From: Marinomonas sp. SBI8L
Lineage (GTDB): Bacteria > Pseudomonadota > Gammaproteobacteria > Pseudomonadales > Marinomonadaceae
Assembly (NCBI RefSeq): GCF_001624705.1
Contig: NZ_JSEO01000001.1
Coordinates: 124,001 to 188,000 of the forward strand
Length of the DNA: 64,000 nt
Direction of reading: 5' to 3'
Shown: positions 1 through 64,000 of the stretch, one piece after another
Layout of the letters: the number at the start of each line of letters is the position of its first letter
Position numbering within the stretch: the first letter of the stretch is position 1
The notes under the pieces: model-generated
What the model saw: only the letters and a program-made list of their open reading frames with translations
Told to the model about the DNA's origin: nothing
Databases searched by the model: none
Position numbers and translations under genes: made by a program

Positions 1-543
1 TTCGACAAGACTCTGTTATTTTGTAGCGTGTCATTAAAATCCGTACCGAATTTTGTGATTGGTATTTTATTAGTCATGTTGTTTGCGGTGCAGATGAAAC
101 TGCTGCCTGCTGCCGGACATGGTGATTTTTCCTACTTAATTTTACCTACTTTGACATTGGCGTTAGGGCTTGCTGCCGTCTCTGTGCAAGTAGTGAGAGA
201 TAGCACACTAGGCGTACGTAACTCGACATACTTTTTGTTTTCGCGCATTAAAGGTTTATCGGATGCGCAAACATTCCAACGTCATGGTTGGCGTAATTTG
301 CTCGTCCCCGTCGTGGCCTTTTTAGGCATTCAGTTTATTACGATTGTTGAAGGCGTTGTGGTGATTGAAACCTTATTTGCATGGCCGGGTATTGGCCACA
401 GTTTAGTGCATGCCATCTTTGCAAGGGATATTCCTATCGTTCAAGGTGCTGCAGTGGCAATGGGATTAATTTTTGTAGCGATGAATGCATTAGTGGATAT
501 CGCCGTACTGCTGCTCGATCCACGTGAAGGAGGTAAGTCATAA
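1..543 (+). CDS. ABC transporter permease, DppB/NikB type (5' end cut by window)
   Basis: Inner-membrane permease subunit of a peptide/nickel-type (DppB/NikB family) ABC importer. The frame is open from base 1 with no stop, so the N-terminus lies outside the window; about 180 of a usual 310-340 residues are present. Several hydrophobic segments are visible, together with the cytoplasmic coupling (EAA-like) stretch KGLSDAQTFQRHG and the conserved family ending FAWPGIGH...LLLDPR. The stop overlaps the next start (TAATG), so translation is coupled to the second permease. The substrate cannot be told from the sequence; a solute-binding protein is expected upstream. Confidence 0.88.
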   Translation, partial: FDKTLLFCSVSLKSVPNFVIGILLVMLFAVQMKLLPAAGHGDFSYLILPTLTLALGLAAVSVQVVRDSTLGVRNSTYFLFSRIKGLSDAQTFQRHGWRNLLVPVVAFLGIQFITIVEGVVVIETLFAWPGIGHSLVHAIFARDIPIVQGAAVAMGLIFVAMNALVDIAVLLLDPREGGKS

Positions 544-1346
544 TGAATATCATTACCTCTTTTAGCCTACTTTCTTTCAAACAAAAAATCGGACTTTTAC
601 TCTTCATAGTGCCTTGTATTTTTGCCTTAGTCGCACCCTTGCTTGTTGCGGGTAGTCCACATGATCAATCTTTGATGGATACACTCCAAGCGCCAAGTGC
701 TGAACACTGGTTTGGTACTGACCATCTGGGACGTGACATGTGGTTGCGCTTGGCCTCTGCGCTGCAAGTGTCTCTTGGTATCGCTTTGATCAGTACCTTT
801 TTTGCCACTGGGTTCGGCACGCTAATGGGCGTTCTGTCCGCGCAATACCCAAAAACAGCGGATAAAGTCTTAAATTTAATTTCCAATTTATTTTTGGCTG
901 TTCCTGGATTGTTATTTATATTGCTGTTCGCAACGATTGCACCAGGGAAATTATGGCCACTCTTTTTGGGTGTCTCTTTGATTGCCAGTATCGAAATGTA
1001 TCGTGTCGTGCGAGCGCAATCCATGATTATCGCTAACCGTGATGCAGTCGCCGCCTCTCAGTTATTGGGATTCACGCCATGGTATTTACTACAGAGGCAC
1101 TATTTCCCAGAGTTGCGTCCGATTATCTTACGTTTGGCGGCTTTTACCTTGGCAACCACTGTTTTATCCGTCGCATCCCTTGGTTTTATTAACGTTGGTG
1201 TAAAACCACCCCGTGCAGAATTAGGCCTCATGATGATTGAACTCATGCCTTATTACTACGAAGCACCCTGGATCATACTACAGCCAATAATTGCTTTATT
1301 TATATTAGTTCTAGGATTAAATCTAATGATTGGGAAGAAAAAATAA
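543..1346 (+). CDS. ABC transporter permease, DppC/NikC type
   Basis: Second membrane subunit of the peptide/nickel-type importer, 267 aa. It has the N-terminal membrane helix, the FGTDHLGRDMW motif near residues 57-67 typical of DppC/OppC/NikC proteins, and about five further membrane helices. The EAA-like coupling loop (AVAASQLLGF) lies near residues 168-177. The ATG overlaps the stop of the preceding permease by one base, and the stop overlaps the start of the ATPase gene in the same way, so this is a tight operon. Substrate (oligopeptide, nickel chelate or other) is undetermined. Confidence 0.88.
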   Translation: MNIITSFSLLSFKQKIGLLLFIVPCIFALVAPLLVAGSPHDQSLMDTLQAPSAEHWFGTDHLGRDMWLRLASALQVSLGIALISTFFATGFGTLMGVLSAQYPKTADKVLNLISNLFLAVPGLLFILLFATIAPGKLWPLFLGVSLIASIEMYRVVRAQSMIIANRDAVAASQLLGFTPWYLLQRHYFPELRPIILRLAAFTLATTVLSVASLGFINVGVKPPRAELGLMMIELMPYYYEAPWIILQPIIALFILVLGLNLMIGKKK

Positions 1347-2734
1347 TGCTCGTTGTAAAGAATCTAAGCGTTAAGACGCTTGATGGGAACATGATCGTTA
1401 ACCCAGTATCATTTGAATTAGTTGCAGGCGAAGCACTGACCATTGTCGGTGAAACCGGTTCAGGTAAAACCTTATTGGCTCAAGCCATCGCCAATAATCT
1501 ACCTGAAGGCCTAATCGCTGAAGGTGAGATTTACTTACACGATCAAGCCATTCACACCCTATCTGCTGACGACCGTAATGCCTTATGGGGGAAAACCATC
1601 TGTGTTCTCCCACAGGAGCCGACTCGCTCGTTAGACCCTACTATGCATGCGATCAAGCAGGTTAAAGAAGGCTATCAGATAGTTAAAGGTTTAAACTCGA
1701 GTGACGCAACCGCTCAAGCCTCCCATGATTTTGAATGCGTTAAACTGCCCCATGCCACACATAAATACCCATTTGAGTTATCTGGCGGTATGGCACAAAG
1801 GGTTGCGTTTTTAGCATCACGTTCAGGCGGAGCAACCTTCACTGTTGCTGATGAGCCAACCAAAGGGTTGGACGCTAATCGTCGTGATGATATCGCCAAG
1901 CAATTGCGCTCACTCATTGAAAAAAATGAAGGTGTCTTTACGATCACCCATGACATTGACGTTGCCCATCAGCTTGGTGGCCGCGTGATGATTATGCGTA
2001 AAGGCGACGTCATAGAAGTGGGAGAGAGCCAGCAGGTTCTCAGCCATCCTGCTCATCCCTATACACAAGAGCTTATTGATGCCGATCCACGTCGCTGGCC
2101 AAAAAGAGAGGCAAAAAGCAACAAGGATCCATCCATAGTAAATGCGAAAAACCTCAGTAAAAGCCGAGGTGGAAAAGCACTTTTCAGCGATGTATCACTT
2201 AGCTTACATCCGGGGCAAATTATTGGTGTCAGTGGCGACAGTGGCTGTGGAAAAAGCACACTGGGAGATATGCTATTAGGCCTACTACCAAGCGACAGCG
2301 GTACAATCGAGTGGGCACATAAAAATAACGAGAAACATAAAGCACAAAAACTCTTCCAGGACCCAACGGATGTGTTTTCTGCTCATGTTCCTTTAAGAAC
2401 CAGCTTCAATGATCTAATGAAAAAATATCACATCGGCCAAGATAAGCTAACAGGGTTACTTGCCGAGTTGCGACTGGATGAGAGTCTAATTGACCGTAAC
2501 CCTGATCAAGTCTCAGGGGGGGAGTTACAGCGCTTAGCAATTGTCCGTGTGATGTTACTCGACCCCACATTTATTTTTGCTGATGAGCCGACTTCACGTC
2601 TTGATATGTTAACTCAAAAAGCTGTCATTGAAGCGCTAGTCAATGTGGTAAAACACAGTGACGTCGCCATTATGATTGTGAGCCATGATAAGGCCTTACT
2701 AAGCAGTGTTTGTGATGAATTGATTACCTTGTAA
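1346..2734 (+). CDS. ABC transporter ATPase with two fused nucleotide-binding domains
   Basis: Cytoplasmic energising subunit, 462 aa, with two complete ABC ATPase modules in one chain. Domain 1 (about 1-240) has Walker A GETGSGKT, signature LSGGMAQ and Walker B followed by DEPTKGLD. Domain 2 (about 265-462) has Walker A GDSGCGKS, signature VSGGELQ and DEPTSRLD. In Dpp/Opp/Nik systems these are usually two genes (DppD/DppF, NikD/NikE); the fused form is known from YejF-like and GsiA-like proteins. At 462 aa it is shorter than YejF (about 530), and domain 2 lacks the C-terminal oligopeptide-type extension. It ends just before a strong terminator. Confidence 0.9.
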   Translation: MLVVKNLSVKTLDGNMIVNPVSFELVAGEALTIVGETGSGKTLLAQAIANNLPEGLIAEGEIYLHDQAIHTLSADDRNALWGKTICVLPQEPTRSLDPTMHAIKQVKEGYQIVKGLNSSDATAQASHDFECVKLPHATHKYPFELSGGMAQRVAFLASRSGGATFTVADEPTKGLDANRRDDIAKQLRSLIEKNEGVFTITHDIDVAHQLGGRVMIMRKGDVIEVGESQQVLSHPAHPYTQELIDADPRRWPKREAKSNKDPSIVNAKNLSKSRGGKALFSDVSLSLHPGQIIGVSGDSGCGKSTLGDMLLGLLPSDSGTIEWAHKNNEKHKAQKLFQDPTDVFSAHVPLRTSFNDLMKKYHIGQDKLTGLLAELRLDESLIDRNPDQVSGGELQRLAIVRVMLLDPTFIFADEPTSRLDMLTQKAVIEALVNVVKHSDVAIMIVSHDKALLSSVCDELITL

Positions 2735-2768
2735 TTATTCTGGCGCTTTAGTTGAAGCAATGAGTATA

Positions 2769-2797
2769 AAAAAACCAGCCTCGGCTGGTTTTTTTAT
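2769..2797. terminator. Bidirectional intrinsic terminator
   Basis: A CCAGC-CTCG-GCTGG hairpin extended by a run of A on the left and a run of T on the right. It sits between the convergent ABC importer operon and the marR gene and can serve both strands. Confidence 0.85.
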
Positions 2798-3226
2798 TTA
2801 ACTCTTCTGTAAATTCTCAACCATTTGTCTTGAGAGTTGATCAAACTGATCAATTTTCTCCTGTGGCATGCCTTGATGCATCTTCTCAATAATGGTTTTT
2901 TCAATGCTCAATACCTTGTTCAAAGTAGCCCGCCCATGCTCAGTTAATACAATCAATTGGCTGCGTTTATCATTTGGGTTCGGCTCTTTACGAACCAGCT
3001 CCTTATCAATTAACTCTTTGATAAGGCGGGTAATTTGCGCTTTATCTCTATCTAACGCTTCAGCAATATCAACCGCAGTACAGCTTTCTAAACGATTCAC
3101 ACAAAATAAAGATTTGATATGCATAGGAACAATATCAATGCCTTGGTCTCTTAACGCCCTTAACACCATAGATTTAAATTTATGAGCAAGCACCATAAAA
3201 GGGTTTGGCATCTTTAATTCTGACAT
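2798..3226 (-). CDS. MarR family transcriptional regulator
   Basis: Winged-helix repressor or activator of the MarR family, 142 aa from the start chosen. The helix-turn-helix spans roughly residues 45-75 (TAVDIAEALDRDKAQITRLI) and the wing carries the family DKRSQ..LT signature. The frame extends upstream to a GTG at 3274, but that would put a palindromic operator inside the gene. The ATG at 3226 has GGA seven bases upstream and begins MSELKMPNPF, which suits the family. It is divergent from a DUF2798 membrane protein and shares with it two GTTGATA-type palindromes, which suggests autoregulation and control of that gene. Confidence 0.85.
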   Translation of the reverse strand: MSELKMPNPFMVLAHKFKSMVLRALRDQGIDIVPMHIKSLFCVNRLESCTAVDIAEALDRDKAQITRLIKELIDKELVRKEPNPNDKRSQLIVLTEHGRATLNKVLSIEKTIIEKMHQGMPQEKIDQFDQLSRQMVENLQKS

Positions 3227-3241
3227 AAGCATTCCAAAGTA

Positions 3242-3256
3242 GTTGACATTATCAAT
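3242..3256. promoter_or_regulatory. Putative MarR operator, site A
   Basis: GTTGACATTATCAAT is a near-perfect inverted repeat matching site B at 3284-3298. It lies just upstream of the marR ATG chosen here. Binding by the adjacent MarR protein is inferred from position and symmetry. Confidence 0.55.
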
Positions 3257-3283
3257 TATATTTTTAGGATGCACCCCAACCTA

Positions 3284-3298
3284 GTTGATATTATCAAC
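3284..3298. promoter_or_regulatory. Putative MarR operator, site B
   Basis: GTTGATATTATCAAC is a perfect 7-bp inverted repeat around one central base, in the marR/DUF2798 divergent promoter region. Centre-to-centre distance to site A is 42 bp, about four helical turns. Confidence 0.6.
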
Positions 3299-3347
3299 CA
3301 TATTCAGAGTGCACTTTAAAATCTCATTAATGAGAGGAAATACAATT

Positions 3348-3794
3348 ATGCCTAAGTTATTGAAAAAGATCGCCATTGTAGCATCAATCATAGTTACTCT
3401 AGTGGGTAGCCTGACCTTTGTTATGACCTATCAAAATATTGGCTTCACTGATAATTTTGTCCGCCAATGGCTATCATCATTAGCACTAGCCGCACTTATC
3501 ATGGCTCCCATTGGCTTCTTACTCATGACCTTAGTAAGCCGTTTTGTTAAAAAGTGCTTCCCCAATACTAGCGACCTGAAACGCAATTTTGTCGTTGGTT
3601 TTAGTATGGCTGTCATAATGGAAAGCGTCATGGCATTCGTAACGACCTTAAATAATTTAGGTATGACAAATGCTGCTGAATTCGCTCAAAACTGGTTTGG
3701 CGCTTTCACTCTAGCGCTACCTCTAGGTATTTTAATTGCCTTAATGATGACCCTTTTCATCAAGCCCAGACTAGAAAGATACATGGCAAGCTAG
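3348..3794 (+). CDS. DUF2798 family small membrane protein
   Basis: A 148-aa inner-membrane protein made of two similar halves of about 70 residues, each with two hydrophobic helices and the family pattern N.G....F...W...., as in DUF2798. Function is unknown; these proteins are often found beside MarR/TetR regulators. The start at 3348 is preceded by GAGAGG at good spacing; a frame opening at 3285 would begin inside operator site B and is rejected. Transcribed divergently from marR and probably under its control. Confidence 0.8.
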   Translation: MPKLLKKIAIVASIIVTLVGSLTFVMTYQNIGFTDNFVRQWLSSLALAALIMAPIGFLLMTLVSRFVKKCFPNTSDLKRNFVVGFSMAVIMESVMAFVTTLNNLGMTNAAEFAQNWFGAFTLALPLGILIALMMTLFIKPRLERYMAS

Positions 3795-3895
3795 GGAGAT
3801 TTTCACCGCTCAATTTTATCCTATACGGCTTTACCAGTTCCAAGGCTATAATCTCTTTAAATAGAGGTCATTTAAGTTAGTGAGAAAACGAGAAC

Positions 3896-4702
3896 ATGAG
3901 CATGGAAACATCAAAAATATGGAGGAGCGATACGTTTAAAGGCGTCGAGCTTCTCTCTGCTCGCTACAACAAATTTGAGTTTTCAAAGCATTGGCATGAT
4001 GAGCTAGCCATTGGCATGATTGAAGAAGGTGCTGAGGGGTTATATTATCGCGGCCAAAACTTAGTCATTCCCAAAAGACATATAGTCGCGATTAATCCTG
4101 GCGAAGTACATACTGGCTTCTCAGGCTCAAAGCAGGGCTGGCAGTACCGTATGTTCTACTTTAATTTAGCTGAACTTGCCTCTCAATTTTCCCAGCGAGA
4201 CTTGCCTATTGACCCTATTATTGATTCTCCAAAGATCTATGATGAAGCACTCTTTGATAGCTTACGACAGCTTCATATATCCTTAGAGGAACCTGCTTTC
4301 CTGTTAAGTAAAGAGTCTTTATTTGTATTGGCGCTTGATAAACTTTTCACTCAGTATGGTTCAGCTAAAGAACAGGCTTATCTAGGGATATCAAAAGCGG
4401 CAAGCTATAGGGCAAGAGATTATATCCATGATAATTTTGAAGCTAATCCATCATTAACTGAGCTAGAAGCTGTCACGAATTGCTCAAAGTTTCAATTAAT
4501 CAAACATTTTAAAACCCTGTTTGGCATCACGCCACATCAATACTTAATCCTCATAAAAGTACAAAAAGCGAAAGGGCTTCTCGCTAATGGCGCAAGCTGT
4601 GTCGATGCCTCGCTTGCTTGCGGTTTTTATGATCAAAGCCACTTCACTCGTAATTTTAAAAAGGCCTTTGGTACCTCTCCATCAAATTATCAAATCCTCT
4701 AG
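3896..4702 (+). CDS. AraC family transcriptional regulator with cupin sensor domain
   Basis: DNA-binding regulator, 268 aa. The N-terminal AraC-type cupin (about 15-110) has HWHDELAIG and a PGEVHTG pair of motifs. The C-terminal double helix-turn-helix (about 170-268) has the signature ACGFYDQSHFTRNFKKAFGTSPSNY. A LysE-type exporter starts 155 bp downstream on the same strand, a common pairing in which the AraC protein activates the exporter. The ligand is unknown; for LysE partners it is often an amino acid, which is inference here. Confidence 0.88.
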   Translation: MSMETSKIWRSDTFKGVELLSARYNKFEFSKHWHDELAIGMIEEGAEGLYYRGQNLVIPKRHIVAINPGEVHTGFSGSKQGWQYRMFYFNLAELASQFSQRDLPIDPIIDSPKIYDEALFDSLRQLHISLEEPAFLLSKESLFVLALDKLFTQYGSAKEQAYLGISKAASYRARDYIHDNFEANPSLTELEAVTNCSKFQLIKHFKTLFGITPHQYLILIKVQKAKGLLANGASCVDASLACGFYDQSHFTRNFKKAFGTSPSNYQIL

Positions 4703-4857
4703 TTATTAAACGCTCTACTTTTTAAGCTCTCTATAAGTAACGCTTCACACTATCAGCACTAACCTAAGTAATCTCTTCAAACCTCAAGGGTCAATTTCAT
4801 ACAAGAGGCTCAGGCTTCTATCGAATAAAATTCACCTTCATTATTAGGAGGATCTGT

Positions 4858-5481
4858 ATGAGTTTATTTTTAATTTGGTTAGGGGTGATGTTTCCCCTAG
4901 TGTTTAGCCCGGGACCTGCCAACATAGTATTTGCAGCATCAGGTGCAAGTGTTGGTGTGAAACGATCTATTCCATTAATCGCGGGTGTCGATACAGTCTT
5001 TTTAGTGAAGTCCATCATCATAGGCTTTGGGCTAGGTGAAGTGTTAAAGTCTCAGCCTGAACTCATGAACACTATGCAATTATTAGGCGCTTTTTACTTA
5101 TTCTATTTAGCCTATAAATTTGTTCAGAGCAGCACTTCTAAACTTGATAAAGAGTCACAGTCCCTTGGTTTCATTGATGGACTAATAGTGCAGGCATTAA
5201 ACTCTAAGGGCTGGCTAATGGTCTTTTTAATGTTCACGCTATTTTCTGATCAAGCCCAACAAGAATTTGGACAGCAAGGCATCATGTTGCTGATTATCTG
5301 GCTCGCCATCTTAAACATTTCTATCCATTTTCTTTGGGTTTCCATTGGTGATTTATTGTCAAAAATATCGCGTAGCCCTACCTATGAAATGGCACTGAAT
5401 TACCTTTATGCCGCTAGCTTAGCCCTTGTTAGTGCTTGGCTACTGATTGAGAATCCTATGCTGATAACACTCTTGAGTTAA
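4858..5481 (+). CDS. LysE family amino-acid exporter
   Basis: Inner-membrane exporter of the LysE/RhtB family, 207 aa with about six hydrophobic segments. The family motif PGPANIVFAASGASVG lies in the first loop, residues 18-33. A strong AGGAGG ribosome site at 4844-4849 fixes the start. It follows an AraC regulator on the same strand and ends 19 bp before a convergent AraC gene. Substrate is not predictable beyond small amino acids or homoserine-like compounds. Confidence 0.87.
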   Translation: MSLFLIWLGVMFPLVFSPGPANIVFAASGASVGVKRSIPLIAGVDTVFLVKSIIIGFGLGEVLKSQPELMNTMQLLGAFYLFYLAYKFVQSSTSKLDKESQSLGFIDGLIVQALNSKGWLMVFLMFTLFSDQAQQEFGQQGIMLLIIWLAILNISIHFLWVSIGDLLSKISRSPTYEMALNYLYAASLALVSAWLLIENPMLITLLS

Positions 5482-5500
5482 TCCGTACTTAATCATTGCT

Positions 5501-6382
5501 TTAGGGTTTCAAGTAGTCACTCGGGCTTTTGCCATAGAGGCGTTTAAACTCTCGGGCAAATTGAGTTGCACTTTTATATCCAGTATAAAAAGCAGCTTCT
5601 TGCACCTGACAGCCTTTTTCTTCCAGCAAGATTTTGGCCTTATCCAATCTAAGCTTTTTCAAATACTGGCCGGGAGAGTGCTGAGTAATGCGTTTAAACA
5701 CACGATGAAAAGTCGACTCTCCCATATTCACTTTACTCGCCAGTTCCGTGATGCTGATACTTTGATCATAAAATTGATGCATCCATTTTAATGCCTGATC
5801 AATCCTAGCTAAGTCAGTATCCATCAAGGTTAACTGATAAAATTCACGCCCTTGATTACTCACCAAGACCCGATATAAAAGCTCCCTAAGAGTTTGCTTA
5901 CCTAATAAAGCACTTTCTTGGGGGTTATTAAGCATGAGTATCAAGCGACATAAAGTAGCTTGAATATCATCAACAATGGGTGAAACAAAAATACCTCGGC
6001 TGGCTTGTTCGGTTTCAATCCCCTTAAGCTGATGTTTGAAACTTTCCACTTGGTTTAGCTCGTAGACAATTTTGGTCAGTTGCTCTAAATCAATATCCAA
6101 AGCTATGGCCAACATAGGATTAGTCGAGGTCGCTAGAATCTTACACTCAGCAATAATAGGCACAGGGATGACAAGATAGTTTTGTTCATCATAAACATAT
6201 TTTTGCCCTCCTAGATAAACATCTTCCGAACCTTGCAAGATGAAAATGATTCCCTGAGCATAAGTAATAGGTTCACTAATATAGTGCTGAGATGCCTTAA
6301 ATACGCTGACCCCCTCGATATTACTTGGATTAAAACCTTCATTGATCGCCAGAGAACTCAAGACCTGAATCACATTATCCAT
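5501..6382 (-). CDS. AraC family transcriptional regulator (AraC_N type)
   Basis: Regulator of the YqhC-like group with an N-terminal AraC_N ligand-type domain (about 15-165) and a C-terminal double helix-turn-helix (about 190-290; TGYKSATQFAREFKRLYGKSPSDY). The open frame runs upstream to 6565, but the extra 61 residues are a hydrophobic, Leu/Phe-rich stretch foreign to the family. The internal ATG at 6382 (MDNVIQVL) gives 293 aa, the usual length, although its ribosome site is weak. It is divergent from a small membrane protein gene that it may control. Confidence 0.84.
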   Translation of the reverse strand: MDNVIQVLSSLAINEGFNPSNIEGVSVFKASQHYISEPITYAQGIIFILQGSEDVYLGGQKYVYDEQNYLVIPVPIIAECKILATSTNPMLAIALDIDLEQLTKIVYELNQVESFKHQLKGIETEQASRGIFVSPIVDDIQATLCRLILMLNNPQESALLGKQTLRELLYRVLVSNQGREFYQLTLMDTDLARIDQALKWMHQFYDQSISITELASKVNMGESTFHRVFKRITQHSPGQYLKKLRLDKAKILLEEKGCQVQEAAFYTGYKSATQFAREFKRLYGKSPSDYLKP

Positions 6383-6545
6383 ACATAACCATTGTTTAGC
6401 GTTTTGATTAGCAAGCTTATAAGCAGAGAAAAACAAGTTCAAGAATAAGAGAGGATTAGGCAGGTGTTTGCAGGTTTTAGATCTTCTTAAAAATAGAGCT
6501 AAACCTAGAATAACTAAGCATATTAAGTCAAATAAGAGGTTTCTT

Positions 6546-6932
6546 ATGCCATTAAAAAAGCACATTCATTTATTCTTTTATGCCTTTGTTACTTGGGCAA
6601 GCTTTTACATTTTAGGATTACCAGATTATTACCAAGGAAGGGCCTTGGAGATAAAGTTTATAATCTGTGTCTTGGTAACCTTACTCTACTTCCCTGTCAC
6701 CCGTTACTCGCTTAAGAAGTTTTGGAATGATGGCCGTTATCTTAAGAACTCGCTTTGGCTTGCGCTTTACCTCACCTTGCCGCTATTTCTATTCGATTAT
6801 CTATTATTGGCTTGGTATCAAGGGCTGGGCATAGAATTTGTTTACCCTTATTGGTACCTAACATTCTTCTATTTTTCTTTCTGGATTCAGTTTCCCATCG
6901 TGGCTTATTTAATGGTGAAAAAAGCATACTAA
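6546..6932 (+). CDS. Small four-helix membrane protein of unknown function
   Basis: 128-aa protein with four predicted membrane segments (around residues 8-25, 38-55, 70-88 and 100-122) joined by short loops; a conserved-looking LPDYYQGRALE loop lies between the first two. I do not recognise the family. The ATG at 6546 has AAGAGG seven bases upstream; the longer frame from 6468 lacks a ribosome site. Divergent from the AraC gene at 5501-6382 and followed by a clear terminator, so it is probably a single-gene unit. Confidence 0.65.
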   Translation: MPLKKHIHLFFYAFVTWASFYILGLPDYYQGRALEIKFIICVLVTLLYFPVTRYSLKKFWNDGRYLKNSLWLALYLTLPLFLFDYLLLAWYQGLGIEFVYPYWYLTFFYFSFWIQFPIVAYLMVKKAY

Positions 6933-6962
6933 ACAAAGCCTAGATACTAAATGTCAGGCATT

Positions 6963-6990
6963 AAAAAAGGACCTCTCGGTCCTTTTTTAA
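6963..6990. terminator. Bidirectional intrinsic terminator
   Basis: GGACC-TCTC-GGTCC hairpin flanked by A-run and T-run, between the convergent small membrane protein gene and the SPOR lipoprotein gene. Confidence 0.85.
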
Positions 6991-7015
6991 CTGGCTTGTT
7001 TCTTAGCGAGTTTGC

Positions 7016-7858
7016 TTAGAAGGGTTCGCCATAATAATCACTCACAAGGCAATCTTGGCGGCTTAGTACTAGCTGCTTACAAGTATCAACAGCAATTCGC
7101 TTATCGTAATAAGGACCAACTTTTAAGCGATAGTACTGCTTACCTTTCACAGTGGCCATCTCAATCACAGGCTCTTTACCTGCTAACAGGGTTCTAAACT
7201 TAGTGGAAATTGGTGCCCAAGCTCGGTTAGCGCCTGCTTCTGTACGATGAGAAACTAGCTGTAAGCCATACTCACCTGGCGTTTTCTTACGCTTAGTTGT
7301 TTTTTGTTCTGCTGCTTTTTTCATGAACTCAGCACGAACATAGTTATCATTCGGTACTTCGTATTCTTTTTCACGAGCCATGGCTTCTTCTGCTTTCGCT
7401 TCTTCCATTAGACTCATTTCAAGATCTGTCATCATCAGATCTTCAGCATCAATTTTATTCATTTTCGCAACAACAGGTTCTTCACGAAGAGGAGCGGCTT
7501 GTGCCTTAATCTTCTCTGCTGTCATGTCTTCCTTGTCCATTTTTTCACTGGCAGCCATTTTTTCAGCAGGCACCATTTTAGTACCAGCTGTTGTATTACC
7601 AGATTGAAGTTCAGCAATTTCACCTTCTAACTTGGCGATTTTAGCTTCAAGCTGAAGTACATTATCAATCTTAGGTTTTATGCTTTCCCACTCAGCAACG
7701 GACTGAGCCATTTGCTGTTCCATTGTGATAGGTTGTGTCTCAACAACATTTCCTGCTGGTGATAACATAGAACAGCCCTGTAGAGCTGTGACGGCTAATG
7801 CAAATGCAGATAGCTTAGTCAGTTTTTTGGTTGAAGTAGCAGCGAGTTCTAGTTTCAC
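7016..7858 (-). CDS. SPOR-domain lipoprotein with coiled-coil and charged linker
   Basis: 280-aa envelope protein. A signal peptide with lipobox LQGC places the lipidated Cys at residue 29. A coiled coil follows (about 60-85, LQLEAKIAKLEGEIAEL), then a Met/Lys/Glu-rich linker (about 90-195) with repeated EKM motifs. The C-terminal 80 residues resemble a SPOR domain (YGLQLVSHRTEAGANRAW ... YYRLKVGPY), which binds denuded peptidoglycan at septa. Probably anchored in the outer membrane and facing the periplasm. Not close to a named SPOR protein (DamX, FtsN, RlpA) in architecture. Confidence 0.75.
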   Translation of the reverse strand: MKLELAATSTKKLTKLSAFALAVTALQGCSMLSPAGNVVETQPITMEQQMAQSVAEWESIKPKIDNVLQLEAKIAKLEGEIAELQSGNTTAGTKMVPAEKMAASEKMDKEDMTAEKIKAQAAPLREEPVVAKMNKIDAEDLMMTDLEMSLMEEAKAEEAMAREKEYEVPNDNYVRAEFMKKAAEQKTTKRKKTPGEYGLQLVSHRTEAGANRAWAPISTKFRTLLAGKEPVIEMATVKGKQYYRLKVGPYYDKRIAVDTCKQLVLSRQDCLVSDYYGEPF

Positions 7859-7980
7859 GTGAATTCCTTAGCGTTATCAGCGTTCAATTCTTAATCATGA
7901 TTCTAGCGGGATTAAATTTTGACGTCACCCTAAAAAAGCACTTAGCTTAGAATAAATCGTGATCAAACAATGAATTGAGC

Positions 7981-8397
7981 CTAAATAACCAAGAATAAGA
8001 GCATTGAGTATCGCAATGACTTTCCAATTAGCACCAAAACGAAAAAGGAGACAAAGTTAACCTTAAGCAAGCCAGCCACAAAGCAAAGCGGGTCTCCAAT
8101 AATGGGTAACCAAGCAAATAACAAACTTGCTCTGCCGTATTTATTAAACCTTATCTGGGCTTTATTTAGCTGTTCTTGAGAAACAGGAAACCACTTCTTC
8201 TCTTGAAAGTGCTCAAGATATCCACCTAACCACCAGTTCACACAGGAACCAAAGGTATTGAAAAGACTTGCGACAACAGCCAATCCAATAAGAGAAAGAT
8301 TCGTATCATTTGCATAAAGCAGTAGTAGAGCTTCGGACCCCATAGGCAACAAAGTTGCACTTAAAAAAGCCGTCAGCGCTAGGTATAAATATTCCAT
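7981..8397 (-). CDS. YqaA-like VTT (DedA/SNARE-associated) membrane protein
   Basis: About 138 aa with four hydrophobic segments, similar to E. coli YqaA, a short VTT-domain protein. Diagnostic stretches are FLSATLLPMGSEALLL near the start, NTFGSCVNWWLGGY, and the C-terminal WLPIIGDPLCFVAGLLK, the conserved glycine/proline re-entrant motif. VTT proteins act in membrane lipid or ion homeostasis; the exact role of YqaA is unsettled. The start is placed at 8397 to match family length; an open frame extends to a GTG at 8463. Confidence 0.8.
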   Translation of the reverse strand: MEYLYLALTAFLSATLLPMGSEALLLLYANDTNLSLIGLAVVASLFNTFGSCVNWWLGGYLEHFQEKKWFPVSQEQLNKAQIRFNKYGRASLLFAWLPIIGDPLCFVAGLLKVNFVSFFVLVLIGKSLRYSMLLFLVI

Positions 8398-8681
8398 ATC
8401 AATCAGCAGTAAACTAAGACCGCGCCATACTAGCACTTCTAATAAATAAAGAACCAAGTTCACATATGAGATATAAGATTTTTTTATGTGTTTAGCATTT
8501 CATTCCATAAAATCACAACTTCATTGAAGAAGCCAGTTAGCTTGATTTACATCAAGTCTTGGCTCAAACATACCAGTAAGCTTGTCGTTAGAAATAAGAA
8601 TTACTTATAGGTAATTCACTTTTTAACATAGAAAAATGTTCCCTCGTTTCTCTAGGAAGCTGCGAACAAGTAGGATGAAAA
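8398..8681. promoter_or_regulatory. Intergenic region with FNR-type box upstream of chemoreceptor
   Basis: TTGATTTACATCAA at 8542-8555 matches the FNR/Anr consensus TTGATNNNNATCAA exactly. It lies about 130 bp upstream of the chemoreceptor ATG. The region separates the divergent YqaA-like and chemoreceptor genes, so it could serve either. Nothing else recognisable lies in the rest of the gap. Confidence 0.6.
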
Positions 8682-10316
8682 ATGTTTAATGCATTAAATA
8701 ATATTCAAATACGTTACAAGCTTTGGGCCATCATAGTACTGATGTCGTTAGGTACTTCAGCCTTAATAGGCGTTTCGCTTTACTCCCTTTATATGACCCA
8801 ATTTCAAGACAGGCAAGATAGAACCAAGGATTTGGTCGAAGTCGCACACAGCACACTAAATCACTATTACCAAAACGCCCTAAAACAAGGAACCAGCCAA
8901 GACTTAGCCAAACAGGAAGCGTTTGAGGTTATTAGAGAGCTACGTTACGAAGGCAAAGAGTACTTCTGGATAAATGACATGAACTCCACCATGTTAATGC
9001 ACCCTATTACTCCGGCTCTCGAAGGCAAAGATATGAGCCAATTTGAAGATGTGAATGGGGTGAGAGTCTTTGCAGAATTCTTAAAAGTCGTCGAAAAAGA
9101 CGGTGCAGGTTTTGTCGATTACATGTGGCCCAAAGCAGGTGAAACAGACGCTACCGCTAAAAACGCCTATGTGAAAGCCTTTGAGCCTTGGAACATTATT
9201 ATCGGTACGGGTGTTTATCTGGACGCCTTACATCAGCAGTTCTTCCATAATCTCATACGTTTTGGCATTGCGGTTATCCTACTGACGCTTTTCATCGGTG
9301 GTACCGCCCTATTCATCATCTATTTAGTCACCTCTCGGGTCATTATGCTTAAAGACATTATGTTAAGTGTTGCCGAGTCAGGAGATCTAACCCAACGTGT
9401 TGATTTTTCGAGCAAAGATGAACTTGGTGTAATGGCCTCGTCTTATAATCAAATGATGGAATCCTTCCAACAAATAGTAAACAAGGTCGGCAGCTCTAGT
9501 TCTCAGCTTGATCATATCGTAGTGCAGTCAAACCAGATCAGCGACAAGACCACACATGGGGTTGAAACCCAACTTAAAGAAACCGAACAAACCGCCAGTG
9601 CTATGCTGCAAATGGCGGCCAGTGCTCAACAAGCTAATGACATTTCCGCCGAGGCAAGTAATAAGGCTCAAGAAGTACAACAACAATCAAAACAAGGTCT
9701 AGCCATTATCACCAGCTCCAACGATAGCATTAAAGGCTTGGCTGAAAATGTCGCCCATGCCACCAACTCTATTCACCAACTTAGAAACAATGTGATGAAT
9801 ATCGAAACCGTGCTTGAGGTAATAGGTCAGGTATCCGATCAAACCAACCTTCTCGCCTTAAATGCCGCTATTGAAGCTGCAAGAGCGGGAGAACAAGGAC
9901 GAGGCTTTGCCGTTGTAGCGGATGAAGTCAGGCACCTAGCTCAAAGATCACAAGGCTCTGCAGTTGAGATTCAAGACATGATAGAAAGTTTGAGGAACCA
10001 AACACTGGCCACGGTAGATATCATGGAAAAAGCACAGACCATGGCCCAAGAAGGGGTTGAGCAAGCTGTGCAGGCAGGCACAAGCTTCTCAGATATTAAC
10101 CATGGCATCAAAGAGATCTCACACTTAAACCAGCAGATCACCTTAGCCTCCCATGAGCAAACCCAAGTGGCCGAAGAGATTAGCCGTAACATAAACAACA
10201 TTAATTCGGTGACTGAAGAGACCTCTCAAGACAATAAGGCGATGGAAAGCAACATCGTAGAATTAAAACAATGCGCTGGCCAACTGAGAAACTTAATCAC
10301 TGAATTCTCAACCTAG
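8682..10316 (+). CDS. Methyl-accepting chemotaxis protein with Cache sensor
   Basis: Membrane chemoreceptor, 544 aa. TM1 is near 14-34, a periplasmic single-Cache domain near 36-190 ([15 protein letters not shown] ... [14 protein letters not shown]), TM2 near 192-215 and a HAMP domain to about 268. The signalling domain has the highly conserved hairpin tip [22 protein letters not shown] near 385-406. Cache_2 domains of this form commonly bind small organic acids. There is no C-terminal CheR/CheB tether pentapeptide. GGATG upstream supports the start. The stop codon TAG lies inside the CCTAGG that begins a repeat fragment, so the last codons may have been reshaped by that insertion. Confidence 0.92.
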
Positions 10317-10365
10317 GTGCTTTTATCCACACGCTGAGGCGGGAGGACTTAATCGTAGGCTCCCA
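10310..10365 (+). repeat. Right-end fragment of the dispersed MITE-like element
   Basis: About 55 bases closely match the right end of the full element at 18217-18509, from its internal CCTAGG to the GCAGG(T/C)TCCC tip. The left part is absent. It begins at the stop codon of the chemoreceptor gene. Confidence 0.8.
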
Positions 10366-10391
10366 CGTATTTAGAAAAGATTAAGCAAAAT

Positions 10392-10430
10392 AAAAAAAGC
10401 GGTTTATCGTATGATTAACCGCTTTTTTAT
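10392..10430 (+). terminator. Intrinsic terminator of the chemoreceptor gene
   Basis: AAAAAAGCGGTT and AACCGCTTTTTT form a long stem around a 12-base loop, followed by T-rich sequence. It stands about 75 bases after the chemoreceptor stop, with the repeat fragment in between. The rest of the 10317-10689 gap holds only the palindrome listed next. Confidence 0.85.
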
Positions 10431-10575
10431 TTTTACACTTTGTCATAGAACTTGCATAAGACTATTTTAGACAGGCAAGATAATAAGATGCGATAGCATG
10501 GCTCGATCGTTTTACCTGAGTAGATGTTTATTTGTTTGTCGATAACCAATTGCTTCCGGCGAAACATATTTTTGC

Positions 10576-10589
10576 AACACCTAGGTGTT
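10576..10589. promoter_or_regulatory. Palindrome upstream of the glycogen locus, possible operator
   Basis: AACACCTAGGTGTT is a perfect 14-bp palindrome about 100 bp before the first gene of the glycogen locus. Its position suits an operator, but no cognate regulator is adjacent. Confidence 0.4.
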
Positions 10590-10689
10590 AATAATAATGA
10601 TTGGCTAAGCACTAAACTGACGCTGACGGCAATTTTTTAGCATTGTTTTTTAGAACTTAAGCGTTTTCTCAAATCAAAGGAACTTACCA

Positions 10690-13600
10690 ATGACGTCTGT
10701 AATACCTGATAAGTTAGAAGCTCTCTATCAACATATTAATCAGGTTATTTTATCTCGGCAGCACCCTGTGACTGGTCTATTTCCTGCCAGTACCAGTATT
10801 AATAACCATGGTAACTATACTGATGCCTGGGTGAGGGATAACGTCTATAGCATTCAAGCTATTTGGGCGCTTTACCTTGCCAATAAACGTAACGGCAACC
10901 CACAAAAACGTGCCTACGAATTAGAGCACTCCTGTATCAAAATGATGCGCGGCCTTTTATCCGCCATGATGAGACAAACTCGCAAGGTAGAAGCGTTTAA
11001 GCACAGCCTTAATCCTGCTGATGCACTACACGCAAAATACGATACAAAAACTGGCTTAGAAGCCGTAGCAGATGATGCTTGGGGCCATTTGCAAATCGAT
11101 GCCACCAGCTTTTATTTATTGATGCTGGCGCAAATGACAAAAGCGGGCTCTAAGATCATTTTCTCCCGCGACGAAGTCAACTTCATCCAAAACTTAATTT
11201 ATTACATTTCAAGAACTTACCGCACTCCTGATTATGGAATTTGGGAGCGAGGCAACAAGGTAAATAATGGTAAAGCAGAGATAAACGCCAGCTCTGTCGG
11301 CATGGCAAAAGCCGCGATGGAAGCGTTAGATGGCCTTAACCTTTTCGGTGATGATGGCCCTAAGTGGGCAGAGATTCACTCCTTTGCTGATGCGGTTGCA
11401 CGAGCGTCATCTGTACTGGCGTCCTTATTGCCAAAAGAGTCCCGCTCTAAAGAGGTCGATAGCGCCCTTTTAAGTATTATTAGCTTCCCTGCTTTTGCCG
11501 TGAGAGACATTAAACTTGCTCGTAAAACACGCCTTGAAATTATCGATAAGCTAGGGGGCGAATACGGCTGTAAGCGCTTCTTACTTGATGGTCACCAAGT
11601 GGCTCTTGAAGATCAAAACCGTATTTATTATGAGTATGATGAACTCATCAACTTTGAGCATATTGAGTCTGAGTGGCCGCTTTTTTTCACTTACCTTTAT
11701 ATCGACCGCTTGTTTGCCAGAGACTGGGAGAGTGCCAATCACTATCGTCGAAAACTAGAAAGCCTGATGATAGAAAAAGATGGTCAAATGTTACTGCCTG
11801 AATTGTATTCTGTCCCCTTTGATAAGGTACAAGCAGAGAAAGAAAATCCAGGTTCTCAAACACGTGTTGCCAATGACAACCTACCGCTTGTGTGGGCCCA
11901 AAGCCTTTACCTTGTGGGTAAAATGCTTGATGAAGAGCTGATAACCACTCGCGACCTTGATCCAATCGGTTTGCATCCAAGACAGCACCAAAAGCCTGCG
12001 GTTAAGACGTCTATGGTCATTTTGGCGCAAACAGAAGCAACCAAAAAACGTCTGCTTGATGCGGGTGTTTTATGCCAAACGCTAGAAGAGATAGCCCCTC
12101 TAAAAGTCATGAGTTGTGAACAGCTTATTGATACTTATCGCCACCTTGGCGTGTCTAGCAGCTTAGGTTTAAGCGGCCGCCCTTCTCGTGCGTTAAACAG
12201 CATGGCGACCTCGCAGCTCTTTTGCATTAATGAGCAGAATTATCTGTGTTTGTCGTGGATTCAAAACGAAGACAAAGACTATCGCAAGCTAGATCCAGAC
12301 TTAATCAAAGACTATATCTGCAACGAATTAGACAGTATTCACGAGCACTGGTATTACCCAGCCAACCCTGTGTTTACCCTCTTTATTGAAGATGCCGTCG
12401 CGGCGATGAAGCACTGTGATCAGCTATTCGAGTTTCTGCGTCAATTGCAGAATCATGAAACAGAAAACTATGACGTTCTGCCTCAATCAGCTAAGAACGC
12501 TTTCAAGTCTGGCATTCGTCGCAGTATTACGCTGGATAAAGATAAAAGCCATTCTTTAGAAGCAAAGCTCAGTGTGCATCAAGCCCCTTGGCCTGTCACT
12601 CAGGACGAGTTTGAACATCCTTCTATGTCCTTAGCATTAAAGTCTAATGATGAACTATTATTGCTCCTTAACCAAAAACCAAACATGACCTTAGCGGTTG
12701 ATTGCTTGCTAGAACTGCATAAGCGCCAAGCCTTGGTGCAAACCATGCCCTTTAGCTCACCAGCGATTACCGCTTATAAAGTGCTTGAATCTGTTTACAC
12801 CCAAGCCCTATTACATGAAAACTGGGGAGCGGTGAGGCAGTTGTTCGCAATTTTAATGCAGCCAACCACAGACCTTGCGACCTATATTGCTGATATCACA
12901 GTACGCCAGCGCCAGCTTATTTTAGGCGAAGCCCATAAGGCCGAGATACATATTCGCAACCCATTACATCAAAATGAAATCTTTGAACTGATAGAGCGAA
13001 TCTCACCTAACCCCATCGCGAAGGTGATTTACCATGAACTTATCGCCATAGCCGGTGCACTCATTCGGGCAAAACCTGACTATTTCAATGGAGTTCGCAC
13101 CATTCGCTTGCATCACTTTGCACTGCTTTGCGCCAAACAAGCTGGTATGGATGAAGGAGAAGATGCGTTTTTAACTTTGGCTCAGCTTTCTCCCCACCAG
13201 CTTTATCGCATATTTGAGCGAGTATTAGATCAAAAGCATCAGGCGCATAATAAAGGTATGTCGGGCTTTTCTTACGGAGAAATGTTCAGCCAAGAGAGAG
13301 ATGAAGATGAGCTAGATATGACAGATCTAGACTGGTTTGATTGGCGTTTAGAGCAAGGTATGATCACCAAGCTACCAGAAACCTTCTTAACCAAAATATG
13401 GTCTGGCCTTAAACATGCAAACCATATTATTTTTGGTGATAAACAAAGTAATACCGTGTTGGATTGCCAGCTTACCTTAAAGTCTATGACCGCAGGGGAA
13501 GATACTTTCGCCCTTTTAATTGAACGTTTAACCTATGACATTCACCCAAGCTGGTACAAGAGCCTGATATTTGAAGCATTAAATGCTTACTTGCTTTACT

Positions 13601-13809
13601 GTGAGACACACCCTGACTGTACTTTCGAAGCCGATGTAAATCTGCCACTGATTGTCAGCCATTGCGTAGAAGAATTTGTACGTCAAAATAGCCATCATGA
13701 TTACTCATTGGCAGAAGAAGAGAATGCCGCTTTAATCGAATTTGCCCAACTTCCACCAAGCAAAATCAACCAGTATTTATTGCTTTCTGTGGCAGCGCTA
13801 CATGGTTAG
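10690..13809 (+). CDS. Phosphorylase kinase alpha/beta subunit-like protein (GH15-related)
   Basis: 1039-aa cytoplasmic protein resembling the regulatory alpha/beta subunits of eukaryotic glycogen phosphorylase kinase. The N-terminal half is a GH15-like alpha/alpha barrel with NYTDAWVRDNVYSIQAIWAL near residues 38-57 and the PHK-type stretch VANDNLPLVWAQSLYLVG near 395-412. A middle segment has the PHK-like GVSSSLGLSGRPSRALNSMA near 495-514. The remaining 500 residues are helical and not recognised. Bacterial homologues exist but their role is not settled; binding a glucan or regulating glycogen turnover is inference. AAGGA supports the start. It leads a locus with glgB and glgX; no protein kinase or glycogen phosphorylase gene is nearby. 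Confidence 0.82.
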   Translation: MTSVIPDKLEALYQHINQVILSRQHPVTGLFPASTSINNHGNYTDAWVRDNVYSIQAIWALYLANKRNGNPQKRAYELEHSCIKMMRGLLSAMMRQTRKVEAFKHSLNPADALHAKYDTKTGLEAVADDAWGHLQIDATSFYLLMLAQMTKAGSKIIFSRDEVNFIQNLIYYISRTYRTPDYGIWERGNKVNNGKAEINASSVGMAKAAMEALDGLNLFGDDGPKWAEIHSFADAVARASSVLASLLPKESRSKEVDSALLSIISFPAFAVRDIKLARKTRLEIIDKLGGEYGCKRFLLDGHQVALEDQNRIYYEYDELINFEHIESEWPLFFTYLYIDRLFARDWESANHYRRKLESLMIEKDGQMLLPELYSVPFDKVQAEKENPGSQTRVANDNLPLVWAQSLYLVGKMLDEELITTRDLDPIGLHPRQHQKPAVKTSMVILAQTEATKKRLLDAGVLCQTLEEIAPLKVMSCEQLIDTYRHLGVSSSLGLSGRPSRALNSMATSQLFCINEQNYLCLSWIQNEDKDYRKLDPDLIKDYICNELDSIHEHWYYPANPVFTLFIEDAVAAMKHCDQLFEFLRQLQNHETENYDVLPQSAKNAFKSGIRRSITLDKDKSHSLEAKLSVHQAPWPVTQDEFEHPSMSLALKSNDELLLLLNQKPNMTLAVDCLLELHKRQALVQTMPFSSPAITAYKVLESVYTQALLHENWGAVRQLFAILMQPTTDLATYIADITVRQRQLILGEAHKAEIHIRNPLHQNEIFELIERISPNPIAKVIYHELIAIAGALIRAKPDYFNGVRTIRLHHFALLCAKQAGMDEGEDAFLTLAQLSPHQLYRIFERVLDQKHQAHNKGMSGFSYGEMFSQERDEDELDMTDLDWFDWRLEQGMITKLPETFLTKIWSGLKHANHIIFGDKQSNTVLDCQLTLKSMTAGEDTFALLIERLTYDIHPSWYKSLIFEALNAYLLYCETHPDCTFEADVNLPLIVSHCVEEFVRQNSHHDYSLAEEENAALIEFAQLPPSKINQYLLLSVAALHG

Positions 13810-13812
13810 CAC

Positions 13813-13845
13813 GCATCAGCCTTAACCCTTGATTAAGGGTGATGC
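13813..13845 (+). terminator. Hairpin between the PHK-like gene and glgB
   Basis: Nested inverted repeats: inner ACCCTT-GATT-AAGGGT and outer GCATC/GATGC, followed by TTTCA. With only a short T tract it may reduce rather than end transcription, or act as an mRNA processing site between the two genes. Confidence 0.4.
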
Positions 13846-13872
13846 TTTCAGATTTAACAGTTGGAGATAGAA

Positions 13873-16047
13873 ATGGATTTACTAGATGATTTGCAACAAG
13901 CCAGATGTGCTGATCCCTTTGCTTGTCTTGGATTACAAGACAACTCAAAGACTAAAGGGTTAAGTCTCACGGTTTGGCAACCTGGCGCTTTGGCGATTGA
14001 TATCCTCGCCCTTGAAGACGACACGTTACTAGGCACCATGGTAAGTAAAGATGATAACGGCCTTTTTTACCTAGACTGGCCTGAGCGAAAAGAGCGTTTT
14101 CATTATCGCCTTAAGATCCAATATCAAGATCATGAACTGATTCGCCTCGACCCCTATCAATTCACAGATACCACCTTTAATGATGTACCGCACCACAGTG
14201 CTACTATGTATCTTAATCAGGGGGCTAATCCCGCTTTCTGTCAGGTTAGTGATGAACTTAGAATCGATGGCACTCGCTTTTGTGTGTATGCCCCAGCTGC
14301 TCGCTCTATTAGTGTGGTGGGGGACTTTAATGCTTGGGATGGCCGTGCTCATCCTATGGCCAGCAGCGGCGAAGGTCTATGGCGTTTATTTATTCCAGAC
14401 GTGGGCACAGGTCAAAAGTACAAATATGAAATAAGAGATAAGCATGGGGAACTCATTCCTCATAAAACAGACCCTTATGCCAGATTAATTGAGCAATACC
14501 CTTCTTTTTCCAGTGTAACTTGGGATAACGGACAATATGCTTGGCAAGACAAAAGCTGGATGTCCCAAGAAAAGCCTGATCATTACCACAAGGCAATGAG
14601 TATCTATGAAGTGCATTTAGGCTCTTGGCGTCGCAAACATGGACAGCCTTTGACCTTTCGTGAGCATGCTGACGAACTGGTAAATTATGTAAAAGAGATG
14701 GCCTACACCCATGTAGAGTTATTACCTGTGTCCGAGCATCCGTTTGATGGCTCCTGGGGTTATCAGCCGGTTGGGCTTTATGCGGTAACCTCTCGCTTTG
14801 GTAACCCTGATGACTTTAAGTTCTTAGTGGATAAATTCCACCAAGCAGGCATAGGTGTGATTGTCGATTGGGTACCTGCACACTTCCCGGCAGACAGCCA
14901 TGGCTTAGCCAACTTTGATGGGGATAAGCAGTACGAATACCCAGATCCTAAAAAAGGTTTTCACCCTGAATGGCAATCTTTAATCTATGACTTTGGTAAA
15001 GAGCATGTGGTGAACTACCTCATCAGTAATGCGGTTTACTGGTTAGAAGAATTCCATATTGATGGTTTACGAGTCGATGCTGTCGCCTCTATGTTGTATC
15101 TGGATTACTCACGAGAAGAAGGGGAATGGATTCCTAATGTGGATGGTGGTAATCATAACTACGAAGCCATTAGCTTTTTACGTCGCCTTAATGAAACCAT
15201 TTACCTCAACCATCCTCGCTGCTTTACCGTAGCGGAAGAGTCTACCGCCTTTGCTGGTGTCTCAAAGCCTACCTACCTTGATGGGCTTGGTTTTGGTTTT
15301 AAATGGAATATGGGCTGGATGAATGACTCCCTTCAATACATATCTAAAGATCCAATTCACCGTCAATATCACCATGGAGAAATGACCTTCTCCTTAGCCT
15401 ATGCCTTCGACGAGCAGTTTGTATTGCCCTTGTCTCATGATGAAGTGGTACATGGTAAAGGCTCTATGCTAACCAAGATGCCAGGGGATACTTGGCAACA
15501 GTTCGCTAACCTGAGAGCCTTTACGGCTTATATGTATTTCCATCCGGGTAAGAAGCTTAATTTCATGGGTAATGAACTTGCTCAAGGTAGAGAGTGGAAT
15601 CATGATACGAGTCTAGATTGGCACTTATTAGACATAGATTACCACCAAGCTCAACAGTCCCTTTGCCGAGACCTTAACCAGCTTTACCAAGATGAAGCCG
15701 CATTGCATTACGACCATAGTTATCAAGGCTTTGAGTGGATAAGCTATGATGATAAAGGCAACAGCATTCTAAGCTTTATCCGCCGCGCCAAAGACTCTGA
15801 TGAAAAGATAGTCGTACTCATCAATTTCACGCCAAACCCACACAATGAATACCGAGTGGGTGTGCCTGACGAAGGTGAGTATCAAATGGTATTTAATACG
15901 GATGCTGAGCACTATAAAGGTAGTCAGTACCCAGTTCCGACAAGTTGTAACACAGACGCTATTGCGAGCCATGGTAAAGATCAAAGCCTTTGCCTACAGG
16001 TTCCGCCTCTTGCAGCAATTGCGCTTAAGCTTAAGCTTAAGGCTTAG
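13873..16047 (+). CDS. glgB: 1,4-alpha-glucan branching enzyme GlgB
   Basis: Creates alpha-1,6 branches in glycogen (GH13 family), 724 aa, normal length. An N-terminal beta-sandwich is followed by a CBM48 domain (about 125-215, VVGDFNAWDGRAHPM) and the GH13 barrel. Catalytic residues visible are nucleophile D402 in DGLRVDAVAS, the acid/base Glu at 455/456 in VAEEST and transition-state D523 in SHDEVVHGKGS. The ATG at 13873 is preceded by GGAG; a TTG at 13861 would add four residues. It lies 63 bp after the PHK-like gene and 73 bp before glgX, same strand. Confidence 0.96.
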   Translation: MDLLDDLQQARCADPFACLGLQDNSKTKGLSLTVWQPGALAIDILALEDDTLLGTMVSKDDNGLFYLDWPERKERFHYRLKIQYQDHELIRLDPYQFTDTTFNDVPHHSATMYLNQGANPAFCQVSDELRIDGTRFCVYAPAARSISVVGDFNAWDGRAHPMASSGEGLWRLFIPDVGTGQKYKYEIRDKHGELIPHKTDPYARLIEQYPSFSSVTWDNGQYAWQDKSWMSQEKPDHYHKAMSIYEVHLGSWRRKHGQPLTFREHADELVNYVKEMAYTHVELLPVSEHPFDGSWGYQPVGLYAVTSRFGNPDDFKFLVDKFHQAGIGVIVDWVPAHFPADSHGLANFDGDKQYEYPDPKKGFHPEWQSLIYDFGKEHVVNYLISNAVYWLEEFHIDGLRVDAVASMLYLDYSREEGEWIPNVDGGNHNYEAISFLRRLNETIYLNHPRCFTVAEESTAFAGVSKPTYLDGLGFGFKWNMGWMNDSLQYISKDPIHRQYHHGEMTFSLAYAFDEQFVLPLSHDEVVHGKGSMLTKMPGDTWQQFANLRAFTAYMYFHPGKKLNFMGNELAQGREWNHDTSLDWHLLDIDYHQAQQSLCRDLNQLYQDEAALHYDHSYQGFEWISYDDKGNSILSFIRRAKDSDEKIVVLINFTPNPHNEYRVGVPDEGEYQMVFNTDAEHYKGSQYPVPTSCNTDAIASHGKDQSLCLQVPPLAAIALKLKLKA

Positions 16048-16120
16048 CGAAGCAATCCTTGTACAGGCCCTTTTCAATGAAAAGGGCAAACAAGCCAGCA
16101 AGGATAAAACAGGTAGATAA

Positions 16121-18208
16121 ATGCAGAACCAAAAACCTCAAAACCAGTATATTCAAACACCCGGGCACCCTCACCCACTGGGAGCAAGCCTCACTGAGAC
16201 AGGTGTCAATTTTGCGATTTACTCTCATCACGCCAAACAAGTTAGCCTTTGTTTGTTTGCTTCAGACGATCAAGAAAGCGAGCTCCAAATAGCCCTCAAG
16301 CAAAAGACACAAGGTATTTGGCATGCAGAGATACACGGTCTAAAAGACGGCCAATTGTATGGCTATCGTATTGATGGGGAGTTTAATCCCAAAGAGCAGC
16401 ACCTCTTTAATCCTCATAAGTTGCTACTCGATCCTTATGCGAAAAAGCTCAGCGGCAAGCTCCATTGGCATCCAGATCAAAGCGCTATGCTAAAGACAGG
16501 CACAATGAATACGCAAGATTCAGCTCACTCAGTACCTAAATGCATTGTTAGCCAGCAAGGTGAAAAAGCCACGCAAGCCCTTAGTAAAAAGATAAAAGCA
16601 GAAAGTCGTAGTCTTTACGAACTCCATATTAAAGGTTTTAGCCAACAGCTAGACATAGATGAGAGACTCAAAGGTAAGTACCTAGGCCTCATTGAGCCTA
16701 AAAGCCTAGCGCATCTAAAAGCCTTAGGGGTTACCAGCTTACAAATAATGCCTTGCTTCGCCTTTGCCAGTGAGCTGCGCTTACAAGCGCTCGGGCTTAC
16801 AAACTATTGGGGCTACAACCCAATCAACTTTTTCACACCTGATTATGAGTATGCCATTGAAGATCCTGTGGCCGAATTTAAGCTCATGGTAGAAGGCTTA
16901 CATAAAGCAGGCTTTGAGGTCATCTTAGATGTGGTTTATAACCACACCTACGAAGGGGAGCTAGACCAAGCAAATGTCAGCTTTAAGGGAATCGATAACA
17001 AGAGCTACTACCGCTCAGAACAAGGTGAATATTTAAACTTCACAGGCTGCGGCAACTGTTTTGATACTTACCACCCAAAGAGCATTCAGCTCATTATGGA
17101 CAGCATGCGTTATTGGCTAGAAGTAATGGGAGTAGATGGTTTCCGCTTTGACCTTGGGGTCGATCTTGGCCGAACTCAACATGGCTTTGATAGCCGAGCG
17201 CCTTTATTAAGCGCCATGCTACAAGACCCTATCATCTCACAAGCTTGTCTCATTTCTGAACCTTGGGATATAGGACCAGATGGCTATCAACTCGGCCAAT
17301 TCCCGACTACCTTTTTAGAATGTAATGATAAATACAGAGATAACATCAAACGCTTTTGGCGTGGAGATACAGCCCAAGTGCAAGAGTTTGCAACACGCAT
17401 TATGGGGTCTCGAGATATCTTTCATAAAGGTCATAAAAGCGCGGTGCAGTCGGTTAACTATGTCTGCTATCACGATGGTTTTACCTTACACGATTTAGTG
17501 AGCTATGAGAGTCGACACAACCTCGCCAACCAAGAGAGTAACCGTGATGGTCATGGGGAAAATATTAGTCGAAACTTTGGTCATGAAGGGGAAACCGACA
17601 AGGATCAAATTAACCAAGAGCGTCTCAATCAGCAAAGCTGCTTGATCGCTACTCTCCTTTTAAGCCAAGGCACGCCTCACATTTTAGCAGGGGATGAGCT
17701 ATCCAATACGCAAATGGGCAATAACAACGCCTATTGCCAAGATAATGAAATCTCTTGGTTAGATTGGAAAACATCAGCAAAGCGCAATCTGCTAGAAAGC
17801 CAAATAAGTCAGCTTTTAGCCCTGAGAAAGCAGCATCCAATTTTGGCCGAATGCCGCCTTGAAGATGACGCGCTTTTTCATCATGACATTAAAGACAATG
17901 TTATCTGGCTCAATCAAAAAAACGAACCAATGACACATGATGATTGGCACCAAGAAGACAGAGATTTTATCTCTTTGATTCTTGAGAGGCGCAAGGATGC
18001 AGGTAGCTTAGACAGGCTCTGGTTAGGCTTTTATCGAGGCGGCCTGGTTAATGCACCATCTGATAAAGGAAATCGTTTAGCTGACTCACCGCTTGAAATA
18101 CCACTCAAATGGCAAACTAAATTGCTCTTTGGCACTCAAGGTGTAAGTCTGGATGACACTAGCCTTAAGTGTGCTCATGCATCTGTTTTTGTGGCCCAAC
18201 TAAGCTAA
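16121..18208 (+). CDS. glgX: Glycogen debranching enzyme GlgX
   Basis: Isoamylase-type GH13 enzyme that removes alpha-1,6 side chains from limit dextrin, 695 aa (E. coli GlgX is about 657). The N-terminal CBM48 domain begins TPGHPHPLGASLTETGVNF. Catalytic residues: D344 in DGFRFDLGVD, E380 in ISEPWDIGPDGYQ, D452 in CYHDGFTLHDL. The isoamylase-type VVYNHTYEG region is also present. Last gene of the locus; glgA, glgC and glgP are not in the window and must lie elsewhere or be missing. A full mobile-element-like repeat starts nine bases after its stop. Confidence 0.93.
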   Translation: MQNQKPQNQYIQTPGHPHPLGASLTETGVNFAIYSHHAKQVSLCLFASDDQESELQIALKQKTQGIWHAEIHGLKDGQLYGYRIDGEFNPKEQHLFNPHKLLLDPYAKKLSGKLHWHPDQSAMLKTGTMNTQDSAHSVPKCIVSQQGEKATQALSKKIKAESRSLYELHIKGFSQQLDIDERLKGKYLGLIEPKSLAHLKALGVTSLQIMPCFAFASELRLQALGLTNYWGYNPINFFTPDYEYAIEDPVAEFKLMVEGLHKAGFEVILDVVYNHTYEGELDQANVSFKGIDNKSYYRSEQGEYLNFTGCGNCFDTYHPKSIQLIMDSMRYWLEVMGVDGFRFDLGVDLGRTQHGFDSRAPLLSAMLQDPIISQACLISEPWDIGPDGYQLGQFPTTFLECNDKYRDNIKRFWRGDTAQVQEFATRIMGSRDIFHKGHKSAVQSVNYVCYHDGFTLHDLVSYESRHNLANQESNRDGHGENISRNFGHEGETDKDQINQERLNQQSCLIATLLLSQGTPHILAGDELSNTQMGNNNAYCQDNEISWLDWKTSAKRNLLESQISQLLALRKQHPILAECRLEDDALFHHDIKDNVIWLNQKNEPMTHDDWHQEDRDFISLILERRKDAGSLDRLWLGFYRGGLVNAPSDKGNRLADSPLEIPLKWQTKLLFGTQGVSLDDTSLKCAHASVFVAQLS

Positions 18209-18216
18209 GGCGCTCT

Positions 18217-18509
18217 CTAGGGAACCTACGATTAAGTCACCTCTTCTCAGTCTTTTCAGAAAAAGCGTCAAGCAAGGCGTCACTTTGACGTAATGTAGGC
18301 ACCTTTCAAAAAGGGACAACACAGGGTGACGCTTTTTCTGAAATGCCGTTTAGGTATTCTTCAAAGACCCGAAGGGCGTGGTCTAAAAGCCCTATCTTTA
18401 AGTTGAGGGCCTTATCAATAGAATAACTATTAAGTTACGCCCCTCGCCATAAACCTAGGCGCTTTTATCCACACGCTGAGGCGGGAGGACTTATTCGCAG
18501 GTTCCCTAG
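18217..18509. mobile_element. MITE-like non-autonomous element, copy 1
   Basis: About 293 bp with no credible gene. Left tip CTAGGGAACCTACGATTAAG and the reverse complement of the right tip, CTAGGGAACCTGCGAATAAG, form a roughly 20-bp terminal inverted repeat. Both ends carry TA, consistent with TA target duplication as in Tc1/IS630-type transposition. A second internal inverted repeat (CAGAAAAAGCGTCA and TGACGCTTTTTCTG) lies around 18250 and 18330. A full-length relative is at 62711-62979. No transposase with matching ends is in the window. Confidence 0.8.
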
Positions 18510-18560
18510 AATAGAAAGCTAAAATAAAGAGCAAAAAAGCAGAGAGAGAAAGGAAAGACT

Positions 18561-18582
18561 GAGCCAGTGAGTTCACTGGCTC
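18561..18582 (-). terminator. Hairpin after the ABC exporter gene
   Basis: GAGCCAGTG-AGTT-CACTGGCTC, a perfect 9-bp stem 29 bases beyond the exporter stop. Only a pyrimidine-rich tail, not a clean T run, follows on the minus strand, so termination is moderately supported. Confidence 0.5.
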
Positions 18583-18610
18583 TTAAAAGAAAGAAGCCTA
18601 ATAAAGAGCA

Positions 18611-20368
18611 CTAAGCATGCTGAAATTGCAGCTTGGCTAACTTGGCATAAAGCGGTGAGTTTTCTAACAACTGGGCATGAGTACCTTGAGCCACCAGCTT
18701 GCCTTGCTCCATCAGAATAATACGATCGGCATTCACCACAGTAGACAGCCTATGGGCGATAATTAAACTGGTTCGACCCTGCATTAAATGCTCAAGCGCT
18801 TGCTGTACATGATACTCACTTTGCGCATCTAGCGCACTGGTTGCCTCATCAAGTAACAATATTGGCGCATCTTTTAAAATCGCTCTAGCAATGGCAATTC
18901 GCTGCATTTGACCACCTGAGAGCTTCACCCCATTTTCACCAAGATCAGAGTCATAGCCTTCTGGTAACTGCATAATAAAATCATGGGCAAAGGCCGCTTT
19001 AGCTGCTTTTACTATATCTTCCATATTGGCTTCAGGTCTTGCATAGGCAATGTTCTGAGCCACACTAATATCGAATAAGGCTGCATGTTGCGGCACTATG
19101 GCCATATTTTCACGTAAAGCACTTAAGCCAAGCTGACGAATATTTTGCCCCAATAGACTGATAGCCCCAGAGTCCACATCATAAAAACGTAACAAGAGTT
19201 CTAACAAGGTAGATTTACCTGCACCTGATGGCCCCACCAGCGCGACTCTCTCGCCTTTTCGCAGACTTAAATCTAACTCACTAATAGCCTTATCAGATCG
19301 ACTTGAATAAGCGAAATCCACCTGATTAAAGCGAATCATTTCTTCACCAAGTCCAGTACCATGCACATCTTCAATTTGTGTCGGCGTATCGGCATTTGGG
19401 GGGATTTTATTAGGTGTATGTAGTAGCTCTATTAAACGCTCAGCAGCCCCTGCTGCACGCTGTAATTCACCCATCACCTCTGAGATAGCAGCCACCGCAG
19501 CGGCCACCATAATGGCGTAGAACAAGAAGCTCGCAAGCTCACCACCTGTAATGCGCCCTTGCATGACATCATTACCACCAACCCACAACATAGCAGCAAT
19601 GGCCGACATAGAAAGTACGATGACAACAACAGAGAGGAAGGCCCTTTGCCGAATACGTTGTACGCTTACATTAAAAGCACGTTCGACCACATTAGAAAAA
19701 AGCCCGATATCATGATCTTGCTGATTATGACTTTGCACGACCTTGATATGACGGAGAGACTCGCCCACATGGCCACCCACCTTGGCAATTTCATCTTGTG
19801 TATCACGCGAAAGTTTTCGTACTTTACGACCAAAAAATAGAATAGGCACTATCACCAAGGGCACGCTCAAAAGCACAATAAAGGTGAGTTTGGCATTGGT
19901 CACCATCAAGAGCACGCAGCCACCAATCAGCATCAAAATATTACGCAGAGCAATGGAAACCGATGAACCAATTACGCTCTGTAAAAGTGTCGTATCCGTG
20001 GTAATACGAGATTGAATCTCACCACTTTTTTGCTCTTCAAAAAAAGCAGGGTGCAAATTAATCAAATGAGAGAACACAGCTTTACGAAGATCAGCAACTA
20101 CCTTCTCACCAATCCAAGACACTAGAAAAAACCGAATAAAGCTACCTAATGCTAATAAACCCACCAAGCCCAAAAAGATGGCTATGCTGTCCAATAAGGC
20201 TTCACTCGAACCTGATGCGATACCATTATCAATAAGATATCTCACCCCTTGCCCTAAACTTAAAGTCACCCCAGCTGTCACAATGAGGGCCAAACTGGCA
20301 AAAAAGATTTGCTTCTTATAAGGCAGAATAAAAGGCAATAAGTGGCTCAAACTTGCGGTATTTTTCAT
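18611..20368 (-). CDS. MsbA-related ABC exporter (fused membrane and ATPase domains)
   Basis: Homodimeric ABC half-transporter, 585 aa. A six-helix membrane domain (about 15-310) is fused to an ATPase domain with Walker A GPSGAGKS (379-386), signature LSGGQMQ (483-489), Walker B ILLLDE (503-508) and an H-loop in IIAHRLSTV. It resembles the MsbA-related proteobacterial group rather than MsbA itself; MsbA is usually next to lpxK, which is absent here. Likely a lipid or drug exporter in the inner membrane. It is divergent from srkA. Confidence 0.88.
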   Translation of the reverse strand: MKNTASLSHLLPFILPYKKQIFFASLALIVTAGVTLSLGQGVRYLIDNGIASGSSEALLDSIAIFLGLVGLLALGSFIRFFLVSWIGEKVVADLRKAVFSHLINLHPAFFEEQKSGEIQSRITTDTTLLQSVIGSSVSIALRNILMLIGGCVLLMVTNAKLTFIVLLSVPLVIVPILFFGRKVRKLSRDTQDEIAKVGGHVGESLRHIKVVQSHNQQDHDIGLFSNVVERAFNVSVQRIRQRAFLSVVVIVLSMSAIAAMLWVGGNDVMQGRITGGELASFLFYAIMVAAAVAAISEVMGELQRAAGAAERLIELLHTPNKIPPNADTPTQIEDVHGTGLGEEMIRFNQVDFAYSSRSDKAISELDLSLRKGERVALVGPSGAGKSTLLELLLRFYDVDSGAISLLGQNIRQLGLSALRENMAIVPQHAALFDISVAQNIAYARPEANMEDIVKAAKAAFAHDFIMQLPEGYDSDLGENGVKLSGGQMQRIAIARAILKDAPILLLDEATSALDAQSEYHVQQALEHLMQGRTSLIIAHRLSTVVNADRIILMEQGKLVAQGTHAQLLENSPLYAKLAKLQFQHA

Positions 20369-20535
20369 TAATAATCCTTACTCTATTTCCCAAACTCTCA
20401 ATTAGATAAAACACTCTTTAGGGAAGGTATGATTAAAGTAACAAACACTGGCCTTAATACCTATGGGCTTGCTACTCTAGGCAGTCTTTACCTTGTTATT
20501 TCCTTGTTTTATTTTTTACGCTAACTGAGCCTCCT

Positions 20536-21519
20536 ATGTCTGATCATCCCTTTTCTGCCCTCACTCCAGATTTTGTCATTAATGCTGTTGAAAGCATTGG
20601 CCTCTGGTGCGATGCCAGAATCTATCCACTTAACAGTTATGAGAATCGGGTTTATCAGGTGGGCATTGAAGATAGCACCCCCTTAGTCGCAAAATTTTAT
20701 CGCCCTAACCGCTGGAGCAAAGAACAAATTCTAGAAGAGCATGACGCACTTTTTGCTCTCGCTCAGGCTGATATCAAGGTGATTGCCCCTAAGCAGATTG
20801 AAGGAGACAGCCTGTTTTTACATGAGGGTTTCTACTTCTGCGTTTATGACAAACTTATCGGCAAAGCACCCGATGCAGATAATATGGACCACCTTTTTGT
20901 TACCGGTGAAACCTTGGCTCAAATCCACCAAGGGCTACAAGCAGCAGATTTTAAAACACGTCCCGCTATGGCGCCCGTTGCTGACTTCACCAAGGCAATA
21001 ACGCAATTAAAAGAGTGCCAGCATTTACCTAAATTTCTGCATGAGAGATTGGAGAAAGTAAATGCAAAGTTATTACCTCTCATTCAAACTCAAGTTGATA
21101 AGTTTTGGCCTACTAAACAGTACCCAATTCATGGGGACTGCCACAGATCCAACTTACTCGTTGACGGATCTGATGATATCTATTTATTAGATTTTGATGA
21201 TGCGAAAACAGGCCCTGCAGTACAAGATTTATGGTTGCACCTTTCAGGTAACCTGACCCAACAAAAGCAACAATTGAGTGAGTTAATTGAAGGCTATGAA
21301 AGCTATTTTGAGTTTAATGAAAAAGAGTTGGAACTCATCGACAGTTTAAAAGCCATTCGACTAGTACAATATGCCGCTTGGTTAGATGCCCGCTGGGATG
21401 ATCCCGCCTTCCCGATGGCCTTCCCTTGGTTTAGTGGTGAAGACTATTGGCTCAACCTATTAAATGACCTAGAGCTCATCATACAAGACTGGGGCAAACT
21501 CGCTGCGCCTGCTTACTAA
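20536..21519 (+). CDS. srkA: Stress response Ser/Thr kinase SrkA (YihE/RdoA)
   Basis: Cytoplasmic protein kinase of the choline-kinase-like fold, 327 aa, matching E. coli SrkA/YihE (328 aa). K53 in LVAKFYRP is the likely ATP lysine. The catalytic loop HGDCHRSNLL gives D201 and N206, and the metal-binding LLDFDDA gives D219. In E. coli it protects against stress-induced death in the Cpx/MazEF context. In enterics srkA is followed by dsbA; here it is followed by recQ, 67 bp downstream. The ribosome site is weak. Confidence 0.92.
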   Translation: MSDHPFSALTPDFVINAVESIGLWCDARIYPLNSYENRVYQVGIEDSTPLVAKFYRPNRWSKEQILEEHDALFALAQADIKVIAPKQIEGDSLFLHEGFYFCVYDKLIGKAPDADNMDHLFVTGETLAQIHQGLQAADFKTRPAMAPVADFTKAITQLKECQHLPKFLHERLEKVNAKLLPLIQTQVDKFWPTKQYPIHGDCHRSNLLVDGSDDIYLLDFDDAKTGPAVQDLWLHLSGNLTQQKQQLSELIEGYESYFEFNEKELELIDSLKAIRLVQYAAWLDARWDDPAFPMAFPWFSGEDYWLNLLNDLELIIQDWGKLAAPAY

Positions 21520-21586
21520 TTAATAATAAGATAGCGCGATAGATTAAAAACCAATTCACACAAACATAAGACAAAATTAGCTAACT

Positions 21587-23623
21587 ATGAATCTCATACC
21601 TGCCCTACAGCAACACTTTGGATTTGATCAATTTCGTGGCGGACAAGAGCAATGTGTCCGCCAAGTTTTAGCAGGGCAATCTAGCCTAGCTATCTTTCCA
21701 ACGGGTGCAGGTAAATCCTTATGTTATCAATTTAGTGCCACTCAGCTTAGTGGTATTACACTGGTCGTATCTCCCTTGCTGGCACTCATTAAGGATCAGG
21801 TAGAGTTTCTACAAAGCAAAGGCATAGGTGCTGCCAGCTTAGACTCAAGCCAGACACCAGATCAAAATCGCGATATTATGCGCCAAGTACGTGAAGGCCA
21901 AATTAAGATACTCATGGTATCGGTAGAACGTTTTAATAATGAGAGTTTCCGTAACTTCCTACACACCCTGTCCATCTCGTTATTGGTAGTCGATGAAGCT
22001 CACTGTATTTCAGAATGGGGCCATAACTTCCGCCCTGATTATTTAAAACTCCCTGATTATCAACGCCAGTTCAACATTCCTTTGGTATTACTTTTAACCG
22101 CCACAGCGGCTCCTAAAGTAAAGCGAGATATGGCAGCAAAATTTGCCATAGACGAACAGCACATAGTGCAAACAGGCTTCTATCGTTCCAACTTGAACTT
22201 AAGTGTCTTAAGTGTCCCTCAAGTGGATAAAAAAGCAGCCTTATTAAATGCATTGAAACAACGCCTTTCGCCTCAAACAAATGAAGCAGAGCCAGCCATT
22301 GTCTATGTCACCTTGCAATATAGCGCGGAAGAAATTGCCCAATGGCTAAGAGCCAACCAAGTATCCGCTCAGGCTTACCATGCAGGATTAGATAGCGAAC
22401 GCCGTGAGCAAATCCAGCAAGATTTCATGTCAGGCAAACTCAATACCGTAGTGGCTACTATTGCCTTTGGAATGGGTATCGACAAATCCAATATTCGTCA
22501 TGTCATTCACTATGATCTACCAAAATCGATCGAAAACTATAGCCAAGAGATTGGCCGTGCAGGTCGAGATGGGCAAGCCTCAAACTGTGTCACCTTGGCA
22601 AACCTTGAAGGCCTTTCGACCTTAGAAAACTTTGTTTATGGGGATACGCCAGAACTTGAAAGCATTGCCTATTTATTAGATCTGATTGATCAACAAAGTG
22701 TGATGCAGCGTACGCTGACTTGGGAAATGCAGCTGTATGCGCTTTCTAATGAAACCAATATTCGTCAACTTCCTTTAAAAACATTGTTAGTACAACTTGA
22801 GCTGATGGGCATTATCAGCCCTAAATACGCCTATTACGCGCATTTTCGCTACAAGTTTGTCACGCCTATGGCACAAGTACTCAGTCAATTCGATGCCGAT
22901 AGATGCGCTTTTTTAATGCAGGTTTTCGAAGCGACCAAGTTCAAAAAAGTTTGGGGCGAGCCTAACTTTGAATTTTGGGCACAAGACGCTAAAGACAGAG
23001 CAATTAAAGCCCTAGATTACTTAAGTGAAAAAGGTTTGATCGAGCTAGAAACAAAACAGTTAACACAAGTTTATGAGGTATATGACCTTTCTCAGAAAGA
23101 ACAGGTTGCGGCTCAGCTTGGTGACTATTTCAAACAAAAGGAAGACGCAGAGATTGATCGAATTGCCAAGCTCATTGCCTTCTTCGAACAAGACACCTGC
23201 TTAAACAGAAGTTTGGCGCGCTATTTTGGTGATGAGAGTTTTGGAGACGAAAGTTTCGGTGATGAGAGTTTTGGAGACAAAAGCTTAAATAATGAAAGCA
23301 CTGAGAATAAAAGCATACAAACCCAATGCGGCCACTGTTCAAGTTGCTTAGGAAATAGCATAGGCAAACTTAGCGGGCGAGGTATGAATGAGAACGACAT
23401 AGACTCAGAGCAAGTTAGACAAGACCTCAGCGAACTCGCTAGCGCCTTTCAGTCAGCCCTTAAGCTTCATCCAGATAGTATGAGCCTAGATACCAAATGC
23501 CGCTTTCTCGCAGGGATCAGCACGCCTTATCTCACAAAGTGTCGAGCAAAACGTTTATCAGGTTTTGCTCGTTATCAAGATCAAAGCTATGCCAAGTTAA
23601 GGCAATTAGTAAAAGGCTTATAA
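21587..23623 (+). CDS. recQ: ATP-dependent DNA helicase RecQ
   Basis: 3'-5' DNA helicase of recombination and fork repair, 678 aa. Motif I is FPTGAGKS with K43, motif II is DEAH near 135-138, and motif VI is QEIGRAGRDGQ. The RecQ-type zinc-binding region has Cys in DTCLNRSLARYFG and CGHCSSCLG, followed by a winged-helix-like tail; an HRDC domain is not evident. Between the first Cys and the CxxC pair is an in-frame tandem repeat of GDESF (residues 548-567), longer than the usual spacing. The divergent N-terminus and missing HRDC may mean a RecQ paralogue rather than the strict E. coli orthologue. Confidence 0.88.
   Translation: MNLIPALQQHFGFDQFRGGQEQCVRQVLAGQSSLAIFPTGAGKSLCYQFSATQLSGITLVVSPLLALIKDQVEFLQSKGIGAASLDSSQTPDQNRDIMRQVREGQIKILMVSVERFNNESFRNFLHTLSISLLVVDEAHCISEWGHNFRPDYLKLPDYQRQFNIPLVLLLTATAAPKVKRDMAAKFAIDEQHIVQTGFYRSNLNLSVLSVPQVDKKAALLNALKQRLSPQTNEAEPAIVYVTLQYSAEEIAQWLRANQVSAQAYHAGLDSERREQIQQDFMSGKLNTVVATIAFGMGIDKSNIRHVIHYDLPKSIENYSQEIGRAGRDGQASNCVTLANLEGLSTLENFVYGDTPELESIAYLLDLIDQQSVMQRTLTWEMQLYALSNETNIRQLPLKTLLVQLELMGIISPKYAYYAHFRYKFVTPMAQVLSQFDADRCAFLMQVFEATKFKKVWGEPNFEFWAQDAKDRAIKALDYLSEKGLIELETKQLTQVYEVYDLSQKEQVAAQLGDYFKQKEDAEIDRIAKLIAFFEQDTCLNRSLARYFGDESFGDESFGDESFGDKSLNNESTENKSIQTQCGHCSSCLGNSIGKLSGRGMNENDIDSEQVRQDLSELASAFQSALKLHPDSMSLDTKCRFLAGISTPYLTKCRAKRLSGFARYQDQSYAKLRQLVKGL
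23228..23287 (+). repeat. In-frame tandem repeat inside recQ
   Basis: Two copies of a 30-bp unit beginning GGTGATGAGAGTTTTGGAGA, each made of two 15-bp half-units that encode GDESF or GDKSL. It keeps frame and inflates the loop between zinc-binding cysteines. Confidence 0.9.
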
Positions 23624-23645
23624 ACTAAGGCCTGCCTTCTAAAAC

Positions 23646-24041
23646 TTAATCAGATAGAGCCGCTGCTTCATCTTCAGGGTAGCGGCTTATTTCGATCAGG
23701 TTATTATCCAGATCATTAATATACACAGACATCATAGGTCCCATAGCGCCAGTCTTCTCGACAGGCCCTTCTAGAATATCCACTTGTTTATGTTTTAGAT
23801 GAGCAATCACTTCGTCTAGGCTAATCTTAGCAATCAGACAAAGATCTCCCGAGCCTTCAAGCGCATGATTACGCATTTCTTGACCCGCAGTTTGAAAGTT
23901 AATTTTCTGTTCACCAAAACTCACCGCCTTGCGACCATTGGCAAATATAATAGGTGTCATGCCAAGCACTTCAACAAAGAAGTTCACTGAGGCATCAATA
24001 TCGGAAACTGTTAACACTAGATGATCTATATGACTAATCAT
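23646..24041 (-). CDS. VOC (glyoxalase/bleomycin resistance) superfamily protein
   Basis: 131-aa two-module beta-alpha-beta-beta-beta protein. It begins ISHIDHLVLTVSDIDASVNFF, with the metal-binding His at residue 7 (DHLV). YINDLDNNLIEISRYPED near the C-terminus carries the usual Glu ligand. Many similar small VOC proteins are uncharacterised; glyoxalase I, fosfomycin-resistance and dioxygenase roles all use this fold. Convergent with recQ, 22 bp apart. Substrate unknown. Confidence 0.82.
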   Translation of the reverse strand: MISHIDHLVLTVSDIDASVNFFVEVLGMTPIIFANGRKAVSFGEQKINFQTAGQEMRNHALEGSGDLCLIAKISLDEVIAHLKHKQVDILEGPVEKTGAMGPMMSVYINDLDNNLIEISRYPEDEAAALSD

Positions 24042-24251
24042 AGAAGGCTCAATTTATCCCTAAGGTGTAAAACAGTACTAAAAAGCGCTGAAAAATCAGA
24101 CGGCTCCTAGTCTTCAAAAATCGTTATCGATCTCCAGTTTAGGCCCAGAGCGTATGCAAAACAAGCCTTGAATGAGAGCAAATATCAAGTTAATGAGGGT
24201 TTTATTTTAGGGGGTTATAAGCCAAAGGCGATTGTCATTAAACGGTGAAGT

Positions 24252-24302
24252 AATCTAGGGGCTTTTATCCCTATACTGAGGGGAGAGGGCTTACTTTCAG
24301 CT
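24252..24302. repeat. Degenerate right-end fragment of the MITE-like element
   Basis: CTAGGGGCTTTTATCC, then CTGAGGGGAGAGGGCTTA, then a CAGCTTACC tip align to the right end of the full element with several substitutions. The tip overlaps the last codons and stop of the LysR gene at 24297-25187. Confidence 0.6.
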
Positions 24303-25187
24303 TACCTTGGCCTTAGCGGCCACTTGCTCAAGAGCAAGCTGCACAAACTCTTGTACGGCAGGCATCACACTGCGGTTTTTTAACCAAACCACATGTTCAA
24401 CAGCCGGCTCATCTGCTTCGATAATATCGAGAGTGAGGTATCTATCATCGGCTCGAATATCATGTTCAAACGCAAAACCGACTCCTAAGCCATGGATCAC
24501 AGCCTCACAAATTTCATGTCTATGATCTAAACGAATTTGGCTATGACCTTCGATATCATGCGCAGATAAGAGCTTATCTAGACATACTTGGGTGTAACAA
24601 GAATGAGCAGAAAAGATTAAAGGATATTCTGCCAAGGTTTTGATACTCACTTCTTTTAACCTGTGCAGTGGACTGGACTTAGCAACAATTGCCACCAGTT
24701 TATGACGATGAAACTCGAAGCTAGATAAAGACGCGTGCTTTTTAGCAAGAGGAAACAAACCAATATCCACTTCACGATTTAGCACTTGAGACAAACAATC
24801 TGCACTGCTTGTAGAGTTAATCTCTAGGCAGGTTTCCCCATACTGGTGTCGAAACTCTGCTAATAAAGGCATAAAAATAAGAGCGGATGCTGTAGCAATC
24901 TTAATGCTTGGTAAAGCGCCTTGGTTTTCGGCTGAAAGCACCGCATCTAAAGCATTGCCTAAGTCCGTATATTGTCTAGAAACTTGATATAGGCGCTTAC
25001 CATGATTCGTGAGCTCAAATCCGTTTGGTGTTCGTTCTAATAAATAATGGCCAGAACGAGATTCTAACTTACGGATTTGAGCCGTTACCGCAGGCTGGCT
25101 AACCTCTAACGCACTCGCCGCTCGTGTAAAATTGCCATGTTCCACCACAGCATTAAAAGCACGAATTTCAGACAGGCTAATACTCAT
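24297..25187 (-). CDS. LysR family transcriptional regulator
   Basis: 296 aa. N-terminal winged helix-turn-helix (about 1-65, FTRAASALEVSQPAVTAQIRKLE) and a LysR substrate-binding domain (about 90-290). It is the third gene of a leftward unit: phosphatase-like gene, HAD hydrolase, then this gene after a 9-base gap. Co-transcription with the enzymes suggests feedback control of them. The final residues and the stop overlap a degenerate repeat fragment. Ligand unknown. Confidence 0.87.
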   Translation of the reverse strand: MSISLSEIRAFNAVVEHGNFTRAASALEVSQPAVTAQIRKLESRSGHYLLERTPNGFELTNHGKRLYQVSRQYTDLGNALDAVLSAENQGALPSIKIATASALIFMPLLAEFRHQYGETCLEINSTSSADCLSQVLNREVDIGLFPLAKKHASLSSFEFHRHKLVAIVAKSSPLHRLKEVSIKTLAEYPLIFSAHSCYTQVCLDKLLSAHDIEGHSQIRLDHRHEICEAVIHGLGVGFAFEHDIRADDRYLTLDIIEADEPAVEHVVWLKNRSVMPAVQEFVQLALEQVAAKAKVS

Positions 25188-25196
25188 TTTATAAGG

Positions 25197-25907
25197 TTAA
25201 TTGCTTGTTGTTTGTGAGCGATGCAATTCTGTTGAAAGAGCCTCATCACGGCGCCAATCTAAGATAGGCCACTTTTTCTCATTGGCGATTTGCGCCAAGC
25301 GCTCATCAGGGTTGGTAACGATTGGAAAATCCACATACTCAAGCAAAGGCAAATCATTAATAGAGTCAGAATAGAAATGGCTATGTTCAAATTCACGCCC
25401 ATTATCAGCCAGCCATTCTTGCAGGCGAATAACCTTGCCTTCACGGTAACTCACCTGTCCAGCAATTTGCTTGGTAGGCATATCGTTTTCATCCATCACA
25501 AGATCGATCGCCAACACATTATCTAACTCAAGTAAGGCCGCAATAGGCTTAACCAAGAAGGTCACTGTTGCTGAAATGACTAACACCTCATCACCTTGTT
25601 GCTTAATTCGTTTGATTAGCTCAATCGCCTGAGGGTAAAACTTTTGCAACATCACTTGGCTAACAAAGGTTTGAATTCCGGCCTCTAATAAAGGTTTTGA
25701 GAATTGCTTGAGCGGTTCAACCTGAAGATTCACATAATCCTGCATCAAGAGTTCGCCTTTATGGTAGAGATCCATCAGCCTTGCTTCTTCTGCCAAAAAG
25801 TTTGTCTTATCCATCCAACCTTGATCACACATAAATTCGCAAAATAAAGACGAGCTATCGCCTGCGATTAAGGTTTCATCAAGATCAAAAATATGTAAAT
25901 CAGTCAT
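25197..25907 (-). CDS. HAD-IB family hydrolase (phosphoserine phosphatase-like)
   Basis: 236-aa soluble phosphatase. Motif I is HIFDLDETLIAGD with nucleophile D8 and acid/base D10. Motif II is VLVISATVTF near 115, and motif IV is FYSDSINDLPLLEYVD near 180-190. The helical cap after motif I fits subclass IB (SerB-like). Its start lies two bases from the stop of the phosphatase-superfamily gene upstream, so both are probably made together. Substrate unknown; a small phosphomonoester is likely. Confidence 0.85.
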   Translation of the reverse strand: MTDLHIFDLDETLIAGDSSSLFCEFMCDQGWMDKTNFLAEEARLMDLYHKGELLMQDYVNLQVEPLKQFSKPLLEAGIQTFVSQVMLQKFYPQAIELIKRIKQQGDEVLVISATVTFLVKPIAALLELDNVLAIDLVMDENDMPTKQIAGQVSYREGKVIRLQEWLADNGREFEHSHFYSDSINDLPLLEYVDFPIVTNPDERLAQIANEKKWPILDWRRDEALSTELHRSQTTSN

Positions 25908-25909
25908 GC

Positions 25910-26722
25910 TTAACCCTTCAAAATATTCTGAGCAAAATGCTTATCATGCCCTTCTATACCGAGTAGTTGGCAGGCGAGTCCACAAATATCAGTTTGCTTA
26001 ACCGGTTGTCGATCTGATTGCGGACAAAATTCCTGGCCAAGGACCATAAAGGGTACTTCAATTTCTTCAGGGAGGGTACCACCGTGTGAATGATCATTGT
26101 TCATACCATGGTCTGCCGTGATCATAATCTGATAGCCCAGCTCTAACCACATGGGTAAAAAGTGAGATAAATAACCATCCATGCGGCGAGCTGAATTACG
26201 ATACTGCTGGCTATCTAATGCAAATTTATGACCGATATCATCCACGTTCATCGTATGAATTAACAAAAAATCTGGGTCATGCTTTTGTCTTAAATGCTCA
26301 CCATCCAACAAGGTGTGATGATCAGGATAATGGTCTTGATGATAAAAAATACCTTGTTGAATTGGCATGCTCTCATTATCGGTAAACCTGTGCTTAATCG
26401 CATCATAAGGACACGTATTATAAAGCTCACTAATCCAGTGGTAGGCTGCGGCTGCGGTTTTAAGTCCGGCTTTTTGGGCTAGGTGGAAGATGCTTTTTTC
26501 AGTGGATAAACGAATCGTGGTGTTATCGACAATACCACTTTCTAAAGGTGTTCTACCCGTTAGAATACATTCGTATAAAGGGCGAGATAAGGAAGGTAGT
26601 TCACAGGCCATTTTATAAAGCTTGCCCTGCCCTGCTTGCTCAAGCGCCGCTAAAAAGCCCATACACTCTTTTGCGACTTGGTAGTTCAAACCATCAATCA
26701 CAATTAAAATTACTTTATTCAT
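25910..26722 (-). CDS. Alkaline phosphatase superfamily hydrolase (nucleotide pyrophosphatase/phosphonoacetate hydrolase-like)
   Basis: 270 aa. It begins VILIVIDGLN, carrying the metal-binding Asp, with a probable nucleophile in ELPSLSRPLYE or at the following Thr. Further metal ligands are NVDDIGH and TADHGMNNDHSHGGT. This set is typical of the type I phosphodiesterase/nucleotide pyrophosphatase branch of the superfamily. No signal peptide is seen, so it is likely cytoplasmic. The ATG at 26722 has AGGAG upstream; an upstream start at 26740 is less likely. First gene of the unit with the HAD hydrolase and LysR regulator. Confidence 0.83.
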   Translation of the reverse strand: MNKVILIVIDGLNYQVAKECMGFLAALEQAGQGKLYKMACELPSLSRPLYECILTGRTPLESGIVDNTTIRLSTEKSIFHLAQKAGLKTAAAAYHWISELYNTCPYDAIKHRFTDNESMPIQQGIFYHQDHYPDHHTLLDGEHLRQKHDPDFLLIHTMNVDDIGHKFALDSQQYRNSARRMDGYLSHFLPMWLELGYQIMITADHGMNNDHSHGGTLPEEIEVPFMVLGQEFCPQSDRQPVKQTDICGLACQLLGIEGHDKHFAQNILKG

Positions 26723-26854
26723 ACTTTCTGCTCCTACCAAGTACCTCTGCTAGCTGTTTCCTTAAAGAGAAAGCCAAGCAATAAAAAGACAACCAAGTGT
26801 TTGAGGAGCAGAATATATAAAAATAAAAGTTTTAGTTATGAATATTGGCAAGCG

Positions 26855-26879
26855 AACCTTATGTTTATAACATAAGGTT
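26855..26879. terminator. Hairpin downstream of the GIY-YIG gene
   Basis: AACCTTATG and CATAAGGTT form a 9-bp stem with a 7-base loop just after the GIY-YIG stop. No T run follows on the minus strand, so terminator function is uncertain. Confidence 0.35.
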
Positions 26880-26896
26880 ATTTTCTGAAATGTAAC

Positions 26897-27238
26897 TCAC
26901 TTATTATGAGCTAAAATATCATCTAAGGTGAGTGAGCCGTGAATAAGCGAAAGTTTTTTCTTACGATCTATTTGTTTGATTTTATATTCGATCGACATAG
27001 CTTCTCGCTTATCACCTATAGCTTGGTGCCACATAAGCGCCAAAGGCCCTTTACCTCTTAGGTATCGAGCGCCTTTTTTAGAGTTTGAGGCGTGCTCTTT
27101 AAAGCGCCTATCTACATCTGTTGTCACCCCAGCATACAAGGTATTCAGGCGTGTACGTATTAAATACACACTCCAAACCTGCTCATCGTCAGAACAAGTT
27201 GTTACCTTAACTTGAGGGACTTCTGCATCTATTGTCAT
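26897..27238 (-). CDS. GIY-YIG nuclease domain protein (YhbQ/UPF0213-like)
   Basis: 113 aa. A stand-alone GIY-YIG domain: VYLIRTRLNTLYAGVTTDVDRRFKEH carries the first motif as VYL..YAG, and the catalytic Arg is in DRRFKEH. The Glu-bearing EYKIKQIDRKKKLSLI follows. Similar small proteins (E. coli YhbQ) have nuclease activity or roles in DNA repair. A weak ribosome site makes the start less certain; the first 20 residues extend beyond the usual domain. Confidence 0.85.
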   Translation of the reverse strand: MTIDAEVPQVKVTTCSDDEQVWSVYLIRTRLNTLYAGVTTDVDRRFKEHASNSKKGARYLRGKGPLALMWHQAIGDKREAMSIEYKIKQIDRKKKLSLIHGSLTLDDILAHNK

Positions 27239-27329
27239 AATTTTTTGTATCGCGTATTCATCATCAAGCCCATGTATTTAAGCTTACATGGGCGTGGTTA
27301 AATCTAATGGTCAGCCACTAAGGATATAA

Positions 27330-27941
27330 CTAATCTACCAGAATGAAAATCAAAGTTGCTGCCGTCATCATCCCCATAAACCAATTAAAGTTACGTTTAC
27401 GCTTTACCGAAGTGAGCCACTGTCTAATCGCCACACCAAGACCCGCCCAAAGACTAATCGCAATAAAGCCCATGGTTGCGAAAGCAATCAAGATCCAGAT
27501 TCCAGACTGCCAATACATGTCCCCTGTTAGCGTAAAGGTACTCACACTACCAATCGCCATGGTCCAAGCCTTAGGGTTCACAAACTGAAATAAGGAGGCC
27601 GAATGCAAACGCATGGGTCTGGCTTTTACATCACCCGATTGCAAAGCATTGTCATCCGTTGGTGCGTTAGCAATCTTCCATGCTAACCATAACAAATACA
27701 GACTACCCACAACCTTAAGCACATTATACAAAACAGGGTAAAGTTCAAACGCCGCACCTAAACCAACCAGCACAGAGCTAATCAGACACGCCATACCTAT
27801 TATGATGCCAAACATATGTGGCAAGGTGCGTATGTAACCAAACTGAGCGCCCGAAGCCAGCAACATTAAGTTGTTAGGCCCTGGCGTCACCGACATCACA
27901 AAAGCAAATAAAGCAATGGCAAAGAAAAATGACAGTTCCAT
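27330..27941 (-). CDS. LysE family translocator
   Basis: 203-aa inner-membrane exporter of the LysE/RhtB family with about six hydrophobic segments and the motif VTPGPNNLMLLASGAQFG at residues 18-35. GGAGG precedes the ATG. It is the second gene after a DUF1127 protein, one base apart, and both are divergent from a MocR-type regulator. Export of an amino acid or amine under that regulator's control is likely. Confidence 0.88.
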   Translation of the reverse strand: MELSFFFAIALFAFVMSVTPGPNNLMLLASGAQFGYIRTLPHMFGIIIGMACLISSVLVGLGAAFELYPVLYNVLKVVGSLYLLWLAWKIANAPTDDNALQSGDVKARPMRLHSASLFQFVNPKAWTMAIGSVSTFTLTGDMYWQSGIWILIAFATMGFIAISLWAGLGVAIRQWLTSVKRKRNFNWFMGMMTAATLIFILVD

Positions 27942-27942
27942 A

Positions 27943-28146
27943 TTAATCCTCCTTACCTTTTGATTGTCGTTTCATCACATCATGTAATAGACACCATAGA
28001 TTAGCCTTTTTCGCTTCTTTCATCGCAGCCTGAGGTGCAATCGCCACATCTTTTAGCTGCGCTTGGCTTAAATGGCAGAGTTGACGGCGTGTTGAATAAG
28101 TTTTCATTGCGCCTTGGATATTGTGAAATAAAGCAATTAATAGCAT
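27943..28146 (-). CDS. DUF1127 small protein
   Basis: 67 aa. The core TRRQLCHLSQAQLKDVAIAPQAAMKEA fits the Arg-rich DUF1127 pattern. DUF1127 proteins are short and basic, and some bind RNA in alphaproteobacteria. In E. coli the DUF1127 gene yjiS sits next to the MocR-type gene yjiR, the same association as here. A strong AAGGAG ribosome site marks the start. One base separates it from the LysE gene. Confidence 0.8.
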   Translation of the reverse strand: MLLIALFHNIQGAMKTYSTRRQLCHLSQAQLKDVAIAPQAAMKEAKKANLWCLLHDVMKRQSKGKED

Positions 28147-28245
28147 CGTCTTCTCCTTCTTGTCTCATACATTATGATTACCCACTTAAATTAGTAATAA
28201 ACGGGTTTTGATTAAGTGAACTCAGTTTAAAAAACATCCAAAAAA

Positions 28246-28333
28246 CAATACAGACTCAAAAACACCTTATTTAAACCATACAGATGAGATTGAAATTGCC
28301 CTGTATTGTCTTTTTAAACACCATCTGTATTGG
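28246..28333. promoter_or_regulatory. Nested inverted repeats, probable MocR operator
   Basis: CAATACAG (28246-28253) pairs with CTGTATTG (28301-28308), and ATACAGATG (28278-28286) with CATCTGTAT (28322-28330). All four share ATACAG or CTGTAT. They lie in the gap between the DUF1127-LysE unit and the MocR-type gene. Regulation by that protein is inferred. Confidence 0.6.
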
Positions 28334-28394
28334 AATAAATAGGATATCTTGATTAATATTCAAGCTAACTTCCCTTTGATAACAGACAGTCACT

Positions 28395-29828
28395 ATGAAA
28401 CTCTATCAAAAACTGGCCAACGAATTACGTGAGCATATCCAACAAGGTTATTTTCAAACTGGCGATAAAATGCCCTCTGTCAGACAGTTAGCAAGCCAAC
28501 ATGAGGTGAGCATTTCCACAGTACAGGAAGCCTATCGTCACCTTGAGATGGAGAGTTTGGTAGAGGCAAGACCTAAGTCAGGTTACTTTGCGACACCTAA
28601 TAGCAACAACCATAGCTTGCCCGAGGTTTCACGACCGCCACAAAGACCTATGGAAGTGTCACAGTGGGAACAAGTACTCACCCAGCTGATCAACAGAGAG
28701 AATAAAGGCAATATCCAGCTACAACATGCTATGCCCAATATGGATAGCTCTTCACTAAAGCCTCTCCTTAAAAAGCTTTCAGACCTCACCAAACACAACA
28801 TTAGCGATAGCTTATCTTATGGCGACGTGAAAGGAGCCTTGGTATTAAGAGAGCAGCTCTGTCGTCTTGCTTTAGGTTTTGGTTGTCACCTTCATCCTAG
28901 TGATTTGGTTGTCACTTCTGGCTGCCAAGAAGCCTTATCCGTTTGCCTAAGAGCCGTTGCTGATGCGGGTGAAATTATCGCCATCGAATCCCCAAGTTTT
29001 TATGGTTCGATCCAAGCAATTAAAGCCGCTAACCTAAAAGCCATTGAGATCCCTACTCACCCAGTAACAGGCCTTAGTTTAGAAGCGCTAGAACTGGCAC
29101 TTGATCAGTGGCCTATTAAAGCTATTCTCGTTACACCAACCTGTAACAACCCTTTTGGCTACACCATGCCAAACGAGAACAAACAAAAGCTTTATAAGCT
29201 GGCTCAAAGTTATGATATTGCCATTATTGAAGATGATATTTACGGGGATATTTCTTACCAATTCCCAAGACCTAAAACAGTCAAAACCTTTGATGAAGAC
29301 GGCCGTGTCATGTTTTGCTCCTCTTTTTCTAAAACGATCGCACCAGGCTTAAGAGTTGGTTGGATAGCACCGGGGCGTTATCGCGATAAAGTGACTCATA
29401 TTAAATATGTCAGTAATTCTATGTGCCCAACTTTGCCACAGCTCGCCATTGCTGACTTTATCAAAACAGGGGGCTATGACAGGCACATAAGGCGCTCTCG
29501 CCAAGAATACCGTCAAGCCAGAGATCACTTTATTCAAACGCTTAACAAGTATTTCCCAGCGGAGACAAAAATCAGCCTCCCAGAAGGGGGTTTTATTCTA
29601 TGGGTTGAGTTACCTAAGCATATCGATGTGGTGAAGCTCTCAGAGGAATGCCAAAAGCATGAGATCAATATTGCCCCTGGCACACTCTTCTCAGTCACAG
29701 GGAAGTACAGACATTGTATGCGCCTTAACTTTAGCGAAAAAGATATGAGAACCCGAGAAGACGGCATACGAAAACTGGCTTTCTTAATTAAACAACAAGA
29801 GGCAAGTCTAGCGTCTGAAACACATTAA
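28395..29828 (+). CDS. MocR/PdxR-type regulator: GntR helix-turn-helix fused to aminotransferase domain
   Basis: 477 aa. The N-terminal GntR winged helix (about 1-70, MPSVRQLASQHEVSISTVQEAYRHLE) is joined by a linker to a fold-type I aminotransferase-like domain (about 110-470). The PLP lysine is K313 in SSFSKTIAPGLRVGW. Such proteins sense PLP adducts of amino compounds and usually regulate the divergent gene. The partner here is DUF1127-LysE rather than pdxST or gabT, so amino-acid export control is more likely than vitamin B6 synthesis. Confidence 0.9.
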   Translation: MKLYQKLANELREHIQQGYFQTGDKMPSVRQLASQHEVSISTVQEAYRHLEMESLVEARPKSGYFATPNSNNHSLPEVSRPPQRPMEVSQWEQVLTQLINRENKGNIQLQHAMPNMDSSSLKPLLKKLSDLTKHNISDSLSYGDVKGALVLREQLCRLALGFGCHLHPSDLVVTSGCQEALSVCLRAVADAGEIIAIESPSFYGSIQAIKAANLKAIEIPTHPVTGLSLEALELALDQWPIKAILVTPTCNNPFGYTMPNENKQKLYKLAQSYDIAIIEDDIYGDISYQFPRPKTVKTFDEDGRVMFCSSFSKTIAPGLRVGWIAPGRYRDKVTHIKYVSNSMCPTLPQLAIADFIKTGGYDRHIRRSRQEYRQARDHFIQTLNKYFPAETKISLPEGGFILWVELPKHIDVVKLSEECQKHEINIAPGTLFSVTGKYRHCMRLNFSEKDMRTREDGIRKLAFLIKQQEASLASETH

Positions 29829-29835
29829 AGAACCT

Positions 29836-29877
29836 AAAAAGCCCAATTTCATACAAGGTATAAAACTGGGCTTTTAA
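29836..29877. terminator. Bidirectional intrinsic terminator
   Basis: AAAAGCCCA and TGGGCTTTT stem with a 21-base loop, between the convergent MocR-type gene and the oxidoreductase gene. Confidence 0.75.
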
Positions 29878-29934
29878 AACAGATAACTTAAGTGAAAAGC
29901 CTTTAGATAAAAGCCTTTTCGCTATAAAAAGTCC

Positions 29935-30966
29935 TTAGAAGTTCACATCCAACCTCTGACCTTGTGCTTCACTTTCAAGGGCTAACTCTATTAATCTAAT
30001 GCTATTTAAGCTCTGTTCAGCCCCCATAGGGTCAAAATCACCTGTATTAATTGCCTTAGCTAGATCAGCAAAGAAGTTCTGATAACAGCCTTTTTCTGTT
30101 GGAATTAGCTCGACATTTTCTTCATCGAAAAGCTTACCAAATTCAGTTAACTTCTCGGCGCCCCAGTTATCACCAAGAGGTAGCTCTCCCGCTCTCAAAC
30201 AATCCTCCTGTGGATCTAGTCCGTACTTCACATAACTGGCCTTATCTCCCTGTACTTGAAACCTTAAGTTAGGCCCAGAACAAAATAGGTTAGCAACTAG
30301 AATAACTTCTCGTTCTGGATAATGCAGGGTTAAATGGAAATAGTCTGTTGTACTGCCCCCTTTACGCATTACCTTACAGCTGGCATTCAGGCTTTGTGGC
30401 AAGCCGAATAAGGTTATTACTTGATCCAAAAGGTGTGGCGCTAGGTCATACAATATACCACCGCCATCGGTCGCTACTTCACGCCAACGCTGCTGTACGT
30501 TTGGACGAAAGCGATCAAAGTGAGACTCATAGACTCTAACCTCACCTAACTTTTCTTCCTCTATAAGACGCTTAACCGTCAGGAAATCACCGTCATAACG
30601 ACGGTTCTGATAGACACTCAGTAACAAGCCCTTTTCTTTAGCCAGCTTGATTAGCGCTTCGCCATCTTGCGAGCGAGTCACAAAAGGTTTTTCGATTAAT
30701 ACATGCTTACCATTCTCCAAAGCTAACTTTGCTAAAGCGTAATGCACGTCATTGGGGGCCGTGATAATGATTAGGTCAGCCTCTGTGTGCACTATCATCT
30801 CATCAGCACTTTGGTAATGAGAGACCTCTGGCCAATCCACCAGTACCGCGTCTTTCTTGGAACTGCTCACAGCTACAAAACGAAAAGCGTCTGTAGTCGT
30901 AATAAAAGGAATATGAAATGTTTTCGATGAGAAGCCATAACCAACAATGGCCGTTTTAATGCTCAT
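29935..30966 (-). CDS. Gfo/Idh/MocA family oxidoreductase
   Basis: 343-aa NAD(P)-dependent sugar or inositol-type dehydrogenase. The N-terminal Rossmann fold has GYGFSSKTFHIPF, and the family EKPF motif carries the catalytic Lys. A C-terminal alpha/beta domain contains DLAPHLLDQV. It resembles E. coli YdgJ/YhhX. Single-gene unit convergent with the MocR-type gene. Substrate unknown. Confidence 0.88.
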   Translation of the reverse strand: MSIKTAIVGYGFSSKTFHIPFITTTDAFRFVAVSSSKKDAVLVDWPEVSHYQSADEMIVHTEADLIIITAPNDVHYALAKLALENGKHVLIEKPFVTRSQDGEALIKLAKEKGLLLSVYQNRRYDGDFLTVKRLIEEEKLGEVRVYESHFDRFRPNVQQRWREVATDGGGILYDLAPHLLDQVITLFGLPQSLNASCKVMRKGGSTTDYFHLTLHYPEREVILVANLFCSGPNLRFQVQGDKASYVKYGLDPQEDCLRAGELPLGDNWGAEKLTEFGKLFDEENVELIPTEKGCYQNFFADLAKAINTGDFDPMGAEQSLNSIRLIELALESEAQGQRLDVNF

Positions 30967-31145
30967 GTTTTAATCCTGTTTGTGTGCTTAAGTTGCTGTT
31001 AAGACAAGCGTTTAAGTTAAGGAGTAGAGATAACTAGTATCTCTTATTTACACCAAAAAAGCAGGATAAAAAATAGAAGATTAAAAGAGAGGTAAAGCCT
31101 ATCAGGCCTTATGAGGCTCGTCCTTGAGCCAAGATAAACGTGACT

Positions 31146-33041
31146 CTAGGCTTGCTGTTCAATATTAAAAACACTGGTTTTCTTATCCAAATGCTCAACC
31201 AGTTGGTAAATTTGGTTAGTGTTGTCTGAAATGATAGTAATAGAATCTGTATCTACTTGAAGCTGCTGCGCTATCTTATCCATATCATCATTCATTAAGA
31301 CAGCCGTTTTGGATACCTCTAAAATAGACTGGGCCATATGGTTAGCTGATTCAGCCCCTGTTTTAGCTAGGCCTTCAATTTCACGCATGACCTTTTCGGC
31401 TTTTTCACCAGATTCTTCAATCGCCAAGAGGTTCTCTTGACCTGTCTTCATGGTGGTAATGGCAGAATTGGTTGAGTTCTGAATTGTACTGACGATATTT
31501 GTTATCTTAGCAGTCGCATCTACAGTCTTTTCTGCGAGAGCACGAACCTCATCAGCCACCACAGAGAAACCACGACCGGCTTCGCCTGCCCGTGCCGCCT
31601 CAATGGCAGCATTAAGTGCTAACAAGTTTGTTTGCTCAGCTAAATCATTAATCATAGAGATGACACTATCAATATCTAATGATAACTGACCCAACTCATT
31701 AAGTTGCTCTCCTGTTTTATTCACAAATTCAGTGGTTTTAGACAGATTATGAAGCGCTTCCTCCATCGTCTTAGCACCACTTTTAGCCGACTCATAGGTA
31801 TCTTTCGACTGAGCACTTAAATTATCCGTGGTATCTGAAATACTCGAAATATTATTAGAAATCTCTTCTGTAGCAGCCACTAAAGACGAAGTTTGAGTAT
31901 TGATAGATTGGTTACTGTCAGCAATATTGTTTACTGCGAGATGTAAATTGGCGACCTTTTCATTCACATCCGTTGTGGTATTTACAACACCACTTACCAC
32001 GTTATTTAAGCCTTCAGACATATCATTGACCGAGCCACATAAGGCATCGAATTCATCATTACGCTTGTTATTAATCGAGAGCCTGACATTAAGATCACCC
32101 TCTTTTACTTTTACCAAGTCACTAATGATTTCACTTAGGGTTTTATTCACGCTCTTACCTATTGCCAGCATGATGACACCAGAGAATACAGCGACCAAAA
32201 CACTCACTAAAATTAAAGTATAAATCGCATTAACAAAGCTCTTATTGGCTAAATTTTTTGCCTCTGCGTTCAAGCTACCTAGGTATTCAGAAACAGAGAC
32301 TCTATTGTCGACAAACTGTTTTTTCTGACCAACAAAGGCCTCTTCAGCAAGATGGGTCGCTTCGTTTTGCTGAGTCAATTTACCTATCTCAGCAAGATAT
32401 AAATTAATATTGCCACCAAACTTTTCCTCTAAACCAAAGTTCTGAATACGTTTTATAAAGCCTTGAAAAGTCTCTTCAAATAAAGCCAGATTATCTGGTG
32501 TGGTTTCAAAAATATAAATTTTCTCTGCTTCACGAACCTTAATAAATTCACGTTTTACCAAGCTTAAAAATGCAATTTCAGCCAAAACAATATCACCCTG
32601 CACTTGCACCTGATTCTTGATACCAGACTTACTATCAAAGCCTAAGCTGTGCCTCTGCTCAATAATATTGGTTAGGGAATCAGAGTACCCCATCAAGCTA
32701 GTCTTAGTACTCTCCAACTCAACCCGGCCTTGCTCAGTCTCTATATTGGCAATGTCTAATTCTAAGCTCTCTAAAAAAGCGATTTTGTTCGCGTTAATCG
32801 CTTCAACATAAGCCGCATAATTCTCATCATTGAGGGATGACATGCCGTCATGTTTTTCCATCATAGAAAAAACTAGGGAATCTAGATTACTTTCGATATT
32901 GGACAAGGTTTGCAACCGATCAGAGGCTGCTTGCTGGGTATTCAAACCATTGAGGGAAACTAAGGTAACGACGATGAAGCCACTTATTGTACAAAAAAGT
33001 AAAATAATGAGCTTTATTCTAAAACTAAGATTCTCAAACAT
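31146..33041 (-). CDS. Methyl-accepting chemotaxis protein with helical periplasmic sensor
   Basis: 631-aa chemoreceptor. TM1 is near 10-30, an all-helical periplasmic region of about 240 residues includes [18 protein letters not shown]2 is near 273-297 and HAMP runs to about 352. The signalling domain tip is [22 protein letters not shown] near 476. The periplasmic part resembles HBM-type (helical bimodular) sensors, which bind organic acids in known members; this assignment is by look only. It ends without a CheR tether. Confidence 0.9.
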
Positions 33042-33427
33042 ACTCGTACACCTATTTCATCTGCTAAAAGATTGCGATTAGCCAGAAACATCCATGTAGG
33101 GCACTGATAAAAATAATAATAGTTCAAATTAGCATAATGTGAAGTTAAGCAGCTTTTTGTAATCTATACGTAATCATTTTGTCTAAAAGCGTCTAAAGCA
33201 TAAAGTTAAGCTTGACCCTGAAAATAATATTATCTCGGCTAAAAAACTTAAAATTGCTGCTAAAGTAGGTTTAATTCATCAAAAATCTATAAAAATAAAA
33301 ATCAAAAATGAGATATATGCTTAAAACTCTGTTTACAAAAAGTAATAGTTACAGCCTTTCAAGAAACACCAGGTATTGTGATTAGCAATAAGAGAGATAA
33401 GTTCGAAGCGGCAAAAAGCTCTGATGG
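33042..33427. other. AT-rich intergenic region with no recognised gene
   Basis: 386 bases between the chemoreceptor start and the stop of the 96-aa protein gene. It should hold the chemoreceptor promoter. I see no convincing open frame, palindrome or repeat in it. Confidence 0.5.
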
Positions 33428-33718
33428 CTATTTTCTAGCATGAGCCAGTTCACGATTTTCAACAAAGGTATAACCATGCCATTCATAAAAAGGCATTTTC
33501 CCTTCTTCTATCAAGGTGATTAAAACATCATTAGGTAGGCCTTTTGCCTGAACATAATCTTCAAACAAAATAGGGTTATTAATATGCAAGCTTGCCTCTT
33601 GTAGGCCTAAGGTTCTGGCTTCTTCTAAGGTCGCTTTTTGGCTTTTCGTGCTCTTGGCCATTTTTAGCAGCAGCAAAATAGCTAGGGCAACAAGTAAGAG
33701 TAGGATGAGTTGTATCAT
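33428..33718 (-). CDS. Small single-pass membrane protein, unknown
   Basis: 96 aa. One N-terminal membrane helix (about 2-20, rich in Leu/Ile/Ala) is followed by a soluble region of about 70 residues with LHINNPILFEDYVQAKGLPNDV. I do not recognise the family. The N-terminus looks like a membrane anchor with the domain facing the cytoplasm (KMAKSTK follows the helix). No operon partner. Confidence 0.6.
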   Translation of the reverse strand: MIQLILLLLVALAILLLLKMAKSTKSQKATLEEARTLGLQEASLHINNPILFEDYVQAKGLPNDVLITLIEEGKMPFYEWHGYTFVENRELAHARK

Positions 33719-33826
33719 GTCAGCTTCCTATGGTTTGAGGAATACGAGATAAAGCCTCAAGTTTTACAATCATCGCCCATAGTAACCTATGTCGCAATTG
33801 AGCCTGAACATTATTGAGCCTCAAGC

Positions 33827-33863
33827 ACCTACTCTCTTCATTAATATCATAAAGAGAGTAGGT
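33827..33863 (-). terminator. Long hairpin after the DUF1330 gene
   Basis: ACCTACTCTCTT and AAGAGAGTAGGT form a perfect 12-bp stem with a 13-base loop, 36 bases past the DUF1330 stop. There is no U run, so a weak terminator or an RNA 3' end. Confidence 0.45.
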
Positions 33864-33898
33864 AAAAGGGAGCCGTTAGCGGTTTCTCTCTTATCGCG

Positions 33899-34174
33899 TT
33901 AGACCAGGTGAAACTGGCTCTTCATACCTTTTTCACGCTGTGGAATAAGCGCCTGATATTCTTCACTCTCGTACCAATTACGAGCAGCGTCTTTATTTGG
34001 GAACTGAATAACCGCTTTTTTCCCAAAAGCAGCGTCACCGTGAAGTACTTCCACATCCCCTTTGGTAATAAAGTGCCCATCAAAAGCAGCAAGCGTTTTC
34101 ACGGCTTGCTCACTGTATTTAGCTAGCTCTTCAAGGTCGATTAAGTTTGATTCAACAATCACTAAACAAGTCAT
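33899..34174 (-). CDS. DUF1330 family protein
   Basis: 91-aa ferredoxin-like (dimeric alpha-beta barrel) protein of the DUF1330 family: YSEQAVKTLAAFDGHFITKGDVEVLHG, then KAVIQFPNKDAARNWYESEEYQ. Function unknown for the family. TAGGAG precedes the ATG. Divergent from a LysR gene that may regulate it. Confidence 0.85.
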   Translation of the reverse strand: MTCLVIVESNLIDLEELAKYSEQAVKTLAAFDGHFITKGDVEVLHGDAAFGKKAVIQFPNKDAARNWYESEEYQALIPQREKGMKSQFHLV

Positions 34175-34337
34175 TCGTATTACTCCTAAGTGTTAAAAAG
34201 CGCTCAAAGCGCGATAAAGTTGACTTAGTTTAGAAATACAAAGATTATTAAACAATAACCATAAAATAGACTCAGTGTTTATATTTATGAACAATAAAGT
34301 CAAAATGCAAAAGCATGCACACAGAAGCATAAAAGCC

Positions 34338-35240
34338 ATGAATACAATTAAACTTGCTCCGCTCTTACTTATCTTTGTTGAAGTGGCCAAAATGCGCTCT
34401 TTTACTCAAGCAGCTAAAAAACTAGGTATGAGCAAGTCCGCCATTAGTCAGCAAATTAAACGGCTGGAAACCGCAACTGATCAGCAGCTTTTAGTAAGAA
34501 ATACTCGTGGTGTAGTACTGACTTCAGTTGGCGAAAAACTCTTAGCGAAAAGTGAGTTGCTCAGTGAACAATTAAGCATGACACTCACAGAATTAGACAG
34601 TGAAAAAGAACAGCCCAGCGGCAGTTTTCGCGTATCAGTCCCGCCCTTTTTTGAGAAGAATATTGTCGTACCTGCCATGGCTCAGTTGTGTACTGAATTT
34701 CCGCTAATCAGCCCTGAGATATTGGTAAACGGTCGCTGGCAAGATTTAATCGAACACAACCTAGATGCCGCTATTTTTGGAGGAAATTTAAAAGACTCTA
34801 ACTACCGTGCTTTATCTATAGGTAAAGTAAGCGAACACTTTTGTGCATCACCTCGTTACCTGAAGCAATTTGGCATACCTAACCAACTTAAAGACCTAGA
34901 TAAACACAGGTTTATTGCCACACCTTGGCAACAAGACAAGCTACAACTTTTAGATGTAAAAACAGAAGAAAGCATCTCACACCAAGCAACACATTATGCT
35001 AAAACCAATACGCCAAACACCGCCCTAGAGATGGTATTAAATGATATGGGCATTGCTATATTGCCTGAGTTTCTCTTGCAACCCCACCTTCTAGAGCAAG
35101 AGCTTGAACTCCTGTTACCAGAGACTAGAGGAAGAGCTTGGCACTTTTATTTTTTGCATCAATTTATGGCCGAAAAGCCCGCCCATGTGACACGCTTTTA
35201 CCAGCTAGTTGTGCACTACTTTCAAAAGAGGATGCGGTAA
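34338..35240 (+). CDS. LysR family transcriptional regulator
   Basis: 300 aa from the start chosen at MNTIKLAPLL; the frame is open to 34275 but LysR proteins start close to the helix-turn-helix. HTH at about 17-50 (FTQAAKKLGMSKSAISQQIKRLE). The substrate-binding domain resembles the AaeR/DmlR-like group. Divergent from the DUF1330 gene across 163 bp, which suggests control of that gene. Confidence 0.87.
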   Translation: MNTIKLAPLLLIFVEVAKMRSFTQAAKKLGMSKSAISQQIKRLETATDQQLLVRNTRGVVLTSVGEKLLAKSELLSEQLSMTLTELDSEKEQPSGSFRVSVPPFFEKNIVVPAMAQLCTEFPLISPEILVNGRWQDLIEHNLDAAIFGGNLKDSNYRALSIGKVSEHFCASPRYLKQFGIPNQLKDLDKHRFIATPWQQDKLQLLDVKTEESISHQATHYAKTNTPNTALEMVLNDMGIAILPEFLLQPHLLEQELELLLPETRGRAWHFYFLHQFMAEKPAHVTRFYQLVVHYFQKRMR

Positions 35241-35270
35241 ATTAAATAAGGGAAAAAGAAGAAGGTTGAT

Positions 35271-35729
35271 TTAAGAATTAGTAAAACTGCCATACTTGGC
35301 AGCTAATCGTTTATGCCGATATCGAAATAAAGATCGATAGATAGGAAAGGTTAAATGCCCGATAAATTTTAACTTTGGCACAAAGGTAAGCGTATCTGTT
35401 ACTAGGCTATTTGAATCAAGACGCTTGATTGATCGACTATGACGCCACTCTTTATGAAATATTGTTGTTGAGCTTTCTTCAAAGCCAGTCTCATCTGCTC
35501 TTATTAATTTAAACTTATGTCGATCCACTGGCACAAAGCCAAACAGTAAAATTACACTGGTAAAGGCCTCAACATTTATTGGCCAGGACTGTAAATGCTT
35601 AGTCTTAAAAGCAATTGGTGAAGTCATTTTTACTATCGGGCGTAATTCGTAATTAACACTTTGCATAGTTAATAAGTCTTCACCTCGTATGTCTTCATCT
35701 AATAAAGTTTCAACTTGGAAGCTAAACAT
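35271..35729 (-). CDS. Uncharacterised protein, possibly SRPBCC-like
   Basis: 152 aa. Not firmly recognised. Motifs such as LRPIVKMTSP, FGFVPVDRHKFKLIR and a C-terminal FVPKLKFIGHLTFPIYRSLFRYRHKRLA helix resemble SRPBCC-type lipid or aromatic binding proteins. This is a guess from strand/helix order. The internal ATG at 35729 (MFSFQVE) has GAGG upstream and is preferred to 35759. Next to an isochorismatase-like gene on the same strand, 48 bases apart. Confidence 0.6.
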   Translation of the reverse strand: MFSFQVETLLDEDIRGEDLLTMQSVNYELRPIVKMTSPIAFKTKHLQSWPINVEAFTSVILLFGFVPVDRHKFKLIRADETGFEESSTTIFHKEWRHSRSIKRLDSNSLVTDTLTFVPKLKFIGHLTFPIYRSLFRYRHKRLAAKYGSFTNS

Positions 35730-35777
35730 ACTTGGCCTCAAATACCGCAATAAAAGCAAACAAATTATGTATCAGCT

Positions 35778-36311
35778 TCAAAACATTTCTATCGCTTTAG
35801 AAGCTGTCATTACCTTTATTTCCACATCAGGAATGATTAGATTTTCCCAGCTCCAGTTGTGGTGTTTAATTATCTGCTCAGCACTTAAATGGTCTCTATT
35901 TGCTGTGGTATGCCCATCAGAAATGGCTTTTACATTAAAACCCTTACTCAAGCAAGAGCGCAAGCTGGTATCAACACAAAACTCAGTTGCAGCACCTGTA
36001 ATAAACACCTCGGTTATTCCCTTGGACTTTAATAGGGCCTCCAACTCAGTTTGATAAAAGGCATCACAGGCTGTCTTGGTCAGCTTAAAATCTGTCTCAC
36101 TTTTATTAAGTTCATTGATTATCTCCCAACCTTGGGAACCTTCAAATAAGCCTTCTTCTTTACTGCTATTATGTTGGATGTAAACAACCAACTCATCAGC
36201 ACGCCTGAAGCTTTCACCTAAACAATTAATACGTTTTACTACTCCGTTAAAATCATGTCTCGGTGTTTCAAACAGGCCTTTTTGCATATCAATAATAAGT
36301 AATGCTTTCAT
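35778..36311 (-). CDS. Isochorismatase-like cysteine hydrolase
   Basis: 177-aa alpha/beta hydrolase of the isochorismatase/nicotinamidase superfamily. The triad is visible as D8 (LLIIDMQKG), K79 (LTKTACDAF) and C112 (ITGAATEFCVDTSLRSC). The cis-peptide region GAATEFCV is typical. Nicotinamidases carry a metal site not evident here, so a small amidase or isochorismatase-like hydrolase of unknown substrate is the safest call. Confidence 0.87.
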   Translation of the reverse strand: MKALLIIDMQKGLFETPRHDFNGVVKRINCLGESFRRADELVVYIQHNSSKEEGLFEGSQGWEIINELNKSETDFKLTKTACDAFYQTELEALLKSKGITEVFITGAATEFCVDTSLRSCLSKGFNVKAISDGHTTANRDHLSAEQIIKHHNWSWENLIIPDVEIKVMTASKAIEMF

Positions 36312-36400
36312 AAGATCCTTCTAGTCGTTGGTTAGTGTTTGTTTCTAATAGATAGAGCTAAATATTAATGAATTGCTTGCTAACCTTCTAGCATTAAGCA

Positions 36401-36436
36401 TGAGAGTTATCATCTGCGACACATGATAACTCTCAT
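36401..36436 (-). terminator. Strong hairpin beyond the PEP mutase-like gene
   Basis: ATGAGAGTTATCAT and ATGATAACTCTCAT form a perfect 14-bp stem with an 8-base loop, 30 bases past the stop of the gene at 36466. No U run follows on either strand, so its role may be mRNA stabilisation rather than termination. Confidence 0.45.
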
Positions 36437-36465
36437 CTACTAAGACGCAGCCTTTTAAGCGCAGC

Positions 36466-37227
36466 TTAACTAAATAAAGACGCATAGCTTCCCTGTTTCT
36501 TAATCTCAGATAATTGACGCCCTAGGCCAGCGTACATAGCGTCATAGGCAAAATTACCTGTGCTGATACGCTTCACGCCTAGATCCGCTAATACCTCAAA
36601 ATTAGGCAGCTCAGGCATAGACATTATATTGATTGGCAAAGGAGTTGTTGCCACTAGCGCTTTAATATCTTGAGCCTTAGTAATACAAGGGAAGAATAAC
36701 CCGTCAGCTCCCGCCTCTTGATAAGATTTAGCTCTTTCTATCGCTACCTCTAGAGCATTCTCTAGCCCCAATAAAAAAGCATCACATCGTACATTGATAA
36801 ACATCTCTATTTGACGCACTTTCAATTCTTGGCAAACATGAGATAGCAACTGACTAAATTCGTCTTTAGCAGTTAGATATCTAGTTTCATCAACTCGACT
36901 ATCCTCAATATTTATACCCACCACACCCAGCTCAGCTAGCTCTTGAATATGATCTGCAATAACCTTAGGGTCCTGACTATAACCTGCTTCAATATCTACC
37001 GTTAAAGGCAACAAACTCGCACTAGCAATCCGTTGCACCATAAAAGCTAATTCACTAAAAGGCATTTGCTCACCATCTTCATATCCCAATAAGTTCGCAA
37101 CAGCTGCACTAGATGTTCCTATAGCTTGGTAGCCAGCCTCTTGTGCACACTTTGCACTAGAAGCATCCCAAACATTTCCAAGTAATAGAGGCATAGTTTG
37201 TTGATGAAGTTTTTTAAATTTTTCCAT
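36466..37227 (-). CDS. Isocitrate lyase/phosphoenolpyruvate mutase family protein
   Basis: 253-aa TIM-barrel enzyme of the PEP mutase/ICL superfamily. Motifs are GTSSAAVANLLGYEDG, the metal-binding PLTVDIEAGYSQDP, GINIEDS and INVRCDAFLLG. It lacks the KKCGH of isocitrate lyase and 2-methylisocitrate lyase, so C-C lyase activity on another 2-oxo or oxaloacetate-like acid is likely but unproven. Divergent from a GcvA-like LysR gene. Confidence 0.85.
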   Translation of the reverse strand: MEKFKKLHQQTMPLLLGNVWDASSAKCAQEAGYQAIGTSSAAVANLLGYEDGEQMPFSELAFMVQRIASASLLPLTVDIEAGYSQDPKVIADHIQELAELGVVGINIEDSRVDETRYLTAKDEFSQLLSHVCQELKVRQIEMFINVRCDAFLLGLENALEVAIERAKSYQEAGADGLFFPCITKAQDIKALVATTPLPINIMSMPELPNFEVLADLGVKRISTGNFAYDAMYAGLGRQLSEIKKQGSYASLFS

Positions 37228-37383
37228 GATATTGATCCTTTGAAACCTTCATACGATTACTGCGCTAGCGACACCGTGTGAGGTTTTCCTTATTTAAAAA
37301 TGATTAGGCTGTATTCCGTGTTTTCTTGTCATTATCTTGCTAATAAATAAAGAAAAAGGCCAACAACATAAATCGACTTTTTA

Positions 37384-37400
37384 TATAAGGAGTGCTTATA
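37384..37400. promoter_or_regulatory. TATAAG-N5-CTTATA inverted repeat, possible LysR box
   Basis: A 6-bp inverted repeat of the LysR-type T-N11-A class, 35 bp upstream of the LysR start and in the divergent gap with the PEP mutase-like gene. Confidence 0.4.
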
Positions 37401-37434
37401 ATCTTGTCTAATTTGAACCCAAGGCTTATCCGTT

Positions 37435-38325
37435 TTGTTTAAAAATATTAATTTATTGGTCACCTTTGAAAGCGCAGCAAGACACAAGAGTTATAGCTTA
37501 GCAGCCGCAGAACTTTGTATTTCCCAAGCGGCTGTAAGCCAACAAATGCGACAGTTAGAACAAGGCTTAAACACTCGGTTATTTATCCGTAAAGGCAGAG
37601 AAATGCTGCTAAGCCAACAGGGCCAAATGGTATTTGAATGCTCTCAAAAAGCATTGGGGATCATTAATCAAGGGCTGAGCCAACTTCATCAAGAAGACAT
37701 AGCTGGTGAACTCACCATCAGCTCTACTCAAGCTTTTAGCACACTATGGCTAATGCCTAGGATTCAACGCTTTAGCGAACAACATCCTGAGATTCAAATA
37801 CGCGTCTCCTCCTCTTCAGGGTTTGAAGATCTAAAACAAGCCCACATTGATTTAGCCATACGCTTTGGTACAGAAGTTGAAGAACAAACCTCTCTTAGCC
37901 TTGCCTGTGTCTACTTTGGCGAATCAGAGGTGTACCCCATTTGTTCAGCACAATTAGCAGATAAATTACAACTGAATACACCAGCAGACCTTCTTTCAAC
38001 TTGGTTGGTTAGCTTAGAAAAGCCTGGGAGTTATGACTGGCAAGATTGGTTTGAGCATGCAGGCGTAACTGGAATAGAAAATCACCAGCAATGGACCAAG
38101 GTAGATAGTACGGATATGGCAATTAATGCTGTTGCAAGCGGTCATGGTGTCACCTTGGCCGTGCCTTATTTATGTCAAAAGCAACTTGATACTGGCGAAC
38201 TCGTCATCCCTTTTAACCTTTCGCATCCAAACTCAGTGAAGCGCTATATGGTTTATGACCCTCACTCTGCCAAGCTATCTCGCTTAAAAGTATTTATGGA
38301 ATGGTTAAAAGCAGAGATGTCTTAG
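37435..38325 (+). CDS. LysR family regulator (GcvA-like), TTG start
   Basis: 296 aa. HTH at about 18-50 (YSLAAAELCISQAAVSQQMRQLE) and a GcvA-type effector domain. No ATG or GTG lies between the in-frame stop at 37414-37416 and the conserved N-terminus, so TTG at 37435 is the only good start, with AAGG about ten bases upstream. It is divergent from the PEP mutase-like gene, its likely target. Confidence 0.85.
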   Translation: MFKNINLLVTFESAARHKSYSLAAAELCISQAAVSQQMRQLEQGLNTRLFIRKGREMLLSQQGQMVFECSQKALGIINQGLSQLHQEDIAGELTISSTQAFSTLWLMPRIQRFSEQHPEIQIRVSSSSGFEDLKQAHIDLAIRFGTEVEEQTSLSLACVYFGESEVYPICSAQLADKLQLNTPADLLSTWLVSLEKPGSYDWQDWFEHAGVTGIENHQQWTKVDSTDMAINAVASGHGVTLAVPYLCQKQLDTGELVIPFNLSHPNSVKRYMVYDPHSAKLSRLKVFMEWLKAEMS

Positions 38326-38445
38326 TCAAAATCAAACCGAATTTAGCACTAAATGCGTCAAACCTGACAAACAACTTACAATAGGACACGTTAGAATAAT
38401 GAAGACAGCAGAAAAATAAGTAAAAAAGTTAGAAAGAATGTCTTT

Positions 38446-39228
38446 ATGAATCTCGAAAAATTAGTCAAAAAAACGCGCTCAAACATCTCCTTAGCAACCA
38501 CCCTTTTCACTATCAGTTCAGCACCTTTAGCAGCTACAAATGAAGTACGCGTTTGCTCATTACAGCTACCTCCTCAAACTATGCTAAATAAGCAAGGTGA
38601 GCCAGATGGTTTTGCCGTGCGCATTCTTCAAGGCGTATCCAAGCAATTAAATTGGAAGCTAACCTTTATATACAGCCCTTGGATGAGAGTAGTCAATCAT
38701 GCAAAAAGTGGTAAGTGCGACCTAATGATGACAGTGCTAAATAAAGGAGATTATTCTGAATATATGACCTTTCCTAAGTCCTATATTATTAATCAAAAAA
38801 ATGTCTTGGTTAAAGCTAAAGGTAAGAAAGTTCAATATTCGGGAGACCTAGAAACATTCATGCGTAAGCATGATATTGCCCTTTATCGTGACAAACGAGT
38901 GGATGACAAATTTGAGTATTACCGCAAGCAACCTTGGGCGAAACTTGAAGAAGTAAATCAAATAGAACAGGCAATCATGATGTTATTGGCAAACCGCATA
39001 GATGCCTATATCGAGAACGATTTAACATCGGCATATAAATTAAGAGAGCTTGGTTTGTTAGATCAAGTTGAGGTGCTCTCACCTCCGTTAAATACCACCC
39101 CAGCCTATATCACCTTCCCCCATGCAGGAAATCTAGTTAACCAAGTTGATAAATACGATAACGCGATAGAAACCTATAAGAAAACATCAGAATATAAAGC
39201 GCTAGAGAAGCATTACTTAGGTAATTAA
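38446..39228 (+). CDS. Periplasmic solute-binding protein (family 3-like)
   Basis: 260 aa. A signal peptide (about 1-29, ending at APLAA) is followed by a bacterial extracellular solute-binding family 3-type domain: RVCSLQLPPQTMLNKQGEPDGFAVRIL, FIYSPWMRVVNHAKSGKCDLMM. No permease or ATPase gene adjoins it, so it is an orphan that may serve a distant transporter or a sensor. Ligand unknown. Confidence 0.82.
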   Translation: MNLEKLVKKTRSNISLATTLFTISSAPLAATNEVRVCSLQLPPQTMLNKQGEPDGFAVRILQGVSKQLNWKLTFIYSPWMRVVNHAKSGKCDLMMTVLNKGDYSEYMTFPKSYIINQKNVLVKAKGKKVQYSGDLETFMRKHDIALYRDKRVDDKFEYYRKQPWAKLEEVNQIEQAIMMLLANRIDAYIENDLTSAYKLRELGLLDQVEVLSPPLNTTPAYITFPHAGNLVNQVDKYDNAIETYKKTSEYKALEKHYLGN

Positions 39229-39745
39229 ATTACTGGGCTATTATTAGAAAGCGCCATTATTAATAGCGCTTTATAAGAATAGCCAGCGTCTTTTTTCTCA
39301 TATTAAAAAAGTTTTCTGCAAGTGATTCAGCTACAAAGCTAAGGAAGCACTGAAGCAGGTAACCAGAGCCTTTAACATTCTACCTCTATAGAGTGATCTT
39401 TATAAAACATATCCTAGACCTTTTTAGATCGCTTAAAATAACACATAAAAATCATTTCAGATAAAATAAAAAAACATCAATAAAAATCAAAACAAACCAT
39501 ATTATAAATATAATAAAATCATAAAAATGAATAAAACTCATTTAAATCAATGTGTGTAATATTACATCAAAAATCACCTGTAATATTACACCGAAGAGCA
39601 CCTAAAATATTAAAAAACAAAAAAATAAAATATTTTTAAAAATATATTCAGAATAAATATTGCAAACGCTTTCATTATAAATATAATCCCTCCCGAAAAT
39701 AACACTGATTTTTTAAAAGCAATACAAGTATAAATAAGGATATTT
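39229..39745. other. AT-rich intergenic region upstream of the oxygenase cassette
   Basis: 517 bases with no credible gene. It holds a weak hairpin (AAAGCGC/GCGCTTT, 39248-39272) just after the binding-protein gene, an AT-rich stretch, two perfect TGTAATATTACA palindromes and a LacI-like half site (GCAAACGCTTTCAT near 39661). Probably the promoter region of the cassette. Confidence 0.6.
39555..39590. promoter_or_regulatory. Twin palindromes TGTAATATTACA, putative operators
   Basis: Two identical perfect 12-bp palindromes at 39555-39566 and 39579-39590, centres 24 bp apart, about 160-190 bp before the oxygenase start. The symmetry fits a dimeric regulator such as a GntR-type protein; no such gene is in the neighbourhood. 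Confidence 0.6.
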
Positions 39746-40687
39746 ATGAGTGTAAAAACCTACCCTGTTTCAACAGCTCTAAAAAATTTAATAAATCAAA
39801 ATAGCGCTTCTAACTTATTTAATCCACTTAACTCAATCGAAGGTGCTTATATAGCCAAAGATTTTCAAGAAGTTATCACCTCAACTCTTAGTGTCGAGTC
39901 TGAGTTTGGAGCAATCAGAATCACTGGAATCCCAATAAAAAGCGATGATGAAAATAATCAATTAATGAAATCTATTTGTGATTTGATTGGTGATGCGGTT
40001 GGTTTTTCAGGGGAAAATAATGCAACCATGGTGCAAAACTTAGCTCCGAGTGCAAAACATATTCACTCCAAAGCAGGAACAGGTTCTAAAGTAGATTTAG
40101 AAGCTCACAGTGACTTAGCTCACTTATATCCCTATAACCCAGATTATTTAATGTTATTTTGCGTTAATTCAGGTTCAGGTGAGCAGCCTAAAACAACACT
40201 TTTTGATATCAATGATTTGGGAAAGTATGTTTCTAAAGAAACGTTTGAGCACCTAAAAAACACAAGATACCAATATGATCTTCCTGAATCATTTAAAGGG
40301 GATATATCATTTTCAAAGAAAACCTTAAAGTGTCCCATTATTCAAGAAGGTAATAGATTAGAATCATGCTTTCAGTTTAATACAATGAGACCAATAGATG
40401 AAAAGTCAAGCGATATACTTTCTGATATTAAATCCATCATTTCAAAAAACTCAGACTATATTAAGTTCGAAACGGGTGATCTAGTTATTTTAAAAAACAA
40501 AAGAATGCTTCATGGAAGAAGTGCTTTCACACCAAACTTTAATGAACAAACTCGTTTATTAAAACGTTTATATGTCACAAAGAGTATCAACAATCTAAAA
40601 GAGTTTACTCATTATCAAATAAACTCATTAAAGCTATTAGACTCAATCTCTTATGACAACGAAATACAACAAACTGACGTTGCCTAA
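39746..40687 (+). CDS. Fe(II)/2-oxoglutarate dioxygenase, clavaminate synthase/TauD-like
   Basis: 313-aa cytoplasmic oxygenase with a double-stranded beta-helix. The iron triad is H121 and D123 (LEAHSDLAHLYP) plus H256 (MLHGRSAF); R270, 14 residues after the distal His, should bind 2-oxoglutarate. Layout and spacing resemble clavaminate synthase and amino-acid hydroxylases (AsnO/VioC) more than classical taurine dioxygenase. Likely hydroxylates an amino acid or similar small acid; substrate unknown. ATAAGG supports the start. First gene of a three-gene cassette; codon use is AT-rich compared with neighbours. Confidence 0.8.
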   Translation: MSVKTYPVSTALKNLINQNSASNLFNPLNSIEGAYIAKDFQEVITSTLSVESEFGAIRITGIPIKSDDENNQLMKSICDLIGDAVGFSGENNATMVQNLAPSAKHIHSKAGTGSKVDLEAHSDLAHLYPYNPDYLMLFCVNSGSGEQPKTTLFDINDLGKYVSKETFEHLKNTRYQYDLPESFKGDISFSKKTLKCPIIQEGNRLESCFQFNTMRPIDEKSSDILSDIKSIISKNSDYIKFETGDLVILKNKRMLHGRSAFTPNFNEQTRLLKRLYVTKSINNLKEFTHYQINSLKLLDSISYDNEIQQTDVA

Positions 40688-40723
40688 AACTCAAAAGTAT
40701 AACTAGTTTAAATCGGAAAAATA

Positions 40724-41608
40724 ATGAAAATTGGAATAATTGGTGTTGGTGGAATGGGCTCAGGAATAGCCAGAAACCTATTAAAAACAGGTAATAAAAT
40801 ATTTGCATATGACAAACAATATAAGTGTGAAAAAGCACTCAATGATCTCGGAATAAACACAGCCTCATCCCTTAAAGAGTTACAAGATGCTTCTGTCATT
40901 TTTCTATCTCTACCAGATACAGACTCAGTAGATAACACTGTTTTTGGGCATGGAGGGTTAGTCTCTCTAAATTTCAAAGGAACAATTATTGATACAGGTA
41001 CAACAGACCCTAGTTTTACGACCAAGGCTGCTGAACAGTTAATCAATCATCATATTAAATTTATTGATGCGCCTGTTTCTGGACTAGAAAGTAAAGCGCT
41101 AAAAGGAGAGTTAACAAGTATGCTTGGCTCTTCTAATGAGGAGTTAATTGAGCTAAGAAGCTTAATTGAATCATACTCTAAAACCCTTGTTGTCCTTGGC
41201 GGCATAGGTCAGGGCCAATTAGCTAAGATGCTTAACAACGTACTATATAACACAGCATGTGCCAGTGTAGCTGAAATTTTAGCAGTCGCAGTAAAGCATG
41301 ATATTAACCTAGATGGGTTTTATGAAATTGTTTGTAACAGCACAGGAAACAGTAAAGCCTTTGAAATATTTGTCCCTCTCATTAGACAAGGGATATTTAG
41401 CCCCGGAGGAGAAGTAGGTGCAGGACTTTCTATGGAAAAAGCATTTAAAGATATGCTTGCATTCAAAGAAGTTACTCAGAATGAGCCTGAATCTGTACCT
41501 GTAACTAATGCATGTTTTCAAACTTACCAAGCCGCTTTAGATAAAGGTTTTGGTGACAAAAACAAAGGTGCCATGGCTCGTGTTTGGCATGATTGGCCAG
41601 AAGCTTAA
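40724..41608 (+). CDS. 3-Hydroxyisobutyrate dehydrogenase-like beta-hydroxyacid dehydrogenase
   Basis: 294-aa NAD(P)-dependent dehydrogenase. The Rossmann motif is GVGGMGSG at 7-14, the substrate motif is DAPVSGLESKALKGEL at 115-130 (a Leu replaces the usual second Gly of DAPVSGG), and catalytic K168 lies in GQLAKMLNN. Family members oxidise 3-hydroxyisobutyrate, tartronate semialdehyde, 6-phosphogluconate-like acids or sulfolactaldehyde. Following the oxygenase by 36 bp, it could oxidise the hydroxylated product. Exact substrate open. Confidence 0.83.
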   Translation: MKIGIIGVGGMGSGIARNLLKTGNKIFAYDKQYKCEKALNDLGINTASSLKELQDASVIFLSLPDTDSVDNTVFGHGGLVSLNFKGTIIDTGTTDPSFTTKAAEQLINHHIKFIDAPVSGLESKALKGELTSMLGSSNEELIELRSLIESYSKTLVVLGGIGQGQLAKMLNNVLYNTACASVAEILAVAVKHDINLDGFYEIVCNSTGNSKAFEIFVPLIRQGIFSPGGEVGAGLSMEKAFKDMLAFKEVTQNEPESVPVTNACFQTYQAALDKGFGDKNKGAMARVWHDWPEA

Positions 41609-41652
41609 ACTTTAAAACGAATTATATCTTCACTTAGGACAAAGAGTATTTC

Positions 41653-42423
41653 ATGGCAGATTATTTAACGTTTGAAATCTTAATGATGGTGTTTGCTGGC
41701 GGTCTTGTGGCAGGCATTGTTGACTCCATCGCGGGCGGTGGTGGATTGGTTGCCTTACCTATTCTATTAGGAGTAGGCCTACCTCCAACTACGGCATTAG
41801 CAACCAGTAAATTTCAAGCCTTATTTGGAAGTAGCTTTGCTGCAATAAGTTATTATCGAAGAGGCTTGGTCTCACTTGAAGATACAGGTAAAACGATGTT
41901 TTTTACCTGTATTGGCGCAATTTTAGGGTCACTATTATTACTAAACACACCCAATGACATACTTAAATATGTTGTACCAGTGTTATTAGTTTGTATTTTC
42001 TTATTATTGATATTTAAACCAACACGATTAGAAAACGAGTCTACCTCTAAGTTTCCTAGAAAATTTTTCCCAGGAACATTTGGTACTTCATTAGGTTTTT
42101 ATGATGGTTTTTTTGGGCCAGGTATTGGGACATTATGGTCAGTCGCATTATCTTTATTTAAGGGGTATAACCTAAAACAGTCCACTGGCACGGCAAAAAT
42201 TTACAACGCAACAAGTAACTTTGTCGGCGTGGTCGTTTTATTATATGCGGGTGTTATTGTTATACCAATTGCGATTGCAATGGCTATAGGACAAGCAATA
42301 GGAGGATATTTAGGGCCAATGATAGTTCCTTGGATTAACTCTCGTCACTTAAGGCTTTCTATGCTGGCTATCATTATTGCGACCATATCAAAATCTGTTC
42401 ATCAACTACTGATTATTCAATAA
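41653..42423 (+). CDS. TSUP (TauE/SafE) family membrane exporter
   Basis: 256 aa with about eight membrane segments. The family motif DSIAGGGGLVALPILLGVGLPP is at the N-terminus, with ATSKFQALFGS following, and the second-half counterpart is DGFFGPGIGTLW. TSUP proteins export sulfite, sulfoacetate or other organic anions. It lies 44 bp after the dehydrogenase and completes the cassette. If the pathway handles a sulfonate, this would export sulfite or the end product; otherwise another carboxylate. Confidence 0.85.
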   Translation: MADYLTFEILMMVFAGGLVAGIVDSIAGGGGLVALPILLGVGLPPTTALATSKFQALFGSSFAAISYYRRGLVSLEDTGKTMFFTCIGAILGSLLLLNTPNDILKYVVPVLLVCIFLLLIFKPTRLENESTSKFPRKFFPGTFGTSLGFYDGFFGPGIGTLWSVALSLFKGYNLKQSTGTAKIYNATSNFVGVVVLLYAGVIVIPIAIAMAIGQAIGGYLGPMIVPWINSRHLRLSMLAIIIATISKSVHQLLIIQ

Positions 42424-42437
42424 TAAGTAATCTAACT

Positions 42438-42468
42438 ACGAGCACTCGTTAAGCAATCTAGTGCTCGT
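42438..42468 (+). terminator. Hairpin after the oxygenase cassette
   Basis: ACGAGCACT and AGTGCTCGT form a perfect 9-bp stem with a 13-base loop, 15 bases past the TSUP stop. The following sequence is only mildly T-rich. Confidence 0.5.
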
Positions 42469-42547
42469 CAACTCCTTCTAAATAACAAAAGACTTATTTA
42501 TACACAAAAAATTCACTTGCCCAAGCACCCTCTACCTTCAAAACTAT

Positions 42548-43216
42548 TTAGCCTGCAAACAACTTAAAGCGCCTTCGTATTTCATTTACCAGACGATGCC
42601 TTGAGCTTCTTGGCCTTTCATGTGGTGCAAATAGAGCGCTCGATTTATCTAAAAGATTCACGGCTTTTTCAAGGGAGGTTAATGCCGCTTGTGAAAGCTC
42701 ATCCGACTCTGAAAGTCGATTAATTTCAAAAATGGCTACCGCCTTAGCCGCGATATCCTCAGGTAAACCAGATTTAGTACATAAACCATAGGTCCCTTGA
42801 ATAAAATGACCCCAAGCTTCTTTAATATAAGCATCAATTTCAGACACCAGTTTAAAATCATTACACACATGCCCAAGGCTTTTAAGACGCTCTTGTTCAG
42901 AGCAATACCTCAGATAAAATAGCTTAAAAACCTCATTCTTAAATTGTATCTCTTGGCAAAACTTATGCTGCAAAACAAGTAAGTCGTCCAGCCAAGAAGC
43001 GTAACCTTTGGCATAGAACTCAAGCTCTTGCAGCTCTTCATGCTCCCCAAAGAATGAGTCACAATTCACATCCAAATTAACCTTATAAGAAGGTTTAGGC
43101 ATGACACCCAAGGCTTGATACTTTTCAAGTTGTCCTGCCATAACTTTAGAAGCGCTAATTAGCTCGTCTTTGGTATAAAAATATTCTGATAGGTATTTGA
43201 TAAGTTCCAATAGCAT
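42548..43216 (-). CDS. Uncharacterised protein, DUF6058-like
   Basis: 222 aa, soluble, mainly helical. It begins LIKYLSEYFYTKDELISASKV, then LGVMPKPSYKVNL, which recalls the DUF6058 family; I am not certain of that. Repeated acidic and aromatic helices with HGE/HEE-type patches follow. AAGGAGG precedes the start. No partner gene. Function unknown. Confidence 0.6.
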   Translation of the reverse strand: MLLELIKYLSEYFYTKDELISASKVMAGQLEKYQALGVMPKPSYKVNLDVNCDSFFGEHEELQELEFYAKGYASWLDDLLVLQHKFCQEIQFKNEVFKLFYLRYCSEQERLKSLGHVCNDFKLVSEIDAYIKEAWGHFIQGTYGLCTKSGLPEDIAAKAVAIFEINRLSESDELSQAALTSLEKAVNLLDKSSALFAPHERPRSSRHRLVNEIRRRFKLFAG

Positions 43217-43352
43217 TTAAACCTCCTTTTAAGATGAAAGAAGGTGAAAGTAGCATCAGAAAAAGAGAGATACTTCGGTGTTGACCAAAGTAATAGTTTT
43301 TGAAAGGTCTAGATTTTTCTAGTTCCCCCGACCCTTCTAGGAATTCATATTA

Positions 43353-43430
43353 GGTAGCTTAGCTACCGTTTTAGGTACAAAGTTGAGCTGGAGCTCAACC
43401 CTATGCATTCCCACGTAGAACATGGGAACG
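43353..43430. repeat. Cluster of three palindromes (REP-like)
   Basis: In order: GGTAGCTTAGCTACC (43353-43367), GTTGAGCTGGAGCTCAAC (43382-43399), and a TTCCCA/TGGGAA hairpin (43408-43428). The last resembles the CATTCCCACG...GGGAACG dispersed palindromes known in many gammaproteobacterial genomes. No second copy is in this window. Confidence 0.5.
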
Positions 43431-43462
43431 AGGCACATTGGTGAGTTGAAAAAGGCGCTATT

Positions 43463-44266
43463 TTACTCAGGCTGCTGAATATACTTTTGAATGATGTAGT
43501 CTATGTCGCCGTTTAGCTTCATATCAATGATGATTTGATTAAACTCTTTAATAAAGGCCTGTTTGAAAGGGTACTTTCCTTCATTCACATTGGTAAAACC
43601 TAGGTAACTTTCTTCGTAAGAAACCATTTTCCCTGAATCGATATTTTCCAGTGCATTATAATGGGAAAAACGTGTTTTAATTCTTTCTAATTCAGTTTCA
43701 ATTGCTAGCTGATCGTTCACGTAACAATCTATTCTACCTGTTCCTACCATTAATAAATTTTGTTCTGCACGTAGTGATTCAGACATATATATTTTTTTGT
43801 TTTTTACGGCATCTAAAAATGCGTCGCCACCTAATAAGTAACCACTGCTCTGCCCTATGGTTAAACCAAAATAGTCTTCTGGCCATCTTTTTCGATTGAA
43901 TGAATCGACACTTTTGTTACAAACCAGGATGGTTTTTTCGGTGAAGATAGGTGCTGAGTAAGGCTCGATATAAGGGCGTCTATTTGGATAGTAATAAGGC
44001 GGAAAAAGCGCAAATGCTTTACCTGTATTGAGCAGGTTTAAGCCTCGCTCCCAAGGGACGGCAACTAAATTTACCTGGTAATCATCCATTTTATCAAAGG
44101 CTTGCGTGAGCACATCGATATAAACACCTTTGAAGACACCGTTTTCTTCCCATGAATAAGGGCGGTATGAAGCATCACCATAGACGGTAACTGTGTGTTT
44201 TTGCGTGGCGAGAGTCACTAAACTAAAACTAAGGAGTAAGCCGGTAATTATAATTTTTCTTATCAT
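43463..44266 (-). CDS. Periplasmic solute-binding protein (family 3-like)
   Basis: 267 aa. A signal peptide (about 1-20) precedes a family 3-type binding domain: TVTVYGDASYRPYSWEENGVFKG and VDVLTQAFDKM-like start, AVPWERGLNLL, then GRIDCYVNDQLAIE. The ATG at 44266 is preferred to an upstream TTG at 44272. No ABC permease is adjacent; similar in style to the orphan binding protein at 38446-39228. The gap 44267-44529 holds no recognised feature. Confidence 0.8.
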   Translation of the reverse strand: MIRKIIITGLLLSFSLVTLATQKHTVTVYGDASYRPYSWEENGVFKGVYIDVLTQAFDKMDDYQVNLVAVPWERGLNLLNTGKAFALFPPYYYPNRRPYIEPYSAPIFTEKTILVCNKSVDSFNRKRWPEDYFGLTIGQSSGYLLGGDAFLDAVKNKKIYMSESLRAEQNLLMVGTGRIDCYVNDQLAIETELERIKTRFSHYNALENIDSGKMVSYEESYLGFTNVNEGKYPFKQAFIKEFNQIIIDMKLNGDIDYIIQKYIQQPE

Positions 44267-44529
44267 TAACAACTCAATTTATAATGGATTAATGAATGCT
44301 GTTCATCGTCTCTTATTCTTTGATCCTATCAGTAATAAAAAGGTGAACCAATACTCATTAAGCTTAAGTTAGCCTTTATATTCATTTTATCTAATATGAT
44401 TTATGTTATTCATGTGTTTCAACGTTTTCTGAGCTAAGTTAGCTCAATATTATGGTAAGTTGGTTTTCGAAAACGCTATTACTCATCCATTCACCTTTGA
44501 ATGAGTATAAATTTTAAATGAATAGTGAG

Positions 44530-44928
44530 TTATTTTTGAAAGCTTTTTAACGCCTGCAAAGCTGCGTCTGCTTTCTCTTTTTGAACAAAGATATGATCAT
44601 GGTAATAAGCGGCAATCACATTGGCACTAATGTCATGTTCGGCAAGTTTAGTGGCAACGGCGGCGGTGAGTCCAACCGCATCTAAGCTTGAATGGACAGT
44701 CAGTGTGATACAGCTAAAAACAGATTCGTAAGCAAGCTTGTGAGTATCCGCCATGGCCTGTTCTAGCACTAGGGTGAGGCCCTCTTCTTCCATAAAGGTG
44801 GCGATAGGTTTCATGTTGAGGCTGCTAGCAAGGTCAGTATTTTGAACAGTACAAAAAACATAGTCTTGCTCTAATACATTAGGTTGCATGCTTGAGAGTA
44901 AGGTATCGAGATTCGTTTCACCTGACAT
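44530..44928 (-). CDS. ACT domain-containing protein (ACT_3/DUF2241)
   Basis: 132 aa with an N-terminal ACT_3-type region (LDTLLSSMQPNVLEQDYVFCTV) and a C-terminal ACT-like half (ITLTVHSSLDAVGLTAAVATKLAEHDISANVIAAYYHDHIFV). These small proteins are thought to sense amino acids; function unproven. Adjacent to rbsR on the same strand but separated by 44 bases, with no obvious functional link. Confidence 0.83.
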   Translation of the reverse strand: MSGETNLDTLLSSMQPNVLEQDYVFCTVQNTDLASSLNMKPIATFMEEEGLTLVLEQAMADTHKLAYESVFSCITLTVHSSLDAVGLTAAVATKLAEHDISANVIAAYYHDHIFVQKEKADAALQALKSFQK

Positions 44929-44972
44929 AATAACGCCTCATTTCATAGGTTTATGATGGATTCTAACTAGGT

Positions 44973-45974
44973 TTAAAGACTTTTCACACTGTCTCGTTCG
45001 ACCAAACATGGTTCAAGCTCAACTATTTGATTATTATCCGAGTTAGTCTCAATTTTTTTCAGCAACATGTCTACTGCTTGTTTGCCTAAGTCGTATTTAG
45101 GCTGATGTATAGTCGTCAATGAAGGCGTGATGTATTTAGCAAGATTAATGTCATCGTAGCCCATGATAGATAGATCATCAGGTACGCGAATGCCCTTCTT
45201 GCTGGCAGCGTTAATCACACTCATGGCCATCATGTCGTTGCATACAAATAAAGCGCTGGGCAATGGCCCTTTCTCATAGATTTCTAAGAAGGCTTTTTCG
45301 CCTCCTTCGCAAGCAAAGTCACCGGTTGCAATCCAATCTTGATTGACCGCTAACTTGGCTTCTTCCATGGCTTCTAAATAACCTGAATAGCGCTGCATGG
45401 CTGTTTGTTTGTCTAGCACACCTGTGATGCAGCCAATGTCTTTATGGCCTTTTTCGATAAGATATTGAGTGGCTAAATAACCCCCATGGTGAGAATTATC
45501 TTGAATTTTATCGCAAGGAAAGTCGGTTGGGCCCCAATCCATTACCACGGTTGGTATGGGTTTGTGATGAGAGAAAAGCGAAAAACCTTCGGTGTTTACT
45601 TCGCTACACATGAGCAAAAGCCCATCGACACGCTTTTGAAGCAGCGTATCTAGGTTGGCGTTCATGCGGTCAATATCATCTTCTGTGTTACACAAGATAA
45701 GGTTGTAGCCTTGTTCGTAGCAGCGTCTTTCAACGCCTTTTAATACTTCACTAAAAAAGGGGTTAGCTGAGGTGGTCACTAACATACCGAATGTCTTGGT
45801 ATTATTGACTTTGAGGCTGCGGGCTAAAGCCGATGGGGCGTAACGAAGATCTTCTACTGAAGCTAATACTCGCTTAGATACATCTTCACTGACATAGCGG
45901 GTTTTATTAAGCACATGACTGACTGTTGAGGTGGATACACCAGCATGCTTTGCTACATCTTTTATTGTCGCCAT
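44973..45974 (-). CDS. rbsR: Ribose operon repressor RbsR (LacI family)
   Basis: 333 aa. LacI helix-turn-helix (about 2-22, ATIKDVAKHAGVSTSTVSHVL) followed by a periplasmic-binding-protein-like effector domain with NPFFSEVLKGVERRCYEQGY and PALFVCNDMMAMSV-like segments. Assigned to RbsR because the rbs operon lies immediately upstream on the same strand. A terminator separates it from rbsB, so it likely has its own promoter in the 45975-46190 gap. Confidence 0.88.
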   Translation of the reverse strand: MATIKDVAKHAGVSTSTVSHVLNKTRYVSEDVSKRVLASVEDLRYAPSALARSLKVNNTKTFGMLVTTSANPFFSEVLKGVERRCYEQGYNLILCNTEDDIDRMNANLDTLLQKRVDGLLLMCSEVNTEGFSLFSHHKPIPTVVMDWGPTDFPCDKIQDNSHHGGYLATQYLIEKGHKDIGCITGVLDKQTAMQRYSGYLEAMEEAKLAVNQDWIATGDFACEGGEKAFLEIYEKGPLPSALFVCNDMMAMSVINAASKKGIRVPDDLSIMGYDDINLAKYITPSLTTIHQPKYDLGKQAVDMLLKKIETNSDNNQIVELEPCLVERDSVKSL

Positions 45975-46192
45975 TGATTAACCTTATTTAAAACATCTTG
46001 AGGGTTCTAAGTTCTTTTGGCGCTTTTCATCCAATTAAACCAGTATACCCAGTTTCTTCAAACTTATTGTAGTTTGCAGAATAAAAGTACCGAATATCAA
46101 AAAGATAGTCACTATTTAACAGGCATCTATTACACAATTCACACATAAGATACTTGTTGTATTCAGGCACTTTTCAATACATTTTCGCACAT

Positions 46193-46226
46193 AAAAAAGG
46201 GGCTTTTTAACTAAAACCCCTTTCTC
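46193..46226 (-). terminator. Terminator of the rbsDACB operon
   Basis: Read on the minus strand, AAAGGGG and CCCCTTT flank a 13-14-base loop and are followed by TTT. It lies about 20 bases past the rbsB stop. Confidence 0.75.
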
Positions 46227-46246
46227 ATTTTTGCTCAAATTAATGC

Positions 46247-47125
46247 TTATTTCGCAATAATTTTTAACGGTACTGCGATGTTCTTAACAACAGTTTCTTG
46301 TTTAAGAATTTTATCTGCTGTTGCCACACCTAAAGAGCCGATTAGACCAGGCTGTTGAGCAACCGTTGCGGCTAGTAGTCCACGTTTAACCGCAGCGATA
46401 CCATCATCAGTGCCATCAAAACCAACAATCATCACGTCTTTACCAGAGGCTTTAATTGCTCGTAGCGCGCCTAATGCCATTTCGTCATTTTGAGCGAAAA
46501 CCGCTTCTACATTTGGGTTAGCCGCGAGTAGGTTTTCCATCACGTCTAGGCCCTTTGCTCTGTCGAAGTCAGCAGGCTGACTAGCGAGTAGGTTCATCTT
46601 GCTTGAATCAACTGCTTGCATGAAGCCTTGGCCACGTTCACGGGCAGCAGAGGTACCTGCAATACCTTCTAGTTGTAACACTTTAACGTTAGCACCTAGT
46701 TTGTCGGCAATGTATTTACCTGCCATTGCGCCACCCGCAACGTTATCAGATGCGATGTGGCTGACAACATCACCACGGGTTGCACCGCGGTCCAAAGTCA
46801 ATACAGGAATATCAGAACGGTTCGCAATACGAATTGCATTAGATACCGCATCAGAATCGGTTGGGTTAATTAGAATAGCTTTAACACCTCGAACCGTTAG
46901 ATCTTCTACGTTTGCTAGCTCTTTACTTGGGTCATTTTGAGAGTCTAAAACGATCAGTTTATAACCTAGTTTAGCGGCTTCAATTTCAGCGCCACCTTTC
47001 ATAGCGACAAAGAAGGGGTTATTCAATGTCGAGACAACCATTGCCAAGGTGTCTTGTGCTAATACCGTTGAGCTGACTGAGGCAGACACCAAAACAGCAG
47101 ATACCATGCTTACTAACTTTTTCAT
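46247..47125 (-). CDS. rbsB: D-ribose ABC transporter substrate-binding protein RbsB
   Basis: 292 aa. A signal peptide (about 1-23, ...STVLA) precedes a sugar-binding protein of the RbsB family: [51 protein letters not shown]. Close in length to E. coli RbsB (296). Fourth gene of the rbsDACB unit; the 104-base gap to rbsC is the longest within it. Confidence 0.94.
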
Positions 47126-47229
47126 TCTATTTACCTTTTTTAGAGTTATGAGAAGGTGCTAATAAGGCACCTTCCTTGGTTCTGCCACCTATTCCTTCAT
47201 TCAGATAAATGCGGCAGGGTGACGATGAG

Positions 47230-48222
47230 TTACTTGTTTTTGTTGTCTACCAGCACGGCCAGCAGAATCACGACAGCTTTTGCTATCATTTGATAATAGG
47301 AAGACACATCTAAGAGATTTAACGCATTATTCAAGAAGCCTATGATGAGCGCACCGATGAGAGTGCCCATAATGCGGCCCTTACCACCTGCTAGGCTGGT
47401 ACCACCAAGAACTACGGCGGCAATCGCATCTAGTTCGTAGCCCATACCTGCTGTCGGTTGAGCCGAAGACAGCCTTGAGGTCACTATGAGCCCAGCCAAA
47501 GCAGCTAACAAACCACAAATGGCGTAAACTCCAATTTTGACTCTATCCACATTTATGCCAGATAAACGGGTGGCGGATTCACTGCCCCCGACCGCATAAA
47601 CATAACGACCAAAACGAGTGTGATTAAGCAGATACCAGACGCTGGCGAACACAAGCACCATGAGCCAGACAGGTACAGGAATACCAAAAAGGTAACCAGT
47701 TCCGATGAGTGAGAAGGTGTCAGAAACATCACTAAAGCCAGTCGAAATAGGTCGTCCATCGGTATAAACCATGGTGACACCACGTAATAATGTCATCCCG
47801 ACTAGGGTGGCGATAAATGCCTGTACTTTACCTTTTGAAATAATAATGCCACTTGCCGCACCCAAGGCCGCCCCTGCAATCAAGGCAATAGGTACAGCGA
47901 ACATAACAGGGACTTCTAAGCCGATCAGAGTCGCGGCAAACGCACCACATAAAGCTAAAATAGAACCCACACTTAAGTCGATTCCTGCGGTGAGAATCAC
48001 CAGTGTCATGCCCACAGCAATGATGGCATTGACTGAGGTTTGTCTCAAAATATTGAGAATATTCCCCATGGTAAAGAAGTTAGGATTCAAAAAAGAAACG
48101 ATAACTATCAGTAAGATAAGCGCAATAAGCGACTTCTGTTCAATTAACCAAGCCCTACTGAATAGGGTCGTTTTACCTAATGACTTATTAGTCATAGATG
48201 CTGGCTTATTTAATAAGCTCAT
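47230..48222 (-). CDS. rbsC: D-ribose ABC transporter permease RbsC
   Basis: 330-aa inner-membrane permease of the RbsC/AraH family with eight to ten hydrophobic segments and the family stretches [18 protein letters not shown] and [25 protein letters not shown]. The start overlaps the rbsA stop by four bases, indicating translational coupling. Confidence 0.94.
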
Positions 48223-49724
48223 TGGGTTACCTCACTATATTGACGACCTACAGCACAGGCCATTAACTTTTCTTGATTTGCATCCGCTGCGTTAAACTCA
48301 CCACTCACACGCCCTTCATGCATAACGAGAATACGATCACTCATTCCCAGCACTTCTGGCATTTCAGAGGAAACCAAAATAATGCTCATTCCTTTCGCTT
48401 TAAATTGGTTAATCAGTTGATAGATTTCTTTCTTGGCGCCGACATCTACGCCGCGGGTTGGCTCATCTAAAATAAGCACTTTTGGATCTGTCATCAGACC
48501 TTTAGCAATCGCTACTTTTTGCTGATTACCGCCGGACAAGTTGCCAATGATTTGATTTTGACTTGGGGTTTTCACATTGAATAAACGGATAAACTCAGCC
48601 ACTGAGGAGGCTTCTTCTTGATGTTTAAGCTGTAAGCCTTTGGAAAGGTCAGCCAAAGAGCATAAAGACATATTCTCTTTTACCGATAAACCAAGCACGA
48701 GACCATCACCTTTTCTGTCTTCTGAGATGTATGCGATACCTGAGTCTAGCGCTTTCTTTGGTGTGTTAGCACTTACTAACTTGCCATCCAACAGCACCTC
48801 ACCAGAATCCCTTTTTAGGGCGCCATAAATGACTTTCATTAATTCGGTGCGGCCTGCTCCCATGAGCCCGCAGACACCTAAAATTTCACCTTGATTAAGG
48901 CGAAAGCTCACGTCTTTTACACCTTCTGCACAAAGGTTTTTTACCTCTAAAGAAGGCTTACCCTCTTGTACACCAATACGTGGATAAAGCTCGTCTAGAC
49001 GACGACCCACCATTTTTTCTATTAGGCTTTCTTCGTCTATATCCGCAACTGGATGTTCAGCGATAAACTTACCGTCTCTTAATACGGTAATGTCATCACA
49101 AATTTCAAAGATTTCTTTTAGACGATGAGAAATGTAGACCACACCACAGCCTTCTTGGCGTAGCTCTTTTATGACTTCAAATAGCGATGCTGTTTCTGTA
49201 TCTGTCAGCGCATCTGTTGGCTCATCCATGATAATAACTTGAGATTTGAACGACAGCGCTTTGGCTATTTCAACCATTTGCTGCTCGCCTAGACTCAAAT
49301 TGCCTAGCCTTTCGCGGGCACTATGCTTTACGTTCAATCTTTGTAAAAGTGCATCGGCTTCTTGGTACATCTTGTTCCAGCTAATGGCACCAAAGACATT
49401 GGTCTTTTCACGCCCAAGAAAGATGTTTTCAGCGATGGTTAGCTCAGGCAGAAGGTTGAGTTCCTGGTGAATAATGCTAATGCCGCTGAGCTGTGAGTGG
49501 CGAGGGTCATTAAAACGAACCTGCTTTCCTTGATATTCAATCCCACCTTTGTCCATTTGATAAATACCCGTCAGCACCTTCATCAAGGTCGACTTGCCAG
49601 CACCGTTTTCCCCTAATAAAGCCATGACTTTACCCGGATAAACATTCAAATAAGCACCATCTAGGGCTTTTACCCCAGGGAAGGATTTTTCAATTTTATT
49701 GAGGGTTAAAATTGCTTGTTTCAT
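48219..49724 (-). CDS. rbsA: D-ribose ABC transporter ATPase RbsA
   Basis: 501 aa with two ABC domains. Domain 1 has Walker A GENGAGKS near 36-43, LSLGEQQ signature and [10 protein letters not shown]. Domain 2 has the degenerate Walker A GLMGAGRT usual for RbsA/AraG proteins, LSGGNQQKV and [13 protein letters not shown]. Matches E. coli RbsA in length. Second gene after rbsD, 44 bases apart. Confidence 0.94.
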
Positions 49725-49768
49725 ATCAATTCTTATTATTTGTTTTGATAAATTCGATTAAAGAGAAA

Positions 49769-50188
49769 CTAGAAAACGACGCCAGCTTGTAAAATCACAT
49801 TGGCGTAAGGAGTGAACTCCCCCGTTCTGATAACAGCTTCACTTTGTGCGCTTCTAATTTTGAAATGCTCATGGGACACGTATTTCAGGGAGATCTTTTT
49901 ATCTATCATCGCTTCCTCTTCTTTAATCAGATCGAGTAGTGCTTGATGCAATTCTGGACTTTCAACCATGAACTCTTCGGCTAAAATTACGCCTTCTAAT
50001 TGCATTTCACTCAAAGTCGCTTTAACACTGCTAATAAAATCTGGCACACCAGGAATTAAGGCTAAATCGATACGCTTGCTATCACTTAAAATAGGTAAAC
50101 CAGCATCACAAATAGTGATCTCTTGCTGATGACCTAGTTTGGCAATCAGGTGTGATATTTCCGCATTAATCAGTGCACTCTTTTTCAT
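49769..50188 (-). CDS. rbsD: D-ribose pyranase RbsD
   Basis: 139 aa. Converts beta-pyranose to furanose ribose for the kinase. It begins MKKSALINAEISHLIAKLGH, with the family His at residue 20 and ICDAGLPIL; the C-terminal RTGEFTPYANVILQAGV is conserved. First gene of the unit. The kinase gene rbsK, normally in the operon, does not occur in this window. Confidence 0.94.
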   Translation of the reverse strand: MKKSALINAEISHLIAKLGHQQEITICDAGLPILSDSKRIDLALIPGVPDFISSVKATLSEMQLEGVILAEEFMVESPELHQALLDLIKEEEAMIDKKISLKYVSHEHFKIRSAQSEAVIRTGEFTPYANVILQAGVVF

Positions 50189-50265
50189 CTATCCGGCCTA
50201 ACCCTATTTAAAAAAACCGCTTTGCTCTTGGGGAACAAAGCGTAAAGTATCTCTCATTTTGCATC

Positions 50266-50293
50266 ATCGAAACGTTTGCGCAATCGTTTCGAT
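50266..50293. promoter_or_regulatory. Putative RbsR operator upstream of rbsD
   Basis: ATCGAAACG (50266-50274) and CGTTTCGAT (50285-50293) form a perfect 9-bp inverted repeat with a 10-bp spacer. The left half also reads CGAAACGTTTGCG, close to the E. coli RbsR site (CGAAACGTTTCG). It lies about 80 bp before rbsD. Confidence 0.7.
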
Positions 50294-50474
50294 AAATCGA
50301 AATATAAGTTAATTTTTTCTTAAATGCACCTTAAAGTTGCAATATTTTTACAAGAAAGCAGAAAAACAATTGAAGAAACTAAATAAAAAAAGAAAGGAGT
50401 GAACTGTTAAATAACTAAAGAGTTTTTTATTTAGTTATTTAAAAACAATAAGATATGAACTTAATTTCAAAAAA

Positions 50475-50990
50475 CTAAGGAAGGTTGTGAGCTTTAATAA
50501 AACGCCTTACTTTGGTGCGCATACTTTTCATGGGGGAAGAGGTATTAAATTGAATCATGCGCCCTTGGCTCCAATCATTATACCAACCCGCTTGATACAA
50601 GATTTCAGCATCACTTGCTTTAATAAGAGAAAGCACTTGTTGGGTAACAGACTCAAACTCCTGCAACAGATCATCGTATTGCCAGTTCTGATAAGTGTGA
50701 TAAAAATGTTGTGCAAGCTCACCTAATTGATTCCAAGCAAAACCTGTCGCAGGGAAATCGACTTCTTGATTATCGGCTTTGAGTTGATGCCAATTTAATA
50801 CTAATCGCCCCCAACCAATGAGGTAAGCCAAGCTATCTGACACACTAATCAAACCGGCTTTATGGCCAGACTCAACACCCAAGGTTCGGCTCAACTCTGC
50901 AGGCACTCTTTGATAATCTTTAAATATCTTATCAAAAGCGGTTTCTATCGCTAATTCGAGTTCTGTTTTGTTCTTAGGGACTGAAGACAT
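50475..50990 (-). CDS. ClbS/DfsB family four-helix bundle protein
   Basis: 171 aa from the start at 50990, which has AGGA upstream; a longer frame to 51077 adds 29 unmatched residues. Helical DinB-like fold: SVPKNKTELELAIETAFDKIFKDY, SVSDSLAYLIGWGRLVLNW, and C-terminal MRTKVRRFIKAHNL. ClbS itself hydrolyses colibactin's cyclopropane; most family members are uncharacterised and there is no colibactin locus here. Confidence 0.82.
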   Translation of the reverse strand: MSSVPKNKTELELAIETAFDKIFKDYQRVPAELSRTLGVESGHKAGLISVSDSLAYLIGWGRLVLNWHQLKADNQEVDFPATGFAWNQLGELAQHFYHTYQNWQYDDLLQEFESVTQQVLSLIKASDAEILYQAGWYNDWSQGRMIQFNTSSPMKSMRTKVRRFIKAHNLP

Positions 50991-51117
50991 CTTGCTATCC
51001 TGTATGCGAGTAAACGTCCTTATTAGGGCCTTTGAGCTTGGGTTTGAATCTAATGCTAGCTTAACGCTAAAACCCAAACCTAACTAGCAGCCCCTATTGC
51101 CAAATGTCACAAAGCGT

Positions 51118-52122
51118 TTATGAATTAGGGATAACAGGCACATAATTTCTTACTTGCTCAGGCAAACGAGCAACGACCCCAGCGCGGGCTTTTTGCCAAA
51201 GTGCAGATAAAAGCAATAAAGCGGCCCCTATGATAAAGCCAGTCAGGGCAAGGCCATAACTCACATCGCCAAATACTTTTAACACGTCGAAAATGGCATA
51301 AATCACATAAACCAAAGAAGACACCATAAAAGCACGTCTATCGACAATAAGAGAAATGAGAGTCATCAATACATAAAGGCTAACGATAATTAGCATGCTT
51401 GTGAGGCTTTCGTTTCCTTGTGAAATACCAAGACCCGTAAAGACAGGATGGATAATAAGAGGAGCAGAAAGTAGGTGTAACCAAAATGCGACATCTGACT
51501 TATGAGTCACTCTGCGTCTGTCTCTTGCATCCCAGAACATGGCTAAAGCAAAAGCAACAAAACCACAGGCAAATAACAAAGCGAGGATAAAGTCTTGCGC
51601 TACTTGATAATTCAGTAAGAGTTTCACCACTACATAAACAATAAAGCCCCCTGTCGCTGCGGCAATGGTAATCGGCACACGAAAGCGCAGCCAATGGGCA
51701 TAGGTGAAGGCACCAGCAAGACCTGCAGATATCATGGATGCTTGGTTAAAACTTAAATAACTGAAAAAGTGCATACTGGCAAAATACACACCGCTGACAA
51801 AGGAGAGCAATAAAACAATCGCTGGAAGTGCCATCTTACGCTTACGCACAAAGAACTCAGCCAAGCCCCAAGCGATAACAGAAAAAATGACATAACTTAG
51901 GGCTTTGCTTTGTAAATCCACCACCCAAAGTGACGAACTCAAAAGCAAAACACAAGCAATCACAACAAAGATGTCATTAAAGCCCCCAACTAACCGAAAG
52001 TTCTCGTTATCCTCTTGGGTGCTTTCTTTTCTTGCCGCCACATCGGACTTAAATTTATCGACCGCCTCCTGGGTAAAAGTCCCTTGCGTCACCGCATCGT
52101 TTAAGTCTTTATTCGTGTACAT
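51118..52122 (-). CDS. Multi-pass membrane protein of unknown function
   Basis: 334 aa. About 50 soluble N-terminal residues are followed by some nine to ten membrane helices, including IFVVIACVLLLSSSLW and YVLMTLISLIVDRRAF. I do not recognise the family firmly; the layout recalls DUF2157/DUF4401-like membrane proteins. The gene lies 24 bases after the TfoX-like gene on the same strand. Confidence 0.7.
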   Translation of the reverse strand: MYTNKDLNDAVTQGTFTQEAVDKFKSDVAARKESTQEDNENFRLVGGFNDIFVVIACVLLLSSSLWVVDLQSKALSYVIFSVIAWGLAEFFVRKRKMALPAIVLLLSFVSGVYFASMHFFSYLSFNQASMISAGLAGAFTYAHWLRFRVPITIAAATGGFIVYVVVKLLLNYQVAQDFILALLFACGFVAFALAMFWDARDRRRVTHKSDVAFWLHLLSAPLIIHPVFTGLGISQGNESLTSMLIIVSLYVLMTLISLIVDRRAFMVSSLVYVIYAIFDVLKVFGDVSYGLALTGFIIGAALLLLSALWQKARAGVVARLPEQVRNYVPVIPNS

Positions 52123-52146
52123 AGTGAGTCTCTTAGTATTTTTAAT

Positions 52147-52443
52147 CTATTTTGGCGCTAGGCCCATATCATCTAAACGCATAAGTATTTCGGATTTTTG
52201 TGTACGAGCCACCTCTTGCCAGTGCAGGTCTTCTCTTGCGCCAATGATGGCATAAATTGAATTAAGACCAGTGCCTTTTACTTCACGTTTTAGCCTAGCG
52301 TATAGTTCAAAAGGCTCTGCATTCATGAAGTCTTCAACGCTATGTATATCGACTTTGGCGAAGATCTCTTCACTTTTTGGTCCAAACCCTTTTAGGTCTC
52401 TGATTCTTTTATTCGAAGGTTTTAATGTATTGGAAGAAGGCAT
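52147..52443 (-). CDS. Stand-alone TfoX C-terminal domain (helix-hairpin-helix) protein
   Basis: 98 aa. IRDLKGFGPKSEEIFAKVDIHSVEDFMNAEPFELYARLK matches the TfoX C-terminal helix-hairpin-helix, with the conserved L..A..G..HW segment following (IIGAREDLHW). The N-terminal TfoX domain of the competence regulator is absent and no start of one lies upstream, so this is a free-standing module. Function unknown. Confidence 0.82.
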   Translation of the reverse strand: MPSSNTLKPSNKRIRDLKGFGPKSEEIFAKVDIHSVEDFMNAEPFELYARLKREVKGTGLNSIYAIIGAREDLHWQEVARTQKSEILMRLDDMGLAPK

Positions 52444-52556
52444 GTTTGAATACTTTGTAATAGGTAAATTGTTTGTAATTAAAATGCGTGAGGCTTATTA
52501 AAACTTAGGTTAAGTAAGCCTCTAATGCCTTATCGCTAGAGTCTAGCGCTTTATTA

Positions 52557-53291
52557 TTACTTTTCTCTTTCTCTAATCCAAGGGATAGGCATTTGCTGCC
52601 AAGGGGATGTGCTGAGTTGTTTATCCATGGCATTTAACGTGTTCCACATGGACCTTAAAGAAACCTTATTCGCTAACCATAAAGGCACACTGCCACCAGG
52701 GTCCGCAATGATTGTATGTTGAATCTGTATCTCCTTAGATGAAATAGGAGAGAGTAACCAATGGGCTTTAATCAGTTTTATACGAATAACATTTAATGGG
52801 TTGTCGACTTCGTGACTAGCGTCTTGTACCGCTAGCTCTACCGAGAGATCGGGGTTTTGCCAATAACGTGAACGAATCACCATTTCTCTTTCTGACACAG
52901 GCCAAATACGTTTAAAACGAGTCATAAAGAGGTTCTCCGTATCTGATACTTGCTCTATCAAATAGGCCTCTTTGGCATTATCTAGCCAATTAGGGATAAG
53001 TGGGTAATCTTGTAAAAATAATAAGAAGCCAGACAAGCTAGAAGGTAAACGAGCTTGTGCCTGTATTTCGATTAAACCTGTCTTTTTATAAGGCCGAAAT
53101 GAAAGACTTAACTTGTCAGCCTCTTTCCATAGGGTCCATGGCGTATCTTCTGTCTTTTTAGATGCGGCTTCAGCGGCTGACAAACTGGAAGTGATAAAAG
53201 GGACAAACAAGATTGTCAGACCCAAAATAAAGGGTTTAAAACACCTACTCCCCATCAACTTTAACAAGGTATTTTTTATCTCTGCTTTCAA
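52557..53291 (-). CDS. START-like lipid-binding domain protein, secreted
   Basis: 244 aa. A hydrophobic N-terminal signal (about 15-40, FILGLTILFVPFITSSLSAAEA) is followed by a START-like domain: LFLQDYPLIPNWLDNAKEAYLIEQVS, MTRFKRIWPVSEREMVIRSRYW. Proteins of this shape are common in marine gammaproteobacteria and presumed to bind lipid in the periplasm. A start at residue 13 (MGSRCFKPF) is an alternative. Confidence 0.75.
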   Translation of the reverse strand: MKAEIKNTLLKLMGSRCFKPFILGLTILFVPFITSSLSAAEAASKKTEDTPWTLWKEADKLSLSFRPYKKTGLIEIQAQARLPSSLSGFLLFLQDYPLIPNWLDNAKEAYLIEQVSDTENLFMTRFKRIWPVSEREMVIRSRYWQNPDLSVELAVQDASHEVDNPLNVIRIKLIKAHWLLSPISSKEIQIQHTIIADPGGSVPLWLANKVSLRSMWNTLNAMDKQLSTSPWQQMPIPWIREREK

Positions 53292-53342
53292 TATTTAATA
53301 CCTCATGTTGTTAGAATTCAGCCTTAAACACATCATTAATCG

Positions 53343-53489
53343 CTAACTCTTATCCATTTGAATTTTTTCGAGCATGGCTTTGAGCCCTTCAATGTCTTGC
53401 TCTAATTTAGCGATATCCGCTTTGCTCTTATGAGCATAAGCAAAGGCAACTAGCCCGAAAAAAAAGCCAAGTATTCCCATACTCTCCAT
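53343..53489 (-). CDS. Small single-pass membrane protein with coiled-coil tail
   Basis: 48 aa from an ATG at 53489 with GAGGAG upstream; a frame to 53534 adds a tail without a ribosome site. One membrane helix (about 4-20, GILGFFFGLVAFAYA) is followed by a Lys/Glu-rich amphipathic tail (IAKLEQDIEGLKAMLEKIQ) predicted to coil. Similar small proteins occur widely without known function. Confidence 0.7.
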   Translation of the reverse strand: MESMGILGFFFGLVAFAYAHKSKADIAKLEQDIEGLKAMLEKIQMDKS

Positions 53490-53574
53490 ATAACTCTCCT
53501 CATTCCTTGAAACGTCATTAATAAAAAAGTGCAAAGTTAAACGAGTCGATCGCTTATCTCACTCGATTAATAAG

Positions 53575-53784
53575 TTAACCTAACTCATCCTTTGGTGCAC
53601 CAAGGTCACACTTTTTACAGTTAAGCTCAAAACCCAGCATACTGTCTCGCCCTTCTTGTGTTATCACCCAAGGTCGATTAGTAAAAGGCGGTTTATGGCG
53701 TACATGCTGAAAATGGCCACACGCTAATACCGCAACCCAATCCGCCTCTTCATCTTGATGGTAAGCCTTTATACCTTGTTTCAC
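53575..53784 (-). CDS. DUF3565 family protein
   Basis: 69 aa. The core DEEADWVAVLACGHFQHVRHKPPFTNRPWV plus the C-terminal CKKCDLG fits DUF3565, a small probable zinc-binding protein: one Cys/His cluster (CGHFQHVRH) and one CxxC are visible. Function unknown. 60 bases downstream of rsuA on the same strand. Confidence 0.85.
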   Translation of the reverse strand: MKQGIKAYHQDEEADWVAVLACGHFQHVRHKPPFTNRPWVITQEGRDSMLGFELNCKKCDLGAPKDELG

Positions 53785-53844
53785 GCTTACTCTTCTCCTT
53801 TAGCCCCTGACTTCAGATAATAAGTAGGACCCTAACTTTATGTT

Positions 53845-54543
53845 TTAAGTTTCATTGGTTTTAAAACTATCAATTTCTGCTTGGGTTAAATAACGCCACT
53901 GACCTTCTTCAAGGTCTAATTCAAGAGAGCCTATTTTCTGTCTGTGTAACTGAATAACACGGTTACCCACTGCGGCGAACATACGTTTAACCTGATGAAA
54001 CTTTCCTTGAATGATACCCAATGTGACATTCTTTTCATCGATAAAGGATAACTTGGCAGGCAAGGTTAACTCAGCCTCTCCTTGAAGTTTTACACCTTGT
54101 TGAAACCTCTCAATTGCACTTTCTGCAAGAGGCTGGGATAAAGCGACTCTATACTCTTTCACACAGTCTTTCTCTGGTCTTGTGATATTAAAAGACCAAT
54201 GCCCATCATCCGTAATCAAGACCATGCCTGTGGTATCAGCATCTAAACGACCAACAATATGAAGCTCTTCTTTATGATCTATTTCTAGAAAGTTAAAAAG
54301 AGAGGGATAGAGTTCATCCAAATTTGAGCAAATAGTATTGGCAGGTTTATGCATGAGAATATAGCGAAACGGACGTAAATTAAGCGCTATTTGGTTAAGG
54401 CTAACCTGATTATTCTGGTGTACTTGAGACTTAATGTCGGTCACTACTTTATGATTTACTTGCACCAATCCTTGTTCGATAAAAGCATGCGCTTCGGCTT
54501 TGGTTAATTCGGTACTTTTACAAACAAATTTATCAAGGCGCAT
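53845..54543 (-). CDS. rsuA: 16S rRNA pseudouridine synthase RsuA-like
   Basis: 232 aa. An S4 RNA-binding domain (about 1-48) precedes the RsuA/RluB/E/F catalytic domain with GRLDADTTGMVLITDDG; D101 is the likely nucleophile. YILMHKPANTICSNLDE and GKFHQVKRMFAAVGNRVIQLHR match RsuA (pseudouridine 516 of 16S rRNA) in length and order. RluE/RluF-like assignment is less likely because those differ in size and S4 content. Confidence 0.85.
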   Translation of the reverse strand: MRLDKFVCKSTELTKAEAHAFIEQGLVQVNHKVVTDIKSQVHQNNQVSLNQIALNLRPFRYILMHKPANTICSNLDELYPSLFNFLEIDHKEELHIVGRLDADTTGMVLITDDGHWSFNITRPEKDCVKEYRVALSQPLAESAIERFQQGVKLQGEAELTLPAKLSFIDEKNVTLGIIQGKFHQVKRMFAAVGNRVIQLHRQKIGSLELDLEEGQWRYLTQAEIDSFKTNET

Positions 54544-54731
54544 GGTGAATCTCTGGTGGGCAGGTCATGGGTAGGTTTAACCATTAAACATTAGGGTAAG
54601 AGTAGATTACAAAGCTGTTTTATCTTGAGATAGCTATTATCTAGAGAGAGCTATTATCCAAAGATCTCTTTGGCAAGCAAGAAGGCTCGTCTCCTTTCAT
54701 TCACAGCCTCGACTCAACTATTTAGACTTAG

Positions 54732-55007
54732 CTAGGTCATTTTATTGAGTAGCTTGAGTTTGTTCTCTTCGGCTTTGCGTTTAGGCCCCATTTCTTGATA
54801 ACTTTTCATGACTTTAATACGACAGGCTTTATGGCTCGCTTTGGACTTTTCCCAACATTTATTTTCACTTCCCTGTAAGCAAAAGTCTAAATATGAAACA
54901 GCAAGCTTTTTACATTTTTCAAAGTCATGTTTGGTCGGAGAAGCAACTAATGCGGTGCTTAAACTGGCTATAGCTAAATAAATCAAACATGCTTTTAATC
55001 GTCTCAT
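54732..55007 (-). CDS. Small secreted cysteine-containing protein, unknown
   Basis: 91 aa. Signal peptide of about 22 residues (IYLAIASLSTALVASP) and a short basic mature part with four Cys (KCKKLAV, DFCLQ, KCWEK, KACRIK), so disulfides in the periplasm are possible. No family recognised. The 54544-54731 gap next to it holds nothing I can name. Confidence 0.55.
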   Translation of the reverse strand: MRRLKACLIYLAIASLSTALVASPTKHDFEKCKKLAVSYLDFCLQGSENKCWEKSKASHKACRIKVMKSYQEMGPKRKAEENKLKLLNKMT

Positions 55008-55270
55008 TACTTGCCTCTGCCAGTTTAGTGTTTCGGGTCTGATAACAACTCATTCTAGTTGAATAACCAGTCTGGATGATAAAGACTGAATTACAGCCCC
55101 TTCCTTGAGCATATCAAGCTTTGCCTTCCATCACCTCTCTTATCTATCTCTAAGGTTAATCGTCAGCCAAAAGCACGAAAGCTCAATAACAAGAGAGCAT
55201 TAATTATTTGACAATACATAATTGCATACGCAACAATTGCATTAGAAATTTAATTATTATAGGTATTAAG

Positions 55271-55735
55271 ATGAAAAAATTACTCCCACTCATTCATAAA
55301 GTTTCTGGTTTAATCGCCTTTATCTTGATTGCTTCTTTTTTTGTTAGCTCGCTTTTTGTCGATATGTTTGGCGATAAAACGGCTGTTATCAGTGTTAAAA
55401 GCAACATTTTTGCTGCGATTTGGTTAGTTATTCCATTGATGGCTATCACAGGTATGACGGGAATGAAGATGGCACCCAAGGTCACTTCTGGCCCGATTGG
55501 TGCAAAGAAAAAGCGCATGCCTTTTGTGGCGCTAAATGGTTTGTTGGTCTTATTGCCGGCGGCGTATTTTCTGAAGAATATGGCTAATAATGGTGAATTT
55601 AATAGCCTTTTTTATACCCTTCAGACTATTGAGCTATTGGCAGGCTTTATTAACTTAACTCTAATGGGTCTAAATATTCGCGATGCGATGACCTTAAAAA
55701 GAGGTAAAAAGTCACTTTCCTCTAAAAGCTTATAA
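55271..55735 (+). CDS. Membrane protein of unknown function
   Basis: 154 aa with about four hydrophobic segments and a short basic C-terminus. KVTSGPIGAKKKRMP is a loop between segments. The ATG at 55271 has an AGGT box ten bases upstream; the frame extends to 55208 without a ribosome site. Followed by a convergent LysR gene. Family not recognised. Confidence 0.65.
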   Translation: MKKLLPLIHKVSGLIAFILIASFFVSSLFVDMFGDKTAVISVKSNIFAAIWLVIPLMAITGMTGMKMAPKVTSGPIGAKKKRMPFVALNGLLVLLPAAYFLKNMANNGEFNSLFYTLQTIELLAGFINLTLMGLNIRDAMTLKRGKKSLSSKSL

Positions 55736-55794
55736 AAAGTCATAGATAAAGAACTTTGGATGAATAGCGATTAATGTGAAAAAAGAAATAATAG

Positions 55795-56700
55795 CTAAAA
55801 CCTAGCATGTATGAATTCAATAAAAGTACGGATCTGGACAGGCACAAATTTAGATTGAGCATATTGAGCGACAATATCCCCTTGGTATCTTTCCAAAACT
55901 TGCCAATCCGTTAACACAGGAATAAGTGCACCTTTTTCGATTGTTTCTTGAATGGCAAAGTCTGGAAACGTTGCGATTCCTAGGCCTCTTAATGCCGCAT
56001 CGCGCCTTACTTGGGTGTGGTTTACCGAAAAGGATTCAGGCACTTGAACCTTGACCTTTTCAACGCCTTTTTGAAAACGCCAAATATCATCACCAGCGAC
56101 TTCTCCTAGGGTAATGCAGTCATGCTGCTTTAAATCATCAGGTGTTTTAGGAATACCATTTTTTGCTAGATAGTCAGGGCTAGCGCACACAATCAGCTTG
56201 GTTGTTGATAAGTGTTTAGCCACTAAGCCTTCAATCGGGTGGTGAGTAAAGTGAATAATCACATCGACTTCTTCACTGATTGGATCAATAAAATGATCTA
56301 CTGCCATTAACTTTACCGTGACTTTAGGATAAGCCTCTGCAAAGTCTAGCACTATTGGACTAATCACTTGTTTTGCAAAGGCTTTTGGCGCTGCAACACG
56401 TAACACACCTGAGACTTCCCCCGCCAAAGACTGAGCAGCATTTGCTGCCAATTTAGCAGAGGCTAACATAGATTGGCATTGCTCAAATACTTGTGCCCCT
56501 TTCGGGTTAAGTTTTACTTTTCTCGTGGTTCTTTCTAACAGTTTGGTACCAAATGCTGCTTCTAATTTTGCAATAGAACGGCTGATTGAAGAAGGTGCTA
56601 AATTCAGCTTTTCACCTGCTTTAGAAAAACTCTCTTGCTCTACCACAGCGACAAAAACAGCCATTTCAGTTAACAAAGAGATCACCTTATTTGTATCCAT
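55795..56700 (-). CDS. LysR family regulator (DsdC/CrgA-like)
   Basis: 301 aa. HTH at about 22-55 (FSKAGEKLNLAPSSISRSIAKLE) and a substrate domain of the CrgA/AaeR-like group (HHPIEGLVAKHLSTTKLIVCASPDYLAKNGIP). Divergent from an EamA transporter gene 125 bases away, so likely its regulator. Confidence 0.88.
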   Translation of the reverse strand: MDTNKVISLLTEMAVFVAVVEQESFSKAGEKLNLAPSSISRSIAKLEAAFGTKLLERTTRKVKLNPKGAQVFEQCQSMLASAKLAANAAQSLAGEVSGVLRVAAPKAFAKQVISPIVLDFAEAYPKVTVKLMAVDHFIDPISEEVDVIIHFTHHPIEGLVAKHLSTTKLIVCASPDYLAKNGIPKTPDDLKQHDCITLGEVAGDDIWRFQKGVEKVKVQVPESFSVNHTQVRRDAALRGLGIATFPDFAIQETIEKGALIPVLTDWQVLERYQGDIVAQYAQSKFVPVQIRTFIEFIHARF

Positions 56701-56825
56701 AACGCAATTATCCTTTGCATTTTTACCCGATTATCTCCTTGAAGTTATTAATTAAGCTATCTCTTGTCAAACACGATTGCCGATTTCCCTCAATTATTGA
56801 GGCATCGATCTACCAAGAGGTCTAT

Positions 56826-57734
56826 ATGAAAAGCTTAACCATCACTCACCCTATACTCAGGTTCTTTGTTAAAGAGGAGCTGCTTTTATTATTGGTCGCC
56901 CTATTCTGGGGGACAAGCTATGGGCTTACTAAGTCGGCTTTGCTTTATACCTCTGTGCTTTTATTTATTGCTATCCGCTTCCTTTCAACCCATTTAATTT
57001 TGCTCTATCTCACTTTGAAAGACTTTAAAGAAGGTCGAAATAAAGATTGGTCGATCGCTCTACCCACTGGCTTTTTACTCTTAGGTATTTTTTGCTGTGA
57101 AGTCTATGGAGTCTCTCTCACTAGCGCAGCCAATGCCGCTTTTTTAATTAGCCTCTCCATCATAATGACAGCTGGCTTAGAAGGTTTTTTATCAAAGCAG
57201 AGAATGGATAAAAGACTCCATTTATTAGCCTTGATGAGTCTGGTGGGAGTGATCGCACTCACCCATAAAGAAGGGCTGGATATTACTATGAATCAAGGAG
57301 ATTGGTTGATTTTAGGAGCGGCGTTTCTAAGAGGGTTAATGGTCATTCTCACTAAGGCTTTATGTCAGAATAAAACGATTACAAACTTAAGCTTAACCTC
57401 GATTCAATCTCTTATTGTGGGTTTGGGGGCGTTAGTCTTGGCGTTTATTAGCTTGCCTATCGAGCAAATACAGCTCCCTAAAGAAGCCAGCTTTTGGATG
57501 ATAAGTGTATATTTAGTCCTCTTTTGTACCCTTTTCGCTTTTTTCATCCAAAACTATGCTGTACGTCGAATTTCAGCGACTAAGGTGTCCCTTTTAATGG
57601 GAAGTGAGCCTTTATTTGGTGCCCTATTCGCCATTATTTTCTTAGGAGAAGGCTTTACCTGGGTACAAGCAATAGGCGGCGCACTGATATTTATCAGTAT
57701 CAGTTACGCCACTCAAATGAAGGCTAAGAGCTAA
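56826..57734 (+). CDS. EamA/DMT family transporter
   Basis: 302 aa from the ATG at 56826 with AAGAGG upstream; the frame opens at 56715 but without a ribosome site. Ten membrane segments in two EamA halves: LLLLVALFWGTSYGLTKS, SLTSAANAAFLISLSIIMTAGLE, and the second-half motif LLMGSEPLFGALFAIIFLGE. Drug/metabolite or amino-acid exporter; substrate unknown. Under the divergent LysR by position. Confidence 0.87.
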   Translation: MKSLTITHPILRFFVKEELLLLLVALFWGTSYGLTKSALLYTSVLLFIAIRFLSTHLILLYLTLKDFKEGRNKDWSIALPTGFLLLGIFCCEVYGVSLTSAANAAFLISLSIIMTAGLEGFLSKQRMDKRLHLLALMSLVGVIALTHKEGLDITMNQGDWLILGAAFLRGLMVILTKALCQNKTITNLSLTSIQSLIVGLGALVLAFISLPIEQIQLPKEASFWMISVYLVLFCTLFAFFIQNYAVRRISATKVSLLMGSEPLFGALFAIIFLGEGFTWVQAIGGALIFISISYATQMKAKS

Positions 57735-57754
57735 AACCCTAGCAAGAACGAAAG

Positions 57755-58657
57755 TTAGTAACTCGCTATTTTCGCCAGATGAGACTTTAAATAATCGAGC
57801 AAGAGCCTGAGTTTTTTAGTCTCGCCTGTCCCTGGTGGAAATACCGCATAAAGTTCGATATCAGATAATTTATAAGAGGCTAATACTCGCTCTAGTTTTC
57901 CGGCTTTTATTTTAGGGCCTGCATCATACAAGGGAACTCGCCCTATGCCTTGGCCCGCTTCAATAAAAGCGGTACGTGCTGCGGCATTATTAGTACTAAT
58001 ACTGCCGCTAACCTTGATATCAAAAGTACGGTTTCCCTTGGTTAAATTCACGCTGTTAGCCGCTAGCTTGTAAACAACCCAGTCGTGCTGAATCAAGCCA
58101 TCTGGCGTATTAGGGCGCCCTTGTTTATTGAGGTAGTCAGGCGCAGCACATAAACAGTTTTGCAGACTGGCAAGCTTACTTGCCTGCAGACCTGAGTCTG
58201 TTAACTCGGCCCCACGAATCGCCAAATCTATGCCTTGCTTCATAATATTGACTACGTCATCGCTCAACATAAGATCGAGCTCTATTTTTGGATAAAGATC
58301 TCGAAAACCGTTTAAAGCAGGCACGATAAGCTGTAAGCCAACATTCACAGGACAGGTGATTTTAAGCAAACCTTCTGGCTCATCTTTTAGGTTCTCTATC
58401 GCTTGATTGGCTTCATGGGCTTGCTGAGCAATAACACGGCATCTTTGATAATAAGCCTCCCCTTCTTGGGTTAAACCAATGGAACGGGTCGAGCGATTCA
58501 GAAGTTTCACACCTAGTTGCTGCTCTAACTTTTTAAGGTGGTAGCTAACAACCGCTCGGGATAAGGATAAATGCTTGGCGGCACCCACCAGGCTTCCCTG
58601 TTCTACAACTTGAGCAAAGACCACCATACTTTTTAGTTGCTCAAATGACACATCCAT
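57755..58657 (-). CDS. LysR family regulator
   Basis: 300 aa. HTH at about 18-52 (VGAAKHLSLSRAVVSYHLKKLEQ) and a CrgA-like effector domain (GLQASKLASLQNCLCAAPDYLNKQGRP). The start at the ATG 58657 is chosen over the adjacent GTG at 58660. Divergent from the DJ-1/PfpI gene 191 bases away, probably its regulator. Confidence 0.87.
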   Translation of the reverse strand: MDVSFEQLKSMVVFAQVVEQGSLVGAAKHLSLSRAVVSYHLKKLEQQLGVKLLNRSTRSIGLTQEGEAYYQRCRVIAQQAHEANQAIENLKDEPEGLLKITCPVNVGLQLIVPALNGFRDLYPKIELDLMLSDDVVNIMKQGIDLAIRGAELTDSGLQASKLASLQNCLCAAPDYLNKQGRPNTPDGLIQHDWVVYKLAANSVNLTKGNRTFDIKVSGSISTNNAAARTAFIEAGQGIGRVPLYDAGPKIKAGKLERVLASYKLSDIELYAVFPPGTGETKKLRLLLDYLKSHLAKIASY

Positions 58658-58848
58658 CACCTTACCTCACATCTGCACATCTATTAGGACTTTTATTAAA
58701 GAGCTTTTATTTAATAGCTCAAACATTGTATCAATAATTAAACCAATGAAGTCAAATTTACTCTTATTGTTTAACTTACCTCTTAACTCTAAACTGCCTG
58801 TCATTCGATATTCATATTTAAATTTTTAACAATTATTAGGGTAGAAAC

Positions 58849-59532
58849 ATGACAACTAAATCCGTACTTATGGTGCTTACTTCTCATTCAGAGCTAGGGA
58901 ATACAGGAGAGAAAACAGGTTTTTGGGTAGAAGAGTTTGCAGCCCCTTATTACGCTTTTATTGATGCAGGCATTGAAGTCACTTTAGCGTCTCCAGCAGG
59001 TGGCCAGCCACCAATTGACCCGAAAAGCGAATTAGCGGATTTTCAAACCGATGCAACTCGCCGTTTTGATGCCGATAGTGACACTCAAGCAAAACTTGCT
59101 AATAGCCTAGTATTGGCAGATGTAAAACAAGATGAATTTGATGGTGTTTTCTACCCAGGTGGCCATGGTCCACTATGGGATTTAACTGATAATACTGACT
59201 CTATTCGTTTGTTAGAAAACTTTGTTGCTGCACAAAAACCGATTGCTGCGGTTTGTCACGCCAGCGCTGCTTTTCTAAACCTAAAAGATGCAGAAGGTGA
59301 ATTCCTAGTAAAAGGCAAAGCCGTAACAGGTTTTAGTAATACAGAAGAAGATGCCGTACAGCTAACAGATATCGTGCCTTTCTTATTAGAAGATGAATTG
59401 ATCAAACGTGGCGCTAACTATCAAAAAACAGATGATTGGAATGTGTTCTCATTGGAAGACGGCTTGGTTATCACAGGCCAAAACCCTGCAAGCTCTGAAC
59501 AAGCAGCTGAAAAGTTAATTGCACGCCTTTAG
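58849..59532 (+). CDS. DJ-1/PfpI superfamily glutamine amidotransferase-like protein (Hsp31-like)
   Basis: 227 aa. The nucleophile elbow is AAVCHASAAF with C136 followed by H137, and GGHGPLWDL marks the oxyanion region. Length and the N-terminal TSHSELGNTGEKTGFWVEEFAAP match Hsp31/YhbO-type class I amidotransferase proteins. Deglycase, chaperone and glyoxalase III activities have been reported for this family; the in vivo role is unclear. GGTAG upstream supports the start. Confidence 0.85.
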   Translation: MTTKSVLMVLTSHSELGNTGEKTGFWVEEFAAPYYAFIDAGIEVTLASPAGGQPPIDPKSELADFQTDATRRFDADSDTQAKLANSLVLADVKQDEFDGVFYPGGHGPLWDLTDNTDSIRLLENFVAAQKPIAAVCHASAAFLNLKDAEGEFLVKGKAVTGFSNTEEDAVQLTDIVPFLLEDELIKRGANYQKTDDWNVFSLEDGLVITGQNPASSEQAAEKLIARL

Positions 59533-59566
59533 CATTTAATCTTAGAAAAAACTCATTTTTCTATGG

Positions 59567-59597
59567 ATCGGGTAGTGTCATTTGCTACCCGATTAAA
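59567..59597 (+). terminator. Hairpin after the DJ-1/PfpI gene
   Basis: ATCGGGTAG and CTACCCGAT form a perfect 9-bp stem with a 9-base loop, 35 bases past the stop. The tail is TTAAAAG, so only moderately supported as a terminator. Confidence 0.5.
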
Positions 59598-59781
59598 AGT
59601 TTATTAAGCATATTTTCTCGCTCCTTAACCACCTTCCTTTCGATCTATTACGGTCTATTTTCAAACCATTAAAAGTCATTTAAGCAACACTTGGATTAGT
59701 TTTAATCCGATATACTTAAAAACAATTCAACTTTGAGCATGGACTGCCTTTATTTAGACCATTTACCCATAGGAGGCAATC

Positions 59782-60774
59782 ATGCCTATACCCGCAAAAA
59801 ATATCCTTTTTACAGGAGGCACTGGTGGACTTGCCAAGGAAGCACTCAAGCTCTTATTAACCCAAGATTTAGGTAAGATCACTGTCGCTGGGCGAAATAA
59901 AGACAAGTTAGCACAAGTTAAACAAGAGCTTGTTGCAGAGTTAGGGGCTGAAAGAGTAAGCAAACTCAATTTTGCTGCAGGTTTTGATATGTCTAACCCA
60001 ATTAAAATTGAAGCGGCAATAAACCATTTGCCAAGCCAACCCTTTGATATTGTTTGTTTAGGTGCAGGAGGCGCTGTATTTGGTAATCAACGTCAAACCT
60101 TTTCTTGGCAAGGCAAAGAGTATGAAAAGACTCTTTTCCAAAATGTTATAGGAGGGCATGTCACATTAGCTCATCTTCTAAAAAGACAGCTGATTGCTAA
60201 TGGCGCTAGAGTTGTTGTCATTGGAGGTGAAGGTGCGAGAGGTATAAAAGGTATGATTGCTAAACCTAGCTTCGCTTCTGTTCAGGCTCTACAAGATTAT
60301 GTCTTTGCAAGATCATCAGAAAAATACAACCCAATGAATGCTTTGGGAGCATCAAAACTACTTGCCGCTTTGTGGTCTCAACATTTGAGTCACATCTGCC
60401 AACCTCACTTTGAGTCAATCTGGTTTACACCCGGATTCATTTATGGGACGGGTGGTACATCGGGCTTACCAAAATGGCAAGAATGGTTCGCACAAAAGAT
60501 TGTTTTCAAAATAATGGCTAAATTTGGCATGGCGCAAAGTCCAAGTCTAGCTGCCAGTAAACTAGTCGCTTGCCTCAATGGTAGTATCGGTAAAAATGGC
60601 GATCTACTTGGTGCACCTGAAGGAAAAACAATTGGCCCTCTTACAGATCAAAAGCCTATGAACAAAGCCTTTACTGATAAAGCTCTTCAAGCAGAATTTT
60701 GGTCAATTTTAACAACACTTTACCCAATTGATTCCGACTATCTAGCAGATATAAAAGAGGTTAAATATGCTTAA
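59782..60774 (+). CDS. Short-chain dehydrogenase/reductase family protein
   Basis: 330 aa. N-terminal TGGTGGLAKEAL gives the SDR nucleotide site (GxxGxx) and VAGRNKDKL the following turn; VVIGGEGARG and YNPMNALGASKL correspond to the Ser and YxxxK regions, with Tyr replaced in the N-P-M-N stretch, so the catalytic Tyr is not clear. Strong AGGAGG fixes the start. Its end overlaps the DUF427 start by eight bases. Confidence 0.75.
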   Translation: MPIPAKNILFTGGTGGLAKEALKLLLTQDLGKITVAGRNKDKLAQVKQELVAELGAERVSKLNFAAGFDMSNPIKIEAAINHLPSQPFDIVCLGAGGAVFGNQRQTFSWQGKEYEKTLFQNVIGGHVTLAHLLKRQLIANGARVVVIGGEGARGIKGMIAKPSFASVQALQDYVFARSSEKYNPMNALGASKLLAALWSQHLSHICQPHFESIWFTPGFIYGTGGTSGLPKWQEWFAQKIVFKIMAKFGMAQSPSLAASKLVACLNGSIGKNGDLLGAPEGKTIGPLTDQKPMNKAFTDKALQAEFWSILTTLYPIDSDYLADIKEVKYA

Positions 60775-61144
60775 AAAAGCTCCAGGATTTATCGATAATC
60801 CCCATCATAAAATTGTTATCACCCCCTCAAATAAAACTGCAACGGTAAGCTATAAGAGTCACGTTATTGCGATGAGTAATAATTTACTTATCTTGGATGA
60901 AACTGGGTTAAATAAGGTTGTTTACATTCCAGTAAAAGATATCAAGATGTCCTTCCTAGTTGAGAATAAGCACTCTACCTATTGCCCTTATAAAGGCCAT
61001 GCAAGCTATTGGTCTTTAAAGCTTGAAAAAGAGACAGTCGAAAACCTTGCTTGGGGCTATAAAACACCTTTCTTGGAATGTGAAAGCTTAATTGGACATC
61101 TCGCTTTTTATCAAAATAAAGTAGAAATCGAGCTTATTGGTTAG
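60767..61144 (+). CDS. DUF427 family protein
   Basis: 125 aa. The DUF427 core is STYCPYKGHASYWSL with the tail KTPFLECESLIGHLAFYQNKVEIE. Structure known for the family is a small beta-fold; function is unknown. Translationally coupled to the SDR gene by an eight-base overlap, so the two products probably work together. Overlaps the tetR 3' end by four bases. Confidence 0.83.
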   Translation: MLKKAPGFIDNPHHKIVITPSNKTATVSYKSHVIAMSNNLLILDETGLNKVVYIPVKDIKMSFLVENKHSTYCPYKGHASYWSLKLEKETVENLAWGYKTPFLECESLIGHLAFYQNKVEIELIG

Positions 61145-61758
61145 ATATCCATACCATCTAACAACATGTCTACCATTGCCTCTAACTCACTGGGAACTTT
61201 TCCTAGTTTGGCCATGGTTGCAGTTCCTTGCAATAAAGTAAAAACTGCCAATGATTTATCTTGTGGTGTTTGACTATGTCGCTTTGCATTCGAGTTCGAT
61301 TGATGATGAATTAAATGATGTTTGGTAAAAAAAGCATGCAAGGTGAATAAAGTATCTTCACCTGCTTTTTTTATACAAGACTCAGCCTGTTCAGGAAGGT
61401 TATCGCCTTTTGCCTCAACGGAACAAAGGGATATAAAGCACCCTCTAGGTGTGTCATCACGACATTGATTTTCAATACTTGCCATGAGAAATGCTTTCAA
61501 CCCTTGCTTGGGAGTCAGACTTTCATCTGATAAATAAACAACAGAAGGCGCAGCAAAATGTGTCAGATAATGCTCTGTCACGGTTAAAAACAACTGCTCT
61601 TTATTTCCAAAGGTCGCATACATACTGGGCTTATTAATACCCATTGCCTGAATCAAATCTGTGAGTGAAGCACCAAGGTAGCCCTTTTTCCAGAATACCT
61701 TCATCGCCTCAACTAAGGCTTCCTGCTTATCAAATTCTTTCTTACGACCACCCGCCAT
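61141..61758 (-). CDS. TetR/AcrR family transcriptional regulator
   Basis: 205 aa from the ATG at 61758 (MAGGRKKEFD), with GAGG upstream; the longer frame to 61797 reaches to within six bases of the operators and is less likely. HTH: ASLTDLIQAMGINKPSMYATFGNKEQLF near 33-60. The C-terminal ligand domain is of the AefR-like group. Divergent from an SDR gene across two palindromes. Confidence 0.87.
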   Translation of the reverse strand: MAGGRKKEFDKQEALVEAMKVFWKKGYLGASLTDLIQAMGINKPSMYATFGNKEQLFLTVTEHYLTHFAAPSVVYLSDESLTPKQGLKAFLMASIENQCRDDTPRGCFISLCSVEAKGDNLPEQAESCIKKAGEDTLFTLHAFFTKHHLIHHQSNSNAKRHSQTPQDKSLAVFTLLQGTATMAKLGKVPSELEAMVDMLLDGMDI

Positions 61759-61801
61759 ACTTGCCTCAAAATTATTTTCATCAAACCACTTGACCAAACT
61801 A

Positions 61802-61841
61802 TACCGATAGGTACAGAATAGCTCAACCTTACCGATCGGTA
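61802..61841. promoter_or_regulatory. Paired TetR operators
   Basis: TACCGATAGGTA (61802-61813) and TACCGATCGGTA (61830-61841) are near-perfect and perfect 12-bp palindromes, centres 28 bp apart, between tetR and the SDR gene. Autoregulation and control of the SDR gene are inferred. Confidence 0.7.
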
Positions 61842-61865
61842 CAATTCATATTTTAAGGATTTAAA

Positions 61866-62603
61866 ATGAGCATATTAGTAGAAAATAAAGTGGCATTAGT
61901 AACTGGCGCGAACCGTGGCATAGGCAAAGCCATCACTGAAAGTTTGTTAAAGCATGGCGCTAAAAAAGTTTATTTGGCCGTAAGAGACCTAAGTAGCACT
62001 GATAGCCTTGTTAAAAAATATGGTGATAAGGTTGTCACCCTTAAGCTTGATATGAGCAATTCTGAAGAAATTAAAGCACTTGCAACATCTGCAAAGGATG
62101 TTGAAGTTGTTATTAACAATGCAGGTATTCTAGAAATTGCTGATCTATTCGAAGAGGAGTTTGATCAAGCATTAGAACAACAGTTAGATATTAACTTATT
62201 TGGTTTAGTCCGAATTGCAAGAGCATTAACGCCTATAATCGAAGCAAATGGGGGAGGCGCATTTGTACAATTAAATTCCATAGTTTCTATCCGCAACTTC
62301 TCAGGCGTTGATGCTTACTCAGCCTCAAAAGCGGCTTCTTACTCCATTACTCAAGGGTTAAGAGAGCAGCTTTTAGATAAAAACATTCAAGTTTTAAGTG
62401 TACACCCTGGGCCTATTGATACTGATATGGCTGCAAAAGCAGGCATGACAGAGGGTGAATCAGCAAATACGGTTGCCGAAGGTGTTATTTCAGCCTTAGC
62501 AGAAGGTCAATTCCACCTATTTCCTGACCCAATGGCAAAACAGTTTGAAACAGCTTATCAAGAATTTTCTAAATCGATTGTACTGGCAGATCTCGGTAGC
62601 TAA
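61866..62603 (+). CDS. SDR family oxidoreductase
   Basis: 245 aa, classical SDR: cofactor motif TGANRGIGKAI at 14-24, NNAGILEIADL, active-site Tyr/Lys in YSASKAASYSI. Length and motifs fit a cytoplasmic NAD(P)-dependent alcohol or carbonyl reductase. AAGGA upstream. Its divergent TetR partner makes an inducible detoxification role likely, though the substrate is unknown. Ends 27 bases before a strong terminator. Confidence 0.9.
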   Translation: MSILVENKVALVTGANRGIGKAITESLLKHGAKKVYLAVRDLSSTDSLVKKYGDKVVTLKLDMSNSEEIKALATSAKDVEVVINNAGILEIADLFEEEFDQALEQQLDINLFGLVRIARALTPIIEANGGGAFVQLNSIVSIRNFSGVDAYSASKAASYSITQGLREQLLDKNIQVLSVHPGPIDTDMAAKAGMTEGESANTVAEGVISALAEGQFHLFPDPMAKQFETAYQEFSKSIVLADLGS

Positions 62604-62629
62604 TGCATATTAAATAGTTTGTTATCTCT

Positions 62630-62669
62630 AAAATGGACCTAAACATATTAATAACTTAGGTCCATTTTT
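62630..62669 (+). terminator. Intrinsic terminator of the SDR gene
   Basis: AAAATGGACCTAA and TTAGGTCCATTTT form a perfect 13-bp stem with a 13-base loop followed by T. Confidence 0.85.
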
Positions 62670-62710
62670 CATTAACATGGTGCTAGTCGCTATAGCCTGG
62701 TTGGTATTGT

Positions 62711-62979
62711 TTAAGGAACCTGCGATTAAGTAACCTCTTCTCAGTCTTTTCAGAAAAAGCGTCAAGCAAGGCGTCACTTTGATGTAATGTAGGTACCTTT
62801 CGAAAAGGGACAACACAGAGTGACGCTTTTTCTGAAAGACCCGCAGGGCGTGGCCTAAAAGCCCTATCTTTATGTTGAGGTGCTTATCAATAGAATGACT
62901 ATTAAGTTCACACCTCGCCATCAATCTAGGCACTTTTATTACACGCTGAGACGGGAGGACTTATTCGAAGGTTCCTTAA
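62711..62979. mobile_element. MITE-like non-autonomous element, copy 2
   Basis: About 269 bp, strongly similar to the copy at 18217-18509 with a roughly 25-base internal shortening and scattered substitutions. Tips: TTAAGGAACCTGCGATTAAG and, reversed from the right end, TTAAGGAACCTTCGAATAAG. TA at 62712-62713 and 62977-62978 fits TA target duplication. The right end supplies the last about 13 codons and the stop of the LysR gene at 62939-63841. Confidence 0.82.
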
Positions 62980-63841
62980 TCATATAATCCCAAAAACTGT
63001 TTGCGATAGCTGAGGTATTGCTTTTTAAGCGAATAAGGTAAATCGGTAATACAACATTAGAGGCAAAATCTTCCACCTCTATCATCTCGACACTCCCCAC
63101 TTTTAGCTCTTTTTCAACCATATGATAAGGCAATCGAGACCAAGCTAAGCCTGACACAATTAGCCTCTGTTTAATCATATAGTCATTAACCGTCCAACGT
63201 TGGCCATTAGGAATCACATTTAACCTTTCGATTGGGTGCAATGAGCCTGAATCTTCAATTAAAACTTGAGGGCGGTTTTTTAGTTCAGCTTGAGGAATGA
63301 TTCGCTGTGTTTGGTTTTCAAGATAATGAGGGGCTGCCACTGTCACTAATTTAAGTTTGGCTATTTCTACAAACTCAAACTCTTGTCCTAAGCCATAATT
63401 TGGGCTAATTGCTATATCAGCTTTACCTGATTGCAAAGACTCTAATACGCCAGATAGATGCTCTGTACTCATGCTTAAATGCATTTCTGGGTGCTTTTCG
63501 ACAAACATTTGTAGCTGCACTAAACCTTGTAACTGCACACAAGATGCACTTAGCGTCAGGGCCAAATTTGGACCTATACCTGATGCTAGCTGATGACCCA
63601 ATGCTTCTAGTCCTTGCATCTTTTCTAGCGTGATACGCGCTTCTTGATAAAACACCTTACCTTCTGGCGTAAGCTCAGGTCGATAAGCATCTCGGCTGAG
63701 TAATTGCACTTCAAACTCTTGCTCTAAACTTACAATCGCAGCGCTTATGGTTGATTGAGTTTTATGTAAAAAATTAGCGGCAGCTCTAAAACTTCCCTGC
63801 TCAACCACGGCCACAAAAGCATAAAGATGGACATTATTCAT
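62939..63841 (-). CDS. LysR family regulator with element-derived C-terminus
   Basis: 300 aa. HTH at about 17-50 (FRAAANFLHKTQSTISAAIVSLE) and a LysR substrate domain. Up to about residue 287 the protein is ordinary; the last 13 residues (KEPSNKSSRLSV) and the TAA stop are encoded by the right tip of the MITE-like element. The original C-terminus is therefore replaced or trimmed slightly, probably without loss of function. Whether the replaced tail matters is unknown. Confidence 0.85.
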   Translation of the reverse strand: MNNVHLYAFVAVVEQGSFRAAANFLHKTQSTISAAIVSLEQEFEVQLLSRDAYRPELTPEGKVFYQEARITLEKMQGLEALGHQLASGIGPNLALTLSASCVQLQGLVQLQMFVEKHPEMHLSMSTEHLSGVLESLQSGKADIAISPNYGLGQEFEFVEIAKLKLVTVAAPHYLENQTQRIIPQAELKNRPQVLIEDSGSLHPIERLNVIPNGQRWTVNDYMIKQRLIVSGLAWSRLPYHMVEKELKVGSVEMIEVEDFASNVVLPIYLIRLKSNTSAIANSFWDYMIKEPSNKSSRLSV

Positions 63842-63934
63842 GATCTATAAAACCTTTCATCTTAATCAAAAAATAGCGTTATCTTACGATCATATTGCAA
63901 ATTAAAATAGGCTTCATTCAAATTCACCAGATTC

Positions 63935-64000
63935 CTAGTCTTTCGAGCTTCGCTCATAAACTAAGGCAGATATTTCATTTTTAGAGGATACATTAACCTT
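63935..64000 (-). CDS. C-terminal end of a probable LuxR-type helix-turn-helix regulator (cut by window)
   Basis: The last 21 codons of a leftward gene whose start lies beyond the window. The residues KVNVSSKNEISALVYERSSKD match the end of a GerE/LuxR helix-turn-helix, which usually reads TVKVHVSNILRKL...TEAV. Only this tail is visible, so family is tentative. Confidence 0.45.
   Translation of the reverse strand, partial: KVNVSSKNEISALVYERSSKD

Follow-up and report, generated by a model that had tools for sequence, protein, structure and literature searches.

A phosphorylase kinase alpha/beta-like protein with an intact glucoamylase-type catalytic pair is encoded in front of glgB and glgX in Marinomonas

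The large alpha and beta subunits of phosphorylase kinase (PhK) carry glucoamylase-like domains whose significance, according to the excerpted text of a 2024 structure paper, still calls for study (PMC10978961). The same excerpt names Glu185 and Glu371 as the catalytic pair of PhK alpha, describes PhK beta as being without some catalytic residues, reports activity of PhK on maltose, isomaltose or glycogen as undetectable and states that the C-terminal CaaX of human alpha and beta is farnesylated (PMC10978961). For Sulfolobus acidocaldarius, genetics has established a GH15-dependent glycogen route: the gene of the archaeal glucoamylase Gaa lies in a glg cluster with glgX and its deletion raises glycogen, as excerpted from PMC8158581. 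The 2010 E. coli genome paper, in the passage seen, cites a 2003 paper on the PhK glucoamylase-like domains for a glucoamylase-homologous gene product (PMC2808357); the 2003 paper thus apparently deals with a bacterial glucoamylase-like protein of some kind, and part of our findings may be anticipated there. The term phosphorylase kinase is missing from the excerpted text of a 2024 review of prokaryotic alpha-glucan enzymes (PMC11046441), and a literature search by title returned nothing on a bacterial PhK-like protein among the matches listed. Among these titles we saw no precedent for the functional case or for the contrast with human alpha made below. The GH15/KPBB_C family itself is not new, because existing GH15 and KPBB_C models already cover its bacterial members.

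The 64,000-nucleotide stretch of Marinomonas DNA analyzed here (the window) encodes a PhK alpha/beta-like protein, PHKL, followed on the same strand by glgB and then glgX (Table 1). ORFs, Pfam, phmmer and NCBIfam confirmed the claim of a preliminary description that a protein of PhK type leads a glgB-glgX locus, whereas its interpretation is only partly supported. PHKL starts with an ATG preceded by an AGGA motif. The glgB ORF is listed from a TTG (13861-16047), but the ATG at 13873 behind a GGAG is the more likely start; GlgB and GlgX pass the NCBIfam cut-offs of NF003811 and TIGR02100, respectively. glgB precedes glgX as in the E. coli glgBXCAP operon. In contrast to that operon, PHKL stands in front, and neither glgP nor glgA belongs to the cluster: the genome has no GT35 match, and its glycogen synthase domain lies on another contig (C6), away from the PHKL operon.

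Table 1. Positions of the PHKL gene, its domains and key codons, and neighboring genes in the window
Feature	Position	Strand	Evidence
PHKL (PhK alpha/beta-like protein), 1039 aa	10690..13809	+	ORF list, Pfam, phmmer, predicted model
GH15 (glucoamylase-like) domain D1 of PHKL, codons 1-425	10690..11964	+	
PHKL loop, codons 35-43; T35/H40/G41/Y43 invariant in 112 bacterial sequences	10792..10818	+	
Codon of E186 (human alpha Glu185; GH15 catalytic Glu)	11245..11247	+	Glu in 112/112
Codon of E371 (human alpha Glu371; GH15 catalytic Glu; Lys in human beta)	11800..11802	+	Glu in 112/112
KPBB_C domain of PHKL, codons 824-1037	13159..13800	+	Pfam
glgB, glycogen branching enzyme	13873..16047	+	ORF list, NCBIfam
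glgX, glycogen debranching enzyme	16121..18208	+	ORF list, NCBIfam
SrkA/YihE-type Ser/Thr kinase gene	20536-21519		NCBIfam; 2.3 kb past glgX

Judged by its sequence, PHKL is homologous to PhK alpha and beta over its full length. Pfam reports Glyco_hydro_15 (E=1.4e-72) and the phosphorylase b kinase C-terminal domain KPBB_C (E=2.2e-29), both above cut-off, and PHKL thereby combines a GH15-like N-terminal with a KPBB_C C-terminal domain in one chain, as is characteristic of the KPBB family. At E<=1, phmmer matched two distinct PDB sequences, human PhK alpha (9.6e-166) and human PhK beta (3.4e-145; PHKA1 and PHKB, PDB 8jfk and others). The PhK domain order is kept over about 1000 residues in an alignment that covers model residues 1-1039, and the half beyond residue 520, initially considered unassigned, aligns by sequence and predicted fold to later parts of PhK alpha and beta and ends in KPBB_C. 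Compared with known structures by VIA-align, the predicted model gives D1 an (alpha/alpha)6 fold of GH15 type, shared with the glucoamylases 1lf6 (bacterial) and 1gah/3eqa (Aspergillus) and with the glycosidase 5z3a-e; the model has low-confidence stretches (pLDDT < 50) at 35-42, 183-195 and 298-325. This fold is common to other families as well, and the GH15 link of PHKL also draws on Pfam. PHKL is connected to these enzymes solely by the Pfam GH15 model and the fold, as a profile sequence search with PHKL reached none of the plain GH15 chains in the PDB at E<=10, and it differs from them by about 600 extra residues of PhK type. A C-terminal CaaX cysteine, in contrast to human PhK alpha and beta, is absent from the last 12 residues of PHKL and of six homologues; PHKL is therefore a homologue of the PhK subunits rather than a PhK subunit.

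The catalytic residues were compared in 112 bacterial sequences: PHKL of the window, 98 sequences from locus and genus searches and 13 found class-wide. The set omits a copy of the window (L001) and a broken gene (G011); 58 of its sequences lie outside the Marinomonas group, entries L081-L099, of the same genus as the window, probably duplicate some other genomes in it, and the 13 class loci may include species already represented among the 45 non-Marinomonas loci described below. E186 and E371, matched to the GH15 catalytic pair by way of human alpha, are unvarying, and so are W47, R49, D50, W185, R187, R296, W402 and Q404, while D45 is kept in 111 sequences (His in one) and Y373 in 109 (Phe in three). 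PHKL thus has the catalytic Glu pair of GH15 together with the neighboring Trp, Arg and Asp residues. Conservation is far stronger in the D1 half than in the remainder, with 101 of the 114 invariant columns falling within residues 1-425. Human alpha retains 91 of these 101 residues; human beta retains 70 and has Lys in place of the base Glu E371.

Four of the ten D1 invariants lost in human alpha (T35, H40, G41 and Y43) belong to a single loop; this loop lacks six residues in alpha and is shortened in beta too. Since the comparison involves a single alpha and a single beta sequence, we regard this contrast as a lead and not as a result. The plain GH15 proteins L148 and 1lf6 share with PHKL a Tyr placed four residues ahead of the Trp in a Trp-x-Arg-Asp motif, although the alignment pairing these motifs is weak. 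We equate this residue with Aspergillus glucoamylase Tyr48, a residue that forms a bond with the catalytic base. According to structure titles, the mutants Y48F, E178A and E335A have been deposited for the nearest GH15-like structure, and our guess is that these sites equal Y43, E186 and E371 of PHKL.

The preliminary description favored a glucan-binding scaffold or regulator. In such a catalytically silent protein, the GH15 pocket would bind glycogen ends, and the later domains would serve to hold GlgB, GlgX or glucokinase or to regulate them. As far as is known, human PhK alpha and beta work in this way, with no detectable hydrolysis, and acarbose, a glucoamylase inhibitor, is cited in the excerpted text as a ligand of PhK that increases its kinase activity (PMC10978961). 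More than half of PHKL falls beyond D1 and can be aligned to PhK, and a partner protein would also suit adjacent glgB, glgX or glk genes. However, a silent pocket is hard to reconcile with a catalytic pair and active-site residues that are invariant or nearly so, with the concentration of conservation in D1 and with the loss of 31 of the 101 residues in human beta, where the base Glu is gone. We consider a scaffold possible, in second place but unlikely, and catalysis the most likely function. A plain glucoamylase with both Glu intact had been named as the finding that would speak against the regulator; the intact pair was indeed found, but in a full PhK-type protein.

We propose that PHKL is a cytoplasmic hydrolytic exo-enzyme of glucoamylase type acting on glycogen, and give this reading a probability of about two in three, because of the invariant GH15 site, the glucokinase and glg neighborhoods, the loss of the gene together with glgX and glgA and the lack of a phosphorylase. 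PHKL, with the whole PhK alpha/beta body and no identifiable kinase partner, would trim outer glycogen chains to free glucose by the inverting GH15 mechanism, E186 and E371 serving as acid and base. GlgX would remove the stubs, and glucokinase would phosphorylate the glucose and thereby feed a Zwf/Entner-Doudoroff route. In the genome of the window, PHKL would stand in for the absent glycogen phosphorylase, whereas in most other genomes examined it would run beside one. As a single-gene bacterial protein with PhK architecture, an apparently complete active site and well-defined metabolic genes around it, PHKL makes the role of the PhK glucoamylase-like domains directly testable.

Gene neighborhoods were taken from the best 80 of 138 confirmed stretches (79 loci: 34 from Marinomonas/Maribrevibacterium and 45 others), a selection that for this reason leans to close relatives; flanks are unequal and reach up to 10 kb, with under 1.5 kb downstream in three loci. 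PHKL, glgB and glgX lie on one strand in all 34 Marinomonas-group loci. The association with glgB and glgX, whose absence from relatives was the other finding named as speaking against the regulator, therefore holds within the group; beyond it, it occurs, in divergent orientation, in one of 58 loci including the class-wide sample, and glucokinase is the commoner partner (27/58; 21 of the 45 and 6 of the 13). Seventeen of the 21 glucokinase genes are downstream on the same strand, 15 of them within 25 nt of PHKL or overlapping it (ORFs as called), and in four Saccharospirillaceae loci glucokinase is upstream within about 1 kb. All five of the 27 glucokinases that were compared with NCBIfam pass TIGR00749. 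This adjacency fits a hydrolase, as glucokinase needs free glucose, which is made by a hydrolase rather than a phosphorylase. Entner-Doudoroff-type genes are also found near PHKL in the 45 loci (zwf 6, pgl 6, edd 5, eda 6). The recurrent metabolic neighbors of PHKL, in this respect different from PhK, are hence enzymes of glycogen and glucose. Few genomes of the class have KPBB_C (14 of the 369 sampled, the window's own included); six of the other 13 genomes have an adjacent glucokinase and one has glgB-glgX. Synechococcus elongatus, used as a control, matches KPBB_C as well. On a tree, glucokinase adjacency needs six changes and glgB-glgX adjacency two, and 30 of 64 bacterial rows have neither within 2.5 kb.

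GH15 also includes enzymes acting on substrates such as trehalose, isomaltose or maltodextrin. PHKL could hydrolyze one of these (the maltodextrin being imported) and glucose would likewise go to glucokinase, whose adjacency says merely that glucose is made. A weak partial match to the GH15 trehalase model NF041084 (27.6 bits vs a cut-off of 820) points the same way. Set against it are the glgB and glgX genes in the operon of every Marinomonas-group locus and the losses within the genus. Of 36 genus genomes, counting the window's own, 34 have an intact PHKL; the gene is fragmented in G011 and missing from G002. GlgX and the glycogen synthase domain show the same pattern, broken in the first of these two genomes and missing from the second. 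We judge another substrate improbable.

The preliminary description had noted that glgP is not adjacent, which understates the case: no GT35 phosphorylase was found anywhere in the window's genome assembly (listed as 99.98% complete), as the GT35 profile and TIGR02093 agree. PHKL is the sole GH15 match in this genome, which has one glucokinase, adjoining zwf and an eda-like gene. Two further GH13 proteins, neither passing an NCBIfam cut-off at the E-value asked, look by eye like alpha-glucosidases. In the genus, 13 of 36 genomes have a GT35 match (11 strong, two of 88-99 bits), and 21 of the 34 with intact PHKL, the window's own included, have none. PHKL was found in none of 21 genomes from other families of the order; six of these have a strong GlgX match (over 500 bits), and all six have GT35, one of them weak. 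Absence of glgP alone is not unusual, because other groups, e.g. Vibrio and Xanthomonas, are also without it according to the excerpted text of a 2015 survey of gammaproteobacterial glg genes, which does not mention Marinomonas (PMC4301808). Strict replacement of phosphorylase by PHKL outside Marinomonas was rejected because 39 of the 45 non-genus genomes gave a GT35 match (scores above 780 bits in 21, of 32 to 104 bits in 18). The six without one are L035, L037 and L039 (Gilvimarinus), L047 (Saccharospirillum) and the possibly incomplete MAGs L051 and L063. Our proposal for PHKL as a glucoamylase suggests phosphorylase-free glycogen breakdown in some bacteria.

PHKL might instead be a true PhK-type regulator that acts with a bacterial Ser/Thr kinase on GlgP, GlgX or GlgB. 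The earlier statement that no kinase is adjacent holds for the operon, which, unlike PhK, is without a kinase in domain searches of seven genes from 8682 to 23623, but it passes over the SrkA/YihE-type gene shortly after glgX. SrkA-like matches flank PHKL in 19 of 34 Marinomonas-group loci and in L041, the window's genome has seven PF00069 matches (six over cut-off) and a Pkinase-AAA gene adjoins PHKL in L134. A further protein cluster lies 1.5-4 kb from PHKL in four Saccharospirillaceae loci, its one checked member consisting of DUF4032 and a lipopolysaccharide-kinase-like part. Against this, the phosphorylase is missing from the window's genome and from most genus genomes with intact PHKL, and the cluster of these four related loci is the sole Ser/Thr-kinase-like one recognized over the 45 loci, some representatives being checked. 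We did not retain the SrkA-like gene as a partner: unrelated neighbors recur too (chemotaxis receptor 23, ABC transporter 9, RecQ 8, the last counts being cut into by flanks ending at 10 kb), and its recurrence is for that reason read as putative shared gene order. A kinase-dependent regulator is, in our estimate, very improbable.

Returning to PHKL as a glucoamylase, animal PhK alpha may be related to it as a protein in which the body and both Glu survive but the loop around them is gone, and which took on the role of a regulatory subunit. A quick-method tree of 66 rows places human alpha and beta on the side of four cyanobacterial rows; with two long human rows and no outgroup it is unrooted and gives no direction of ancestry. 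The ancestral character once suggested for PHKL is compatible with this tree, yet the tree does not show it. Tentatively, and with slightly more doubt than confidence, we suggest that the PhK large subunits either derive from an active, glycogen-degrading bacterial glucoamylase or have a common ancestor with it; this enzyme would already have possessed the entire PhK body and would serve a phosphorylase-independent route from glycogen via glucose to glucose-6-phosphate. In our boldest version, animals inherited a bacterial enzyme and silenced it: alpha would have lost catalysis with the loop that carries the counterpart of Y43, both Glu being kept, and beta would have lost the base. If true, PHKL may give a view of the animal regulatory protein as it stood before taking on regulation.

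Ten single neighbors examined outside the genus show no theme: amidohydrolase, DUF885, acyl-CoA synthetase-type, RoxA-like cytochrome c, aminotransferase, glutamine synthetase, Pkinase-AAA, histidine kinase, TmcA-type and GGDEF. Among neighbor clusters over the 45 loci, PHKL (45) and Glk (21) are followed by a histidine-kinase-like cluster (12) and then by smaller ones. These histidine-kinase-like genes and response-regulator-like genes (6/45 loci) lie mostly kilobases from PHKL, and chance or local regulation is the most that we read into their recurrence.

In one of the 36 genus genomes surveyed, G011 (contigs C40 and C33), the genus genome search recovered the gene of the phosphorylase kinase alpha/beta-like protein (PHKL) split into five pieces, and both glgX and glgA were broken as well. 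Decay in this genome therefore appears to hit the glycogen pathway as one unit.

Kinase-like genes occur near PHKL outside the genus. Among the 79 PHKL loci, taken from the best 80 of 138 confirmed stretches, 45 lie outside Marinomonas and Maribrevibacterium, and 12 of these carry histidine-kinase-like genes within 10 kb of PHKL. Within the Marinomonas group, the locus flanks (up to 10 kb) contained a match to the SrkA/YihE-type kinase in 19 of 34 loci, and such a match was also present in L041, a PHKL locus from another genome. A match to the Cache-domain chemotaxis receptor was found in the flanks of 23 of the 34 loci.

Features around PHKL in the window and in two loci from other genomes (L061, L134)
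Feature	Coordinates	Strand	Remarks
Chemotaxis receptor with Cache domain	8682-10316	+	upstream of PHKL
Small inverted repeat without T-run	within 13810-13872		PHKL/glgB gap; by eye in sequence
Small inverted repeat without T-run	within 16048-16120		glgB/glgX gap; by eye in sequence
SrkA/YihE-type Ser/Thr kinase gene	20536-21519	+	NF008738; 2.3 kb downstream of glgX
Pkinase-AAA protein, 1099 aa	L134:12514-15813		divergent to adjoining PHKL-glucokinase pair
Histidine-kinase-like genes	L061:5795-14880		example; eleven further loci
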